A DNA stretch of 64,000 nucleotides from Dokdonella sp. (GTDB taxonomy: Bacteria > Pseudomonadota > Gammaproteobacteria > Xanthomonadales > Rhodanobacteraceae). The position numbers and the translations under genes were made by a program. The stretch's first letter is position 1. Each line of letters starts with the position of its first letter. Positions 1-64,000 of the stretch are shown one piece after another. The stretch spans positions 1-64,000 of the forward strand of contig NZ_JAHCAS010000004.1 in NCBI RefSeq assembly GCF_019634775.1, written 5' to 3'. The notes below the pieces were generated by a model. That model was not told where the DNA came from. It ran no database searches and saw only the letters and a program-made list of their open reading frames with translations.

Positions 1-57
1 CTGACCATCGTCTCGGACAAGCCCAAGGGCGGCGAGCGGGTCTACCGCATCGCCTGA
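1..57 (+). CDS. 3' end of an unidentified gene (partial)
   Basis: An open frame runs from the left edge to a TGA at 55-57 and reads ...VSDKPKGGERVYRIA. Only 18 residues are visible, so no family can be named. A short stem-loop follows at 74-98. The next reading frame downstream resembles a mobile-element gene, so this tail may belong to the same acquired segment, but that is inference. Confidence 0.45.
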   Translation: MTIVSDKPKGGERVYRIA

Positions 58-73
58 TCAAAAAGATCGAAAA

Positions 74-98
74 AGAGGCCAAGCGGCGCTTGGCTTCT
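74..98 (+). terminator. Stem-loop after the left-edge gene
   Basis: The arms at 74-84 and 88-98 pair over 11 bp, including one G-T pair, around a GGC loop, 17 nt after the stop codon. There is no long T run, so it is a weak terminator candidate rather than a clear one. Confidence 0.35.
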
Positions 99-156
99 CA
101 ACCGAACAGCGCGTTACTACGGGTGTCGCAACGATCAACCCGAAGGAGAGACCACC

Positions 157-285
157 ATGACCAGCATCCAGATCCCCGCCACCCAAAACGACGCCTGGGG
201 CTTTTGGGGCGCGATGGGCGAGCACGCCGAAGCCGCGTGGTCCCTGGGCGCAGTTGACGGCGAACCGGGGCGTGTAAGTGGTTGA
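157..285 (+). pseudogene. Truncated mobile-element-type hypothetical protein (42 aa)
   Basis: ATG at 157 is preceded by a strong Shine-Dalgarno (GAAGGAG, 8 nt upstream). The product begins MTSIQIPATQNDAWGFWGAM and continues with HAEAAW. From memory, this N-terminus resembles a family of roughly 90-130 aa hypothetical proteins carried by integrative elements and plasmids, which continue with a conserved AWPLAM-type segment. Here the similarity stops after AAW, and an unrelated 14-residue tail leads to TGA. I therefore read it as the intact 5' end of a gene cut off by a deletion or integration joint, lying 200 bp from the tmRNA 3' end, a common integration site. A genuine 42-aa protein is the alternative. 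Confidence 0.4.
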
Positions 286-448
286 TTTTGGCGGTTTGAG
301 GCTGCGCCTACCCGCAAGCTAAACAGAGACAGAGACGACTCTGGGCGGGGAAAACGCCTGAAAAACGCCAATTTTCGAGCCGAGCGGCAGGATGGCATCC
401 GCAAGCCCATCGGCCGCAACCCCGCGTGGCGCGGGGATTTCAGGCAAG

Positions 449-478
449 AAAAAGGGCCTGGAGACTATCCAGACCCTT
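449..478 (-). terminator. Rho-independent terminator of tmRNA
   Basis: Read on the minus strand just past the tmRNA CCA end, the sequence forms a GC-rich hairpin (AGGG.CTGG pairing with CCAG.CCCT around a 5-nt loop) followed by TTTTTCTT. A second stem (CCCCGCG/CGCGGGG, 420-436) lies just beyond. Position and T-run fit termination of ssrA. Confidence 0.65.
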
Positions 479-483
479 GTGAT

Positions 484-838
484 TGGTGGAGGTGGCGGGA
501 ATCGAACCCGCGTCCGAAGGCGCTTGACGCCCAGTCCTACATGCTTAGCCCACCGTTCTATCTCGTCTTCCGGCAGTACGGCGTGCGAAACGCACCGGTC
601 GACCAGCCTGCTTGATTTGACCCCGGCCCGACAGGCGGCAGACCGAAGGCGATCCCGTGATAGTGACGGTACATCCACGAGCACGAGCACAAGTGGGTTC
701 CCGGCTTACGCCTTAAGCGGCGAGAGCGTAGTTGTCGTCGTTGGCAACTAAGTGTTTGCAACTGGATTAACGAGGAAAGTCGCCCCCTCGGCATGCACCA
801 GACTGTCTCACAACCCCCGTCGAAACCAGGGCACCCCC
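484..838 (-). ncRNA. ssrA: Transfer-messenger RNA (tmRNA)
   Basis: Transfer-messenger RNA rescues ribosomes stalled on broken mRNAs and tags the unfinished protein for proteolysis. On the minus strand the 5' end GGGGGTG (838-832) pairs with CACCTCC just before the encoded ACCA at the 3' end (484). The T-arm reads GCGGG TTCGATT CCCGC, and the conserved TTTCGACGGGG lies near the 5' end. The tag frame at 745-713 encodes ANDDNYALAA followed by TAA, a typical gammaproteobacterial degradation tag. Length of about 355 nt fits a one-piece tmRNA. The 3' end borders what looks like a mobile-element remnant, which fits the frequent use of ssrA as an integration target. Confidence 0.96.
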
Positions 839-1005
839 GGAAGACGGCGATGCTACCACGCAGCGGCAGCAGCTCGGTGCAGGAGATGGTGCCCGGATGG
901 CGCGTTTCAAGCTGGTGGTGTGTGCGGGTCGACGCCACTGTCCCGCGCGCCCTGCCCGGCCGGTGCGTCTCGGCGGGATCGCCGTCTTCGTGCTCAGGGT
1001 GTCAA

Positions 1006-1030
1006 AGCCGGCCGGCTGAGCAGAGCCGGC
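1006..1030 (-). terminator. Hairpin after the DksA/YbiI-type gene
   Basis: A 7-bp stem (GCCGGCT/AGCCGGC, 6-nt loop) starts at the base after the minus-strand stop codon and is followed by TTTGAC. It is a plausible short terminator. Confidence 0.45.
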
Positions 1031-1297
1031 TCAGCGCAGCTGGCTGTCCTTGCTGCCACGACGGTTGTAGCCCGCGTGGGCGACCTCATCGCGGTCGCGC
1101 TCCTCCTGGCAGGCCACGCACAGGCGCACACCGGGCACGGCCTTGCGCCGTGCCGGCGGGATCGTCGCGTCGCATTCCTCGCAGCGCGCGAGGCCAGGCC
1201 CCTGCGCGAGGCGGCTGCGCGCGCGCTTGACCGCGTCGTCGACGGTCGCGTCGATCTGGTCCTGCACGGCGCCATCGCCAGCCCATCCGGTTGCCAT
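1031..1297 (-). CDS. DksA/TraR-family C4 zinc-finger protein, YbiI-like
   Basis: An 88-aa protein of the DksA/TraR C4-type zinc-finger family, very close in layout to E. coli YbiI: it starts MATGWAGDGAVQDQIDAT and ends GYNRRGSKDSQLR, an ending typical of this subgroup. The four cysteines are in CEEC (about residues 39-42) and CVAC (60-63), the expected zinc site. Full DksA has a long coiled coil that reaches the RNA polymerase secondary channel. This short form has only a brief N-terminal helix, so a role in transcription is possible but unproven for this subgroup. It stands alone, between tmRNA and a dienelactone hydrolase gene on the same strand. Confidence 0.9.
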   Translation of the reverse strand: MATGWAGDGAVQDQIDATVDDAVKRARSRLAQGPGLARCEECDATIPPARRKAVPGVRLCVACQEERDRDEVAHAGYNRRGSKDSQLR

Positions 1298-1367
1298 CTT
1301 CGTATCCTCCGACGTATCGCGACACCCCGGTTACATGAGGTCGCAACGACGACGTGCAAGCGGGATA

Positions 1368-2258
1368 TCAGGCGCGCAGGCGGCGGTCGAACAAGGCAAG
1401 CATGCGCTGCCAGGCCTCGCTCGCGGCAGCCTTGTCGTAGCGTGGCGTGGTGTCGTTGTTGAAACCATGCTGCGTTCCGTCGGGCTGGTACAGCGCGTAC
1501 TTCACCCCAGCCGCATCGAGCGCCTCGCGGTAGGCCGGCCAGCTCGCATTGACGCGCTCGTCGTTCGCCGCAAGCACCACGAGCAGTTCCGCCTTGATCC
1601 GCGCAACGTCCTCGCTGGGCGGCGCCGCACCGTAGAACGGCACGGCCGCGCGCAACTGCGGCAGCCGCGTGGCAAGGCGGTTGGTGATCAGCCCGCCGTA
1701 GCAGAAGCCGGTCATCCCCAGGCGACCGTTGCCGCCCGGTTCGCGTTCGAGTACGCCGACGGCGGCGATGAAGTCGGCAAACGCCTTCGACTGGTCGAGT
1801 TGCTGGAACAGTGCGCGCGCGGCGTCCTCGTCACCCGGATAGCCACCGAGCGGAAACAGCGCATCGGGCGCAAGGGCGATATAGCCCTCCAGGGCCAGTC
1901 GGCGCGTCACGTCCTCGATATGCGGATTGAGGCCGCGGTTTTCGTGGATGACCAGCACCAGCGGCAACTTGCCTTCGGCCTTGGCCGGACGCACGAGATA
2001 GCCGCCGCCCTTGCCGTGACCGTCCGGCGAATCGAACTCGACCCGGCGTGCGGCGAGGCGTGCATCGTCGGGCCTGACTTGTTGCGCCTCGGCAAAGCGC
2101 GGGCTCAGCGCAGCGAGCAGTCCGGCCGCACCGGCGGCACAGCGCGTGGCGCCGGCGAGGAAGCCACGGCGATCGATGAAACCATGCACGTACTGGTCGA
2201 AGAGACGCAGCACTTCGGGATCGAATGCATGCGCGCTCGGGCGCGATCGGTCGGACAC
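1368..2258 (-). CDS. Dienelactone hydrolase family protein with Tat-type signal
   Basis: Alpha/beta hydrolase of the dienelactone hydrolase (DLH) family, 296 aa. The nucleophile is cysteine in GFCYGG (Cys186), with Asp233 in AAND and His264 in TQHG completing the triad; ENRG near residue 120 fits the DLH oxyanion region. The N-terminus has a twin-arginine stretch (DRRGFLAGATR) and a hydrophobic segment ending AEA, so export through Tat is likely. GTG at 2258 is chosen because GGAGG lies 5 nt upstream; an in-frame GTG 12 nt earlier is possible. The substrate is unknown: secreted DLH-like proteins are not necessarily in chlorocatechol degradation, and no such pathway genes are nearby. Confidence 0.85.
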   Translation of the reverse strand: MSDRSRPSAHAFDPEVLRLFDQYVHGFIDRRGFLAGATRCAAGAAGLLAALSPRFAEAQQVRPDDARLAARRVEFDSPDGHGKGGGYLVRPAKAEGKLPLVLVIHENRGLNPHIEDVTRRLALEGYIALAPDALFPLGGYPGDEDAARALFQQLDQSKAFADFIAAVGVLEREPGGNGRLGMTGFCYGGLITNRLATRLPQLRAAVPFYGAAPPSEDVARIKAELLVVLAANDERVNASWPAYREALDAAGVKYALYQPDGTQHGFNNDTTPRYDKAAASEAWQRMLALFDRRLRA

Positions 2259-2414
2259 GGGAACCTCCACGGACGCTCGTTGGGCACCGATCTTCCCATG
2301 GCCGGCGTGGTCATGGCGGCCTTGCGAGAAGGAATCCCGGTGCAGCGCACCGGCGTGACCAGATGAACGGCGTGCCTGCGGAGCGCCGAGCGCCGAGGCC
2401 GCGTTCCACCCGCA

Positions 2415-2990
2415 TCAGTAGTACCAGCGCGCCGTGACCTCGACTCCCGAATGCCCCTCGTTGCGCCGGTAGAGCACGCCGAGCGCAAGCAGGTGGTTGA
2501 GGTGGAACACCGGGCCGGCGACGAACTCGCCGCTGCGGCGACCGAGCACATCGGTGCGGCTCAGGCTGGCGATGCCTTCCATCCACGGCACGAAGCGATG
2601 GCGGATTTCGAAGATCATGGCATGGCCGGTGTCCTCGACGCGTTGCCCGGTCGGCCGATCGAAGCGCGCGCGCACCACGGCACCTTCGAGCGCGACCAGG
2701 GTGTCGTCACCCAGATTGAAGCGGCCGCCGATGCCGACCCGCAGGGCGCGACTGTTCTTCCAGGCCGGATTGCCGTAAGCCCCCGCATCGCCGTAGGAGC
2801 CGAACACGTGCACATGCTTGCCGAGCTCGTAGTAGGCGCCAAGCGTGTCGTTGCGAAAGCTCTCGCCGTCGATGTGCACCTGCTGGTGGCTCAGGTAGGC
2901 ATAGTTGTAGTCGAGCGGATCGGCCGATGCCGTCGCCACCCAGGCCCACGCCCACACCGCCGCCAGCAACCGCCACCGAGCCTTGCGCAT
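2415..2990 (-). CDS. Outer-membrane beta-barrel protein, unknown role
   Basis: A 191-aa protein beginning MRKARWRLLAAVWAWAW with a typical signal peptide (cleavage about ATASA/DPLDY) preceded by GGGGAGG 6 nt before the ATG; the open frame extends further upstream but without this signal. The mature part alternates polar and hydrophobic residues in short strands (for example VGIGGRFNL, HAMIFEIRHRF) and ends in VTARWYY, an aromatic C-terminus typical of outer-membrane barrels. The length suits an 8-stranded barrel of the OmpA/OmpX-like type. I do not recognise a specific family. Confidence 0.7.
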   Translation of the reverse strand: MRKARWRLLAAVWAWAWVATASADPLDYNYAYLSHQQVHIDGESFRNDTLGAYYELGKHVHVFGSYGDAGAYGNPAWKNSRALRVGIGGRFNLGDDTLVALEGAVVRARFDRPTGQRVEDTGHAMIFEIRHRFVPWMEGIASLSRTDVLGRRSGEFVAGPVFHLNHLLALGVLYRRNEGHSGVEVTARWYY

Positions 2991-3152
2991 GTTTCGCCTC
3001 CCCGTTTCGCCGATGGTGCAATGCCAACCCGATCCGCGCAAGCCAGCGGCTTCGCAACCAGGCAGGCTGGATGAGGCCGTGGCGCTGGACCAGACGATCC
3101 ACACGGATCATGCCCCCGCGATACACCTGGTGCGATCTCGGCATGCACCGGA

Positions 3153-3812
3153 TCACTTGCGCGTGGACGACTCCAACAAGCGCAGCAGGTCTGGTCGCAG
3201 GTCACGGGCGATGAAGGCCGCGGTGATCGCGATGGCCATGGCGAGCGCTCCGGCACGACCGAACTGCACCGCATGCATCGACAGGATCAGGATCAAGGTG
3301 GCCGACACGATGTGCACGAAGACCTCGGGCTGGTCACGGCGCATGCGTTCCGCTTCGGACAAGCCGCTGGCAAGGTCGGCCCGATACTGGCGCGCCACGC
3401 CGGGTATGGCCCCCAGCACGATGACGGCGAGCGCGATCACCAGCGTCCGGTCCCAGAGCGCGCCGGCCTCGTCGCCAGCCATCAGCACGATGACCCAACC
3501 GAACAGGCCCGTGAGCAGCAGGCTGATGAAGGCGGCCACGCCGATCAGGGTCGCCCAGGTGTCGATCGATTCGGCAAGGCTGTCGTCCTCGCGGGCACCG
3601 ACCATCGACACGGCCACGCCGACCATGCCGATGCAGGCCAGAGAGAAAGTGATATTGAACAGGGTGAGCAGCAGGAACTGCGTGATCGATCCACCCAGCA
3701 CGAGCACGCTCAACAGTGGCACGAGGTGACGCGCGACCACCGACAACGTGTGCACGACATCCCGGCGCGGTGCCTCTGCCGGTGTCGGCGGCCCTCCAGT
3801 CGGTGACGCCAT
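3153..3812 (-). CDS. Multi-pass inner-membrane protein (DUF6498-like)
   Basis: A 219-aa protein with about six hydrophobic segments, such as LVPLLSVLVLGGSITQFLLL, ACIGMVGVAVSMVG, LIGVAAFISLLLTGLFGW and VFVHIVSATLILILSM. No catalytic motif is visible. Its pattern resembles DUF6498 membrane proteins, but I cannot confirm this without a profile search. ATG at 3812 is chosen because longer forms in this frame would run into the divergent glutathione S-transferase gene and have no membrane or domain character. Confidence 0.6.
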   Translation of the reverse strand: MASPTGGPPTPAEAPRRDVVHTLSVVARHLVPLLSVLVLGGSITQFLLLTLFNITFSLACIGMVGVAVSMVGAREDDSLAESIDTWATLIGVAAFISLLLTGLFGWVIVLMAGDEAGALWDRTLVIALAVIVLGAIPGVARQYRADLASGLSEAERMRRDQPEVFVHIVSATLILILSMHAVQFGRAGALAMAIAITAAFIARDLRPDLLRLLESSTRK

Positions 3813-3929
3813 GCTGCGCCGATTCCCGCGTCTGCTCTTGCGCGCCACGCCTGCGCTCCCTCCCTTCCCTGTCCAGCATAATCGTTTCGGCACCGTCGGC
3901 GCTCCCGCCGCAACGCGCCCGAGGCGACA

Positions 3930-4583
3930 ATGAATCTGATCCTGTTCGCCCACCCGTTTTCCTCGTACTGCCAGAAGGTCCTCATCGCGCTTTACGAGAA
4001 CGCGGTGACCTTCGACTACCGATCGCTCACCGACGCCGATACCCACCGCGAGCTCGAGGCACTATGGCCGCTGAAGCGCTTCCCGCTGCTGGTCGATGAT
4101 GGTCGCGTGATCATCGAAGCCAGCTGCATCATCGAACATGTCGGCCTGCATCATCCGGGACCACGGCGGTTGATTCCGACCGATCCCGCCGCGGCCATCG
4201 AAGTGCGCATGCTCGACCGCTTCTTCGACAACTATGTTTCGACGCCGCAACAGAAGATCGTGTTCGATGCGCTGCGCCCGGCCGATGCGCGCGATGCGCA
4301 AGGTGTCGCGGAAGCCCGCAGCCTGCTCGACAAAGCCTACGCCTGGCTCGATCGCCACCTCGCCGGGCGCGAATGGGCGGCCGCCGACACGTTCAGCCTG
4401 GCCGACTGTGCGGCCGCGCCATTCCTGTTCTATGCCGACTGGACGCACGCGATCGATCACGCGCTCACCAATGTCATCGCCTACCGGCAACGCCTGCTTG
4501 CGCGCCCCTCATTCGCGCGCTGCGTCGACGAAGCGCGCCCGTTCCGCAGCGCCTTCCCGCTCGGGGCGCCGGATCGCGACTGA
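3930..4583 (+). CDS. Glutathione S-transferase family protein
   Basis: A 217-aa protein with an N-terminal thioredoxin-like GST domain: LFAHPFSSYCQKVLIALYEN (Ser/Cys at the catalytic turn), KRFPLLVDDG with the cis-Pro typical of glutathione binding, and EASCIIEHV. The C-terminal helical domain carries ADTFSLADCAAAPFLFY, the conserved N-capping Asp region of GST folds. It probably conjugates or transfers glutathione in the cytosol; the substrate cannot be predicted. It is convergent with the M13 peptidase gene. Confidence 0.88.
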   Translation: MNLILFAHPFSSYCQKVLIALYENAVTFDYRSLTDADTHRELEALWPLKRFPLLVDDGRVIIEASCIIEHVGLHHPGPRRLIPTDPAAAIEVRMLDRFFDNYVSTPQQKIVFDALRPADARDAQGVAEARSLLDKAYAWLDRHLAGREWAAADTFSLADCAAAPFLFYADWTHAIDHALTNVIAYRQRLLARPSFARCVDEARPFRSAFPLGAPDRD

Positions 4584-4671
4584 AGTCGCTCCCTCATCAA
4601 GCCGAATCCTGCAGGCAGCGACTTCAGCCGCGATGTTCCAAGGGTGCTCTGATCGAATGATCAGAGCACCC
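4581..4671. repeat. Two inverted repeats between convergent genes
   Basis: TGAAGTCGCT (4581-4590) is perfectly inverted at 4617-4626, and a second hairpin has 13-bp arms at 4642-4654 and 4659-4671 around GAAT. They fill the space between the convergent glutathione S-transferase and peptidase genes and may act as a two-way terminator. The first resembles the GTCGC...GCGAC palindromes common in Xanthomonas relatives. Confidence 0.6.
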
Positions 4672-4700
4672 CAAGGGCTACGCTCGAACTCCCGCATCGC

Positions 4701-6815
4701 CTACCAGATCCGCACGCGCTCCTCCGGCGCAATCCAGCGCGCATCCCCCGGCTTGACATCGAAGGCCTCGTACCAGGCATCGATGTTGCGCAGCGGTGCG
4801 AAAGCGCGGATCTGGCCCGGCGAATGCGTGCCGTTGACGAGTTGCTGGCGCAGCGCCTCGTCACGCCAGACGGTGCGCCAGACCTGGGCCCAGCTCATGA
4901 ACAGGCGCTGCAGGCCTGTATGGCCATCGATCACTGGAGCCGGCTGGCCGGCCAGCGAGCGTCGGTACGCCTCGAGCGCCATGGTCAGGCCACCCAGGTC
5001 GCCGATGTTCTCGCCCATCGACACCTTGCCGTTGATATGCATGCCTGGCAGCGTCGGGAACGTATACGACTCGTACTGTGCGCCGAGTCTGGCGGCCTGT
5101 ACCTCGAAGCGCGCCGCATCCTCGGCGGTCCACCAGTCGCGCAGCACGCCCTTGCCGTCGGACTTGCGACCCTGGTCGTCGAAACCGTGGATGATTTCGT
5201 GGCCGATCACACCACCGATCCCGCCATAGTTGACCGCGGGATCGGCCGCGGGATCGAAGAATGGCGGTTGCAGGATTGCGGCCGGAAACACGATCTCGTT
5301 CTTGACCGGACTGTAGTAGGCATTGACGGTCTGCGGCGTCATCCCCCACTCGGCCTTGTCAACCGGCTTGCCGATGCGCGCGCGGCGATAATCCCACTCG
5401 AATGCGCGCGAACGCTGCGCATTGCCGAACAGGTCGCCATTGACGACAACCAGGGCGCTGTAGTCGCGCCAGCTATCGGGATAACCGATCTTGAGTCCGA
5501 AACCGGCCAGCTTGGCGCGCGCCTCGGCCTTGGTTTCCGGCCCCATCCATTCCAGTGCATCCAGACGCGCGCCCATCGCAGCCTTCACATTGGCGACCAG
5601 CGCGTCCATCTTGGCTTTCGAGTCGGGCGGGAAATACAGCTTCACGTAGTCGCGCCCGACCGCCTCGCCCATCGCGCCTTCGACGAAGGCGACAGCGCGC
5701 TTCCAGCGTTCGCGCGGCTCGGGCTGCCCGGACAGGAACCTGTTGCGGAATTCGAACTCCGCACTGACGAAATCGCGCGAGAGCAAGGGTGCGGCACGGT
5801 CGATCGTGCTGAAGGCCTGCCACGCCTTGAGCGTGTCGAGATCGGTTTCGGCGAAGATCGCGGCGATCTTGGGGATCGCGCTGTCCTGGCGCACGATGGC
5901 GCGTTGGGCATGGTCGACGCCGGCTGCGGCGAAGAATCTCGCCCAGGCGAATCCGGGCGCCTTCGCGGCGAACCCGTCGAGCGCGAGCGGGTTGTAGGTC
6001 CTGTCACGATCGCGACTTTCGGCGCGTGTCCAGTGCGCCTCGGCGATGCGCGTCTCGAGGGCGAGGATCGCCTTGGCGTTCGCCGCCGGCTTCGGCCAGC
6101 CGCCGAGTTTCAGCATCTGCGCGATGTAGGCCTCGTAGCGCTCACGCTGCGGAGCGAAGTTCTCACGCAGGTACATCTCCCGATCGCCGAGGCCGAGGCC
6201 ACCCTGGCCCAGGTACAGCGCGTAGCGGTCCGGATCGCGCGCGTCGTCACCGACCATCACGCCGAAGAAACTCGCATGGAAATTCGCCCGCGAACCCATC
6301 AACGCGGCCAGGGCATCGCGGTCACGCGCCTTGCGGATCGACTTCAGCAAAGGCCGCAGCGGCTTGGCGGCGCGGGCTTCGACGGTCTTTTCGTCCATGA
6401 AGCCGCGATAGAGTGCTGCGATCTTGGCCGCATCGCCATCGCGTGCCGGATTGCCGAGCGGATAACTCTCGAGGAGAGCGTGCACGCGCGCCTCGGAAAG
6501 ATCGCGCAACTGCATGAAGGAGCCGTAGCTGGAGCGATCCGCCGGTATCACCATGCGCTTCGCCCACGTGCCGTTGACGTAACCGAAAAAATCATCCCCG
6601 GGCTTCACACTGGTGTCCATGCCGGCAGTATCGATGCCCCACGTGCCGAAACGCGAAGCCGTCACCAGACCCGCGCCGCCAGATCCGCCCGTGTCGGCAA
6701 ATACCAGCTCCGACGCACAGGTCTCGTCGGCACAGCCTGCATGTTCGTGCGCGGACAGGGTTTGCGAGAAGCCGAGCGCGAACGCAACAGCGGTGAAGAT
6801 CGGCAAGGTTTTCAA
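4701..6815 (-). CDS. M13 family zinc metallopeptidase (PepO/neprilysin type)
   Basis: A secreted M13 endopeptidase of 704 aa that cleaves oligopeptides. Zinc ligands are seen in HEIIH (539-543) and in ENIGDLGG about 60 residues later; NAYYSPVKNEIVFPAAIL is the family's substrate-binding segment. The N-terminus begins MKTLPIFTAVAFALGF with a signal peptide and then CADETCASE. I choose TTG at 6815: it gives a proper signal peptide and has GGGAG 7 nt upstream, while in-frame ATGs further up would overlap uvrC. Length is normal for the family (about 680-750 aa). Confidence 0.93.
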   Translation of the reverse strand: MKTLPIFTAVAFALGFSQTLSAHEHAGCADETCASELVFADTGGSGGAGLVTASRFGTWGIDTAGMDTSVKPGDDFFGYVNGTWAKRMVIPADRSSYGSFMQLRDLSEARVHALLESYPLGNPARDGDAAKIAALYRGFMDEKTVEARAAKPLRPLLKSIRKARDRDALAALMGSRANFHASFFGVMVGDDARDPDRYALYLGQGGLGLGDREMYLRENFAPQRERYEAYIAQMLKLGGWPKPAANAKAILALETRIAEAHWTRAESRDRDRTYNPLALDGFAAKAPGFAWARFFAAAGVDHAQRAIVRQDSAIPKIAAIFAETDLDTLKAWQAFSTIDRAAPLLSRDFVSAEFEFRNRFLSGQPEPRERWKRAVAFVEGAMGEAVGRDYVKLYFPPDSKAKMDALVANVKAAMGARLDALEWMGPETKAEARAKLAGFGLKIGYPDSWRDYSALVVVNGDLFGNAQRSRAFEWDYRRARIGKPVDKAEWGMTPQTVNAYYSPVKNEIVFPAAILQPPFFDPAADPAVNYGGIGGVIGHEIIHGFDDQGRKSDGKGVLRDWWTAEDAARFEVQAARLGAQYESYTFPTLPGMHINGKVSMGENIGDLGGLTMALEAYRRSLAGQPAPVIDGHTGLQRLFMSWAQVWRTVWRDEALRQQLVNGTHSPGQIRAFAPLRNIDAWYEAFDVKPGDARWIAPEERVRIW

Positions 6816-6959
6816 GGCAATGCTCCCGCAGGGTTGGGATCGGCGCCGACCGGGCGCACAGGAGCTGGCGAGCATAGCCGCTGCGGTGCGCCACCGCGTA
6901 GGCCGGAAGTCGCAGGCGCCGGCTTCTCGCTTGTGCGCAATCCGCGCGACAATCCACCG

Positions 6960-8777
6960 ATGCACGAGGAACCCGAATTCGACGGCAAGGCTCTTGTCGC
7001 CAACCTGAGTTCGTCGCCGGGCGTCTATCGCATGCTCGGGCGCGGAGGCGAGTTGCTCTACGTCGGCAAGGCCGGCAACCTGAAGAAACGCGTCGGCAGC
7101 TATTTCCTCAAACCCGCGATGCAACCGCGCATCGCCGCGATGATCGCGCAGATCGCGGGCATCGAGGTCACACTCACGCGCACCGAGGCCGAAGCGCTGC
7201 TGCTCGAGGCACAGCTCATCAAGACGCTGCGGCCGCGCTACAACATCCTGCTGCGCGACGACAAGAGTTACCCGTACATCCACCTCACCCCAGGCGAATA
7301 CCCCCGTCTCGCCTTTCACCGTGGCGCGCGTGACGGAGGCGGCCGGTATTTCGGCCCCTATCCGAGCGCGCTCGCCGTGCGCGAGACACTCAGCCTGCTG
7401 CAGAAGTTGTTCCGCATCCGCAATTGCGAGGACAGCTACTTCCGCAACCGCTCGCGCCCCTGCCTGCAGCATCAGATCGGGCGCTGCAGCGCGCCCTGCG
7501 TCGGCCTCATCGACGCCGCCGACTACCGGGCCAGCGTACAGCACGCAACGTTGTTCCTCGAAGGACGGAGCGACACGCTGATCGACGAACTGGTGGTGCA
7601 GATGGAGCACGCCAGCGCCGCGCTCGAGTTCGAGCGCGCGGCCGCGATCCGCGACCGCATTGCCCTCGTGCGCAAGATCAACGCGCGTCACTACGTGCAC
7701 GGCGCCGGGCGTGACATGGACGTGCTGGCCTGCGCGATCGACAATGGCGTGGCCTGCGTCAGCGTGCTGTTCTTCCGCGATGGCAGCAGCCTCGGCTCGC
7801 GCGATTTCTTTCCGCGCCTGGCACTGGATGCCGACGAGGGTGCGATCCTCGCCTCATTCCTCGCCCAGTACTACCTCGAACGCCCGGTACCCGAGGACAT
7901 CGTGCTGAGCCACGCGCCCGAGGAGATCGACCTGCTGGGCGACGCGCTGACCCGTCATGCCGGACATCGCGTCGAACTGAAGGTGAGCGTGCGCGGTGAT
8001 CGTGCGCGTTTCCTCGACATGGCCATCAAGAACGCCAGCGCCGCACTCGCCGCACGCCTTGCCAGCCGACAAACCCTGCTGGCGCGCTTTGAGGCCCTGC
8101 GCGACCTGCTCGACCTGGACGAGCTGCCACAGCGCCTGGAATGCTTCGACATCAGCCACACCATGGGTGAGGCCACGGTCGCCTCATGTGTCGTGTTTGG
8201 CCCGGAAGGCCCGGAAAAATCGCAGTACCGCCGCTTCAACATCAGCGGCATCACCGGCGGTGACGACTACGCGGCGATGCGCCAGGCCCTGGAGCGACGC
8301 TACCGACGCCTGCAGGCCGGCGAGGCGCGCCTGCCCGACCTGCTTCTGATCGACGGCGGTCCCGGCCAGGTGCGCCAGGCGCTCGATGTGTTGCACGAAC
8401 TCGGCGTCGAAGGTGTTCGCGTGGTCGGCGTGGCCAAGGGTGATTCACGCCGGGCCGGACACGAGAGCCTGATCCTCGGCGACAGCGGACGCGTGCTCTG
8501 GCCGGGCCCGGATTCGCCGGCCTCGCATCTGATCCAGGCCGTGCGCGACGAAGCCCACCGCTTCGCCATCAGCGGCCATCGTGCACGCCGCGAGAAGGCA
8601 CGCGAAGCAAGTCCGCTGCAGGAGGTCGCCGGCATCGGCGCCAAGCGTCGCGCCGCCTTGCTGCGCCGGTTCGGCGGCCTCGCCGGCGTGACCCGCGCCG
8701 GCGTCGAGGAACTCATGCAGGTGAAAGGCATCCATCGGGAACTCGCCGAGCGCATCTATGCGGCCCTGCACGGGTAG
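6960..8777 (+). CDS. uvrC: Excinuclease ABC subunit C
   Basis: The nuclease of nucleotide excision repair; it makes the 3' and 5' cuts beside a lesion marked by UvrAB. The 605-aa protein (E. coli 610) has the GIY-YIG domain at the N-terminus (GVYRM at 21, LLYVGKAG at about 32), a UVR segment near 207-240 that contacts UvrB, the RNase H-like second nuclease domain with DGGPGQ and tandem helix-hairpin-helix elements (VAGIGAKRRAALLRRFGG). ATG at 6960 begins the conserved protein; the open frame before it is non-coding. It is followed after 9 bp by pgsA, a pairing often seen in gammaproteobacteria. Confidence 0.97.
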   Translation: MHEEPEFDGKALVANLSSSPGVYRMLGRGGELLYVGKAGNLKKRVGSYFLKPAMQPRIAAMIAQIAGIEVTLTRTEAEALLLEAQLIKTLRPRYNILLRDDKSYPYIHLTPGEYPRLAFHRGARDGGGRYFGPYPSALAVRETLSLLQKLFRIRNCEDSYFRNRSRPCLQHQIGRCSAPCVGLIDAADYRASVQHATLFLEGRSDTLIDELVVQMEHASAALEFERAAAIRDRIALVRKINARHYVHGAGRDMDVLACAIDNGVACVSVLFFRDGSSLGSRDFFPRLALDADEGAILASFLAQYYLERPVPEDIVLSHAPEEIDLLGDALTRHAGHRVELKVSVRGDRARFLDMAIKNASAALAARLASRQTLLARFEALRDLLDLDELPQRLECFDISHTMGEATVASCVVFGPEGPEKSQYRRFNISGITGGDDYAAMRQALERRYRRLQAGEARLPDLLLIDGGPGQVRQALDVLHELGVEGVRVVGVAKGDSRRAGHESLILGDSGRVLWPGPDSPASHLIQAVRDEAHRFAISGHRARREKAREASPLQEVAGIGAKRRAALLRRFGGLAGVTRAGVEELMQVKGIHRELAERIYAALHG

Positions 8778-8786
8778 ACTTCGGAC

Positions 8787-9377
8787 ATGCGCCTGACCCT
8801 GCCAACCATCCTGACCCTGTTCCGCATCGTGTTGCTGCCGGTGATCGTGGTCGTGTTCTACCTGCCCGAGTACCACCCGGCCAGCGCACGCTGGTCGAAC
8901 ATCGCCGCCGCCGGCATCTTCACCGCCGCGGCGATCACCGACTGGCTCGACGGCTGGATCGCACGTCGTTTCAACATGACCTCGGCCTTCGGTGCCTTCC
9001 TCGATCCGGTCGCCGACAAGCTCATGGTCGCCACCGCCCTGCTGCTGCTCGTGCAACAGAACCCCACCCCGCTGATGGCGGTGACCAGTGCCGTCATCAT
9101 CGGCCGTGAGATCAGCATTTCGGCGCTGCGCGAATGGATGGCCGAGCTCGGCCAGCGGGCCAAGGTTGGCGTCGCCTGGGTCGGCAAATGGAAGACCGCG
9201 ATGCAGATCGTCGCGATCATCGTCTGCCTGCACCAGCGCGACTTTCCCGAGCTGCGCCTCTACCGCATCGGCGAAGGTCTGCTGGTCGTCGCCGCCGCGC
9301 TGACGATCTGGTCGGCCCTGGTCTACGTGCGCGCGGCCTGGCCTGCCCTGCGCGATGGGAACAGCGGCCGCATCTGA
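8787..9377 (+). CDS. pgsA: CDP-diacylglycerol--glycerol-3-phosphate 3-phosphatidyltransferase
   Basis: An inner-membrane enzyme that joins CDP-diacylglycerol and glycerol-3-phosphate to make phosphatidylglycerophosphate, the first step to phosphatidylglycerol and cardiolipin. The CDP-alcohol phosphotransferase signature DGxxAR...G...D...D is seen as DGWIARR, then AFGAFLDPVADK (residues about 54-76). Several transmembrane helices follow in a 196-aa chain, the expected size. It lies 9 bp after uvrC and upstream of two tRNA genes. Confidence 0.96.
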   Translation: MRLTLPTILTLFRIVLLPVIVVVFYLPEYHPASARWSNIAAAGIFTAAAITDWLDGWIARRFNMTSAFGAFLDPVADKLMVATALLLLVQQNPTPLMAVTSAVIIGREISISALREWMAELGQRAKVGVAWVGKWKTAMQIVAIIVCLHQRDFPELRLYRIGEGLLVVAAALTIWSALVYVRAAWPALRDGNSGRI

Positions 9378-9398
9378 GCGCGATCCGCACGATCAGGG

Positions 9399-9426
9399 TT
9401 GACTCCTCCGCGCCGTTCCGTAATAT
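9399..9426 (+). promoter_or_regulatory. Sigma-70 promoter of the tRNA-Gly gene
   Basis: TTGACT (9399-9404) and TAATAT (9421-9426) are separated by 16 bp and lie 12 bp before the tRNA, a near-consensus housekeeping promoter. Confidence 0.75.
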
Positions 9427-9437
9427 GCGCGTCCCAC

Positions 9438-9513
9438 GCGGGAATAGCTCAGTTGGTAGAGCGCAACCTTGCCAAGGTTGAGGTCGCGAGTTCGAGCCTC
9501 GTTTCCCGCTCCA
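9438..9513 (+). tRNA. tRNA-Gly (anticodon GCC)
   Basis: A complete cloverleaf: acceptor GCGGGAA/TTCCCGC, D-loop AGTTGGTAGA, anticodon loop CTTGCCAAG with GCC at 9471-9473, T-loop TTCGAGC, and an encoded CCA at 9511-9513. Confidence 0.97.
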
Positions 9514-9556
9514 GTTCGTCACGTGGTCCACGCCGTCCCGGCGACCTCGTCAAGCA

Positions 9557-9583
9557 AACCTCGGCTCGCCGAGGTTTTGTTTT
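9557..9583 (+). terminator. Rho-independent terminator after tRNA-Gly
   Basis: AACCTCGG / CCGAGGTT (8 bp, CTCG loop) is followed by TTTTGTTTTAT. It lies between the two tRNA genes, so tRNA-Cys probably has its own promoter or depends on readthrough. Confidence 0.8.
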
Positions 9584-9615
9584 ATCTGCCGACGGCTTAT
9601 CCTCGTCGGCCCACC

Positions 9616-9689
9616 GGCCTGGTGGCAGAGTGGTCATGCAGCGGCCTGCAAAGCCGTGTACGCCGGTTCGATTCCGACCCAGGCCTCCA
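9616..9689 (+). tRNA. tRNA-Cys (anticodon GCA)
   Basis: A complete cloverleaf: acceptor GGCCTGG/CCAGGCC, D-arm GGCAGAGTGGTCATGC, anticodon GCA at 9648-9650 in a CTGCAAA loop, T-loop TTCGATT, and encoded CCA at 9687-9689. Confidence 0.97.
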
Positions 9690-9743
9690 TCCCCTCCGTC
9701 GTTCCGGCACCCCCCGTTCGCCGTGGCGGTGCACTGCATTGAC

Positions 9744-10262
9744 ATGGCCTCCCCGCCGTTCTCCCTCTCGCCGATCGCGCATGTGCGCTCGCCGTACGCG
9801 AAGCGCATCGACGCGCCGCACCAGTCGACGGTGGTCGAAGGCACCGAGAGTGGTGGCTTGGCCGAAGCCCTCGTTGTGTTCGCCGACGGCTTTCCAGCCA
9901 CCGCGTTTCGAGATCTCGCCGGTTTCGAGCGTATCTGGCTGCTGTTCGCCTTCGATCGCAGCGAGGGCTGGAAGGCCGAAGTCAAGCCGCCGCGCGGCGG
10001 ACCGAAGCGCAGCGTGCTGGCGACGCGCTCGCCGCATCGGCCGAATGCGCTCGGCCTGTCTGCGGTCGAACTCGTTGCGATCGAGGACCACGCGCTGCGC
10101 GTGCGTGGTGTCGACCTGCTCGACGGCACGCCGATCCTCGACATCAAGCCCTACGTGCCGTATGCGGATGCGTTCCCCGAAGCGCGGGCCGGCTGGATCG
10201 ACGATATCGACGCCACCCAGGGCCGGCATTCGGCACCAGGGCCGCGCAAGCCGCGTCGATGA
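9744..10262 (+). CDS. trmO: tRNA (N6-threonylcarbamoyladenosine37-N6)-methyltransferase
   Basis: A TsaA/YaeB-fold S-adenosylmethionine-dependent enzyme of 172 aa that methylates t6A37 in threonine tRNAs. Family blocks are clear: SPYAKRIDAPHQ, GFERIWLLFAFD, ATRSPHRPNALGLSAVEL (the most conserved block) and LDIKPYVPYADAF. ATG at 9744 starts the conserved region; the open frame upstream crosses the tRNA genes and is not coding. E. coli TrmO is longer (235 aa) with a C-terminal extension; the short form here is common in other bacteria. It is followed by a strong palindrome. Confidence 0.92.
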   Translation: MASPPFSLSPIAHVRSPYAKRIDAPHQSTVVEGTESGGLAEALVVFADGFPATAFRDLAGFERIWLLFAFDRSEGWKAEVKPPRGGPKRSVLATRSPHRPNALGLSAVELVAIEDHALRVRGVDLLDGTPILDIKPYVPYADAFPEARAGWIDDIDATQGRHSAPGPRKPRR

Positions 10263-10282
10263 GGAAGAATCTCGGCGGGAGC

Positions 10283-10328
10283 CCGTTCACGGGCGATGCT
10301 CTCCGGTAAAAGCATCGCCCGTGAACGG
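10283..10328. repeat. Palindromic GCGATGC repeat, copy A
   Basis: Perfect 18-bp arms (CCGTTCACGGGCGATGCT at 10283-10300, inverse at 10311-10328) around a 10-nt loop, flanked by GGAG/CTCC. Related copies are at 33183-33240 and 51986-52058. Confidence 0.85.
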
Positions 10329-10390
10329 ACTCCTGCGAAATACGTGAGCCTGGAGCACATGCATTGCGTGCGCCAGGCGATCCCGGGATC

Positions 10391-11236
10391 ATGGCGTGGC
10401 ATACATCACAGCGAATCCCCGTGAAGCCGATCCCCGCTGCCTCCCTTGCCCGCCACCTCGCCCTCGCGCTGTTCGCGATGCCGGCCCTGGCGGCACCCGC
10501 CTTCGCGCAACTCGTCATGGAATCGGCGCGCCCGCCGGTGCGCATCGGCTACACGGTGGTCAACACGTTCCCGCACGATCGTGATGCTTTCACCCAGGGA
10601 CTGATCCATCGCGATGGTTTCCTCTACGAGAGCACCGGCCTCAACGGACGCTCCAGCCTGCGCAAGGTCGAACTCGAGACCGGCAAGGTCGTGCAGCGGG
10701 TCGAGGTCGACCAGCAGCACTTCGCCGAAGGCCTGACCGATTGGGGCAATCGGCTCGTGCAGATCACCTGGCAGACGCAGACCGGCTTCGTCTACGACTT
10801 GAAGACCTTCAAGCTCGAAAGGAGCTTCCAGTTTCCCGGCGAAGGCTGGGGCCTGGCCCGTGACCGGCACCACCTGATCCTGAGCGACGGCACGGCGACC
10901 CTGCGCTTCCTCGATCCGCAGACCTTCGCCGAAGTACGCCGCGTCGAGGTGACCTACCAGGGCAAGCCGCTGGCCCAGATCAACGAGCTCGAGATGGTCG
11001 AGGGCGAGTTGTTCGCGAATGTCTGGGGCACGGAAGTCATCGTCGTCATCGATCCGACCAGCGGGCGCGTGACCGGACAGATCGACCTGACCGGCCTGCT
11101 GCCGATGAGCGACCGCAAGCCACCGATCGACGTGCTCAACGGCATCGCCTGGGATGCGCAGCACAAGCGCCTGTTCGTCACCGGCAAGCTGTGGCCGAAG
11201 CTGTTCGAACTGCGCCTCGAACGGCCGAAGCCGTAG
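10391..11236 (+). CDS. Glutaminyl-peptide cyclotransferase (beta-propeller type)
   Basis: A periplasmic enzyme of the plant/bacterial-type glutamine cyclotransferase family, which turns N-terminal glutamine of peptides into pyroglutamate. After a signal peptide (ALALFAMPALAAPAFA) the mature part carries FPHDRDAFTQGLIHRDGFLYESTG, the most conserved segment, then repeats such as FAEGLTDWGNRLVQITWQ, FPGEGWGLARD, INELEMVEGELFANVW and LNGIAWDAQHKRLFVTGKLWPKLFEL. The start is uncertain: ATG 10391 (281 aa) and GTG 10421 both keep the signal peptide. A pyroglutamyl peptidase gene (pcp) lies 13 kb away, but no direct link is shown. Confidence 0.9.
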   Translation: MAWHTSQRIPVKPIPAASLARHLALALFAMPALAAPAFAQLVMESARPPVRIGYTVVNTFPHDRDAFTQGLIHRDGFLYESTGLNGRSSLRKVELETGKVVQRVEVDQQHFAEGLTDWGNRLVQITWQTQTGFVYDLKTFKLERSFQFPGEGWGLARDRHHLILSDGTATLRFLDPQTFAEVRRVEVTYQGKPLAQINELEMVEGELFANVWGTEVIVVIDPTSGRVTGQIDLTGLLPMSDRKPPIDVLNGIAWDAQHKRLFVTGKLWPKLFELRLERPKP

Positions 11237-11276
11237 CCGACGCAAAAACCCCTCTCAACGTCCGACCGGAACCTCC

Positions 11277-12176
<900 letters not shown>

Positions 12177-12417
12177 GCCCGGTGCGGAGAAGGCTCGTGG
12201 ATTGGTCGACCCGGCCGAACGAACCGCACTCGATCGGTGCATCGAATCGATGCCGGCGCAGCGAGCGCATGCAACAGGCGCCAAGCCGACGGCAGCACGG
12301 GTGTGTCGTCGACGCGTTGCAGCGCCGACCTCGGCGCCACGCGTGCCGGTGTGGCGGCAACGTCGATGCGAACCGCGGGAGCCATTGCCGGACTCCCGCG
12401 GTGTTACTTCGCTTCGC

Positions 12418-12837
12418 TCAGCGCGCCGTGGCGCGGCGCGGTTCGCGCAGTTGCTTCGACAGGGTATCGATGCGCTTCACCAGGGCGTCGACATCGGTCT
12501 TCGACGGCACGCCGAGCCAGGCCAGTGCGCGACCGGTGCCCGTATCGATGCGCGCCTCGACCGTGCGACGCACCTCGGCGAAACGCTGGCGTACCGGCTG
12601 CAGGCGCGACTTGACGACGAGTTCGACATCCTTGCCGAGCGTGCGCGCGACCTTCTCGCCCTTGGCCTGCACGCGCTGACCTTCGCTGACGAAGGCATCG
12701 AATGCCGCCAGCCCCTGCCTGCGCGCAATCGCGAACGCGCCGAGACCGGCCAGCCAAACGTTGCGCACAGCATCCGCCGCGACCGGCTTGACCACGCGCG
12801 TCGCCGCCACCTTCTTCGTCTTGACCTGCTTGACCAT
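12418..12837 (-). CDS. Phasin-like polyhydroxyalkanoate granule-associated protein
   Basis: A 139-aa basic protein with the layout of PhaI/PhaF-type granule proteins: a Lys-rich start, NVWLAGLGAFAIARRQGLAAFDAFVSEGQRVQ (the hallmark phasin segment), then a helical, Arg-rich stretch and PSKTDVDALVKRIDTLSKQL at the end, like the coiled-coil tail of these proteins. Phasins coat polyhydroxyalkanoate granules and can bind DNA. No PHA synthase is in this window, so the substrate granule cannot be confirmed here. ATG is preceded by GGAGAG. Confidence 0.85.
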   Translation of the reverse strand: MVKQVKTKKVAATRVVKPVAADAVRNVWLAGLGAFAIARRQGLAAFDAFVSEGQRVQAKGEKVARTLGKDVELVVKSRLQPVRQRFAEVRRTVEARIDTGTGRALAWLGVPSKTDVDALVKRIDTLSKQLREPRRATAR

Positions 12838-12925
12838 GATGCTCTCCTCGAAACGGATGAATCGGCATATGCCGACCGCGACATCGTGGGTGATGCAGGT
12901 CGAGCTTTCACCCTATTCCCGGCTC

Positions 12926-13687
12926 TCAGCGCATCCTGATCTGGCCGCTTTCCTGCTTGCGGTCCCAGGCGCGCAACTCGTCGCGGATGTGGGCGATGCC
13001 CTGCCGTCCAAGCGCGTTGCGCTTTTCGTCGAGGACGATGGCATCGAGCAGCTCGGCCATGCGTTGCGCGGTCGGCAGCAGGGCGTCCCATGCGTCAAGG
13101 GCGGTCAGCGGCCCCGGCAGGACCATGAAGAAGGTCACGCCGGGCGTTTCCAGCTCACTGATGCGGGCCATGTCGAAACTGCCGGGCTTGACCAGGTTGG
13201 CCATGCTGAAGATCGGGCCCTGCTCGTGCTTGCCGGCATGCATGCGGTGAAAGATGCCACGATCGCCGAACACGAGACCGGCCTTCTCGGCCGCAACGAC
13301 CAGATCCGGACCATCGATCAGGTGGCCGGCACGCGCACTGACGAACAGGGTGACGATGCGCTCGACCGGCACGTCGGGACGCACGCCGACCAGGGGCTTT
13401 GCCGGCGCCTTGGCGCGAGGCGGCACGTGTTCCTCGCTCGCTGGTTCGCCAAGCAGGTCGAGCTGTTCCCCGGCACGCGGAGAATCCTCCTCGCCGAGGT
13501 CGATGCCGCCCTCGCCGTCGAGAGTCGGCTCCACACGCTCGCCATTTCCGCGGCGTGGCGCCTGCGTGCGCCGGCCCTGTCCCGGTTTGCGTGGGCGCCC
13601 GAACAGATAGATCAGCGCCAGCACGACGAGTCCGATCACGAGCAGGACGATGCGCATCTCGTTCGTGCCGAGGGCTTGCTGCTCCAT
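12926..13687 (-). CDS. zipA: Cell division protein ZipA
   Basis: A membrane anchor for FtsZ at the division ring. The 253-aa protein has a single N-terminal membrane helix (IVLLVIGLVVLALIYLF), a basic then acidic, proline-containing linker to about residue 100, and a C-terminal ZipA domain (VTLFVSARAGHLIDGPDLVVAAEKAGLVFGDRGIFHR...GVTFFMVLPGP). The start with AGGAGG 6 nt upstream is favoured. It follows smc by 14 bp, the usual order in Xanthomonadaceae; ligA, often next, is not here, and a phasin gene follows instead. Confidence 0.93.
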   Translation of the reverse strand: MEQQALGTNEMRIVLLVIGLVVLALIYLFGRPRKPGQGRRTQAPRRGNGERVEPTLDGEGGIDLGEEDSPRAGEQLDLLGEPASEEHVPPRAKAPAKPLVGVRPDVPVERIVTLFVSARAGHLIDGPDLVVAAEKAGLVFGDRGIFHRMHAGKHEQGPIFSMANLVKPGSFDMARISELETPGVTFFMVLPGPLTALDAWDALLPTAQRMAELLDAIVLDEKRNALGRQGIAHIRDELRAWDRKQESGQIRMR

Positions 13688-13701
13688 GGGATTCCTCCTG
13701 C

Positions 13702-16700
13702 TCAGGCCGCTCCGGCCAGTTTAGCCGCTTCGGCGAGGTCGACCTGTACGAGGCGCGACACACCCGGTTCGCGCATGGTGACGCCACAGAGCTGGCTGGC
13801 CGCTTCCATGGTGACCTTGTTGTGGGTGACGAAGATGAACTGCACGTGCTCGCTCATTTCGGTGACCATGGCAGAGAAGCGGCCGACATTGGCCTCGTCG
13901 AGCGGCGCATCGACCTCGTCGAGCAGGCAGAACGGTGCCGGATTGAGGCGGAAGATCGCAAACACCAGGGATACCGCGGTCATCGCCTTCTCGCCGCCGG
14001 AAAGCAGCGAGATCGAGGTGACGCGCTTGCCGGGGGGACGGGCCATGATCGACACCCCGGTCGAGAGCAGGTCGTCGCCGGTCAGTTCGAGGTAGGCGTG
14101 CCCGCCGCCGAACAGGCGCGGGAACAATTCCTGCACCCCGGCGTTGACGCGGTCGAAGGTTTCCTTGAAGCGCTGCCGCGTCTCGCGATCGATCTTGCGG
14201 ATCGCGTTCTCCAGTGTCTCCAGTGCGGTCGTGAGGTCACCGAGCTGGGCATCGAGGTAGGTCTTGCGCTGCGACTGCTCTTCGTATTCCTGGATCGCGG
14301 CAAGGTTGACCGGTTCGAGACGACGGATCTTCTGTTCGAGATCGACCAGTTCGGCCTGCCATTGGGCGACGTCGATGTCGTCAGGCAGTTCCGCCGACAA
14401 GGCTTCGATGTCGAAGCCAGCTTCGGCGATGGCCTCGGCGAGCGCCTGCGCGCGCAGGCGGTGTTCCTGTTCGAGCAGGCGCAGGTCACCGATGCGCTGG
14501 CGCTGTTCGGTCAGGCCCTCGACGATCGCATTGCGTTCGGCCTCGAGGCGACGCAATTCACCGTCGCAATCCTCGAGCGCGCGACGCGCCTCGACAAGCT
14601 GCTTGTCGACCAGCAGGCGCTGGTTGAGGCAGGCCTGGCGCTCGGCCTCGAGTTCGGCGAGCGGGTCGCCCCCCTGTTGCAGCTGAGTCGCGATCTCGTC
14701 GCGACGGGTTTCGAGTTGGGCCTGCTGTACATGCAGGCGCTGCATGGCCTGTTCGAGCGAGGCCAGTGCGGAACGCTTCGATTCGACACCGAGCGCGGCC
14801 TGATGCTCGGCATCGCGGGCCTCGCGCAGGTTCATGCGCGCCTCCTCGCGTGCTTCGAGGCGACGCCGGCGTTCGGCATCGAGCTGCTGGCGCTGCTGTT
14901 CGAGGTCGCCCATGCGGGCGACTGCGGTATCGAGGCGGCCACGCGCCTCGCGTGCCTGTTCACGGTCGCCATCGAGCTTGGCCACCAGGCTTTCGAGTTC
15001 AGCACCGACGCGCACCAGGCGCTCCTGCGCGGTATCGAGGCGTCCACGCTGGCTCTGCAACTGGCCGCCGATTTCGGCCAGGCGTCGGTGCGTCGTGTAG
15101 ACCTCGCGTTGCGCATCATCGCGCAGCTGCTCGGCTTCGAGGCGCCGCTGCCTGGAGTCGTCAAGCTCGCCGGCATGCGCCTCGATCTCCGCTTCGAGCT
15201 GGTCGATGCGCTGGCCGAGGGCGACGATCTCCTTCTCGCGCGCGAGCACGCCGACCTGGGCGCCCTGCGCGCGGGCAACCCGTGCGAAACCGCGACCCAG
15301 CCATTCGCCGTCGGCGGTGATCACCGAATCGCCATCGCCAAGACGCGCAGCAGTCTCGCGTGCGGCCTGGATCGAATCGGCCGTGCGCACGCGCGCCAGC
15401 AGGGCCATCACTGCGACGGGTCCGCGTGCATGCGCGGCCAGCGTGCCGGCAGCGTCATCGCGCGTGGCCGGTGACTTCGCGACCAGGGCGAGATCGACCT
15501 CGCGCAGCGCTGCCAGTTCGCCGGCGGCCGACAGCGGATCGTCGACGAGGACCGCGTCGAGCCAGCCTTCAAGCACGGTCTCGACCGCGCGTTCCCAGCC
15601 GGCATCGACGTCGAGCACCTCACCAAGACGGCGCGTGCCGGTGAACCCGAGGCGGTCGAGCCATTCGCGTGCAGTACCGCCATCATCCCCCAGCGCGGCA
15701 TGCTGCAAGGCTTCCAGCGATGCCAGGCGGCCACGCGATTTTTCCAGTTCGCCGCGCTTGGCACTCAGCATGCCTTGCAACTGGCGCTCGCCCTCGACCA
15801 GGGCTTCGAGCGCCTGGCGTCGTTCGTCGAGGATCGCACTGGCGCCCTCCACACCTTCGCGCAGGCCGGCATGCTCGCTTTCGAGCGCTTCCAGCGCCGC
15901 CGCAAGCGCGCCGAGATCGGCGGCGGCGCGTTCGGCTTCGAGCGCCTCGCGGCGACGGTCGGCCTCGACCAGCTGGCGGTCGAGGTAGTCGAGGCGCGTG
16001 CGCTCGATCTCGGCGGCCTGCCCGGCCTGCGAACTGGCGGTGGCGTAGCCGTCCCACTGTTCCTGCCATTCGGCCAGCGCGGCTTCGGCGCCCGCGATCG
16101 CCACATTGGCGTTCTCGACGGCTTCGGCGAGTGCTTCGCGCTGCGGCGCCGAGTCGGCGAGTGCGGCGTGCAGCGTTTCGATCTGCGCAGCATCTCCGGC
16201 GATGTGCTCGGCGACTTCGGCCAGGGCACGCTCGGTTTCGCCACGCGCGCGCTCGAGCTGCTCGGCAAGCACGCGGTTGTGCTGGATCTGCTGTTCGACG
16301 CGGGCGATCTCGCCGCCCACGCGATAGACCTCGGCCTGCACGCCGTTGAGATGCTCGCTCGCGCCAGCATGGCGTTCACGACTGGTCTCGATCAGGGCTT
16401 CGCGCTGGCGCTGTTCCGCAAGTTGCTGTTCGATGCCCAGCTCGGCCTGGCGCAAGGCGCCGGACTGCGCCTCGAGTTCCTCGCGCGCGGCACGCAGCGA
16501 GACCGCCTTCGACTCGGCCTCCTTGCGCTTGTGCTGGGCCTGCAACTCCTGCCAACGCTCGGCGGCCCTGGCCTGGCGCTTCAGGTGCTCGAGCTGCTTG
16601 TCGACCTCGTCGCGCACGTCCTGCACGCGGTCGAGATTCTCGCGCGTGGCCTTGATGCGGCTTTCGGTCTCCTTGCGACGTTCCTTGTACTTGGAAATGC

Positions 16701-17205
16701 CGGCGGCTTCTTCCAGATGCACGCGCAGCTGCTCGGGATCCGCCTCGACGATCTGGCTGATCATGCCCTGCTCGATGATCGAATAGCTGCGCGGGCCGAG
16801 GCCGGTGCCGAGAAACAGGTCGGTGATGTCGCGGCGACGGCAGCGCGTACCGTTGAGGAAGTACTGCGACTGGCCGTCACGGCTGACCACGCGCTTGACC
16901 GAGATCTCGTTGTAATGCGCGTACTCGCCGGTGACCGTGCCGTCGGAATTGTCGAACACGAGTTCGACCGTGGCCTGGCCGACCGGTTTGCGTGCACTCG
17001 AGCCCGAGAAGATCACGTCGGTGAGCGAATCACCGCGCAGTCGGCTAGCCGCGCTCTCACCCATGACCCAGCGGATCGCGTCGATGATGTTGGACTTGCC
17101 GCAGCCGTTCGGGCCGACGACAGCCGACATGTTGGTCGGCAGATGCAGGGTGGTCGGATCGACGAAAGACTTGAATCCGGCCAGTTTGATCGTGGTCAGT
17201 CGCAT
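13702..17205 (-). CDS. smc: Chromosome segregation protein SMC
   Basis: The core ATPase of the Smc-ScpAB condensin, 1167 aa, which compacts and orients the chromosome. Walker A is GPNGCGKSN (31-39), followed by a long coiled coil, a hinge near residues 500-660, a second coiled coil, then the signature LSGGEKAMTAVSLVFAIF and Walker B CLLDEVDAPLDEANV near the C-terminus. MRLTTIKLAGFKSF is the conserved start, so ATG at 17205 is chosen over an upstream extension. Its partners ScpA and ScpB are encoded at 19379-20958 on the other strand. Confidence 0.98.
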   Translation of the reverse strand: MRLTTIKLAGFKSFVDPTTLHLPTNMSAVVGPNGCGKSNIIDAIRWVMGESAASRLRGDSLTDVIFSGSSARKPVGQATVELVFDNSDGTVTGEYAHYNEISVKRVVSRDGQSQYFLNGTRCRRRDITDLFLGTGLGPRSYSIIEQGMISQIVEADPEQLRVHLEEAAGISKYKERRKETESRIKATRENLDRVQDVRDEVDKQLEHLKRQARAAERWQELQAQHKRKEAESKAVSLRAAREELEAQSGALRQAELGIEQQLAEQRQREALIETSRERHAGASEHLNGVQAEVYRVGGEIARVEQQIQHNRVLAEQLERARGETERALAEVAEHIAGDAAQIETLHAALADSAPQREALAEAVENANVAIAGAEAALAEWQEQWDGYATASSQAGQAAEIERTRLDYLDRQLVEADRRREALEAERAAADLGALAAALEALESEHAGLREGVEGASAILDERRQALEALVEGERQLQGMLSAKRGELEKSRGRLASLEALQHAALGDDGGTAREWLDRLGFTGTRRLGEVLDVDAGWERAVETVLEGWLDAVLVDDPLSAAGELAALREVDLALVAKSPATRDDAAGTLAAHARGPVAVMALLARVRTADSIQAARETAARLGDGDSVITADGEWLGRGFARVARAQGAQVGVLAREKEIVALGQRIDQLEAEIEAHAGELDDSRQRRLEAEQLRDDAQREVYTTHRRLAEIGGQLQSQRGRLDTAQERLVRVGAELESLVAKLDGDREQAREARGRLDTAVARMGDLEQQRQQLDAERRRRLEAREEARMNLREARDAEHQAALGVESKRSALASLEQAMQRLHVQQAQLETRRDEIATQLQQGGDPLAELEAERQACLNQRLLVDKQLVEARRALEDCDGELRRLEAERNAIVEGLTEQRQRIGDLRLLEQEHRLRAQALAEAIAEAGFDIEALSAELPDDIDVAQWQAELVDLEQKIRRLEPVNLAAIQEYEEQSQRKTYLDAQLGDLTTALETLENAIRKIDRETRQRFKETFDRVNAGVQELFPRLFGGGHAYLELTGDDLLSTGVSIMARPPGKRVTSISLLSGGEKAMTAVSLVFAIFRLNPAPFCLLDEVDAPLDEANVGRFSAMVTEMSEHVQFIFVTHNKVTMEAASQLCGVTMREPGVSRLVQVDLAEAAKLAGAA

Positions 17206-17224
17206 GGTGTCGCAGGCTTCCTGC

Positions 17225-18061
17225 TCAGGGCTTGGCCGGGGTCGGCGTCTTCGTTTCCACTTTTGCCGCACTCATCAGCTCTTCGAGACGCTGATCGGCA
17301 TAGCGTGCGAGCACGCTGGCGCGCACGCCCTCCCGGACCTGCTCGAACGGCGGTGGCGTGACCGGACGGATTGTGCTCACGTGCAGCACGGCGAAACCAA
17401 AATCGGCCTTGATCGGCAGGCGCGTGGTTTCCCCTGCCTTCAGTTCGGCCAAGGCCTTGCCCAGTGGCTCGGGCAACTGCGCCGGGCGCACGCCGCTGAA
17501 CGCGCGCGCCTGCTTCGCCTTCGCACGCCAGGCCTCGAACACCGCCTCGAAGGGCTTGGTGGCGACGTCGGCAACGGCATTCAGCGCATCGTTCTCGTCG
17601 TCAAACAGCAACTGGGAGAAATCGTACTCGTCTGGACCGGCTGCGGCGACCTGACGGTCGTACTCGGCCTTGAGCGCGGCCTCGTCGACGGTGGCCGCCT
17701 CGCGGAACCGCGCCAGGGTGGCCTCGGCGCTGCCCTGCAGGCGATACAGCTCGACCCCTGCGAGAAAACCCGGGTCGCGCACGAAACCCTGCTTGCGCGC
17801 GGCCTGATCGAGCACGAAGTACTGGCGCAGTTCGAGCATTGCCCGTTCGCGCTGCTCCGGTACGCTGAGGTCGAGGCGACGGTCACGGGCGAGCAGTTCG
17901 AGCATGAGCTGCGGCACCGGCTCGCCGTTGATCGTCTCGACCATGGCCAGGTCGGCCGGCCATTTCGTCGTCGCCCCGCCCTGTCCGCCACAGGCGGCAA
18001 GCACGAGCACGGCGGAGGCAGCCGCGGCAACGCCGCGGATGAAGCGTGGAAACTCGGTCAT
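17225..18061 (-). CDS. Lipoprotein peptidyl-prolyl cis-trans isomerase (parvulin-like)
   Basis: A 278-aa exported protein with a lipobox (VLVLAAC, Cys24). The N-terminal chaperone-like part resembles SurA_N/PpiC-associated helices (LMLELLARDRRLD...LRQYFVLDQAARKQGF). The C-terminal part (YDFSQLLFDDENDA...GETTRLPIKADFGFAVLHVSTIRP) matches a PpiC-type rotamase fold. A role in folding envelope proteins is likely. Its stop overlaps the bolA start side of the cluster by 4 bp, and smc follows after 19 bp. Confidence 0.83.
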   Translation of the reverse strand: MTEFPRFIRGVAAAASAVLVLAACGGQGGATTKWPADLAMVETINGEPVPQLMLELLARDRRLDLSVPEQRERAMLELRQYFVLDQAARKQGFVRDPGFLAGVELYRLQGSAEATLARFREAATVDEAALKAEYDRQVAAAGPDEYDFSQLLFDDENDALNAVADVATKPFEAVFEAWRAKAKQARAFSGVRPAQLPEPLGKALAELKAGETTRLPIKADFGFAVLHVSTIRPVTPPPFEQVREGVRASVLARYADQRLEELMSAAKVETKTPTPAKP

Positions 18062-18330
18062 CGGTTCTCCCCGGGGGCGCGCGCGTCGATCGCGAGCGCG
18101 TGGATATCGGTTTGCATCAACGCGCCCAGCGCGCCGTAGACGGCACGATGGCGCGCCAGCGGCGCCATGCCGCTGAAGGCTTCGCTGACCAGGCGCACAC
18201 TGAAATGGCCACGGCCGTCGCGCGCGCCGGCGTGGCCGGCGTGACGATGGCTGTCATCGTCGACTTCGAGCAGGCTCGGCGCGAAGTGTTCGACCAGCCT
18301 CCTGCGGATCAGCTCCACGCGTGCAGTCAC
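18058..18330 (-). CDS. BolA family protein
   Basis: A 90-aa BolA/IbaG-type protein. The family fold is seen in [25 protein letters not shown], then [28 protein letters not shown], including the conserved histidine region used for [2Fe-2S] binding with monothiol glutaredoxins. It overlaps YciI upstream by 4 bp (ATGA) and the isomerase gene downstream by 4 bp, indicating tight co-translation. Confidence 0.92.
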
Positions 18331-18626
18331 GGCAACACCTTGCGGAACGGACGCACACTGACCTCGCGATAGACCCCGGCTTCGACGTAGGGATCGGCCT
18401 GAGCCCAGACCTCGGCGGCGGCGAGATCGCCGAACTCGGCGACGATCAGGCTGCCGCTGAAGCCGGCCGCACCAGGATCCTCGGCATCGACGGCCGGAAA
18501 CGGCCCGGCCAGCAGCAAGCGACCGGCATCACGCAGCTGCACGAGCCGGGCGAGATGCGCCGGCCGTGCCGCCAGGCGCAACGCCTGCGTGTCCGGATGG
18601 TCGAGACCGGTGATTGCGTACCACAT
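18327..18626 (-). CDS. YciI family protein
   Basis: A 99-aa protein of the YciI/YCII fold: [28 protein letters not shown] at the start, then [11 protein letters not shown] and the conserved [23 protein letters not shown]. The His/Asp pair typical of this dimeric, ferredoxin-like fold is present (RPAHLARL and ADPY). Its biochemical role is not settled. ATG at 18626 starts the conserved protein; the open frame continues far upstream but has no protein-like composition. Confidence 0.9.
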
Positions 18627-19378
18627 GGCTGGTTTCGTCCACGGCGGGGCGTGCATGGTAGCCGATCGAACACGCTGGCCGCAGGCCGACCGACGCCATT
18701 CCTTGTCCCGCAGGTGCGGGACACCGCCCTCCTTCGCCGCGGTTCGCCGTCCCGGAACGACCGGATCGCGCCATCGCTGCGCTGGACTTCCCCATGCAAT
18801 GCCCTTAGTCTTGCGCCGCAGCCGGCGAATGCGACCTCCGCAACGACTCGCCGCCGCGGCACCGGGGACCCCGCTGCCGCAGCCGCACCGGATCCAGGGG
18901 ATCCGGGCGGTGCAGGCGAAGGATTGCCCCGGCTGACAGAATCCGACGCGATACGCGACTGCCTGTACCGTTCGACGGTACGCCCTCTCGTGGAGCGTCG
19001 GGGCCGCACACCGCGACCACGTTTCCAGATCCATCGAGTCATTGGCCGAAGGCGCACCGAAGACGCCGTGCCAGCGACGAACCGCATGGCGACAGCCCGC
19101 GAGTGACGGCCCCCGCCCGCCCGCACTGACCACGCGTATGCCCTGGGAGCCTGCGCGGCAGAAGGAATCGAGGCGAGAAGTTCGCCACACGAGGACAGTT
19201 TTTCGACGCTTCGCCGACCGGCAGTGGCTCTCCCGGCCAGGAAGCGGCGGGAAAACGGACTGCGCGAAGGACTTCGCAACCCGATTGGCTTCTTCCGCGC
19301 AGGCTCCTAGGCTGCACTTCATCACAAGTGATGTTTCGCCCGACCCACGCCGTGAGGCGTCGACCGGGCAAAGTGAAC
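18627..19378. other. Long intergenic region, divergent promoters, no gene seen
   Basis: This 752-bp stretch separates the yciI and scpA divergent operons. Open frames cross it on both strands, but their translations are Arg/Ser/Gly-rich and resemble no family. It contains two small perfect palindromes: GTCCCGCA-GG-TGCGGGAC (18705-18722) and GTACCGT-TCG-ACGGTAC (18964-18980). Either could be a protein site or RNA hairpin. Confidence 0.5.
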
Positions 19379-20251
19379 ATGAATACCGCCAACCCCGAAC
19401 CGCAAGCAGCGTCGCAAGAACCGGCCAGCCCGTTCCCGCCGGTGCCCCAGCAGCAGGAGATGCCGCTGGCGATCGTGCGTGGCGAGCCGGTGCTGCAGAT
19501 GCCGCAGGACCTCTACATCCCGCCCGACGCGCTCGAGGTGATCCTCGACGCGTTCGAGGGACCGCTCGACCTGCTGCTGTACCTGATCCGCCGGCAGAAT
19601 CTCGACATCCTCGACATCCCGGTCGCCGAGATCACCCGCCAGTACATCGACTACATCGACCTGATGCGCGACCTGCGCCTGGAACTGGCCGCCGAGTACC
19701 TGGTGATGGCCGCGATCCTCGCCGAGATCAAGTCGCGCCTGCTGCTGCCACGCCCACCCGAGAGCGAAGGCATCGAGGAAGATCCGCGCGCCGAACTGGT
19801 TCGCCGCCTGCAGGAATACGAGCGCTTCAAGAAGGCTGCCGCCGACCTTGACGCATTGCCGCGCATGGAGCGCGACACCGCACTGGCCAGTGCCTGGGTG
19901 CCGGACCGCAACATCATCCGCTTGCCACCGCCGGTCGACCTGCGCGAGCTGCTGCTCGCGCTCAAGGACGTCATGCGCCGTGCCGAACTGTTCGGCCACC
20001 ACGCCATCCAGCGCGAGGCGCTGTCGGTGCGCAACCGCATGAGCGACGTGCTGCGTGCGCTCGGCGACGGCGGCTTCCACCGCTTCGAGAACCTGTTCGA
20101 ACCGAGCGAAGGTCGTCGCGGCGTCGTCGTGACCTTTCTCGCCATCCTCGAACTGGCCAAGGAACAACTCATAGAGATCAGCCAGGGCGAAGCCCTCGCG
20201 CCGATCTACCTCAAGTCACTGGCCACCGCCAGCGAGCCCGAGAGCCCATGA
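19379..20251 (+). CDS. scpA: Segregation and condensation protein A
   Basis: The kleisin subunit that bridges the Smc heads. In the 290-aa protein, a Pro/Gln-rich extension of about 45 residues precedes the conserved [31 protein letters not shown] block; [22 protein letters not shown] follows, and the C-terminal winged helix contains [22 protein letters not shown] at 19379 is used, because the frame upstream lacks conservation. Its stop overlaps the scpB start by 4 bp. Confidence 0.95.
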
Positions 20252-20958
20252 CCGATCCCGAAATGCTCAAGCGCATCGTCGAAGCCGCACTGCTCGCAGC
20301 CGGCCATCCGCTGTCCCTGGTGCAACTGCTCGCCCTGTTCGGCGAGGACGAGCAACCCTCCCACGACGACATGGCGCGCGCGCTCGCCGCCCTGCAAGCC
20401 GACTGCGAAGGCCGCGGCATCGAACTGGTCGAGGTCGCCTCGGGCTTCCGCTATCAGATCCGCACCGATGTTCACCCTTGGGTCGCGCGCCTGTGGACCG
20501 AGCGTCCAAGCCGCTATTCGCGCGCCCTGCTCGAAACCCTGGCCCTGATCGCCTACCGCCAGCCGATCACGCGCGCCGAGATCGAGCAGATTCGCGGCGT
20601 GGCCGTATCGACCCACATCGTCAAGACACTCGAGGAGCGCGACTGGATCCGCGTCGTCGGCCATCGCGATGTGCCCGGCAAGCCGGCCCTGCTCGGCACC
20701 ACACGCGGCTTCCTCGACTACTTCAACCTCAAGTCGCTGGACGAATTGCCTTCGCTGAGCGAAATCCGCGACATCGAAGAGCTCGACCCGCAGCTCGCCC
20801 TCGCTCCACCCGGCGAAACCGTCGCCGCCGACGTCGACGCGCTGGCCGAGGCCGCGCGCACGGCCGGCACACACGAATCAGCCCCACCCACCGCCCCTGA
20901 AGAACACGACCCGTCCGCCGCGGAAATCGGCGAAGCATCCCCGGAGCAAACCCCATGA
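20248..20958 (+). CDS. scpB: Segregation and condensation protein B
   Basis: A dimeric winged-helix partner of ScpA in the Smc condensin, 236 aa. Conserved parts include RIVEAALLAAGHPLSLVQLLALF, YSRALLETLALIAYRQPITRAEIEQIRGVAVS, and GRPALL-like GKPALLGTTRGFLDYFNLKSLDELPSL. The last 45 or so residues are acidic and Ala/Pro-rich and probably disordered. ATGA overlaps join it to scpA and rluB. Confidence 0.95.
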   Translation: MTDPEMLKRIVEAALLAAGHPLSLVQLLALFGEDEQPSHDDMARALAALQADCEGRGIELVEVASGFRYQIRTDVHPWVARLWTERPSRYSRALLETLALIAYRQPITRAEIEQIRGVAVSTHIVKTLEERDWIRVVGHRDVPGKPALLGTTRGFLDYFNLKSLDELPSLSEIRDIEELDPQLALAPPGETVAADVDALAEAARTAGTHESAPPTAPEEHDPSAAEIGEASPEQTP

Positions 20959-22580
20959 CCTCCCCCGCACGCAACGTCCTTTCGCTCAAGCGCGCGTCCG
21001 CCGACGAGACCGGCGCGGTGCTCGAGGAGCGCCTGCACAAGGTGCTCGCCACGGCAGGACTTGGCTCGCGCCGCCTGCTCGAAACACGTATCGAAGCCGG
21101 CGAGGTCCATGTCAACGGCACGCCGGCCACGCTCGGCCTCGTGGTCAAGGCGGGTGACCGCGTCGAAATCGACGGCAAGCGCTTCGTCGTCATCACCGAC
21201 AGTGCCGAACACGCCCAGGTGATCGCCTACAACAAGCCCGAAGGAGTGGTCACCACACGTGAGGACCCGGAAGGTCGTCCGACCGTGTTCGAACAACTGC
21301 CGCGCCTCAAGGGTGCGCGCTGGATCGCCGTCGGCCGCCTCGACATCAACACCACCGGCCTGCTCCTGCTGACCACCGACGGCAACCTGGCCAACGCGCT
21401 GATGCATCCGCGCTCGGAACTCGAACGCGAATACATCTGCCGCGTGCACGGCGAGGTGCCCGACGAAGTCCTCGAGCGACTGAAGAGCGGCGTCGATCTC
21501 GAGGATGGTCCGGCCCACTTCGACGAGATCGCGGTGATCAGCCGCGGCGGCAGCCATTCGTGGTTCCGCGTGGTCATCCGCGAAGGCCGCAACCGCGAAG
21601 TCCGTCGCCTCTGGGACGCCGTCGGACTGATGGTCAGCCGCCTCAAGCGCATCCGCTACGGAAACATCGAGCTGCCGCGCCTGCTCAAGCGCGAGCAAAG
21701 CGTCGAACTCGACGCCGAACAGATCAAGGGCCTGCGCGAACTGGCCGGTGCCAGTGATGCCGAAGCGCATCTGACCCTGGCTCCGGTGATCGGCCAGCGC
21801 CGTTCGGCGCAGACCGAGTTCCGCCCGGCCGGCAAGGACCAGCAGGCCTGGACGGGCACGCGTACCGAGGAGGCACGCGAGTTCAGCCAGTTCGACCGCA
21901 TCCGCGACGACGGCTGGCGCGGCCCATCGGCGAACAAGGGCAACAAGGGCAAGCGCGCACGCGGCGGCGCCGGCCCGCGTCCGCGCGGCGGCAAGCAGCA
22001 ACGTGCACCGCAGGCGGGCTCGCAGTACGTCGACCCCGGGCTCAACCCGGCCATCCTGCGCAGCTGGTTCCCCGATTCGCCGCAGCCCGGAAGGCGCAAG
22101 AAACGGGGTGGCAAACCGCGCCCGCAGGGCGGCGGTACCGTGTTCGGCCAGCCCTCGCCGCATGCGAACGCGAATGGCAACATCGACCACGGCAACCGCG
22201 ATCCACACCGCGAAGGTGGCGCCGCCGCTGGCAGTCGCCAGCCGTGGAAGCCACGCCGCGACGACAACCGTCCGCAGCGCCAAGGTGGCGACCCACGCGA
22301 TGACTCCTTCGGCAACCGCGCGCCACGCCAGCAGAATCCGGTCCATCGGGACGATTCCTTCGGCAACCGTGCACCGCGCGCCACCTCGCCCTGGGACGAT
22401 TCGCGCGGCAACCGCATCAGCGGCAACGAGGGCAACCGTGGCAATGCCTGGGGCAATCGCGGCAACGCCCACGGCAACCGCGCACCAGGCAAGCCCGGCG
22501 GCGGTCGCGGCAAGCCCGGAGGCCCGCGCGGCAAGGGCGGTGGCGGCAACCGCCGTGGCGGGCCACGCCAGCCATTCTGA
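20955..22580 (+). CDS. rluB: 23S rRNA pseudouridine(2605) synthase RluB with long basic tail
   Basis: Makes pseudouridine 2605 in 23S rRNA. In the 541-aa protein an S4 domain (LHKVLATAGLGSRRLLETRI) precedes the RsuA/RluB catalytic domain, with the active Asp in GRLDINTTGLLLLT (about residue 130) and REGRNREVRRLWDAVGLMVSRLKRIRYG later. After about residue 285 comes a very long tail rich in Gly, Arg, Asn and Asp, with a repeated DDSFGNRAPR. Such RNA-binding tails occur in other gammaproteobacterial RluB proteins but are usually shorter. It overlaps scpB by 4 bp. Confidence 0.93.
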   Translation: MTSPARNVLSLKRASADETGAVLEERLHKVLATAGLGSRRLLETRIEAGEVHVNGTPATLGLVVKAGDRVEIDGKRFVVITDSAEHAQVIAYNKPEGVVTTREDPEGRPTVFEQLPRLKGARWIAVGRLDINTTGLLLLTTDGNLANALMHPRSELEREYICRVHGEVPDEVLERLKSGVDLEDGPAHFDEIAVISRGGSHSWFRVVIREGRNREVRRLWDAVGLMVSRLKRIRYGNIELPRLLKREQSVELDAEQIKGLRELAGASDAEAHLTLAPVIGQRRSAQTEFRPAGKDQQAWTGTRTEEAREFSQFDRIRDDGWRGPSANKGNKGKRARGGAGPRPRGGKQQRAPQAGSQYVDPGLNPAILRSWFPDSPQPGRRKKRGGKPRPQGGGTVFGQPSPHANANGNIDHGNRDPHREGGAAAGSRQPWKPRRDDNRPQRQGGDPRDDSFGNRAPRQQNPVHRDDSFGNRAPRATSPWDDSRGNRISGNEGNRGNAWGNRGNAHGNRAPGKPGGGRGKPGGPRGKGGGGNRRGGPRQPF

Positions 22581-22695
22581 TTCACGTGCGCCGCGTGACC
22601 GCGGCCGGGCGACCCTGCTCCGGTCGATCAGCCGTCACGCAGCGCGCACCTGCGCAACGAACTGATCCGGGCTACGATGCCGCGCCTTCCGCGGA

Positions 22696-23409
22696 ATGCC
22701 GTCGATGCCTGAAACGATCAACTACTGGCCACTGATCGGCGTCGCCGTCGTCGTCATCGGTTTCGCCTTGCGCCGCAATCCTGTGCTGGTCGTGGTCGCG
22801 GCCGGATTGGCCAGTGGCCTGGCAGCCGGCATGAGCCTGCCGACCCTGCTCGGCACGCTCGGCAAGGCCTTCGTCGACAACCGCATGTTGCTCGCCTTCG
22901 TGCTGACCTTGCCGGCGATCGGCCTGCTCGAGCGCCACGGCCTGCGCGAACGCGCACGTGCCTGGATCAGCAGCCTGCGCGGGCTGACGTTCACGCGCTT
23001 CCTGACCAGCTATCTCGCGCTGCGCCAGTTGCTCAGCATGATTGGCCTGACCCACGTCGCCGGTCATGCGCAGACCGTGCGCCCCCTGGTTGCACCGATG
23101 GCCGAGGCCGCGGCTGAAAGCGAGCTCGGCGCGCTGTCCGATGACGAGCGCGAGCGCGTGCGCGCGAACGCCGCAGCTACCGACAATGTCGGCCTGTTCT
23201 TCGGCGAGGACGTGTTCATTGCCTTCGGCGCCGTGCTGCTGATCCAGGGCTTCTACGCCGGCCACGGCATCGAGCTCGAAACACTTGCGATCGCGTTGTG
23301 GGCGCTGCCGACCGCGATCGCGGCCTTCATCATCCACGCCGTGCGCATCCGCCTCGTGCGGCGTGCACTGGCCCGCCGCCGTGCCGGAGCCCCCGATGTT
23401 CCGGCTTGA
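22696..23409 (+). CDS. DUF969 family inner-membrane protein
   Basis: A 237-aa membrane protein of the DUF969 family. Hydrophobic segments start at about residues 10, 32, 60, 105 and 200; LPAIGLLERHGLRERARAWI and RQLLSMIGLTHVAGHAQTVRPLVAPMAEAAAE are typical family blocks. DUF969 and DUF979 proteins always travel together and are thought to form a two-part transporter, commonly beside pyroglutamyl peptidase, as here. ATG 22705 is a possible alternative start. A possible -10 box (TACGAT, 22672-22677) lies upstream. Its end overlaps the DUF979 gene by 14 bp. Confidence 0.9.
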   Translation: MPSMPETINYWPLIGVAVVVIGFALRRNPVLVVVAAGLASGLAAGMSLPTLLGTLGKAFVDNRMLLAFVLTLPAIGLLERHGLRERARAWISSLRGLTFTRFLTSYLALRQLLSMIGLTHVAGHAQTVRPLVAPMAEAAAESELGALSDDERERVRANAAATDNVGLFFGEDVFIAFGAVLLIQGFYAGHGIELETLAIALWALPTAIAAFIIHAVRIRLVRRALARRRAGAPDVPA

Positions 23410-24367
23410 ACACCTGTACTGGCTGGTCGCCGCGTTCCTGCTCGCCAGTGCCCTTCTCAACCTGCGCGAGCGACGCTGGTCGATGGCTGCGTTCTGGCTG
23501 GTGCTGGCCACGCCATTCGTGTTCGGCGAGGCGATCCTGCGCGCGCACAGCGCCGGCCTGGCCTGGCCGGCTCAGCTGATGGGCCTCGGCGTGATCGCGC
23601 TCGGCATGCTGGCCGCACTCAATCCGCTGCGATCCGGCACCGACAATGCCGAAGCCGCGACACGCCGCGAAGCCGAATCGCGACGCATCGGCCCACGCCT
23701 GTTCTTGCCGGCGCTGGCGATCCCGGTGCTGACCGCCGCGCTCTATTTCGGCAGCCGTGCGCTGGCGGCGTACGGGATCGATCTGCTGGAAACCCGTGCG
23801 CAGAGCCTGATCGCACTCGGTCTGGCCAGCGTGCTCGCACTCCTGGCCGCGTTCGGGGTCACGCGCGCGCGCACCGGCGCCGCCATCGTCGAAGGTCGGC
23901 GCCTGCTCGACTCCCTGGGCTGGGCGATCCTGCTGCCGATGCTGCTGGCCACGTTGGGTGGCGTGTTCGCCGCAACCGGTGTGGGCACCGCGATCACACC
24001 GTTGGTCGAGGCCTTGATCCCGGTCGACAGCCGCCTCGCCTGCGTCCTCGCCTTCGCTGCCGGCATGGTCGTGTTCACCCTGATCATGGGCAATGCCTTT
24101 GCCGCATTTCCGGTGATGATGGCCGGGCTCGGCCTGCCCCTGCTCGTGCGTGGCCACGGCGCCGATCCGGCCGCGCTCGGCGCGATCGGCATGTTGACCG
24201 GATACTGCGGCACCCTGCTGACGCCGATGGCCGCGAACTTCAACATCGTCCCGGCCGTCCTGCTCGAATTGCGCAATCCCTACGGCGTGATCCGTGCCCA
24301 GGTCGGCACAGCCCTCGTGCTGATGAGCGTCAACATCCTCCTGCTCGCCACCGTGGTATTCCACTGA
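23396..24367 (+). CDS. DUF979 family inner-membrane protein
   Basis: A 323-aa membrane protein of the DUF979 family with nine or ten hydrophobic segments. Family features include LRERRWSMAAFWLVLATPFVFGE, a central LLDSLGWAILLPMLLATLGGVFAATGVG and GNAFAAFPVMMAGLGLPLLV, and LTGYCGTLLTPMAANFNIVPA, which looks like a substrate-binding re-entrant region of an ion-coupled transporter. Its function is unproven; a role in uptake of 5-oxoproline or pyroglutamyl peptides is inferred from the pcp neighbour. It starts inside the DUF969 gene and overlaps pcp by 1 bp (TGATG). Confidence 0.9.
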   Translation: MFRLEHLYWLVAAFLLASALLNLRERRWSMAAFWLVLATPFVFGEAILRAHSAGLAWPAQLMGLGVIALGMLAALNPLRSGTDNAEAATRREAESRRIGPRLFLPALAIPVLTAALYFGSRALAAYGIDLLETRAQSLIALGLASVLALLAAFGVTRARTGAAIVEGRRLLDSLGWAILLPMLLATLGGVFAATGVGTAITPLVEALIPVDSRLACVLAFAAGMVVFTLIMGNAFAAFPVMMAGLGLPLLVRGHGADPAALGAIGMLTGYCGTLLTPMAANFNIVPAVLLELRNPYGVIRAQVGTALVLMSVNILLLATVVFH

Positions 24368-25014
24368 TGCCTTGCGTGCTGGTGACCGGTTTCGAGGCCT
24401 TCGACGGCCAGGCGCTCAATCCTTCGCGGGAGATCGCACGATGCCTGGACGGCACGACGATCGCTGGCCACGCGATCGTCGGCGCGGTGCTGCCGGTGAC
24501 GTTCGCCGAGGCGCCGGCCGTGCTGGCAGCGCTGGTCGAACGCCACGAGCCCGTGCTCGTGCTGGCCACAGGCCAGGCCGGCGGCAGGGCCGCGCTCACC
24601 CTCGAGCGCGTGGCGATCAACCTCGCCGATGCACGCATCGCCGACAATGCCGGCACGCAGCCGGTCGACGCGGCCGTAGTCGCCGACGCGCCAGCCGCGT
24701 ACTTCAGCGACCTGCCGCTCAAGGCCATGCGCGAGGCCATGCGTACGGCCGGCGCAGCGACCGAACTGTCGCTGAGCGCTGGCAGCTTCGTGTGCAACCA
24801 GGTGTTCTATACGCTCTGCCACCTGCGCGAAACGCGCGCACCATCACTGCGCTGCGGCTTCCTGCATCTGCCGTGGCTGCCGGCCCAGGTCATCGATCAG
24901 CCCGCGCAACCCAGCATGGACCTCGACACGATGCTCGCCGGCGTGCGTGCCGCACTCGAATGCGCCTTGTCGACGCATGCCGACCTGCCCATCGGAGCAG
25001 GACCGACGCATTGA
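24367..25014 (+). CDS. pcp: Pyroglutamyl-peptidase I
   Basis: A cytosolic C15 cysteine peptidase that removes N-terminal pyroglutamate. The 215-aa protein has the triad: Glu in ALTLERVAINLADARIADNAG, Cys in SAGSFVCNQVFY (about residue 142) and His in GFLHLPWLP (about 166). VTGFEAFDGQALNPS at the start is the family's first block. The 1-bp overlap with DUF979 makes a three-gene operon; the order DUF969-DUF979-pcp recurs in distant bacteria, including Firmicutes. Confidence 0.95.
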   Translation: MPCVLVTGFEAFDGQALNPSREIARCLDGTTIAGHAIVGAVLPVTFAEAPAVLAALVERHEPVLVLATGQAGGRAALTLERVAINLADARIADNAGTQPVDAAVVADAPAAYFSDLPLKAMREAMRTAGAATELSLSAGSFVCNQVFYTLCHLRETRAPSLRCGFLHLPWLPAQVIDQPAQPSMDLDTMLAGVRAALECALSTHADLPIGAGPTH

Positions 25015-25120
25015 GGCCGCGTGCCGGGAGCGTACCCGAAACCGACCGCGCAGCAGGCATGCCGCCGAGACGGAACCAGACCTGCCCTGCCGACCTTCCT
25101 CAAACGGCCGCTGGCCTGCT

Positions 25121-25786
25121 TCAACAGCCCTGGTCGGGCGCGTCTTCCACTGTCAGTTCGAGGATCAGCTCGCCAGTGTCGGCAAAAGGCAGGCGCACGT
25201 TCACCGCGTCAGTCGAGTAATGGAAGTTGGCCTTGCTGGGCGCCTTGAGCTTGTCGCGCGCCTTCGACTCGTAGCTCTTGCCAACTGCGGCTGGCGTGGT
25301 CGCCACGGCGATGCGGCGCACGTCCTCGAGCAAGACGCAGCTCAGCAGGCGGGTCGGCTTGAACGGGCGAATGTCGAGATGGAGCGGTTCGGCGGGCCTG
25401 CTGTCGCGCACGCTGCCGTCGTCATTGAGCAGGTAGAGCACCGGCTTGTAGACCGTGTTTCCCCGCCCCTTCCCGTTGGCCCGTGCGATGACCTGCACGC
25501 GCATCGCGACATGCGCGTACTCGCCCGGCAGTTCGATCTCGCGGTAGCGACTGCGCCCTTGCGGGAAATCGCGCTCCGGCGCACCGCCGTCGATGCGCAG
25601 GCGCTTGGGATGATCGACACCGAGCATGACGACGCCCTCGTCGGGTGCATCACGCACCTCCGGCTTGCCGTCACGCGAGCCGAACAGGCGCTCCTTCCAC
25701 TCGACAAAGGGGTTTGCCGCGAATACATGCAGCGGCAGGGTGAGGCAGAAAACGAAAAGGTAAAAATGGATTCTTCGTGAAATCAT
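25121..25786 (-). CDS. Periplasmic protein, weakly MalM-like
   Basis: A 221-aa protein with a clear signal peptide (RRIHFYLFVFCLTLPLHVFA) and a mature part starting ANPFVEWKERLFG. The region PVLYLLNDDGSVRD...LLSCVLLEDVRRIAVATTPAAVGKSYESKA...FHYSTDAVNVRLPFADTGEL loosely resembles the C-terminal domain of the maltose-operon periplasmic protein MalM, but no maltose genes are near and I would not name it so. It is the last of three small exported proteins on this strand. Confidence 0.6.
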   Translation of the reverse strand: MISRRIHFYLFVFCLTLPLHVFAANPFVEWKERLFGSRDGKPEVRDAPDEGVVMLGVDHPKRLRIDGGAPERDFPQGRSRYREIELPGEYAHVAMRVQVIARANGKGRGNTVYKPVLYLLNDDGSVRDSRPAEPLHLDIRPFKPTRLLSCVLLEDVRRIAVATTPAAVGKSYESKARDKLKAPSKANFHYSTDAVNVRLPFADTGELILELTVEDAPDQGC

Positions 25787-25841
25787 CGCTTCGGGCTGAC
25801 GGCTGCACATGCGCCGGCGACGGCGCCATGCGCAACGGAAA

Positions 25842-26201
25842 CTACTGAGGCTGATGGACGATAGGAACGAGTTCCTTGCCTTCCTGAAGGAAGGACTCGA
25901 TCTGCAGGGTATTGGCGATGCTGCCGATCGCCCGCTTCTGCTCGTCGCTGGCGACGTCCTTGCCCTTCTTCGCACGCAACACGAGGCCAGTGATCTTCTT
26001 CGTGTCCTTGAGATCGCTCACGTAGCCGAACAACTCGGCCTTGCCAAAGGTGAAGTTGTCGATCATGAAGCGATCGTCCTGCGCCGGCGACACGATCGCG
26101 CGACCGTCCTTGATGTCGGCAGCCGACACGTTGACCGCCAGCATGCCGCCCGCGACCAAGGCGAGCAACGCAGTCTTTACAAGCTGGAGTGGACCTTTCA
26201 T
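25842..26201 (-). CDS. Small secreted protein of unknown function
   Basis: A 119-aa protein with a signal peptide (LVKTALLALVAGGMLAVNVSA/AD). The mature part is charged, without cysteines: DDRFMIDNFTFGKAELFGYVSDLKDTKKITGLVLRAKKGKDV. No family is recognised. ATG at 26201 has GGAG at a normal distance. An ATG at 26216, overlapping the upstream lipoprotein stop by 4 bp, is equally in frame and would imply coupled translation. Confidence 0.65.
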   Translation of the reverse strand: MKGPLQLVKTALLALVAGGMLAVNVSAADIKDGRAIVSPAQDDRFMIDNFTFGKAELFGYVSDLKDTKKITGLVLRAKKGKDVASDEQKRAIGSIANTLQIESFLQEGKELVPIVHQPQ

Positions 26202-26212
26202 CGGAATCTCCG

Positions 26213-26608
26213 TCATTCGCCCTTGGTGGTGGTACGGATCTCGTTGATCTCGCCGCGTTCCTCGACCCAGGCCCTGAAGCCGAGGGCGACGGACATGCCT
26301 GCTATGGCGACGATATGGCCATCCTTGACGCTCTGCTTTTCGCTGCGCCTGAGCAGCAGCGTCGACATCGGCTGCCCGATTTCCTTGCGGTAGTTCAACG
26401 CGCTGCGCAGGTCCTGGCTCGTCAGCGGCGCCTCGTTGTACTCGAACTGACCATCCTTCAATGCCTCGACGGTCACATCGAATGAGTACGGGATATCGCC
26501 AGCAGGTACGGCATCGGGCCGCGTCTTGCCGCTGCCGCAAGCCGCCACGAACAGCGGCATGGCCAGCGCGAGCAGGCGGATGGAGGCACGGGGGAGATTC
26601 AGTCGCAT
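26213..26608 (-). CDS. Small lipoprotein of unknown function
   Basis: A 131-aa protein with a lipobox (LFVAACGSG, Cys24). The mature chain FDVTVEALKDGQFEYNEAPLTSQDLRSALNYRKE is followed by a weakly hydrophobic stretch GHIVAIAGMSVALGFRAWVEE, so it may carry a second membrane contact. It lies immediately upstream of the 119-aa secreted protein, with overlapping or near-overlapping frames, so the two probably work together. No known family is recognised. Confidence 0.7.
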   Translation of the reverse strand: MRLNLPRASIRLLALAMPLFVAACGSGKTRPDAVPAGDIPYSFDVTVEALKDGQFEYNEAPLTSQDLRSALNYRKEIGQPMSTLLLRRSEKQSVKDGHIVAIAGMSVALGFRAWVEERGEINEIRTTTKGE

Positions 26609-26653
26609 CGAAAAGGTTCCGGCGGGAGCAGACGCAAGAGCCTACCACCTGTA

Positions 26654-27223
26654 TCAAGTGCGCGGCAGGGTCACGCCGAGCTGGCCCATGTACTTGCCGC
26701 CGCGATCCTTGTAGCTGGTGGCGCACTCCTCGTCCGATTCGAAGAACAACATCTGCGCGACGCCCTCGTTGGCGTAGATGCGGGCTGGCAGCGGCGTGGT
26801 ATTCGAAAACTCGAGGGTGACGTGCCCCTCCCATTCGGGCTCCAGCGGCGTCACGTTGACGATGATGCCGCAACGCGCATAGGTCGACTTGCCGAGGCAC
26901 ACGGTCAGCACCTTGCGCGGGATGCGGAAGTACTCGACGGTGCGCGCGAGGGCGAACGAATTCGGCGGGATGATGCAGACGTCGCCCCTGAAATCGACGA
27001 AATTGCCGGAATCGAAATTCTTCGGATCAACGATCGTCGAGTTGATGTTGGTGAAGATCTTGAACTCATTCGCACAGCGCACGTCATAGCCGTAGCTGGA
27101 TGTGCCGTACGAGATCAGCCGGCCGCCCGAAGCGTCGAGCTTGACCTGGCCCGGCTCGAACGGCTCGATCATGCCGTGTTGCTCGGCCATGCGGCGGATC
27201 CAGTGATCGGATTTGATGCTCAT
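26654..27223 (-). CDS. dcd: dCTP deaminase
   Basis: Deaminates dCTP to dUTP, feeding thymidylate synthesis. The 189-aa length is standard. Family motifs are [57 protein letters not shown] and the catalytic Glu in [22 protein letters not shown]. The ATG overlaps the DUF1287 stop by 4 bp, placing it last in apbC-DUF1287-dcd. Confidence 0.97.
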
Positions 27224-27906
27224 GCGTCGGAAGCTCGGCGAGAATCGGGAGTGGATCGCGCGGGCACGCCGTCGGCCGACGGGGCAGACGCAGCGGAGGC
27301 GGGAAAATACCGGAAATGACCGGTCGGAGGCCAGTGGAACAGCACATCCTCGACCTGCGTGCCGGCACCGATGTTGTGCACGATCAGCGGGCGCCGGCCG
27401 TCGACGCTGCGCCGGGTGGAAACGATGCCGATATGCGGCTCGCCACGCTCCAGGCGCCAGCTGACCAGATCGCCGGCTCGATATGCCGACGCATCGCGCC
27501 CGGGCGGAAACGATTCACCATGCCGGCGCAGGAAGGTTTCCAGGTTCGGCACACGCCGGTGGTCGATGTTCGGATCGGGCTTGGTCAGGCCCCAGATGCG
27601 CGGATAGACAGCGAAGTGCGCGCGCATGTCACGATACAGCTCGGCTTGGAGATCGATGCCGATCGCGCGCCATGCGCGCACGACGACATCCGAGCAAACA
27701 CCACGTTCGACCGGCACGTCACCCCCGGGGAAATCGAGGCGACGGTAGGCCGGATCGTAGAAGCGCGTCACTCCGACCTGGGCGTGGGCCGCCGCGACCA
27801 CCTCGGCAACGCGCGGGTCGACTGGCGCGTCCTGTGCGCATGCCGCTCCCGCCGGTGCCAACACCAGCAGCAGCACCAACGACCCGACGAGCACGACCTG
27901 CCTCAC
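27220..27906 (-). CDS. DUF1287 family exported protein
   Basis: A 228-aa protein with a signal peptide ([21 protein letters not shown]) and a DUF1287 domain: [42 protein letters not shown], then [20 protein letters not shown] and [14 protein letters not shown]. Cys and His in GVCSDVV and PHIGIVS are placed like an NlpC/P60-type cysteine peptidase core, so a peptidoglycan-related hydrolase is plausible, though the family is uncharacterised. It overlaps its neighbours on both sides by 4 bp. Confidence 0.88.
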
Positions 27907-28994
27907 GTGTTCTGGATGACGATCTTCGGGAACTGGATCGATTTGTTGCGCGCACGCGTGGACAAGCGTCCGGCCGCGTTGCGGGCGATCTCGCGGTAGC
28001 GCGCAGCAAGGTCGGAGTCGGGCATCGCCGCCACCGTCGGTGTGCCGCCATCGGCCTGCTCGCGGATGCGGATGTCAAGCGGCAAAGCGCCGAGCAGCGG
28101 CACTGCGTACTGTGCGGCCATGCGCGCGCCGCCGCCATCGCCGAAGATCGCTTCCTCATGGCCACACTTCGTGCATACATGGGTCGCCATGTTCTCGACG
28201 ATGCCGAGGACCGGCACGTTGACCTTCTCGAACATCTTCAATGCCTTGCGCGCATCGAGCAGGGCGATGTCCTGTGGCGTCGTCACGATCACCGCTCCGG
28301 CCACCGGCACGCGCTGGCACAGGGTCAGCTGGATGTCGCCAGTACCCGGCGGCAGGTCGATGACGAGATAGTCGAGGTCGTTCCAACAGGTGTCGGTCAG
28401 CAGTTGCTGCAGCGCCTGGGTGACCATCGGTCCGCGCCAGATCATCGGCGTGTCCTCCTCGATCAGGAACCCGATCGACATGACCTGCACGCCGTGGTTG
28501 CGCTTTGGTTCGATGCTCCGTCCATCCACCGAATCGGGCTTGCCCGACAGGCCGAGCATGCGCGGCTGGCTCGGCCCGTAGATGTCGGCATCGAGGACAC
28601 CGACGCTGGCTCCTTCGGCGTGCAACGCGAGCGCGAGATTGGCGCTGACCGTCGACTTGCCGACGCCCCCCTTGCCGGAAGCAACCACGATGATGTTGCG
28701 CACACCGGCCAAGGGCGCGAGGCCCTCCTGCACGCGGTGCGCGGCAACCCGGCACGACACGCTGACTGCGGCATGATCGATGGCCGGGTCGGCTTCGAGC
28801 GCAGCCTTGACCGTCGCCGCCAGCGTGCCCTGCCACGACAGCGCCGGATATCCGAGCTGGATGTCGATGGAAACGTCGCGCCCGGACACGCCAACGCCGC
28901 GCACGGCGCCCGATTCGACGAGGTTCTGACCCGCGTGCGGGTCTTCGATCGTGGCGAGGATCGCGCGGGCGCGCGCTTCGGTGGCGTCGGTCAT
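27903..28994 (-). CDS. apbC: Iron-sulfur cluster carrier ATPase ApbC/Mrp
   Basis: A cytosolic P-loop ATPase that carries [4Fe-4S] clusters to apo-proteins. The 363-aa protein has an N-terminal MIP18/DUF59-like domain (about 1-90), then a deviant Walker A GKGGVGKST, DADIYGPSQPRMLG, DLPPGTGDIQLT and the cluster-binding CTKC in MATHVCTKCGHEE. It begins the apbC-DUF1287-dcd operon and is divergent from the lipoprotein-metG side. Confidence 0.95.
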   Translation of the reverse strand: MTDATEARARAILATIEDPHAGQNLVESGAVRGVGVSGRDVSIDIQLGYPALSWQGTLAATVKAALEADPAIDHAAVSVSCRVAAHRVQEGLAPLAGVRNIIVVASGKGGVGKSTVSANLALALHAEGASVGVLDADIYGPSQPRMLGLSGKPDSVDGRSIEPKRNHGVQVMSIGFLIEEDTPMIWRGPMVTQALQQLLTDTCWNDLDYLVIDLPPGTGDIQLTLCQRVPVAGAVIVTTPQDIALLDARKALKMFEKVNVPVLGIVENMATHVCTKCGHEEAIFGDGGGARMAAQYAVPLLGALPLDIRIREQADGGTPTVAAMPDSDLAARYREIARNAAGRLSTRARNKSIQFPKIVIQNT

Positions 28995-29043
28995 TGCAGG
29001 GGCCGCGTGTGGTGGGCAAATATTGCCTAGTATGCGGTCGAAG

Positions 29044-29108
29044 CCGGGAATGGGGAATCGTCAAGAGCGCCGCTTTCGAACTTCCCATTTCCGATTCCCC
29101 ATTCCCCG
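29044..29108. repeat. GGGGAAT-type inverted repeat, copy 1
   Basis: CCGGGAATGGGGAATCG (29044-29060) is inverted at 29092-29108 with one mismatch, so the RNA could form a 17-bp hairpin. A second longer copy of the same repeat type is at 60442-60516. It lies between the divergent apbC and lipoprotein genes. Confidence 0.8.
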
Positions 29109-29184
29109 CTGCAACGGAACCGTTCCCCACCCGCACGGTCCAAGCCCGCATCATTCGTCCCGCCCTCGTCCAAGGACCTCACCC

Positions 29185-29631
29185 ATGCGCATCATCCACC
29201 TTGCCTTGCCGCTGGCCGTTCTCGCCGGGCTGGCCGCATGCAACCGGGAGCAGCCTTCGGGACTGCCGGCAAGCGCACCCACGCCGGAATCGCCGGCCGC
29301 CGCTTCCGAAACTCGCCCGCCGCCGCCCCCGGTCGCAGCCGTCAAGGAAGCCGCGCCAGAATCCCCACCGCCACTCGACGAGCAGCTGGCCGCGTTCGAG
29401 GCGACCGGCTACCCGGTGTGCGACGACTACATGGAAAAGGCGCGCCAGTGCATCAACACGCGCATGGGGCCGGACGATCGCCTGGTCCACGGCCGCCAGC
29501 TCAAGGATTCGGTGCGCATCATCAACGCGAACATCAAGGCCGGCAGCGAGAACCGCATCGAACAGTCCTGCAAGCGCATGCGCATGCTCGGCATCACCAC
29601 GTTCGCCAAGTACGGCTGCACCGATCTCTGA
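29185..29631 (+). CDS. Proline-rich lipoprotein with a cysteine-containing C-terminal domain
   Basis: A 148-aa protein with a lipobox (LAGLAACN, Cys19), then about 45 residues rich in Pro, Ala and Glu that would act as a flexible spacer, and a compact C-terminal part with four cysteines (YPVCDDYMEKARQCINTRMG ... EQSCKRMRMLG ... YGCTDL), probably two disulfides. No family is recognised. It lies just before metG but is separated by a hairpin. Confidence 0.72.
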   Translation: MRIIHLALPLAVLAGLAACNREQPSGLPASAPTPESPAAASETRPPPPPVAAVKEAAPESPPPLDEQLAAFEATGYPVCDDYMEKARQCINTRMGPDDRLVHGRQLKDSVRIINANIKAGSENRIEQSCKRMRMLGITTFAKYGCTDL

Positions 29632-29638
29632 ACCGCGC

Positions 29639-29682
29639 CATGCGCGTGCTTGCCGGCTGCGGTCGCACGCGCATGCCATAAT
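29639..29682 (+). promoter_or_regulatory. Hairpin then possible -10 box before metG
   Basis: Perfect 11-bp arms (29639-29649 and 29665-29675, 15-nt loop) end 1 bp before CATAAT (29677-29682). The hairpin may end the lipoprotein transcript; CATAAT could be the metG -10 box. No convincing -35 is seen at 16-18 bp. Confidence 0.4.
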
Positions 29683-29714
29683 TCGCGGCTCCCCGCCGCG
29701 GACTACCCGACGCC

Positions 29715-31853
29715 ATGAGTTCTCCGAGGAAGATCCTCGTCAGCACGGCCCTGCCCTACGCCAACGGGCCGCTCCATATCGGCCACCTCGTCGGCTATAT
29801 CCAGGGCGACATCTGGGTGCGCGCGCGCCGCATGGCCGGCGACTGCGTGCATTTCGTCTGTGCCGACGACGCTCACGGCACGCCGATCATGCTCGCTGCC
29901 GAGAGGGCCGGCATGACGCCCGAGGCCTTCATCGCTCCGGTACAGGCATCGCACGAGCGCGACTTCGCCGATTTCGGCGTCGCCTTCGACCACTATCACT
30001 CGACCCATTCGCCGGAAAACCGCGAACTCGCCGAAGCGGTCTACCTTGCCCTGTGCGAGGCTGGCGCAATCGTGAAGCGCTCGATCGAGCAACTCTACGA
30101 CCCGGCGCGGCAGATGTTCCTGCCTGATCGCTACATCAAGGGCGAATGCCCGAACTGCGGCACATCCGACCAGTACGGCGACAACTGCGAGAACTGCGGC
30201 GCGACCTACGCACCGACCGAGCTGAAGAACCCTCGCTCGGTGGTCTCGGGCGCCGTGCCCGAGCTGCGTGGTTCCGAGCATCACTTCTTTCAGGTCGGCA
30301 AGTACGAGGGCCTGCTGCGTGACTGGTTCGCCGGCACGCTGACCGGTGGCCGCGCAGTCGCCCATCCCGGCGTGATCGCCAAGCTGCGCGAATGGCTCGA
30401 TGCAGACGGCGGCCTGCGCGACTGGGACATCTCGCGCGATGCGCCCTACTTCGGTTTCGCCATTCCAGGTGCACCGGGCAAGTATTTCTACGTTTGGCTC
30501 GACGCGCCGCTCGGCTATCTGGCCAGCTTCAAGGCCCTGTGCGCCCGCGAGGGTTTGTCGTTCGACGAATATCTCGCCCCCGGCAGCACCGCGGAGATGC
30601 ACCATTTCATCGGCAAGGACATCGTCAATTTCCACGGCTTGTTCTGGCCGGCGATGCTGCATGGCGCCGGCCTGCGCGTGCCGACCGCCCTGCATGTCAA
30701 CGGTTACCTCACCGTCAACGGCGAGAAAATGTCGAAGTCGCGCGGCACCTTCATCCAGGCGCGCACCTACCTCGATGCCGGCCTCGACGCCGACCATCTG
30801 CGCTACTACTTCGCAACGAAATCCTCCGGCGGCGTGGTCGATCTCGATCTCAACCTCGAAGATTTCGCCCAGCGCGTCAATTCGGACATCGTCGGCAAGT
30901 TCGTCAACATCGCCAGTCGCTGCGCGAAACTGCTCGAGGTGCATTTCGACAACCGCCTCGCCGCAGCGTTCTGGGCGTCGGATGCCGGGACGCCACCCGC
31001 CTGGGAGTCCGCTGCCACCCACGCTCTGTCGACCGCGACGGCGGACCTGACCGCCGCGGTCACCCACTACGCAAACGACGATTTCAACAAGGCCACCAGC
31101 GCGATCATGGCGGTGGCCGACCGTGCCAATGCATACATCGCCGAAGCCGCCCCATGGGCGCTGGCGAAGGATCCGGCGCGCCGCGGCGAACTGCACGTCG
31201 TGCTGAGCACCGGCCTCAACCTGTTCCGGGCGATCGCCTGCGCGATCAAGCCGATCCTGCCGGCGACCACGGCGAAGGCCGAGGCCTTCCTCGGCCTTGC
31301 CGGTGGCTACCACGGCTTCGACGACATCGGACGGCACCTCGGCGACCATGTCGTGCGCAGCTACGAGGCATTGGCCACGCGTGTCGATACAGCGAAGATC
31401 GCCGCGATGCTCGAAGCCTCGAAGGAATCGCTCGCGCCGACCACAACCGCTGCACCGCATGGCTCAACGGTGGCGGCTCAGGCCAATGCCGCCGCGCCGG
31501 CAACTCCAGCCACTGCACGCACCGACATCTCGATCGACGACTTCGCCCGCCTCGACCTGCGCATCGGCAAGGTGCTGGAATGCGCCTTCGTCGAAGGCTC
31601 GGACAAGCTGTTGCGCTTCCGCCTCGACGCCGGCGAACTCGGCGAGCGCCAGATCTTCTCCGGCATCCGCGCTGCCTATGCCGAGCCGGACAAACTGGTC
31701 GGTCGCCACGTCGTCTTCGTCGCCAATCTGGCCCCACGCAAGATGCGCTTCGGCCTCTCCGAGGGCATGATCCTCTCGGCCGGCAACGGAGGCAGCGACC
31801 TCAGGCTGCTCGACGTCGATGCGGGCGCGGTGCCGGGAGCCACGGTCCGCTGA
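29715..31853 (+). CDS. metG: Methionyl-tRNA synthetase
   Basis: Charges tRNA-Met, 712 aa. The class I HIGH motif is at 21-24 (PLHIGHLVG), a single-knuckle pair of zinc CxxC motifs at C145/C148 and C158/C161, and the KMSKS loop near residue 338 ([11 protein letters not shown]). A C-terminal EMAP/Trbp111 tRNA-binding domain follows from about residue 605 ([27 protein letters not shown]). Long enzyme with dimerising tail, as in E. coli. rnfB follows after 26 bp. Confidence 0.98.
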
Positions 31854-31879
31854 GGTCGAAATCGCCGCGCGCCCGCCAG

Positions 31880-32527
31880 ATGCCAACCGATCTCGCCGAC
31901 CGCCTCGACGCTCTGCTGCCGCAGACTCAATGCACCCGCTGCGGCTTTGCGGCGTGTCGCCCCTATGCCGAGGCGCTGGCGAACGGCACGGCGGACATCG
32001 ACCGTTGTCCACCCGGTGGCGATGCCGGTGCGGCGGCGCTGGCCGGGCTGCTCGGGTGCGCGGCGAAGCCCGTCGATCCAGCCTTCGGCGTCGAGGCGGC
32101 GCCGGCCATCGCGGTGATCGACGAGACCGCGTGCATCGGCTGCACGAAATGCATCCAGGCCTGTCCGGTCGACGCGATCCTCGGCGCGTCCAAACGCATG
32201 CACGCGATCATCACCGCGGAGTGCACCGGCTGCGAGCTGTGCATCGCCCCGTGTCCGGTGGACTGCATCACGATGCAACCGATCTCCGCATCGCTGCTGG
32301 CGCGGAATGCCGTGCTCGCACGTGCCGCACATGCACGCCTGCGCTACGAGGCGCGGGGCAAGCGCCTGGCGCGCGATGCCACCGAGCGTGAAACGCGCCG
32401 TGCCGGCACGCGCGCGGACGAAGCGGCACCGCCGCCACCGATCACGCGCTCGGCCGTGCTCGAAGCGATCGCGCGCGGCAAGGCCCGGCGCATGGCCGGC
32501 AATGGTTCCGGGGCCGGCGGCGCATGA
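31880..32527 (+). CDS. rnfB: RnfB-type iron-sulfur protein, cytosolic form
   Basis: A 215-aa protein with the RnfB 4Fe-4S domain ([15 protein letters not shown], Cys18/21/26, then Cys43) and two ferredoxin clusters ([15 protein letters not shown] and [15 protein letters not shown]). Normal RnfB begins with a membrane helix that anchors it in the Rnf/Rsx complex; here the chain starts directly with the cluster domain and no other rnf genes are close. The basic C-terminal 60 residues are unlike Rnf. It overlaps nth by 4 bp, so it may supply electrons or clusters to the repair enzyme or other cytosolic proteins; this is inference. Confidence 0.88.
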
Positions 32528-33183
32528 AACGCGAGAAGGTCATCGAGATGTTCTCGCGCCTGCGCGAACTCGATCCGCATCCGACCACCGAGCTCGAGTA
32601 CACCACGCCATTCGAACTGCTGGTCGCGGTGATCCTGTCGGCCCAGGCGACCGACGTCGGCGTCAACAAGGCGACGCGGCGGCTGTACCCGGTCGCGCGC
32701 ACGCCGCAGGCGATCCTCGACCTCGGCGAAGAAGGCCTGAAGCGACATATCTCGACGATCGGCCTGTTCAACGCCAAGGCAAGGAATGTCATCGCCACCT
32801 GTCGCATCCTCGTCGATGAACACGGCGGCGAGGTGCCGCACGAGCGTGCGGCGCTGGAAGCCCTGCCGGGCGTTGGCCGCAAGACCGCCAACGTCATCCT
32901 CAACACGGTGTTCGGCGAACCGACGATCGCCGTCGACACGCATATCTACCGCGTTGCCAACCGCACAGGCCTCGCCCCAGGCAAGACTGTGCGTGCCGTG
33001 GAGGACAAACTGCTGAAAGTCGTGCCGCCGGAATTCCGCCTGCACGCGCACCACTGGCTGATCCTGCACGGGCGCTACACGTGCAAGGCGCGCACTCCGG
33101 ATTGCCCGCGCTGCGTGATCCGCGACCTGTGTGCATGGCGGCACAAGACACCGGCCGGCAAGGCATCGGGAATCAATCCGTAG
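32524..33183 (+). CDS. nth: Endonuclease III
   Basis: A DNA glycosylase/AP lyase that removes oxidised pyrimidines. The 219-aa protein has the helix-hairpin-helix [18 protein letters not shown] with the catalytic Lys, the catalytic Asp in [13 protein letters not shown], and a C-terminal [4Fe-4S] loop [17 protein letters not shown] with the exact C-x6-C-x2-C-x5-C spacing. The 4-bp overlap with rnfB (ATGA) suggests coupling; the same pair occurs in E. coli within the rsx operon, where nth follows rsxE. Confidence 0.97.
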
Positions 33184-33240
33184 GAGCCCGTTCACGGGCG
33201 ATGCTTTGGGCGAGAAGGGCATCGCCCCCGAAGGAGCTCC
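33183..33240. repeat. Palindromic GCGATGC repeat, copy B
   Basis: GGAGCCCGTTCACGGGCGATGC (positions 33183-33204; identical in its core to copy A) faces GCATCGCCC...GGAGCTCC at 33219-33240. The outer and inner ends pair well and the middle poorly. It begins at the last base of the nth stop codon. Confidence 0.75.
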
Positions 33241-33246
33241 CACAGG

Positions 33247-33277
33247 AAAAAAGAAGGCAGCCCGTGTGGGCTGCCTT
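33247..33277 (-). terminator. Rho-independent terminator of the porin gene
   Basis: On the minus strand AAGGCAGCCC/GGGCTGCCTT (10 bp, 4-nt loop) is followed by CTTTTTTCC, 48 bp after the porin stop codon. A textbook terminator; it may also stop nth transcripts. Confidence 0.88.
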
Positions 33278-33325
33278 GAAGGGACGACTGCGGGGATCCA
33301 GACCAGCCGTTGGAGAGACGGATAC

Positions 33326-34474
33326 TCACCAATAGAACTGCGCACGCGCCTCGACGATGTTCGGATCGTCGTCGACGCCACGGCGAGTGCTGTTGACGTG
33401 GACATAGTTGGCAGCAAGCTTGAAGTTCGAGCGCCAGTACCAGTTCACGCCGACCGTGAGGTTGCTTTCCACGCCACCCAGCACCGGGCGGTCGTCCAGA
33501 TCGGTCTTGTCGTAGCGCAGGCCGAGCTGCCACATGCCCGAAGCCGGCTCGCTGGGCAACGGTGTCGACGGCAGTCCATTCTTGTAGCCGAACTTCTCGC
33601 CGGTGAGGTTCCACACGCCCTGGACGTACCAGCTGTTGCCGGTGAAGTCCGGCGCACTCGTTGCACTGGTGCGCGATGTGGTCGAGCGCATGTATTCGCC
33701 CTGCACCTTGAACGGGCCGCCGATCCACAGGCCTTCGAGGCCATAGGTGCGCACGCGATCGGTATTGGCAAGGGTGCCGGTGTCAACGAGGCGTACGGCC
33801 GAGAGATCGGCATCCGGGCGCACGCGCCAGCGCGAGGTGTCGCCATCGGTGTCGTGGTCCATCGCCGACACGCCGAAATGCAGGACATTGCCACCGTCAC
33901 GGATCGGCGCGTAGTAGAAGCGGCCGCCGAAACCCTGGCCCTGATTGAGGTTGCGGGTCAGTTCGCGGCCAAACGCGCTGACCTGATAACCCCAGGGGCC
34001 GGCGTCGCTGCCGTAGGCGACACCGAGGCGGCGCCCCACGCCGAACAGGTTGGTGACCATCGCCTTGGAGATGAAGTCGTTGTGGCGCGTACTGGTCAGC
34101 TCCTCGAGGCTGTTCGGCTGCTTGTACTGACCGATCAGCAGGTAGCTGCTGCCGAGCTTCCACTTGAGGTTGGTGTCGAGGAACTTGTCGGCCTTGGCGT
34201 CGTAGCCGATCACCCAGTCGAACGTGGTGCCCTTGCCCTTGAGCACGATTTCGGCGCGACGCAGCTCGAACTCGCTGTCCTTGCCATTGATACCGGTCGT
34301 GCCGTTGAGATCCTGCACGTCGTTGTCGTACCAGTTGGCGTCGGCCTGGACCAGGCCTTCGAGGCTCACTTCGCTGCCGAACATCACGTCAAGAGCGATA
34401 TCCGCCTGGGCAGCCGGCGCGGCCAGGATCATGGCGATTGCGCTGCCGAGCAGCCGTGGGGTCAGTCGGTTCAT
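33326..34474 (-). CDS. Phosphate-selective porin OprO/OprP family protein
   Basis: A 382-aa outer-membrane porin. After a signal peptide (LLGSAIAMILAAPAAQA), the barrel has family features: EGLVQADANWYDND, FELRRAEIVLKGKGTTFDWVIGYD, LIGQYKQPNSLEELTSTRHNDFI and LGLRYDKTDLDD, ending in EARAQFYW with a C-terminal aromatic residue. P. aeruginosa OprP takes up phosphate when it is scarce; a pst operon lies 3.4 kb away, which fits, but substrate selectivity needs direct testing. The terminator at 33247-33277 ends it. Confidence 0.9.
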   Translation of the reverse strand: MNRLTPRLLGSAIAMILAAPAAQADIALDVMFGSEVSLEGLVQADANWYDNDVQDLNGTTGINGKDSEFELRRAEIVLKGKGTTFDWVIGYDAKADKFLDTNLKWKLGSSYLLIGQYKQPNSLEELTSTRHNDFISKAMVTNLFGVGRRLGVAYGSDAGPWGYQVSAFGRELTRNLNQGQGFGGRFYYAPIRDGGNVLHFGVSAMDHDTDGDTSRWRVRPDADLSAVRLVDTGTLANTDRVRTYGLEGLWIGGPFKVQGEYMRSTTSRTSATSAPDFTGNSWYVQGVWNLTGEKFGYKNGLPSTPLPSEPASGMWQLGLRYDKTDLDDRPVLGGVESNLTVGVNWYWRSNFKLAANYVHVNSTRRGVDDDPNIVEARAQFYW

Positions 34475-34718
34475 TTGTCAGGTTTCCGTTATGAGGGAGT
34501 CGACGGCGCGCAGCCTAGGCCGGTCCTGTTACGCTCCGATTTCATTCCGGCGAAACCCTGATGACGAAAGCGTTCCACATGCATGCTGCGGGCGCACGAT
34601 GCATGGACATGTGATCTGCGGCAACCTTTGCGCCCGCACGCTGTCATTGCATGGTCGCACCGCAACCCGATCGTCCCCTTGGCGTCACCCATACCCTCCG
34701 GCGATGGCCGGCAACCCG

Positions 34719-34732
34719 GCGGAACGTTCCGC
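34719..34732. promoter_or_regulatory. Perfect palindrome upstream of hvfA (possible operator)
   Basis: GCGGAACGTTCCGC is a perfect 14-bp palindrome 22 bp before the hvfA ATG, just ahead of the Shine-Dalgarno GGAG (34741-34750 region). Its symmetry and position suit a repressor or metal-sensor site. The regulator is unknown; it may also be chance. Confidence 0.4.
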
Positions 34733-34754
34733 CTCTACCCCTGGAGAAGTCCCC

Positions 34755-35177
34755 ATGTCCAGCAAGCACGTCAAACCCGTCGGCATCGCCATCGGCACCG
34801 CCCTGCTCGGTTCGCTGTCGCTCGCCCAACTCGCCGTTGCCAGCGATGGTTTCAAGGCCAGCGACCTTGGCCGTGGCTACGTCGTGGCCATGGCCGGCGA
34901 CAAGGCGAAAGAGGGCAAGTGCGGTGAAGGCAAATGCGGCGAGGGCAAATGCGGTTTCGCCAAGCTCGACGCCAACGGCGACGGCGCGATCTCGGCCGAT
35001 GAATGGAATGCAGCGAAGCCCGACAAGGCCGACAAGTGGGCCAAGCTCGATGCCGATGGCGATGGCAAGGTCACCCGCGAAGAATGGGACGCCGCACACA
35101 AGGCGAAGGAAGGCAAGTGCGGCGAGGGCAAGTGCGGCGAAGGCAAGTGTGGCGGTTCGGCCGAGAAGAAGGGCTGA
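34755..35177 (+). CDS. HvfA/bufferin-like RiPP metallophore precursor with two EF-hands
   Basis: A 140-aa exported precursor. A signal peptide ([22 protein letters not shown]) is followed by EGKCG three times (residues 53-67), then two EF-hand loops ([12 protein letters not shown] at 72-83 and [12 protein letters not shown] at 99-110), then EGKCG three times again (119-133) and a short Lys/Gly end. EGKCG is the motif whose cysteine is oxidised by MNIO enzymes in HvfA-type bufferins; the six cysteines here are the only ones. Both EF loops have the canonical Asp-x-Asp/Asn-x-Asp-Gly...Glu ligands. hvfB starts 7 bp later. Start: ATG with GGAGAAG upstream. The identification is by motif and neighbours; modification is inferred. 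Confidence 0.88.
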
Positions 35178-35184
35178 CAGCGAC

Positions 35185-36033
35185 ATGCGCGCCGGCGCTT
35201 CGCTCGCCGGAGCCGGGCTCGGACTGCGGCGCGGCCTGATCGCCGCGCTGCAGTCTGCCCCATCGATTCCCGTCGACTTCTTCGAACTCGCCCCGGAGAA
35301 CTGGATCGGCGTCGGCGGCCGCCTCGGCCGCGCGCTGCGCGCGTTCACCGAGCGCCATCGTTTCGCCTGTCACGGCCTCTCGCTCTCGCTCGGCGGCCCG
35401 GCACCGCTCGACGAAACCCTGCTCGTGCGCATCCGCCGCTTCATGGACATGCACGGCATCGCCGACTACAGCGAACACCTGTCGTGGTGCAATGACGGCG
35501 GCCATCTGTATGACCTGCTGCCGCTGCCGTTCACCGGCGAGATGGTCCACCACGTCGCCGCACGCATCCGGCGCACCCAGGACATCCTCGGCCGGCGCAT
35601 CGCCGTCGAGAACTCCTCGTACTACGCGGTGCCGCACGCGGAGATGAGCGAAGCCGAATTCATCAACGCCGTGCTCGCAGAAGCCGACTGCGAGTTGCTG
35701 CTCGACGTCAACAACGTGTACGTCAACAGCATCAATCATCGCTATGACGCGCACGCCTTTATCGACGCCCTGCCCGTGGGCTGCACGGCCTGGATCCACG
35801 TTGCCGGCCACTACAACGAAGCGTCCGACCTGATCGTAGACACGCATGGCGCACCGGTGATCGATCCGGTGTGGGCGCTGCTCGAACATGCCTACGCGCG
35901 CTTCGGCAGCGTACCGACCATGGTCGAGCGCGATTTCAACCTGCCGCCGCTCGATGAACTGTTCGTCGAAGTCGGACGCATCCGTCTCCTGCAGGCCGCT
36001 TGCGCCGACGGAGCACGCCGTCGCCATGCCTGA
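35185..36033 (+). CDS. MNIO (DUF692) family RiPP-modifying enzyme, HvfB-like
   Basis: A 282-aa multinuclear non-haem iron oxidative enzyme of the DUF692 family, related to MbnB of methanobactin synthesis. The metal-site blocks are all present: [61 protein letters not shown] and [10 protein letters not shown]. Known relatives convert precursor cysteines to thiooxazole or oxazolone/thioamide groups with a partner protein. Here it follows the EGKCG precursor directly and overlaps the DUF2063 partner gene by 8 bp, so precursor-enzyme-partner order is exactly that of hvfABC/bufferin loci. Confidence 0.93.
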
Positions 36034-36778
36034 AGCATCCGCAGACGATCCGCGCCTTGCCTTCAGCGCGCACCTGCGCGACCCCGACGGCATCGCCGCA
36101 CCGGCCCATATCGAGGCACGGCGCATGGCGATCTACCGCGAACTCGTGCAGAACAACCTGATCGACCTGCTCGGCGGCAATTTTCCAGTGCTGCGCGCCC
36201 TGCACGATGACGCGCAATGGAGCGAACTCGTGCGTGCCTTCCTGCGCGATCACCGTTGCTCGACACCGCTGTTCACCGAGATCGCATGCGAGTTCATCCG
36301 ATTTCTCGAAGCGCGCGCGCCGTCCGGGATCGATCCTCCGTTCTTCGTCGAACTGGCCCAGTACGAATGGAGCGAACTCGCCCTCGCCATCGACGAGGCC
36401 GACATCGACAGCGCGCCCCACGATCGCTCCGGCGATCCGGTCACCGGTATCCCGGTGCTGTCACCCTTGGCCCGGTTGCTTGCCTGGCGCTATCCGGTCC
36501 AGCACATCGGCCCGGCGTTTCGCCCGCATGATCCGCCAGCGCAGCCGACCCTGATCGTGCTCGTGCGCACGCGCGAGGGCGACGTCGGATTCCTTGAGGT
36601 CGATCCGCTGAGCGCCATGCTGTTCCAGACCCTGTCCCGCAACACTGATGCCTGCGGTGCCGATTGCGTGGACGCCGTACTCGCCTCGCTCGGGCGCAGC
36701 GAGCCCGGCCTGCGTGCGTCCGGCCTTTACATGCTGCATGAGTTCCATCGGCGCGAGATCGTGCTCGGCACGCGCTGA
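36026..36778 (+). CDS. DUF2063 partner protein of the MNIO enzyme, HvfC-like
   Basis: A 250-aa protein with an N-terminal DUF2063 (putative DNA-binding-named) domain: [47 protein letters not shown], which matches the HvfC/BufC RiPP recognition partner family, and a C-terminal domain ([36 protein letters not shown]). These proteins bind the precursor and present it to the MNIO enzyme. The gene overlaps hvfB by 8 bp. No DoxX/HvfD-type membrane gene follows; rnt does, after 48 bp. Confidence 0.9.
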
Positions 36779-36826
36779 GCACCCTCATCGTTCACGCTTC
36801 GCGCACGCCTCGGCTATCCTCGCCGG

Positions 36827-37504
36827 ATGACCTCACCCCGCATGCCCCGCATCGCCGATCGTTTCCGTGGTTTCCTTCCCGTTGTCGTCGATGTCGAGAC
36901 CGGCGGGTTCGACGCCGAGCGCGACGCCCTGCTCGAGATCGCGATCAGCATCATCGGCATGGACGAGGCAGGCTTCGTGCATGCCGCACCTGTGATCTCG
37001 ACGCATGTCATCGCCTTCCCCGGCGCGAACATCGACCCGCGCTCGCTCGAAATCACCGGCATCGATCCCGACCATCCGTTTCGCAACGCGCTCGAGGAGC
37101 GAGCCGCGCTGGAGCACGTGTTTGCGCCGGTGCGCAAGGCCATGCGCCAGGCGGAGTGCCAGCGCGCCATCCTGGTCGGCCACAACGCCAGCTTCGATCT
37201 CGGCTTTCTCAACGCCGCGGTGCGCCGTACCGGCCACAAGCGCAACCCGTTCCACCCGTTCAGCAGCTTCGACACAGTCACCCTCGCCGGCCTCGCCTAT
37301 GGCCAGACCGTGCTCGGCCGCGCTGTCGCTGCCGCCGGCATCGCCTGGGACGGCAACCAGGCGCATTCGGCGGTATACGACACCGAATGCACGGCGGAAC
37401 TGTTCTGTCGCATCGTCAACCGCTGGAAGCAGATGGAAGACATCGCGGTCTCGCAGGGGTTCGGTGCGGTCGTGGATGAACCGGCCACTCCCCCAGAGGC
37501 TTGA
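36827..37504 (+). CDS. rnt: Ribonuclease T
   Basis: A DEDDh 3'-5' exoribonuclease that trims tRNA CCA ends and stable RNA 3' ends. The 225-aa protein shows [19 protein letters not shown] (first D and E), [17 protein letters not shown] (second D) and [14 protein letters not shown] (final D, with H before it). Size matches E. coli RNase T (215 aa). It stands as a separate small transcription unit after the bufferin-like operon. Confidence 0.95.
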
Positions 37505-37535
37505 TCGGGCGCGACCATGGCCGCATGCTGGCCGC

Positions 37536-37817
37536 ATGCCGATCTATCACTACCTGCCCGCCAGCGAAGGTTGCCCCGCCTGCCGTGAGGGCATCGACCT
37601 GCTGCAGAAGATCGGCGGCGACCCCGATACGCGCTGCAGCGCCTGCGGCGGCATCCTGGTGCGGCAACTGAGCGCCGCGCAAGTCGTGTCGGGCCAGGCC
37701 CACCGGCTCAGCGAGAAACATGCCGCCCGGCACGGCTTCACACGGTACCAGCGTGCCGGCAAGGGCATCTACGAGAAGACCGCCGGACCAGGACCGGACC
37801 TGATCAAGGGCGATTGA
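37536..37817 (+). CDS. FmdB-type zinc ribbon protein
   Basis: A 93-aa protein with an N-terminal zinc ribbon: MPIYHYLPASEGCPACREGIDLLQKI, then CSACGGIL. This is the FmdB/CxxC_CXXC_SSSS family pattern, PIYxYxC-like start and four cysteines. The tail is basic and probably disordered. Its role is unknown; the family name derives from a formamidase regulator, which does not predict function here. It follows rnt by 31 bp. Confidence 0.85.
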   Translation: MPIYHYLPASEGCPACREGIDLLQKIGGDPDTRCSACGGILVRQLSAAQVVSGQAHRLSEKHAARHGFTRYQRAGKGIYEKTAGPGPDLIKGD

Positions 37818-37875
37818 GGCGCGCACGGCAAGCGAGCACAGCCGCGAAGGCCGTCCTCCGACGCCTGCAACATCC

Positions 37876-37919
37876 CTGAAATATTTCACTCATCGTTCTG
37901 CAACTTCCGCTGGCTAAAA
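37876..37919 (+). promoter_or_regulatory. Tandem Pho-box-like repeats upstream of pstS
   Basis: Four 11-nt units follow each other: CTGAAATATTT, CACTCATCGTT, CTGCAACTTCC, GCTGGCTAAAA. The first two fit the Pho box (CTGTCATnnnnCTGTCAT) at 5 of 7 positions each with correct 11-nt spacing; TAAAAA at the end may be the -10 region. PhoB control under phosphate starvation is likely. Confidence 0.55.
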
Positions 37920-37959
37920 AATGCGGCATCGCATTCAAGCCGCTACCCAAGGAGTTGCC

Positions 37960-38979
37960 GTGACGTTTTCGATCAAGCTCTGTGCCGCCGCCATCGGTCT
38001 TGCCACCGCCGTCGCCGTTCCTGTCGCCGAGGCAGCCGACATCACCGGTGCCGGCGCCTCGTTCGTTTTTCCTCTGATGTCGAAGTGGTCGACTGACTAC
38101 AACGCCGCCACCGGGAACAAGGTCAACTACCAATCGATCGGCTCGAGCGGCGGCATCGCCCAGATCAAGGGTGGCACGGTCGATTTCGGCTCATCCGACG
38201 CGCCGCTCAAGTCCACCGATCTGGCCGCGGCAGGCCTGGTGCAGTTCCCATCGGTGATCGGCGGCGTGGTGCCGGTGGTTCACCTGCCCGGCATCGAGCC
38301 AGGCAAGCTCAAGCTGAGTGGCCCGGTGCTCGCCGACATCTTCCTCGGCAAGGTGGCGAAGTGGAATGATCCGGCGATCGGCGCGCTCAACGAGGGTGTC
38401 GCCCTGCCGGACACCAAGATCACCATCGTGCACCGTTCGGACGGCTCCGGCACGACCTTCAACTTCGTCAACTACCTGTCGAAGGTGAGTCCGGAATGGA
38501 AGTCCAGGGTCGGCGAGGGTACCTCGGTGCAATGGCCGACCGGCCTCGGCGGCAAGGGCAATGAGGGTGTCGCCGCCTACGTCAAGCAGGTCAAGAACTC
38601 GATCGGCTATGTCGAACTGTCGTACGCGTTGCAGAACAAGATGACCTACACGCAGATGCAGAACGCGGCCGGCAAGTTCGTTGCGCCGAATGCCGAGTCG
38701 TTCGCCGCCGCGGCCGCCAGTGCGGACTGGGCCAACGCCACTGACTTCAGCCTCGTCATCACCGACGCTCCGGGTGACCAGGCCTGGCCGATCACGGCAA
38801 CGAACTTCATCCTCATGCACGCCCAACCAAAGGATGCGGCACGCTCGCAGGCCACCCGCGAGTTCTTCGGTTGGGCCTACGCGAACGGCAAGCAGCAGGC
38901 ATCGGCACTCGACTATGTGCCGCTGCCGGACAAGCTGGTCGAGCAGATCAAGGCCTACTGGTCGGCGAAGATCAAGTAA
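37960..38979 (+). CDS. pstS: Phosphate ABC transporter substrate-binding protein
   Basis: The periplasmic phosphate-binding protein of the Pst importer, 339 aa. After the signal peptide (IGLATAVAVPVAEA/ADITGAG), ligand-contacting segments include TGAGASFVFPLMSKW, GSSGGIAQIKGGTVDFGSSDAPL, HRSDGSGTTFNFVNYLS and GKGNEGVAAYVKQVKNSIGYVELSYA. GTG at 37960 is selected because AAGGAG is 6 nt before it; the in-frame ATG at 37921 lies within the probable promoter. A long hairpin follows the stop. Confidence 0.97.
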   Translation: MTFSIKLCAAAIGLATAVAVPVAEAADITGAGASFVFPLMSKWSTDYNAATGNKVNYQSIGSSGGIAQIKGGTVDFGSSDAPLKSTDLAAAGLVQFPSVIGGVVPVVHLPGIEPGKLKLSGPVLADIFLGKVAKWNDPAIGALNEGVALPDTKITIVHRSDGSGTTFNFVNYLSKVSPEWKSRVGEGTSVQWPTGLGGKGNEGVAAYVKQVKNSIGYVELSYALQNKMTYTQMQNAAGKFVAPNAESFAAAAASADWANATDFSLVITDAPGDQAWPITATNFILMHAQPKDAARSQATREFFGWAYANGKQQASALDYVPLPDKLVEQIKAYWSAKIK

Positions 38980-38984
38980 GGCAT

Positions 38985-39021
38985 GCGTCCGCGGACCGGC
39001 CCTGCGCCGGTCCGCGGACGC
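38985..39021 (+). terminator. Strong hairpin between pstS and pstC (attenuator)
   Basis: A perfect 16-bp GC-rich stem (38985-39000 with 39006-39021, loop CCTGC) without T-run starts 6 nt after the pstS stop. Such hairpins usually stop most transcripts or protect their 3' end, so that PstS exceeds the membrane subunits. Confidence 0.8.
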
Positions 39022-39050
39022 GCCGAATCCCTACCCGGAATGCAGATGCC

Positions 39051-40010
39051 ATGACGACGCTCGTCCAACGCGCCGCCCTGCCCGCGCAGGCCCGGCGTGA
39101 CGAACGCAGTGACCGCGTGTTCCGCGGCTTCCTCGCCGCGACCGCCTTCCTCGTCCTCATCGCGCTGGCCGGTGCCGCGCTGTCGATGCTGTGGGGTGGG
39201 CGCGAAGTACTGGCCGGCGAAGGCTGGCGCTTCTTCGTCTCGACCGAATGGAACCCGGTCGAGAACCGCTACGGCGCGCTGGTGCCGATCTACGGAACCC
39301 TGGTCACCGCGGTGGTCGCCATGCTCATCGCCGTACCGGTCAGTTTCGGCATCGCGCTGTACCTGACCGAGGTCGCGCCGACCTGGCTGCGCACACCGGT
39401 CGGCTCGGCCATCGAACTGCTCGCCGGCATCCCGTCGATCATCTACGGCATGTGGGGCTTGTTCGTGCTCGTGCCGGTGATGACCGAATACGTGACGCCC
39501 TGGCTCAACGACCATGTCGGCACCCTGCCCCTGGTCGGCGCCCTGTTCCAGGGACCGCCGCTTGGTATCGGCATGCTCACGGCCGGCCTGGTGCTGGCAA
39601 TCATGGTGATCCCGTTCATCTCCTCGGTCATGCGCGAAGTGTTCCTGACCGTACCGACGCGGCTGAAGGAATCGGCCTATGCGCTCGGCGCGACGAAATG
39701 GGAGGTGGTCTGGGACATCGTGCTCCCGTACACGCGCTCCGCCGTCGTCGGCGGCATCTTCCTCGGCCTCGGCCGCGCGCTGGGCGAAACCATGGCGGTC
39801 GCCTTCGTGGTCGGCAACACCGTGCGCTACTCGCCCTCGCTGCTCGAACCCGGCACGACCATCGCCGCGCTGATCGCCAACGACTTCGCCGAAGCCACCG
39901 ACACATATCGTTCCGCCCTGCTGCTGCTCGGCTTCGTGCTGTTCATCGTCACCTTCGTCGTCCTCGCCGCGGCGCGACTGATGCTGGCGCGGCTGGAGGG
40001 TGGGCGATGA
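39051..40010 (+). CDS. pstC: Phosphate ABC transporter permease PstC
   Basis: An inner-membrane permease, 319 aa with six or more transmembrane helices. The EAA-type loop is ALGATKWEVVWDIVLPY...GIFLGLGRALGETMAVAFVVGNT, which contacts PstB; YGTLVTAVVAMLIAVPVSFGIALYL is also typical. ATG at 39051 fits the conserved start. Its stop overlaps pstA by 4 bp. Confidence 0.96.
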   Translation: MTTLVQRAALPAQARRDERSDRVFRGFLAATAFLVLIALAGAALSMLWGGREVLAGEGWRFFVSTEWNPVENRYGALVPIYGTLVTAVVAMLIAVPVSFGIALYLTEVAPTWLRTPVGSAIELLAGIPSIIYGMWGLFVLVPVMTEYVTPWLNDHVGTLPLVGALFQGPPLGIGMLTAGLVLAIMVIPFISSVMREVFLTVPTRLKESAYALGATKWEVVWDIVLPYTRSAVVGGIFLGLGRALGETMAVAFVVGNTVRYSPSLLEPGTTIAALIANDFAEATDTYRSALLLLGFVLFIVTFVVLAAARLMLARLEGGR

Positions 40011-40912
40011 ACGCCATGGTTGAGTCGTCAGTCATGACCACGCCGGCAGTCGCCGTCGCCGAGCGACTGTATCGCCGGCGCACGTTGTTCAACCGCGTCG
40101 CCATCGTCCTGTCCTGCGCGGCTGCGCTGTTCGGCCTGTTCTTCCTCGCCTGGATCCTGTGGACGACGATCAGCAAGGGCATCGGCAGCATCAACTGGGC
40201 GCTGTTCACGAAGATCACGCCGCCGCCGATGGACGCCGACGGCGGCCTCGCCAACGCCTTCTTCGGCAGCATGCTCATGTGCGTGCTCGCGCTCGCCATA
40301 GGCACGCCGCTCGGCATCGCCGCCGGCACCTGGCTGGCCGAATACTCTGCTGCGCGCCGCATCGGCACGGTGATCCGTTTCGTCAACGACATCCTGATGT
40401 CGGCACCGTCGATCGTGCTCGGCCTGTTCGTCTACACCCTCGTCGTCGCCGAGATGGGCGGCGGGTTCTCGGCCATCGCCGGCGCGCTGGCACTCGCCTT
40501 CATCGTCTTGCCGGTGGTGGTGCGCACGACCGACGAGATGCTGCGCCTGGTACCGGCACAGATGCGCGAAGCCGCGCTCTCGCTCGGCATCCCGCAGTGG
40601 AAGGTCATCGTGCAGGTGCTCTACCGCGGCGCGTCGGCCGGCATCGTCACCGGCATCCTGCTCGCGCTCGCGCGCATCAGCGGCGAAACCGCGCCGCTGC
40701 TGTTCACCGCGTTCGGCAACCAGTACTGGAATGCGGACCTCACCGCACCGATGGCCAGCGTTCCGGTGGTCATGAACCAGTTCGCCGCCAGTCCGTACGA
40801 AACCTGGCAGACCCTGGCCTGGGCCGGTGCGCTCGTCCTCACCGCATTCGTGCTCGTTCTCAGCCTGATCGCCCGCGCCATCCTCCTCAGGAACAGGATC
40901 CATCATGACTGA
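40007..40912 (+). CDS. pstA: Phosphate ABC transporter permease PstA
   Basis: The second membrane subunit, 301 aa. [25 protein letters not shown] begins the membrane part; the EAA-like loop is [49 protein letters not shown], nearly invariant in PstA. It overlaps pstC by 4 bp and pstB by 8 bp, so the operon is tightly coupled. Confidence 0.96.
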
Positions 40913-41726
40913 TCTCGCCTTCGCCATGTCGGCACCCAAGGTCGGCGCTGGCCGCACCGCGGCACAGACCACGCCGTCGAAGATGAGTGCGCGCCGGCTG
41001 GACTTCCACTATGACGGCTTCCATGCACTCAAGAACATCAATCTCGACATTGCCGACAGGCGTGTCACCGCGCTGATCGGCCCGTCCGGTTGCGGCAAGT
41101 CGACCCTGCTGCGCATCTTCAACCGCATCTATTCGATCTACCCTCGGTTCGAGGCACGCGGCGAAGTGTTGCTCGACGGCGAGAACATTCTTGATGCGAA
41201 GTACCCGCTCAACCGCCTGCGCAGCAAGGTCGGCATGGTGTTCCAGAAGCCGGTGCCGTTTCCGATGTCGATTTACGAGAACGTCGCCTACGCGATCCGT
41301 CACTTCGAAAAGCTGTCGAAAGCAGAACTCGAAACGCGCGTCGAACTCGCCTTGCGCCAGGGGGCGCTGTGGGACGAGGTCAAGGACAAGCTCAAGCAGA
41401 GTGCGCTCGGTCTCTCCGGTGGCCAGCAACAGCGCCTGTGCATCGCCCGCGCGGTCGCACTCAAGCCCGACGTGCTGCTGCTCGACGAGCCGACATCGGC
41501 GCTCGACCCGATCGCCACCGGCAAGATCGAACAACTCGTCGCCGAGCTCAAGGAGCATTTCACCATTGCGATCGTGACCCACAACATGCAGCAGGCGGCG
41601 CGCTGCTCCGACTACACCGCCTTCATGTACCTCGGCGAACTGGTCGAGTTCGGCGCGACCGAACAGTTGTTCACCAAGCCAGTGAAACAGCAGACCGAAG
41701 ACTACATAACCGGCCGCTTCGGCTGA
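40905..41726 (+). CDS. pstB: Phosphate ABC transporter ATP-binding protein
   Basis: The ATPase of the Pst importer, 273 aa: Walker [14 protein letters not shown]-loop [20 protein letters not shown], signature [14 protein letters not shown], Walker [14 protein letters not shown] and H-loop [17 protein letters not shown]. An N-terminal extension of about 25 residues precedes the PstB core. phoU follows after 10 bp. Confidence 0.97.
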
Positions 41727-41736
41727 GGACTTGCAC

Positions 41737-42450
41737 ATGACCCAGGCAACCGGCGACCACATCGTGAAGCGCTACGACGAAGAACTGCTACGCCTGACCG
41801 GCGAGATCCTGCGCATGGGTGATCTCGCCGCAAAGGAACTCGAGGCCGCCATCGCCGCGGTCATCGAACGCGACAGCGACTCTGCACAACGCATCGTCGA
41901 CAGCGATGCGACGATCGATGCACTCGAACGCGAGGTCAGCCACGACGTGATCCGCCTGCTCGCCCTGCGCCAGCCCATGGCGCGCGACCTGCGCGAGGTC
42001 ATGGCCGCGCTGCGCATCGCCTCGGACATCGAGCGTATCGGCGACTACGCGGCCAATGTGGCAAAGCGCGCGCTCGCCCTGAACCGTGTCGACCTCGTGC
42101 GTCCGGTATTCGCCCTGCCGCGCCTGGCCGAACTGGCTGGCGAACTCGTCAACGAGGTCCTGCTCGCCTACCGCGACCGCGACGCCGACCGTGCCCTGCT
42201 CGCCTGGGCGCGCGACGAAGAGCTGGACGGCATGTACACCAGCCTGTTTCGCGAACTGCTCACCTACATGATGGAAGACCCACGCAATATCACCGCCTGC
42301 ACGCACCTGCTGTTCATGGCCAAGAACATCGAGCGCATCGGCGACCATGCAACGAACATCGCCGAGAACATCCATTTCCTCGTCCACGGCACCGAAATCG
42401 CCCAGGCGCGACGCAAGGGGGATCTGTCGCATGGGGTTGTGGGGGCGTAG
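41737..42450 (+). CDS. phoU: Phosphate signalling protein PhoU
   Basis: A two-repeat helical bundle protein, 237 aa, which relays the state of the Pst importer to PhoR and shuts off the Pho response. Both repeats have the metal-binding E(D)xxxD motif: ALREVMAALRIASDIERIGDYAANVAKR (about 90-110) and HLLFMAKNIERIGDHATNIAENI (about 190-212). ATG at 41737 is chosen over an in-frame TTG at 41731. phoR/phoB are not in this window. Confidence 0.97.
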   Translation: MTQATGDHIVKRYDEELLRLTGEILRMGDLAAKELEAAIAAVIERDSDSAQRIVDSDATIDALEREVSHDVIRLLALRQPMARDLREVMAALRIASDIERIGDYAANVAKRALALNRVDLVRPVFALPRLAELAGELVNEVLLAYRDRDADRALLAWARDEELDGMYTSLFRELLTYMMEDPRNITACTHLLFMAKNIERIGDHATNIAENIHFLVHGTEIAQARRKGDLSHGVVGA

Positions 42451-42591
42451 GACCGGCGCGGGCCGGACGGCAGGCAGCGCCGGCGCGGGCTCGAGAAGTG
42501 CGCGCAGTCGCGCTCTCAGCGCCGGTCACGCCCCGTCGTCCCCACATCGAGTCGAGTCCACGCCGCGAGCCCAGGCCAGCGCGCCCCACGC

Positions 42592-42620
42592 CTGACTCGA
42601 ACGGTCGCCACCGCTATAGT
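42592..42620 (+). promoter_or_regulatory. Probable sigma-70 promoter of the oligopeptidase gene
   Basis: CTGACT (42592-42597) and TATAGT (42615-42620) are 17 bp apart, 33 bp before the ATG. Four of six and five of six positions fit the consensus. Confidence 0.5.
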
Positions 42621-42652
42621 CGCGGTTCCAACCCCTGGGCGACTCTCATCCC

Positions 42653-44824
<2,172 letters not shown>

Positions 44825-44833
44825 AGACTGCCA

Positions 44834-44863
44834 TCCCTTCTCCCTGCATGCGGGGAGAAGGGA
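44834..44863. terminator. Hairpin between convergent genes
   Basis: TCCCTTCTCCC (44834-44844) pairs with GGGAGAAGGGA (44853-44863) over 11 bp, between the peptidase stop and the convergent small membrane protein gene. No T-run; a probable two-way end signal. Confidence 0.5.
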
Positions 44864-44872
44864 CAAGCAGAT

Positions 44873-45121
44873 TCAAGCGCGATCACGCCACCAGCGCACA
44901 AGTCCATAGGTGCTGATCAGGATCCAGGCACACTGGATGACGAAGGCGCTTAGGTTGAAGGCGTACCACAACGAAACCAGCACAAGCACGGCACCGAGCG
45001 CGTTGACCAGCAGGTACATGGGCCGCCGCGCGTCGAGGTGACGCGTCTGCACGAGCAGATACGCCACCAGGACGAAGCCGACGCCGACCAAGCCGGCGAA
45101 GTCGTGCCAGGCGATCGTCAC
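44873..45121 (-). CDS. Small membrane protein, CBU_0592-like
   Basis: An 82-aa protein with three hydrophobic helices (FAGLVGVGFVLVAYLL, MYLLVNALGAVLVLVSLW, AFVIQCAWILISTYGLV). The pattern LVGVGFVLVAYLL...RPMYLLVNALGA...WI.ISTYGL is that of CBU_0592-like proteins, annotated as permease-like but with no demonstrated function. It overlaps the rlmB stop by 4 bp and is probably co-translated. Confidence 0.78.
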   Translation of the reverse strand: MTIAWHDFAGLVGVGFVLVAYLLVQTRHLDARRPMYLLVNALGAVLVLVSLWYAFNLSAFVIQCAWILISTYGLVRWWRDRA

Positions 45122-45864
45122 CGCCCCGCCCCGCGCTGGCGCAACACTTCGAACAAGGCAATGCCGGTTGCCACCGAGACATTGAGGCTCTCGACACGGC
45201 CCTTCATCGGAATATGGGCGAGATGGTCGCAGGCCTCGCGCGTGAGCCGGCGCATGCCCTCACCCTCGCCACCCATGACGATAGCCACCGGCCCGCGGAA
45301 GTCGATCGCGTGCAGCGATATCGTTGCCTCGCCGGCCAGGCCGGTCAGCCACACGCCGGCGTCCTTCAACACGCGCAGCGCACGGGCGAGGTTGGTCGCG
45401 GCGACCAGAGGCACCCGATCGGCAGCACCGGCCGAGGCGCGGCGCACGGTGGCGGTCATGCCGACCGCACGGTCCTTCGGCACGATCACCGCGGTGACGC
45501 CGGCCGCTTCGGCGCTGCGCAGGCAGGCGCCGAGGTTGTGCGGATCGGTGACGCCATCGAGGACGAGAAACAGCGCCTCGCTTCCTGCCGCCTCGATCAG
45601 CGCCGGCAGCTCGGCATCGCTGCGCGCCGGCGGTGCCTTGTAGCGCGCGGCCACGCCCTGGTGGCGGCCACCGCCGGTCATGCGATCGAGCGCGGCACGG
45701 TCGCGCGCATGCGGCTTCACACCCAGCTCGCGCGCGCGTTCGGCCAGCTCGCGCACGCGCGGGTTCTGGCTGTCGGATTCGACATACAGCTCGACGATGT
45801 TGCCGGCGTCGTAGTTCAGCGCGGCCTCGACGGAGTGGATGCCGATCAGGAGTTCGGTGCTCAT
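45118..45864 (-). CDS. rlmB: 23S rRNA (guanosine(2251)-2'-O)-methyltransferase
   Basis: A SPOUT-fold (SpoU/TrmH) methyltransferase for G2251 in the ribosomal P-loop, 248 aa. The N-terminal substrate-binding domain (LLIGIHSVEAALN) is followed by the knot: DPHNLGACLRSAEAAGVTAVIVPKDRA (motif 1), IVMGGEGEGMRRL (motif 2) and IPMKGRVESLNVSVATGIALFEV (motif 3). In many relatives rlmB follows rnr; here rnr is 6 kb away. Confidence 0.95.
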   Translation of the reverse strand: MSTELLIGIHSVEAALNYDAGNIVELYVESDSQNPRVRELAERARELGVKPHARDRAALDRMTGGGRHQGVAARYKAPPARSDAELPALIEAAGSEALFLVLDGVTDPHNLGACLRSAEAAGVTAVIVPKDRAVGMTATVRRASAGAADRVPLVAATNLARALRVLKDAGVWLTGLAGEATISLHAIDFRGPVAIVMGGEGEGMRRLTREACDHLAHIPMKGRVESLNVSVATGIALFEVLRQRGAGR

Positions 45865-46096
45865 GGGATGCGCGGTGACGGGGAGAGGCGCGCAGTCTCG
45901 CAGAAAACCACCCAGGGTTCAGTCAGCACACCGTCCGGGCTGCATGCGGCAACACCATGCACGCTCCAGCGAGACCGGATTGCCATGCGGCGAAAGTCGC
46001 AGGCCCATGCGGACAGCGCTCGCGTTAAAATCGCCGACGCATCGGCAACACGGCGCGATGCGCACCGGCCAGCCCCCTTCCCGCACGAAGCCCGCC

Positions 46097-48712
46097 ATGA
46101 ACAACCAGTACCGCAAACCGCTTCCCGGCACGACACTCGACTGGTTCGATGCGCGGGCCGCCGTCGACGCGATCCGGCCCGGTGCGTGGGCGGAGCTGCC
46201 GTACACGGCGCGCGTGCATGCCGAGAACATCGTGCGCAAGGCTGATCCATCGCACATCGACGCCTATCTCGGCCAGTTGATCGAGCGCAAACGTGACCTC
46301 GACTTCCCATGGTTCCCGGCGCGCGTGGTCTGCCACGACATCCTTGGCCAGACCGCCCTGGTCGACCTTGCCGGCCTGCGCGACGCCATCGCCGCCAAGG
46401 GCGGCGACCCGGCCAAGGTCAACCCGGTGGTTCCGGTGCAACTCATCGTCGACCACTCGCTCGCGGTTGAATGCGGCGGCTACGATCCGGATGCCTTCGC
46501 CAAGAATCGCGCGATCGAGGACCGCCGCAACGAGGACCGCTTCCACTTCATCGACTGGACCAAACGCGCCTTCGAGAACGTCGATGTGATCCCGCCCGGC
46601 AACGGCATCATGCACCAGATCAATCTGGAGAAAATGTCGCCGGTGATCTACGTGCAGGACGGCGTTGCCTTCCCCGACACCTGCGTCGGTACCGACAGCC
46701 ACACGCCGCACGTCGACGCGCTTGGCGTCATCGCGGTCGGCGTCGGCGGCCTCGAAGCCGAGAACGTCATGCTCGGTCGGGCCTCATGGATGCGCCTGCC
46801 CGACATCGTCGGCGTCGAGCTGTCCGGCAAGCCGGCACCCGGCATCACCGCCACCGACGTCGTGCTCGCCTTGACCGAGTTCCTGCGCAAGGAGAAGGTG
46901 GTCGGCGCCTATCTGGAGTTCTTCGGCGAAGGCGCCGCCGCCCTGACCATCGGCGACCGCGCGACAATCTCGAACATGTGCCCCGAGTACGGCGCCACCG
47001 CCGCCCTGTTCTTCATCGACCGGCAGACGATTGACTACCTGCGCCTGACCGGTCGCAGCGACGAACAGGTCACCCTGGTCGAGACCTACGCCAAGATCGC
47101 CGGCCTCTGGGCCGACAGTCTGGTCGGCGCGCGCTACGAGCGCACGCTGCGCTTCGATCTCTCGACCGTCGTGCGCAACCTGGCCGGGCCGTCGAACCCT
47201 CACCGGCGCCTGCCGACCTCGGCGCTGGCCGAGCGCGGCATCGCCGACGAAGCCAAGCTCGAAGCCGGCAAGGCCGAGGAAGCGCAAGGCCTGATGCCGG
47301 ATGGCGCGGTCATCATCGCCGCCATCACGAGTTGCACCAACACTTCCAACCCGCGCAACGTCATCGCCGCCGGCCTGCTTGCACGCAATGCCAATGCACA
47401 TGGCCTCGTGCGCAAGCCGTGGGTGAAATCCTCACTCGCGCCAGGCTCGAAGGCCGTGCAACTCTATCTGGAAGAGGCAGGCCTGTTGCAGGAGCTCGAG
47501 AAGCTCGGTTTCGGCATCGTCGCCTTCGCCTGCACGACCTGCAATGGCATGTCTGGCGCGCTCGACCCGAAGATCCAGCAGGAAATCATCGACCGAGACC
47601 TCTACGCGACCGCAGTGCTGTCCGGCAACCGGAACTTCGATGGACGCATCCATCCGTATGCGAAGCAGGCCTTCCTTGCCTCACCGCCGCTGGTCATTGC
47701 CTACGCGATCGCCGGCAGCGTGCGCTTCGACATCGAGAAGGACGTGCTCGGCATCGACGGCGCCGGCAACGCGGTGCGCCTCAAGGACATCTGGCCGAGC
47801 GATGCCGAGATAGACGCAGTGGTGAAACAGAGCGTGAAGCCCGAGCAGTTCCGCCGTGTCTACGAACCGATGTTCGCCGCACGCGTGCAGCGCGACGCCA
47901 AGGTCGATCCGCTTTATGCCTGGCGTCCGATGAGCACCTACATCCGCCGGCCGCCGTACTGGGAAGGCGCACTCGCCGGTGAGCGCACGCTGAAGGGCAT
48001 GCGGCCGCTGGCTGTTCTGCCCGACAACATCACCACCGACCACCTGTCGCCGTCGAACGCGATCCTGCGCGAGAGCGCCGCCGGTGAATACCTCGCGAAA
48101 ATGGGCCTGCCGGAAGAGGACTTCAATTCATACGCCACTCATCGCGGCGACCATCTGACCGCGCAGCGTGCAACCTTCGCCAATCCACAGCTCGTCAACG
48201 AGATGGCTGTCGTCGACGGGCAGGTGAAGAAGGGTTCGCTGACCCGCCTCGAACCGGACGGCAAGGTCATGCGCATGTGGGAAGCGATCGAGACCTACAT
48301 GGACCGCAAGCAGCCACTCATCATCATTGCCGGTGCCGACTACGGCCAAGGCAGCTCACGCGACTGGGCCGCAAAGGGCGTGCGCCTCGCTGGCGTGGAG
48401 GCGATCGTCGCCGAAGGCTTCGAGCGCATCCACCGCACCAACCTGATCGGAATGGGCGTGCTCCCGCTCGAGTTCAGACCGGGAGAGACCCGTCACACGC
48501 ATGCGATCGATGGCAGCGAGACCTTCGACGTCATCGGCCAGCGCAAACCGCGCGCCACGCTGATCCTGGTCATCCACCGCAAGAACGGCGAACGCGTCGA
48601 GGTACCGGTCACCTGCCGCCTCGACTCAGACGAGGAAGTCTCGATCTACGAAGCCGGCGGCGTGCTACAACGCTTCGCCCAGGATTTCCTCGACTCGAAC
48701 AAGGCGGCGTAG
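46097..48712 (+). CDS. acnD: Fe/S-dependent 2-methylisocitrate dehydratase AcnD
   Basis: An 871-aa aconitase-superfamily enzyme. The [4Fe-4S] ligands are Cys413 (TSCTNTSNPRN), Cys479 and Cys482 (ACTTCNGMSG), at the same spacing as in IRP1-type aconitases. GADYGQGSSRDWAAKG near the C-terminus is the swivelling domain motif. I call it AcnD rather than AcnA because prpF, its dedicated partner, lies 2 kb downstream, and the sequence MNNQYRKPLPGTTLDWFDARAAVDAI at the start is characteristic of AcnD. AcnD makes the 2-methylaconitate isomer that PrpF converts, in propionate breakdown by the methylcitrate cycle. prpB and prpC are not in this window. Confidence 0.92.
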   Translation: MNNQYRKPLPGTTLDWFDARAAVDAIRPGAWAELPYTARVHAENIVRKADPSHIDAYLGQLIERKRDLDFPWFPARVVCHDILGQTALVDLAGLRDAIAAKGGDPAKVNPVVPVQLIVDHSLAVECGGYDPDAFAKNRAIEDRRNEDRFHFIDWTKRAFENVDVIPPGNGIMHQINLEKMSPVIYVQDGVAFPDTCVGTDSHTPHVDALGVIAVGVGGLEAENVMLGRASWMRLPDIVGVELSGKPAPGITATDVVLALTEFLRKEKVVGAYLEFFGEGAAALTIGDRATISNMCPEYGATAALFFIDRQTIDYLRLTGRSDEQVTLVETYAKIAGLWADSLVGARYERTLRFDLSTVVRNLAGPSNPHRRLPTSALAERGIADEAKLEAGKAEEAQGLMPDGAVIIAAITSCTNTSNPRNVIAAGLLARNANAHGLVRKPWVKSSLAPGSKAVQLYLEEAGLLQELEKLGFGIVAFACTTCNGMSGALDPKIQQEIIDRDLYATAVLSGNRNFDGRIHPYAKQAFLASPPLVIAYAIAGSVRFDIEKDVLGIDGAGNAVRLKDIWPSDAEIDAVVKQSVKPEQFRRVYEPMFAARVQRDAKVDPLYAWRPMSTYIRRPPYWEGALAGERTLKGMRPLAVLPDNITTDHLSPSNAILRESAAGEYLAKMGLPEEDFNSYATHRGDHLTAQRATFANPQLVNEMAVVDGQVKKGSLTRLEPDGKVMRMWEAIETYMDRKQPLIIIAGADYGQGSSRDWAAKGVRLAGVEAIVAEGFERIHRTNLIGMGVLPLEFRPGETRHTHAIDGSETFDVIGQRKPRATLILVIHRKNGERVEVPVTCRLDSDEEVSIYEAGGVLQRFAQDFLDSNKAA

Positions 48713-48748
48713 GAAGGCTCACAAGAGACGGCTGCAGGAATCGGCCGC

Positions 48749-48824
48749 AGGAAACGGCTTTAGCCGTGATGCTTCTTCTTTGCAGCGTTGTACAGAACGA
48801 GCATCACGGCTAAAGCCGTTTCCT
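48749..48824. repeat. 24-bp perfect inverted repeat between convergent genes
   Basis: Arms at 48749-48772 and 48801-48824 match perfectly (AGGAAACGGCTTTAGCCGTG then ATGC, inverted) around a 28-nt loop. The arm is itself nearly palindromic (GGCTTTAGCC). It lies between convergent acnD and the phospholipase D family gene, and ends in GATGC like the other repeats here. Confidence 0.85.
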
Positions 48825-48898
48825 ACGACGGTTTCCTAAGGCGCAAACACATCGGCTGCATTCGCACACCGCCGCGACGCGTAGCACCCACCCACACC

Positions 48899-50326
48899 TC
48901 ACCACGTTGACCAACCCAGCGCCTCGCCGACGCGATACCACATGCGGCGCAACAGCGCATCGTCGGCGTAGTGCGAGTAGTCGATGCTGGCGTTCCGGTC
49001 CGCGTCATTGACCCACTGACGCTCGAACCAGTCCGCGGCATCGGCTACCGCCGCATGTCCGCGTGGCGCCCTCAGCTCGACGCTGGTTTCGAGATTGAGA
49101 TCGTCGAGGTTGCGCCGGGTGAAATTGGCCGAGCCGACGACCAACGTTGCCTCGCGCGCACCGCGATGCAGCAACAGCTTGGCATGGCATTGCTCGCCGT
49201 GCGTGTCGCACCAGCGCAAGGCGATGCCCGCGGCGACAAGTTCGCCCGCGACCTGGCGGTTCGGCACGCCGTTCTTCTTGCGGCCGAACGCGTCCTCGTT
49301 CGGATCGAGCAGCACGCGCAAGGCGACACCGCGCACATGAGCAGCCTTCAGCGCGGTGATCACGCCGCGATCAGCCAGGTAAAACACTGCGACATCGAGC
49401 GCATCGCCCGCGCCGGCCCGATCGATCGTGCCGATCAATGCACGCCGGATCGCCCCCTCGGTGAGCACGCGCAGACGCGCTTCGCCGGCGTCCGCTGCTG
49501 CCGCCGACGCCGACGGCAAGCCCTCGAGCGGCAACCCGGAAAACGCTGCGACCGCGGCCTCGCTTGCGACCAGGTCGAGTGCAGCCATGCCGGAAAAGCG
49601 CATGGCGACATTTCCATGCGCGCTACTCGCATCGTGCGGATTCGCCGAAGTCACCAGTGCTTGCCAATCGTCACCGGCATCGACGACGAGGGTCTTGCGA
49701 TGGTTCGCACGGAAGTTCGCCAGCGCCAGCCAACTGCGCAGGCCAACCCTGCCAGCGCCGAGCGGATTGGGCAGCCAACCGCCGTTGACATCGTTGCCGA
49801 GCCAGCCGCAGCACAGTGCCCACGGCCCGGACCAGAGCGGATTCGATGCCCGCAGGGCCGACAGATCCGTGACGATCACCTCGGCACCGGCAGCACGCAG
49901 GCGGGCGAGTCGCAGATCCTGCAGGCCGCCGTAGACGGTATTGATCGGGTCGGTGACGATGACGATGCGCAACCCAGGCTTGGCGGCCTTGCGTGCCAGC
50001 AATGCTTCGGTCAACTCGGCGCTCAGCGGTCGCAGTGCACTGCCCCCGAAGTCGTTGAACAGGAACATGTCGAGCACGACGAGACGCTGCGCCTGCGCGA
50101 TCATCGCGAAGGCCGTGTCGAAGATCGCCTGACGACTGTGGCGCATCTCCTGCGCATCCACCCAGGTCTCGTCGGCGAGGAAGGCCGTGTCCTGCGCCGG
50201 CCGCCACGGGCCTTCAATACCGATGCCTGCCGGCAGCGGCTTGAACGACTGCCACAACGCACTGGCCAGCCAGACCATGACCACCAGACCCGACCCACGC
50301 AGCCAACGACGACGAGGATTGCGCAC
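48899..50326 (-). CDS. Phospholipase D family protein, one HKD motif altered
   Basis: A 475-aa PLD-superfamily protein with an N-terminal membrane helix (GSGLVVMVWLASALW). The first HKD motif is complete (NHRKTLVVD, then TSANPHD and GN); the second has HAKLLLHR and VGSANFTRRNLDDLN, so the Asp of HxKxxxxD is replaced by Arg. Family members include cardiolipin synthases and other phosphatidyltransferases; which applies is unclear. GTG at 50326 is chosen as it has GGAGG 4 nt upstream. It lies on the opposite strand between acnD and prpF. Confidence 0.82.
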   Translation of the reverse strand: MRNPRRRWLRGSGLVVMVWLASALWQSFKPLPAGIGIEGPWRPAQDTAFLADETWVDAQEMRHSRQAIFDTAFAMIAQAQRLVVLDMFLFNDFGGSALRPLSAELTEALLARKAAKPGLRIVIVTDPINTVYGGLQDLRLARLRAAGAEVIVTDLSALRASNPLWSGPWALCCGWLGNDVNGGWLPNPLGAGRVGLRSWLALANFRANHRKTLVVDAGDDWQALVTSANPHDASSAHGNVAMRFSGMAALDLVASEAAVAAFSGLPLEGLPSASAAAADAGEARLRVLTEGAIRRALIGTIDRAGAGDALDVAVFYLADRGVITALKAAHVRGVALRVLLDPNEDAFGRKKNGVPNRQVAGELVAAGIALRWCDTHGEQCHAKLLLHRGAREATLVVGSANFTRRNLDDLNLETSVELRAPRGHAAVADAADWFERQWVNDADRNASIDYSHYADDALLRRMWYRVGEALGWSTW

Positions 50327-50769
50327 GATGCCTCCGGCGAACGGACCCCGGTGCGAGCATGCCACGGCGCGCCGATTCGGCGGCAACGGAGAGCCGAGCC
50401 TGTGGCGCTGCCTCGACGGACCGTCGGTCCGCCCCGGCAGGGCGAGGCCCGAGATCATTGCATCTGCGGTCAGCCACGCGCCCCGATCGACGCGCACGAC
50501 TGATCGAAGCAGATTCCAGCCGACACATGAGGCAGAATGCCCGAATTGGGGATACTCTGATCTTGCCCTTCGCGACCGAGGTCGCTCCCGCGAAATCAGG
50601 GCCTTGTGGGGCGGCTTCAGCCTTGCGGGGCTTGATCAGGCCTTCCCTGGCGGCCTGAGGCTTTCGCCGGATCGCTCCCCGAGTGCGCGGAACCGACTGA
50701 AGGCCTTTCGAGCGAACACTCGCCCAGGGCAACCCGCAGCCTGATCCCATCCGTAGCCAAAACCACGAC
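50327..50769. other. Intergenic region upstream of prpF and the PLD gene
   Basis: A 443-bp divergent spacer with no convincing gene. It contains scattered pieces of the short palindromic type seen elsewhere: GCGACCGAGGTCGC at 50573-50586 and GGCGGCTTCAGCC near 50611. A GATACT at about 50549 might serve as a -10 box for a transcript towards prpF, but no good -35 is seen. Confidence 0.5.
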
Positions 50770-51963
50770 ATGACCCACTTGCCGCAGCTCCGCATTCCCG
50801 CCACCTATCTGCGCGGGGGCACTTCCAAAGGCGTGTTCTTCCGTCTCGACGACCTGCCCGAACGCGCGCGCGTGCCGGGGCCGGCGCGCGACGCGCTGCT
50901 GATGCGCGTGATCGGCTCGCCGGACCCATATGGCAAGCACACCGACGGCATGGGCGGAGCAACGTCGTCGACGAGCAAGTGCGTGATCATTTCACGCAGC
51001 ACACGAGCGGACCACGACGTCGATTACCTGTACGGCCAGGTGTCGATCGACACCGCCTTCGTCGACTGGAGCGGCAACTGCGGCAACCTGTCGACCGCGG
51101 TCGGTCCATTCGCGATAGCCGCCGGCTTCATCGATGCGTCGCGCCTGCCGCGCAACGGCATGTTCGCCGTGCGCGTGTGGCAGGCCAACATCGGCAAGAC
51201 GATCATCGTGCACGTGCCGATCGTCGATGGCGCGGTGCAGGAAACCGGCGATTTCGAGCTCGATGGCGTGACCTTCCCCGCCGCGGAGATCGTCCTCGAG
51301 TTCATCGATCCGGCTGACGAAGGCGAAGGCGACGTCGGCGGCGCCATGTTCCCGACCGGCAACCTGGTCGATCCGCTCGACGTGCCAGGCATCGGCACAT
51401 TGAACGCCACCATGATCACGGCCGGCATCCCGACCGTCTTCGTCAACGCTGCCGACATCGGCTACGACGGCACCGAACTGCAACCGGCGATCAACGACGA
51501 CAGGGCAGCGCTGGCCAGACTGGAGGCGATCCGTGTGGCCGGCGCACTGCGCATGGGCCTCATCGCCACACCCGAGGAAGCCACGAAGCGCCAGCACACA
51601 CCGAAGATCGCCTTCGTCGCCCCGCCGAAGGATTACACATCGAGCAGCGGCAAGCGGATCACCGCCACCGACATCGACCTCAACGTGCGCGCGCTGTCGA
51701 TGGGCAAGCTGCATCACGCAATGATGGGTACGGCCTCGGTGGCGATCGCCACCGCCGCAGCCATACCCGGCACCCTGGTCAACTTCGCCGCCGGCGGCGG
51801 CACGCGTGATGTCGTTCGCTTCGGCCACCCGTCCGGCACGCTGCGCGTCGGCGCCGATGTGCGACAGGTCGACGGCCAATGGACCGTGACCAAGGCGGTG
51901 ATGAGCCGCAGTGCGCGCGTGCTGATGGAAGGTGCGGTGCGCGTGCCGGCGGATGCGTTCTGA
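50770..51963 (+). CDS. prpF: 2-methylaconitate cis-trans isomerase PrpF
   Basis: A 397-aa isomerase of the PrpF/diaminopimelate-epimerase-like fold. It converts the 2-methylaconitate isomer made by AcnD to the cis form used by aconitase in the methylcitrate cycle. Family blocks: IPATYLRGGTSKGVFF at the start, GGATSSTSKCVIIS, NCGNLSTAVGPFAI (with the essential Lys in GKTIIV) and GNLVDPLDVPG. The partner gene acnD is 2 kb upstream on the same strand but is separated by an inverted gene. Confidence 0.96.
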   Translation: MTHLPQLRIPATYLRGGTSKGVFFRLDDLPERARVPGPARDALLMRVIGSPDPYGKHTDGMGGATSSTSKCVIISRSTRADHDVDYLYGQVSIDTAFVDWSGNCGNLSTAVGPFAIAAGFIDASRLPRNGMFAVRVWQANIGKTIIVHVPIVDGAVQETGDFELDGVTFPAAEIVLEFIDPADEGEGDVGGAMFPTGNLVDPLDVPGIGTLNATMITAGIPTVFVNAADIGYDGTELQPAINDDRAALARLEAIRVAGALRMGLIATPEEATKRQHTPKIAFVAPPKDYTSSSGKRITATDIDLNVRALSMGKLHHAMMGTASVAIATAAAIPGTLVNFAAGGGTRDVVRFGHPSGTLRVGADVRQVDGQWTVTKAVMSRSARVLMEGAVRVPADAF

Positions 51964-51985
51964 CCGGCGATAACAGGCTGCTGCA

Positions 51986-52058
51986 GGAGCCCCTTCAGGG
52001 GCGATGCATTTCTTCGTTGTGGCGGTTAGAGAAGAAGCATCGCGCCTGAATGCGCTCC
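51986..52058. repeat. Palindromic GCGATGC repeat, copy C
   Basis: GGAGCCCCTTCAGGGGCGATGC (51986-52007) faces GCATCGCGCCTGAATGCGCTCC at 52037-52058 across a 29-nt loop, with a few mismatches. It lies between convergent prpF and rnr and shares its outer GGAGC and inner GCGATGC with copies at 10283 and 33183. Confidence 0.75.
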
Positions 52059-52069
52059 TGCGGGCGCTC

Positions 52070-54580
52070 CTACGAAAAAGCCGCCCTTCCCTGCCCGCGC
52101 GCATCCGCGATCAGGCGGAAGTCGATCTTGCGATCCTCGAGACTGGCACGCAGCACCTGCACCCGCACCGCATCGCCGAGGCGGAATTTCATGCCGCGGC
52201 GTTCGCCGCTGAGGAGATGGCGCACCGGGTCATAGTGGTAATAGTCGTTCGGCAACTGCGTGATATGGACGAGACCGGTGATCTTCGAATCATTCAGCTC
52301 GACAAACAGGCCGAACGAGGCGACGCCCGAGACGACACCGTCGAACTCGCTGCCTACGTGCTTCTCCATCCACGCGCACTTGTAACGCTCGTCGACGTCG
52401 CGCTCGGCCTCCTGCGCGCGCCGCTCATTGTGCGAACAATGCACCGCCATCGATGTCATCTGCGTGGGCGAGTATGCGTAGCCGGAGGCCTTGCCACCGC
52501 CGATCGCATGACGGATCGCGCGGTGCACGAGCAGGTCCGGGTAGCGCCGGATCGGCGAGGTGAAATGTGCATAGGATTCCAGTGCAAGGCCGAAATGGCC
52601 GGTGTTCTCCGGCTGATACACGGCCATGCTCTGCGAGCGCAGCAACACCGATTCGATCAGGCTGGCATCCGGACGCTTGCGGATCTTATTCAGCAGCGCG
52701 GCGAAATCGGCTGGCTTGACTTCACCGGCCGGCGGCAGGTTCAGCTTGAACTCGCGCAGGAACTCGAGCAGATCGTCATACTTCGACACCGGCGGCGGCT
52801 CGTGCACGCGGTAGGGCGCAGGGATGCGCTTGCGCAGCAGGAACTTCGCCGCCTCGACGTTCGCCGCGATCATGCATTCCTCGATCAGCTTGTGCGCATC
52901 GTTGCGCGGCTCGCTGCCGAGCTGGATCACCTCGCCCGCCGCACCGAGGCGGAACTTGACTTCGCTCGATTCGAAGTCGATCGAACCGCGCTTCTGGCGT
53001 GCCTTGGCGAGCACCTTGTAGAGCTGGTGCAGGTGCTCGACATGCGGCAGCAACGCACCGAGCTCGTCGCGTGCATCGGCATCCTTCTCGCCAATCGCCT
53101 GCCACACGCGCGTATAGGTCAGGCGCGCGTGCGAGCGCATCACGGCATCGTGGAAGGTCGAGCGCGTCACCTCGCCGCTGCGGTCGATCTGCATGTCGCA
53201 AACCATGCACAAGCGATCCACGCGCGGGTTCAGCGAGCAGATGCCGTTTGACAGTGACTCCGGCAACATCGGCACCACGAACCCCGGGAAATACACCGAA
53301 GTAGCACGGCTGTAGGCCTCGTCATCAAGCGCACTGCCGATGCGCACGTAGTGGGAGACGTCGGCGATGGCGACGACGAGACGGAAGCCCTGTGCGTTCG
53401 GTTCGGCGTAGACGGCATCGTCGAAATCACGCGCATCCTCGCCGTCGATGGTCACCAGCGGCAGCTTGCGCAGGTCGATGCGCCCGGCCGCCTCGGCTTT
53501 TGACACGGCCGGCTCGACGTCGGCCGCTTCACGCAACACCGTCTCCGGCCAGGCGCTCGGCAGACCATGGCTGGCGATCGCCATCTCGACGAGGATCGAT
53601 GGGGTCAGGCGCTCGCCGAGCACGGCGAGGATCTTGCCCATCGGCCCGCGATACGCGGTCGGCGGATCGCTGATTTCGGCAATCACGATCTGGCCGGCGC
53701 GCGCGCCCTGCGACTCCCCCGGAAGAATCAGCACGTCCTGGTGCACCCGACGATCATCCGGCGCGACCAGGGTCAACCCATTCTCGACGATGACTCGGCC
53801 GACCAGGCGCGGCGAACGCCTTTCGAGCACTTCGACGATCGCACCCTGGCGGCGTCCGCGGCGGTCGACGCCGACGACGCTGCCGAGCACACGGTCGCCA
53901 TGCAGCACCGGACGCATCTGCGCCGGCGACAGGTACAGATCCTCACCGCCGCTGTCCGGGCGCAGGAATCCGTAACCTTCGGCGTTGGCGAGCACCACAC
54001 CGGGAATGAGGTCGAGCTTCTCGGCCACGCCATAACCGCCGCGGCGGTTCTGCAGCAGTTGGCCGTCGCGCACCATCGCGGCGAGGCGCTTGCTGAGCGC
54101 TTCGACATCCTGCTCGGTGGCAAGCCCGAGCGCACGCGCAATGGCCTCGGTCTTCAGCAGTTCGGCCTGCTCGCCGAGCAGGGCGAGGATCGCCTCGCGG
54201 CTCGGGATCGGCCGCGCGTAACGCTGCGCTTCGCGCTCGGCGAACGGATCGCGCACCAGCTTGCCGCGTGCCGCCTCGTCGCTTGACTGCTTGCGCGGCT
54301 TGCCATGCACGGCGGCTTCCCGTGCAGGCGCCCACGGCTTCGGTCCACGCGTCACCTTGGCCGCTGGCGATGCACCGGATGTCCCGGCCTTGCGCGACAC
54401 CGTAGGCTTGCCTTTCGCCGGCGCAAACACCGGCGGCAGCCACGGCGCGGCTTTCGCCTTCGACTTCTTCGCACCGGCCTTGGCGGCCGGCGTCGCGACC
54501 TTCCCGCGCGCGGGCGGTTTGGCCTTGCTCTTCGACGGGCGTGCGGTGTTCCTGCTGGTCTTCTTGGTCACTTTGTCCAT
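52070..54580 (-). CDS. rnr: Ribonuclease R
   Basis: A processive 3'-5' exoribonuclease that degrades structured RNA and works with tmRNA on defective messages. The 836-aa protein starts MDKVTKKTSRNTARPSKSKA, a Lys/Pro/Ala-rich extension of about 100 residues, followed by a winged-helix (REAILALLGEQAELL), cold-shock domains, the RNB catalytic domain with its four aspartates in IDGEDARDFDDAVYAE, and an S1 domain (FDGVVSGVASFGLFVEL). The extra in-frame start upstream overlaps the tRNA side and is rejected. Confidence 0.96.
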   Translation of the reverse strand: MDKVTKKTSRNTARPSKSKAKPPARGKVATPAAKAGAKKSKAKAAPWLPPVFAPAKGKPTVSRKAGTSGASPAAKVTRGPKPWAPAREAAVHGKPRKQSSDEAARGKLVRDPFAEREAQRYARPIPSREAILALLGEQAELLKTEAIARALGLATEQDVEALSKRLAAMVRDGQLLQNRRGGYGVAEKLDLIPGVVLANAEGYGFLRPDSGGEDLYLSPAQMRPVLHGDRVLGSVVGVDRRGRRQGAIVEVLERRSPRLVGRVIVENGLTLVAPDDRRVHQDVLILPGESQGARAGQIVIAEISDPPTAYRGPMGKILAVLGERLTPSILVEMAIASHGLPSAWPETVLREAADVEPAVSKAEAAGRIDLRKLPLVTIDGEDARDFDDAVYAEPNAQGFRLVVAIADVSHYVRIGSALDDEAYSRATSVYFPGFVVPMLPESLSNGICSLNPRVDRLCMVCDMQIDRSGEVTRSTFHDAVMRSHARLTYTRVWQAIGEKDADARDELGALLPHVEHLHQLYKVLAKARQKRGSIDFESSEVKFRLGAAGEVIQLGSEPRNDAHKLIEECMIAANVEAAKFLLRKRIPAPYRVHEPPPVSKYDDLLEFLREFKLNLPPAGEVKPADFAALLNKIRKRPDASLIESVLLRSQSMAVYQPENTGHFGLALESYAHFTSPIRRYPDLLVHRAIRHAIGGGKASGYAYSPTQMTSMAVHCSHNERRAQEAERDVDERYKCAWMEKHVGSEFDGVVSGVASFGLFVELNDSKITGLVHITQLPNDYYHYDPVRHLLSGERRGMKFRLGDAVRVQVLRASLEDRKIDFRLIADARGQGRAAFS

Positions 54581-54685
54581 GACTCCTTGTGGCGCGGATC
54601 GTCGATCAGCGCGCATCAACATGATTGACAGGCCTCGGGCGCGCCCAGTATCGTTCGCGCCCCGTTTGGCCCAGCCAGGCGGCAT

Positions 54686-54770
<85 letters not shown>

Positions 54771-54813
54771 ACGGCTTGGACCTGCGCATGATGATCCCGC
54801 GCAGGTTCTCACG

Positions 54814-54845
54814 AAAACCCCGCCGACGCGCGGGGTTTTTCGTTT
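54814..54845. terminator. Bidirectional terminator between tRNA-Leu and purA
   Basis: AAAACCCCGC (54814-54823) pairs with GCGGGGTTTT (54830-54839), followed by TCGTTT. The A-run on the left makes it work on the minus strand too, ending purA transcripts. Confidence 0.88.
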
Positions 54846-54861
54846 GCGGAGCTGTCGCCCG

Positions 54862-56205
<1,344 letters not shown>

Positions 56206-56222
56206 CTAAGCGATGCGCCGAC

Positions 56223-56408
56223 TCAGCGGATGACGCGCAGCGCGACGAGGCCGACCACGATGAAGATGCCGCCGATCAGGCGCAGACGGCGTTCGTCTAT
56301 CCGCTGCAACTGCTCGGCCATGCGCTTCCATGCGCCCGGCGCGGCGAACAACAACAATCCCTCGAGCACAAGCACCAGGCACAGCGCCGCGGCGAGATCG
56401 GCCGACAT
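56223..56408 (-). CDS. DUF2065 family small membrane protein
   Basis: A 61-aa protein with two membrane helices (AALCLVLVLEGLLLFAAP and RLIGGIFIVVGLVALRV). DUF2065 proteins are typically found between hflC and purA, as here, and have no known function. The ATG (56408) overlaps the hflC TGA by one base (TGATG), so translation is likely coupled; a GTG one codon earlier also reads in frame. Confidence 0.88.
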   Translation of the reverse strand: MSADLAAALCLVLVLEGLLLFAAPGAWKRMAEQLQRIDERRLRLIGGIFIVVGLVALRVIR

Positions 56409-57268
56409 CACTTGCTGTCGCGCAGGTAGCGCAGGAACTCCGCTTCGGGATTCAGCATGAGCACGCCATTGCCGCCCTGCAGCGCCTCGCGATAGGCCTC
56501 GAGGCTGCGGTAGAAGGCATAGAACTCCGCGTCCTTGCCATAGGCTCCGGCGTACACCTCGGCCGCCTTGGCATCGCCTTCACCGCGGGTCTTCTGCGCA
56601 TCACGGTAGGCGTCCGCACGGATCACCTGGACACGCCGATCAGCGTCGGCCTGGATGCGTTCGGCGGCCTCGTTACCTTCGGCGCGCAGCGAGTCGGCAA
56701 CTTGTTTGCGCTCGGAACGCATGCGTTCGTAAACCGAGCGCAACACCGAACTTTCCTGCGGCAGATCGACGCGGCGGATGCGCACGTCAATGATCTCCAT
56801 GCCGAGATTCTGCGTGGCGACATTGGCGGTGCGCACCAGGGTCTGGGTGAGATCCGTGCGCGCGCTGGAGACGACTTCCTGCAGCGTGCGGCTGTTGATC
56901 GCCGTACGCATGCCGTCGCGCACGATCGAGGCGAGGCGCGCCTGTGCGCGCACTTCCTCGCCGCCCACGGAGGTGTAGAACTTGGCCGAATCGGCGATCT
57001 TCCACTTGACCACGAAGTCGACGGTGACGTCCTTTTTCTCCGAGGTCAGGTAGTTCTCCGGCGCCGAATCGAGTGTCTGCAGGCGACGGTCGAAACGTAC
57101 TGCCTGCTGGATCAGCGGCAGCTTGAAGTGCAGACCGGGCGCATAGCCCGATTCGACGATGCGGCCGAACTGGGTCAGGATCGCGGTCTGGCTCTCGTTG
57201 ACCACGAACACGCTGCTGCCACCGGCCAGGATGACCACGGCGACCAGGATTCCAAGCATCGGGCGCAT
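56408..57268 (-). CDS. hflC: Protease modulator HflC
   Basis: A membrane-bound SPFH-domain protein, 286 aa, which forms a ring with HflK around the FtsH protease. N-terminal helix LGILVAVVILAGGSSVFVV, then SQTAILTQFGRIVESGYAPGLHFKLPLIQQ and the SPFH core to about residue 200, followed by a helical region rich in Ala, Glu and Arg (SERKQVADSLRAEGNEAAER). Starts 1 bp after the hflK stop. Confidence 0.97.
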   Translation of the reverse strand: MRPMLGILVAVVILAGGSSVFVVNESQTAILTQFGRIVESGYAPGLHFKLPLIQQAVRFDRRLQTLDSAPENYLTSEKKDVTVDFVVKWKIADSAKFYTSVGGEEVRAQARLASIVRDGMRTAINSRTLQEVVSSARTDLTQTLVRTANVATQNLGMEIIDVRIRRVDLPQESSVLRSVYERMRSERKQVADSLRAEGNEAAERIQADADRRVQVIRADAYRDAQKTRGEGDAKAAEVYAGAYGKDAEFYAFYRSLEAYREALQGGNGVLMLNPEAEFLRYLRDSK

Positions 57269-57269
57269 G

Positions 57270-58412
57270 TCAGCGGCCTCCCCTTGCGGATTCGGCGCGC
57301 GTCGACGGCGCGGCTTCGGGCACGACGACCTGCGGCGGCGCCGGCGGAGTTGTCGCCCCAGGTGCCGGCAGGTAGAGCACGTTCTTGCCGTCGGTCATGT
57401 CGACGACCTTGGCGTTGCGGTTGACCACCTGCTGCATGGTTTCGAGGTACAGGCGCTTGCGCGTGACTTCGGGTGCGGCACGGTACTCGGCGACGATCAG
57501 GCCGAAGCGCTGCGCGTCACCTTCGGCCTTGGCGATGCGCTCCGCCTTGTAACCTTCGGCCTCGGCGAGGATGCGTGCCGCCTCGCCGCGAGCCTCGGGG
57601 ACGACACGCTTGGCATAGGCGTCAGCGATGTTGCTCGCGCGCTGGCGGTCCTCACGAGCCGAGATGGCGTCGTCGAAGGCTTCCTTCACTTCCTGCGGTG
57701 GACGCACGTTCTGGAAGTTGAGCGTGCTGACCGTGAGGCCGGCATCGTAGCGATCGAGGGTGGACTGGATCACCTGCCGGGCCTGCGCAGCAAGATCGGC
57801 CGCCGGCGCGGCGGCAGCCTCGCCCTCGGCCGGCTCGACGCGCTGATCGGGCATGATCGCGTCGAGTTTGCCGGCACCGATGACCTCGCGCACGGCGCTC
57901 TCCGCAGCCTGTTTGAGCGTGGCGTCGGGATCGCGGGTGGAGAACAGGAACTTGACCGGATCGGCAACGAGGTACTGCACCTCGAAATTGACCTGCACGA
58001 TGTTCTCGTCGCGGGTCAGCATGCGCACGCTGTCGGAGGCCGAGCGCACGCTCGTCGCATCGACCACGTGCACCGTCTCGATCGGCCGCGGCCACTTGAA
58101 ATTGAGCCCTGAGGGCATGACCCGCGTGATCTGGCCGAAGCGCAGCACGACACCCGCCTCGTTGGCCTTGATCGACTGGACCGAATCAAAAGCAACCCAG
58201 GCAATGGCGATGCCGACAGCGGCAAGTGCGACACCACCGAAACCGCCCTCGCCGGAACTGCCACCGCGGCTACCACCTCCACCGCCGAACAGGCGCCCAA
58301 ACATCTCCTTCAGGCGCTGGACCGCGGCATCGACGTCGTTCTTCGGGCCGCCATTGTCATTGTCGCGCCAGGGATCGCGCTGTTTGCCGCCGCCGGGTTC
58401 ATTCCAAGCCAT
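57270..58412 (-). CDS. hflK: Protease modulator HflK
   Basis: Partner of HflC, 380 aa. The cytosolic N-terminus is Gly/Asp/Asn-rich (PGGGKQRDPWRDNDNGG), followed by a helix (GVALAAVGIAIAWVAF) and the SPFH domain (SIKANEAGVVLRFGQITRVMPSGLNFKWP). A Pro-rich C-terminal tail of about 40 residues ends it. Insert PAEGEAAAAPAADLAAQ near residue 200 is longer than usual. A 257-bp spacer separates it from hflX. Confidence 0.97.
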   Translation of the reverse strand: MAWNEPGGGKQRDPWRDNDNGGPKNDVDAAVQRLKEMFGRLFGGGGGSRGGSSGEGGFGGVALAAVGIAIAWVAFDSVQSIKANEAGVVLRFGQITRVMPSGLNFKWPRPIETVHVVDATSVRSASDSVRMLTRDENIVQVNFEVQYLVADPVKFLFSTRDPDATLKQAAESAVREVIGAGKLDAIMPDQRVEPAEGEAAAAPAADLAAQARQVIQSTLDRYDAGLTVSTLNFQNVRPPQEVKEAFDDAISAREDRQRASNIADAYAKRVVPEARGEAARILAEAEGYKAERIAKAEGDAQRFGLIVAEYRAAPEVTRKRLYLETMQQVVNRNAKVVDMTDGKNVLYLPAPGATTPPAPPQVVVPEAAPSTRAESARGGR

Positions 58413-58669
58413 TCCAGGGTTCCTGTCGAGCTGTGCGCCGCGCGAGTCGATGCAGCGAAAGGGAGGGACACGCAGTGGCGTGCTTGCCGCCCACCGGATG
58501 CCGAGATGGGCGCTGGATCAGGCCCGTGCGATCGAGTCCGGATTGTAGGTAGGGGTCGACGGGCGGGCAAGCAAGGCCTGCTCCCCCATCGGGGACCGAT
58601 CCAGCCAATAAGCAGGACAGGCCCCGGATCCCGATCGGGGCGACCCGATGCCGCGCGTCGAAAACCGGC

Positions 58670-59986
58670 TCAACCGCGATTGGCGATCGCGGCCGCTGCC
58701 AGCGCACCGCGCAGCCATTCCCCATCACCGCCTGGCAGTCCGTACAGCGGCTCGACCAAGGCACGCGGTGCGTCGATGTCGATGTGCCAGCCTTGTTCAT
58801 CGATGTGCTCGGCAGCAACCAGGCCCTGTGCGTGCAGACGTGCACGCAGGCGCCCGGCGCTGGCCGGAACCGCGAGCGTACAGCGGATGCGCTCCACCGA
58901 CAGGGCCCCGGCAATTGCCGCGCGCAGACCGTCGAGGCCTGCGGCATCCCGGGCCGACACCCATGCGCGCACCGGGCCATCGCGCTCCGGCGCGTCGACC
59001 CGCGGCATGATCCCGTCGATACGATCGATCTTGTTGAACACGAGCAGTTGCGGCAGCGTGCCGGCACCGATCTCCTCGAGCACGCCGGTGACATCGGCAA
59101 CGCGACTGTCGCGCTCGGGGTCGGAGGCGTCGATGACGTGCAGCAGCAGGTCGGCCTCGCGCGCCTCGGCCAGGGTCGAGCGGAACGCGGCGACCAGATC
59201 GTGCGGCAGGTCGCGGATGAACCCGACCGTATCGGCCAGCACGATCGGTCCGCAGGCGAGGCCGTCGATGCGGCGCAGGGTCGGATCGAGGGTGGCGAAC
59301 AACTGGTCCGCGGCATACACGCCGGCACCGGTCAATGCGTTGAACAGGGTCGACTTGCCGGCATTGGTATAGCCGACCAGGGCAACCACCGGCAGCGCGC
59401 TGCGCTCACGGGCGCGGCGTGCCTGGTTGCGCTGCGTCTCGACCTTGTCGAGCCGCTTCTGCAATTGCTTGACGCGCTCGCCGAGCAGGCGGCGGTCGAT
59501 CTCGAGCTGGGTTTCGCCGGGACCGCGCAAGCCGATGGAACCTCCACGCTGGCGTTCGAGGTGGGTCCAGCCGCGCACGAGGCGCGTCGACATGTGCTTC
59601 AACTGGGCCAGTTCGACCTGCAGCTTGCCTTCGTGCGAACGCGCACGCTGGGCAAAAATGTCGAGGATGAGGCCGGTACGGTCGACCACGCGGCATTCGG
59701 TCAGCTTTTCGAGGTTGCGCTCCTGCACCGGCGAAAGTGCGTGGTTGACGAGGATCAGGTCGGCATCGAGGGCAACGCGGTGTTGCTTGAGCTCCTCGGC
59801 CTTGCCGCTGCCGACAAAGAAGCGCGGATTCGCACGTTCGACGCGCGCGCTCAGGGTACCGACCACGGTCGCGCCGGCCGAACGCGCGAGTTCGGCGAAC
59901 TCCTCGAGCAGGGCTGGATCCTGGTGTCCGGGCTCGTACGCCTGCAGCAGCAGCGCACGCTCACCCTTGCGCGAACGGTCGAACAG
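58670..59986 (-). CDS. hflX: GTPase HflX (probable CTG start)
   Basis: A ribosome-associated GTPase that splits stalled ribosomes. The P-loop is GYTNAGKST, with switch II DTVGFIRDLPHDLV and NKID, preceded by the HflX-specific GLRGPGETQLEIDRRLL. Translated from CTG at 59986, the N-terminus reads LFDRSRKGERALLLQAYEPG and aligns position by position with the E. coli start MFDRYDAGEQAVLV. The only in-frame canonical alternative is GTG at 59866, which would remove 40 conserved residues. CTG lies 6 nt after the hfq stop, so coupled initiation is likely. Full length 438 aa. Confidence 0.9.
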   Translation of the reverse strand: MFDRSRKGERALLLQAYEPGHQDPALLEEFAELARSAGATVVGTLSARVERANPRFFVGSGKAEELKQHRVALDADLILVNHALSPVQERNLEKLTECRVVDRTGLILDIFAQRARSHEGKLQVELAQLKHMSTRLVRGWTHLERQRGGSIGLRGPGETQLEIDRRLLGERVKQLQKRLDKVETQRNQARRARERSALPVVALVGYTNAGKSTLFNALTGAGVYAADQLFATLDPTLRRIDGLACGPIVLADTVGFIRDLPHDLVAAFRSTLAEAREADLLLHVIDASDPERDSRVADVTGVLEEIGAGTLPQLLVFNKIDRIDGIMPRVDAPERDGPVRAWVSARDAAGLDGLRAAIAGALSVERIRCTLAVPASAGRLRARLHAQGLVAAEHIDEQGWHIDIDAPRALVEPLYGLPGGDGEWLRGALAAAAIANRG

Positions 59987-59992
59987 TGGGGT

Positions 59993-60286
<294 letters not shown>

Positions 60287-60441
60287 TCAAGAGACGTGAC
60301 ATGCAGGCCCGGCCGCAAAGGCCGGCTCATGGACGCCCCGGTCCATGCGGGCGATCTTAGCCCATGCCCGCGGCCGAGGAAACGCGCGGCGGCGCACGAT
60401 TCCGGCAGGGACGCACTGTTTTTTACGATCGCGGCTGAAAA

Positions 60442-60516
60442 GTGGGGAATGGGGAATGGAGAATGGGAAAGCGCGCTCCTGATCTTCCCATTCCCTATTC
60501 CCTATTCCCCATTCCC
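60442..60516. repeat. GGGGAAT-type inverted repeat, copy 2
   Basis: Tandem GGGGAAT/GGAGAAT units (60442-60469) face inverted ATTCCCC/ATTCCCT units (60485-60516) across a 15-nt loop; four heptads on each side. The second copy is at 29044-29108. It lies 190-265 bp before the hfq gene, between miaA and hfq. Confidence 0.8.
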
Positions 60517-60532
60517 GGCTTCTGAAGTGGCT

Positions 60533-61498
60533 TCAGCCGTGGCGTGCCATGGCAGTCCGGCCGATGAAGTCGACCACGGCCGCCTCGACGGCGGCGGCCA
60601 AGCCGGGCGCATCGGGTTCGAAGGCACGGGCGTCGTGTTCCGAGCGCAGCCAGGTGATCTGGCGCTTGGCGAGCTGGCGTGTGGCGAAGATCGCGCGATC
60701 ACGGAAGGTGGCTGCGTCGGTGACGCCGTCGAGGTGCTCGATCGCCTGCCGGTAGCCAACGGCACGCATCGCCGGCAGCTCGGGCGACAGCACGCGCGAA
60801 CGAAGCAGGGCGCGCACCTCGTCGAGGAAGCCGGCGGCAAGCATGGCGTCGAAACGCTGTGCGATGCGCGCGTGCAGGAGGCCGCGCCCGGACGGCAGCA
60901 GGGCGAGCTTGAGCACGCGATACGGCAGGCGCTCGTGCGCGCCCGTCTGCTGGGCCGACAGCGCTCGGCCGCTTAGCGTAATAACTTCGAGGGCACGCTG
61001 GATGCGCTGGCCATCGCCGGGGCGGATGCGCGTGGCGGCGACCGGATCGAGTCCGCGCAGACGCGCGTGCAGATACTCCCAGCCGTGCTCGCGCGCCTGG
61101 GCATCGAACTCCGCACGCAGGCCGGGATCGGCGGCCGGCAGATCGGACAGGCCACGCTCGAGCGCACGGAAGTAAAGCCCGGTACCGCCGACCAGCAGCG
61201 GCACGCGCCCGGCGGCCGTGATTGCCGCCATCTCACGCAGCGCGTCGGCACGGAATTCGGCGGCCGAATAGGGCTCGTCAGGTTCGCGGATGTCGATCAG
61301 GCGGTGCGGATGGCGTGCGCGCGTGGCTTCGTCCGGCTTGGCCGTGCCGATGTCCATGCCGCGGTAGACCAGGGCGGAATCGACACTGACCAGTTCGAAT
61401 CCGCGGCGCGCGGCCAGCGCGCAGGCCAGATCCGTCTTGCCCGATGCGGTCGGCCCCATCAGGAAGATCGCGGAAGGTCGTGAGTCGGCGCGGCGCAT
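60533..61498 (-). CDS. miaA: tRNA dimethylallyltransferase
   Basis: Adds the dimethylallyl group to A37 of tRNAs that read UNN codons. The 321-aa protein has the P-loop [39 protein letters not shown] and [14 protein letters not shown], then the C-terminal helices [13 protein letters not shown] and [14 protein letters not shown] at 61498 is chosen; the frame upstream has no family similarity. A 282-bp gap with a repeat separates it from hfq. Confidence 0.97.
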
Positions 61499-61902
61499 GA
61501 GCGGATTGTAGGGGGCATGCGCCCGGCGCAAGAGCGAGACTTCCCCACCGGTCGATGCGACTCCGGCGCGGTGGCAACAGGGCACCAAGGGATGATCTGA
61601 TCAATCCCACAACGGCGTCACCGTCCTGTGCGGGCGCAGATCAAGGCGCGACGGCGAAGGCAGACTGGCCGTCGGTCGAGCCGGCGCAGCGCCGTGCTGC
61701 GCCCGCACAGGACGGCCCCGGCCTTTCGATTCCCAATGGCGGGGTGGCATCCGCAAGGCCCCACTGCTATTGCGCACGCCACTCGCGCCGTCGTTGCAGC
61801 CGGGCAACTTGATCTGCGCGCCCGTCCCGGAGCCCGTTGTTTTGACAAAGCCCCCCGGCATCGGCTCAATACGCCGTCACTTCGACGCTGCGGATCAGCC
61901 GC
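61499..61902. other. Intergenic region with a long inverted repeat
   Basis: A 404-bp divergent gap between miaA and the EAL gene. It holds 19-bp perfect arms (CCGTCCTGTGCGGGCGCAG at 61621-61639, inverse at 61697-61715) separated by 57 nt that contain further small stems, so a roughly 95-nt folded RNA is possible. There is no visible gene or clear promoter for it. Confidence 0.6.
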
Positions 61903-63933
61903 ATGAGCGACTGGGGAGTCCTCGACATCGTCCTGTACGGCACCGGCGCCGTGATCGCGCTCGTGCAGAGTGCGGTCTTTGCCCACTACCACGGCCTGTT
62001 CCGCCACGACTACCTGCGCTTCTGGTCGCTGAGCTTCCTCGCCCTGGCGATCTATCTCGCCACCGCCGGCACCTCGATCGTGCTGCAGGCCAGGTTTCCG
62101 GCAAGTCACCCCCTGCGCCTGCTGCTGTCGAGCCTGTCGCTCGGCGCGGCATACGTGCAAATAGCCTTGCTCGTGATCGGCACGCTGACCATTTGGCGCA
62201 ACCGCGCACCAGCGCGCGCCAGCATCGTGCAAGCGTTGACGCTCGCCGTCGCCCTGGGTCTATTGAGTGTCTTCGCCTTCGCCTTCGACCCGTCGGCCGC
62301 GCAGGAACGCATGCTCCTGCGCGTCGGCCTGCGCTATCTGCTGACAGGCGTCGCCGGGGTCGCCCTCGGCGTGGCGATCTTGCGGCACTGGGGCTGGAAC
62401 CGCTTCGGGTCGCGCCTGACCGCAATTGCCCTGATCGTCTACGGTCTCGACCTGCTGCACGTCTTCGGCGCCTATGTCGCGCAGGCATCCGGCCAACCGC
62501 CGTGGTCGTGGCTGCGGTACACATCCGTACCCGGCGCGGTCACCCAGCTCTTCATCGGCTTCGGGCTGGTCATCTGGCTGCTCGAGGACGAGCGCGAGCG
62601 CGCCGAGCGCGCGACCGACGCAGCTGCTCACCTGCGCCATTTCGATCCGTTGACGGGCTTGCCGAACCGACACAATCTGCTCCAGCACATCGACCATCAG
62701 ATCAAAGCCGGCCAGAGCACTTCGCTGCTGCTGGTGCGGGTAGACAACCTCGGCACGGTCGCCGCCGCATTCGGCATGGATGGCGTCGATCTTGCCCTGA
62801 CCACCGCCGCCGAACGCATCGAGGAAGTCGCACGTACCCGCGGCCTGCTGGCCGCCCGCCCCGACTCCGACCATTTCGCCCTGCATGGCACGGGTTTCGG
62901 AATCGAAGCCGGAGCCGGTCGCATCGCCGAGGAAGTGCTCGACCTGCTCTCGCGCCCATTGTTCTGGAACGGCCGGGAAATCGCGCTCGAGGCCAGCATA
63001 GGCATCGCCAGTACCCCGACCAATTCGGCGGCCGCGGATCAACTCTATTCCTGCGCGGAAAAAGCACGCGCGCGCTCGCAACGCGAGGGCGCCATGCGCT
63101 ACCGCTTCTTCAGTCTCGACATCGACACTGAGATCGAACAGCGCCTGCTCCTGCAGTCCGAGCTGCGCAATGCATTCGCGCGTGGCGAGTTCATCCTCGA
63201 GTTCCAACCGATCCTTGGCGGTTGGGACCTGGAAATCTGCGGCTTCGAGGCATTGGTGCGCTGGCAGCACCCGACCTGCGGACGCCTGCTGCCCGACGCG
63301 TTCATCAACGAATTCGAGCCGCTCGGCATGATCGAGGCACTCGATGCCTGGGTGCTCGAACACGCCTGCCGGTCTGCGCTCGCCTGGCAGAAACCCGGGC
63401 GGGACCCGATACCGGTCGCGGTCAACATTTCGGCGCACAGCTTCCAGCGCCGTGACTTCCCCGATGTCCTCGCCGCACTGCTGCAGCGCATCGGCCTCGC
63501 CCCGTCCTGCCTCGAACTCGAAATCGTCGAATCGATCGCACTCGAATTGCCCGAGCGAGCAATCGTCAGCCTCGACCGCCTGCGCGACATCGGTGTGCGC
63601 GTCGTGCTCGACGACTTCGGCACAGGCTTCTCGTCACTGAAGCACTTGCGCCAGCTGCCGTTTGACGGCATCAAGATCGATCGCAGCTTCGTCGTCGACG
63701 TACTGGTCGACCCGCGCGACGCAGCGATCGTGCGCGCGATGCTCGCCCTGGCCCACAGCCTTGGCCTCGACGTCGTCGCCGAGGGCATCGAGACGGCCGC
63801 CCAGCTCGCCTGGTTCCAGTCCGCAGGCAGCGACCGCCTGCAGGGCTTCCACTTCCACCAGTCGATGGAACAGACGGCGGCCGTGGCCTTGGTCAACCAG
63901 TCATCGGCCCCGGTTGGCGCCAGCGCTCTCTGA
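61903..63933 (+). CDS. Membrane cyclic-di-GMP phosphodiesterase with degenerate GGDEF domain
   Basis: A 676-aa protein. About seven membrane helices fill residues 10-235 (a sensor-like 7TM region), then a GGDEF domain (HFDPLTGLPNRHNLL) whose signature is DSDHF instead of GGDEF (near residue 322), so cyclase activity is unlikely. The EAL domain follows from about 435 with EALVRW (Glu449), NISAHSF, EIVES, DDFGTGFSSLKHL, IKIDRSF and AEGIET all present, so c-di-GMP hydrolysis is likely. A terminator follows at 63951. Confidence 0.92.
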   Translation: MSDWGVLDIVLYGTGAVIALVQSAVFAHYHGLFRHDYLRFWSLSFLALAIYLATAGTSIVLQARFPASHPLRLLLSSLSLGAAYVQIALLVIGTLTIWRNRAPARASIVQALTLAVALGLLSVFAFAFDPSAAQERMLLRVGLRYLLTGVAGVALGVAILRHWGWNRFGSRLTAIALIVYGLDLLHVFGAYVAQASGQPPWSWLRYTSVPGAVTQLFIGFGLVIWLLEDERERAERATDAAAHLRHFDPLTGLPNRHNLLQHIDHQIKAGQSTSLLLVRVDNLGTVAAAFGMDGVDLALTTAAERIEEVARTRGLLAARPDSDHFALHGTGFGIEAGAGRIAEEVLDLLSRPLFWNGREIALEASIGIASTPTNSAAADQLYSCAEKARARSQREGAMRYRFFSLDIDTEIEQRLLLQSELRNAFARGEFILEFQPILGGWDLEICGFEALVRWQHPTCGRLLPDAFINEFEPLGMIEALDAWVLEHACRSALAWQKPGRDPIPVAVNISAHSFQRRDFPDVLAALLQRIGLAPSCLELEIVESIALELPERAIVSLDRLRDIGVRVVLDDFGTGFSSLKHLRQLPFDGIKIDRSFVVDVLVDPRDAAIVRAMLALAHSLGLDVVAEGIETAAQLAWFQSAGSDRLQGFHFHQSMEQTAAVALVNQSSAPVGASAL

Positions 63934-63950
63934 ATGCAGCCAGCACCGAC

Positions 63951-63978
63951 GAAAACGCCCGGCAAGCCGGGCGTTTTC
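63951..63978 (+). terminator. Rho-independent terminator of the EAL gene
   Basis: GAAAACGCCCGG pairs with CCGGGCGTTTTC over 12 bp around CAAG, 18 bp after the stop. The A/T ends allow it to work in both directions. Confidence 0.85.
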
Positions 63979-64000
63979 GCTGGTGACGCCGAGCGGATGT

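Follow-up and report, generated by a model that had tools for sequence, protein, structure and literature searches.

Background

Oxazolin (HvfABC, Haemophilus) and fontiphorin (FonABC) are captophorins whose precursors carry EGKCG repeats and are served by HvfB- and HvfC-family maturases, and the 5-thiooxazole product binds copper (PMC12668002, PMC13419390). FonBC needs two tandem EGKCG repeats (PMC12668002), and mutation of the iron-site residues N175, D242 or H244 inactivates HvfB (PMC13419390). Bufferin 1 (DUF2282) and bufferin 2 likewise pair an MNIO and a DUF2063 partner with a Sec-exported copper-binding RiPP.

A second type of EGKCG protein carries EF-hands. EfhP (PA4107) of Pseudomonas aeruginosa has been studied since 2014, when the operon PA4107-PA4106-PA4105, with its DUF692 and DUF2063 genes, and the EF-hand loops at residues 88-99 and 115-126 were reported (PMC4053335); four EGKCG repeats were recognised in the protein in 2024 (PMC11559002). 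EfhP binds Ca2+ with a Kd of 13.7 µM, changes in hydrophobicity with Ca2+ (PMC9132961) and has effects on Ca2+ homeostasis and on iron-uptake genes (PMC9132961, PMC4053335, PMC11559002). The studies available to us treat it as a Ca2+ sensor and report no copper phenotype for it. In the available parts of a 2025 survey (PMC12452194), the Buf_EGKCG/oxazolin family has a second type with two EF-hand_5 domains, these chimaeras are associated with MNIOs, EfhP is named as an example and a link between MNIO RiPPs and EfhP-type Ca2+ sensing is proposed. The same text describes a short EGKCG domain with the EF-hands at its C-terminus. Among the literature available to us in full or in part, no test of cysteine modification or copper binding was found for any EGKCG/EF-hand protein.

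The locus considered here lies in a 64,000-nucleotide stretch of DNA from Dokdonella sp. (contig NZ_JAHCAS010000004.1), the whole of which is termed the window. An earlier note, made from the sequence alone, knew of no characterised bufferin with an EF-hand/EGKCG precursor; given the class named in 2025 and the work on EfhP, the novelty of this combination is largely gone. What the available descriptions of the chimaeras do not contain is the two-armed layout found here, with an EF pair between two EGKCG blocks.

A three-gene operon under purifying selection

The locus is a genuine three-gene operon, hvfABC (Table 1), and the only MNIO locus and only EGKCG gene detected in this genome. A Shine-Dalgarno-like GGAGAAG precedes hvfA, which runs from an ATG to a TGA; the hvfB ATG follows 7 nt past that stop, and the ATG of hvfC lies within hvfB (ATGCCTGA). 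The tight packing, the coordinates and the 8-bp hvfB/hvfC overlap given in the earlier note proved exact to the base. Promoter and terminator scans found nothing, and a copper-responsive promoter was not detected.

Table 1. Features of the hvfABC locus and its neighbours (window positions).
Feature	Coordinates	Strand	Basis
hvfA-like precursor, 140 aa: Sec-type leader, 3x EGKCG, EF-hand pair, 3x EGKCG	34755..35177	+	ORF, Pfam/NCBIfam, dN/dS
N-terminal signal peptide, about aa 1-30	34755..34844	+	read by eye from sequence
N-terminal arm, three tandem EGKCG (Cys 56, 61, 66)	34914..34955	+	motif scan
EF-hand loop 1, aa 72-83	34968..35003	+	Pfam EF-hand_5/EF-hand_1, EF fold predicted (pLDDT about 83)
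EF-hand loop 2, aa 99-110, 27 residues past loop 1	35049..35084	+	Pfam, predicted EF fold
C-terminal arm, three tandem EGKCG (Cys 122, 127, 132)	35109..35153	+	motif scan
hvfB-like MNIO (DUF692/PF05114) maturase, 282 aa	35185..36033	+	Pfam, NCBIfam, structure match, alignment
hvfC-like partner, DUF2063 + NGO1945_C (RRE-type) domains, 250 aa	36026..36778	+	Pfam, NCBIfam, structure match
Porin_O_P (phosphate-type porin), divergent from hvfA	33326..34474		
PstS-like binding protein gene, downstream of operon	37921..38979		

Purifying selection acts on all three genes. In comparison with L062, the nearest relative (its precursor is 84% identical to that of the window), dN/dS was 0.18 for hvfA, 0.26 for hvfB and 0.36 for hvfC. 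The EF-hand pair of hvfA is itself constrained, with a dN/dS of 0.20 against L062 and an agreeing 0.18 against a second relative, L063; the EGKCG and EF modules are thus both maintained.

Maturases and class assignment

HvfB is a complete MNIO/DUF692 enzyme, as had been noted (PF05114, E=6.6e-100), and scores 413 bits with the NCBIfam HvfB family NF003818 (cut-off 360). Among solved structures the closest is 3BWW (E=9e-71), an MNIO described as 72% identical to H. influenzae HvfB (PMC13419390). Read off the 3BWW alignment, the iron-site residues N175, D242 and H244 correspond to N176, D219 and H221 of the window protein. These three and H63, H98, E142, D174, H205 and H209 are invariant among 59 aligned MNIOs, and E248 is likewise listed as conserved in the window HvfB. 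The partner has DUF2063 (PF09836, E=1.9e-24) and NGO1945_C (PF22106) domains, scores 257 bits with the HvfC family NF050145 (cut-off 142) and matches the structure 3DEE.

With repeated EGKCG in a Sec-leader precursor, an HvfB-family MNIO retaining its iron ligands and a DUF2063-RRE partner (HvfC/PME1), the system has the make-up of HvfABC/captophorin operons. Its shared features with oxazolin and fontiphorin are the EGKCG repeats and both maturase families; their precursors have no reported EF-hands, whereas that of the window has two. The label "Bufferin/HvfABC-type" originally given to the locus therefore stands in its second half: HvfABC-type is right in kind, with family cut-offs passed, and a strict bufferin is not. 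Bufferin 1 in the strict sense (DUF2282/BufB) was rejected, since the MNIO reaches 267 bits with BufB NF050167 (cut-off 310) and Pfam gives no DUF2282 match; the precursor also belongs to a different family from those of bufferins 1 and 2. A PADLOC search for defence families gave no match.

The EGKCG domain and two EF-hand_5 beside MNIO and DUF2063 genes also place the locus among the Buf_EGKCG/EF-hand_5 chimaeras, as far as the available text of PMC12452194 describes them: domains, core operon and phylum (Pseudomonadota) are the same, but the EF pair is described there as C-terminal and is internal here, with three EGKCG following it. EfhP is exported, as the window protein is predicted to be, and shares with it EGKCG repeats, a DUF692/DUF2063 operon and two EF-hands 27 residues apart (88 to 115 in EfhP, 72 to 99 in the window). 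In EfhP (155 aa), 29 residues follow loop 2, as many as make up the EGKCG-free tail in Pseudomonas homologues such as L107; EfhP would therefore be of the C-terminal type, with four EGKCG and probably no second arm, in contrast to the block on either side of the EF pair in the window protein.

The precursor: two EGKCG arms around an EF-hand pair

The signal peptide, six EGKCG motifs and two canonical EF-hand loops claimed for the precursor are all present. By inspection, the signal peptide has K4 and K7 in its n-region, a hydrophobic core and an AVA-type cleavage site, and lacks a lipobox. A point that had not been stressed is that the EF pair is set between two blocks of three EGKCG each. Pfam recognises EF-hand_5 (PF13202, E=2.1e-12, 46.3 bits) in two stretches, and the NCBIfam KCGExKCG repeat domain NF050137 scores 33.9 bits (cut-off 19.5); with the HvfA equivalog NF050188, for the oxazolin precursor proper, the score is 34.7 bits against a cut-off of 95. 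A match to XopAW lies under its NCBIfam cut-off and reflects the EF-hands only.

AlphaFold2, run on a 19-sequence alignment, predicts the EF pair with confidence (residues 71-110, pLDDT 82-85; loop strands at 78-80 and 105-107). Both EGKCG arms are predicted to be disordered (pLDDT <50), so that the model is uninformative on copper geometry. Foldseek aligned the EF pair with calmodulin-type lobes at about 2-3 Å over about 58 residues (E about 0.01), with none of its matches below E=0.001. A compact, predicted EF pair between disordered arms, together with the Ca2+-dependent structural change shown for EfhP (PMC9132961), would suit an EF pair that assists export: while cytosolic Ca2+ is low it would stay unfolded and allow handling by HvfB and Sec, and on folding at high periplasmic Ca2+ it would stop backsliding and protect the arms, leaving copper affinity unaffected. 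Most EGKCG precursors are exported without an EF module, which is thus not required for export, and we regard this explanation as rather unlikely.

Lanthanide binding by the EF-hands, as in lanmodulin, was considered in view of a weak NCBIfam lanmodulin match and the short linker between the loops. That match scores 20 bits, far under the cut-off of 135, and by fold the EF pair matches calmodulin-like lobes. Lanmodulin characteristically has proline at loop position 2; here that residue occurs in 1 of 92 loops, and both loops of the window protein have Ala there. Membership of the lanmodulin family was rejected, and lanthanide binding is extremely unlikely.

Distribution of the two-sided layout

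Eighty named loci, gathered from GTDB genomes in a sample biased towards the window protein, were classified by script. EGKCG motifs stood on both sides of the EF pair in 32 (the window included), and in 14 the two recognised EF loops were confined to the region after the EGKCG part; three further loci had one recognised EF loop, one Bacteroidales protein was set aside and the rest were EF-less. When 300 genomes sampled from the order were searched with a profile of the two-sided layout, the best 30 matches were all two-sided; as such a profile favours two-sided matches, this shows that the layout is common and not what share it has. Judged from these sequences, the layout is common among Lysobacterales and also found in some Pseudomonas. 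Both maturase genes lie downstream in 31 of the 32 two-sided loci, and the MNIO gene alone in the other (L073, on a short contig). Each of the 32 precursors has a tandem EGKCG pair in one arm or both, and in 30 the C-terminal arm has one.

The two loops are 27 residues apart in 36 of the 46 proteins with two recognised loops and 24-28 in the others. All 46 have Gly at loop position 6 and Glu at position 12, both positions at which the search pattern allowed alternatives; as the pattern fixed position 1 and restricted positions 3 and 5, the count of conserved loop positions is in part circular. Conserved ligands, steady spacing and an EF-pair dN/dS of about 0.2 all speak against the EF pair being a non-functional passenger. 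Its loss in some relatives and a degenerate loop in the Pseudomonas homologues L123, L125 and L136 would fit such a role; because of the selection data it is very unlikely.

Several Pseudomonas EGKCG/EF-hand genes have no adjacent MNIO gene (L103, L116, L117, L121, L122, L123, L124, L125, L136, L098, L109, L137), and the three with a degenerate loop have one such loop each. When the absence of an adjacent MNIO was followed up, an MNIO was found somewhere in all 13 genomes searched, which proves little as there is no base rate; with an MNIO elsewhere in each such Pseudomonas genome, modification in trans is possible. The Bacteroidales protein (L127:4586-5540, from a MAG, 314 aa) is lipobox-like at its N-terminus and contains KCGEGKCG motifs as well as a duplicated block of several EF-hands; an HvfB/HvfC homologue is absent from its locus.

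Evolution of the system

On a midpoint-rooted tree of 59 MNIOs the architecture labels were strongly clustered, with 6 changes against 22 expected on shuffling. The Lysobacterales/Pseudomonas portion of the tree contains two-sided and C-terminal systems together with some that are EF-less. Four rows of the EfhP-like C-terminal type form a supported clade (100/99); it is nested in a supported set (98/95), of which the remaining 14 rows are two-sided. Within the EF-bearing part of the tree lies an EF-less Arenimonas/Rehaibacterium branch (L084, L094, L095, L097, L100), which offers a natural comparison for EF loss. The simplest reading of these sequences would be one EF-bearing ancestor, among whose descendants the second arm was later lost and the EF pair disappeared at least once; as the tree is midpoint-rooted, we infer the direction of change.

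The Arenimonas/Rehaibacterium branch bears on whether Ca2+ sensing in the periplasm, as in EfhP, is the main role of the protein, its modified cysteines being secondary (redox or iron/copper sensing) and its output signalling in place of metal buffering. The Ca2+ affinity of EfhP, its Ca2+-dependent hydrophobicity and its effects on Ca2+ homeostasis and iron uptake favour a sensor. However, leader, operon and maturases are the same as in EF-less copper-binding relatives, and the branch lacks the EF module but has EGKCG and maturases, which makes the EGKCG/maturase core the constant part. A sensor role is possible but on the unlikely side.

Proposed function

The exported product of the operon is very probably a copper-binding protein built round a calcium-binding module. 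With good confidence the locus can be read as an HvfABC-type (captophorin/oxazolin-class) RiPP operon whose modified periplasmic copper-binding arms would sit on a Ca2+-binding EF hub, and the product itself is most likely a periplasmic 5-thiooxazole copper binder of the captophorin/oxazolin type on that hub. Cysteine modification, copper binding, Ca2+ binding and periplasmic location are what we infer from relatives. HvfC would recruit the HvfA precursor via its leader, and in the cytoplasm HvfB, with a mixed-valent diiron centre, would turn the EGKCG cysteines into 5-thiooxazoles by oxidation. The modified protein would leave through Sec; in the periplasm the two arms would bind copper, and the EF pair between them would bind Ca2+ and fold as a compact hub holding the arms.

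An influence of Ca2+ on copper binding is speculative. In a fuller form, the protein might be a Ca2+-gated, two-armed copper clamp, in which the EF pair, loaded with Ca2+ on export, folds like a calmodulin lobe and draws the thiooxazole arms together with copper held between them. Copper affinity or stoichiometry would then depend on Ca2+, the proteins would form a distinct, widespread subtype in Lysobacterales and some Pseudomonas, and the EfhP type, in which the EF pair is C-terminal, would derive from that subtype by loss of the second arm. Taken jointly, these proposals are unlikely.

The locus joins two literatures that seldom meet, those of copper-binding MNIO RiPPs and of EfhP-type bacterial Ca2+ sensing. 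Symmetric blocks of three EGKCG round a canonical EF pair are a convenient test object for Ca2+/copper coupling, and the two-armed layout makes shaping or gating of metal binding by Ca2+ more testable than in EfhP.

Genomic neighbourhood and congeners

The Porin_O_P and PstS-like neighbours suggested Pho control, which was rejected. The sole Pho-box-like match upstream is no more than chance would give (2 such matches in the window, 6.5 expected), and it is not visible in the upstream regions of relatives. L062 appears to keep the flanking genes: the divergent porin was recognised by its start sequence, and the exonuclease and PstS-like neighbours were judged by position and size only.

Among 11 genomes of the same genus (G000-G010; L156-L166), most have an MNIO beside a bufferin-2-like precursor (VNACKGHNGCK...), and in three congeners both systems, or a second MNIO, are present. 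In the window genome and in G002 the EGKCG/EF-hand system stands alone. Every one of the 11 genomes thus has at least one MNIO system.
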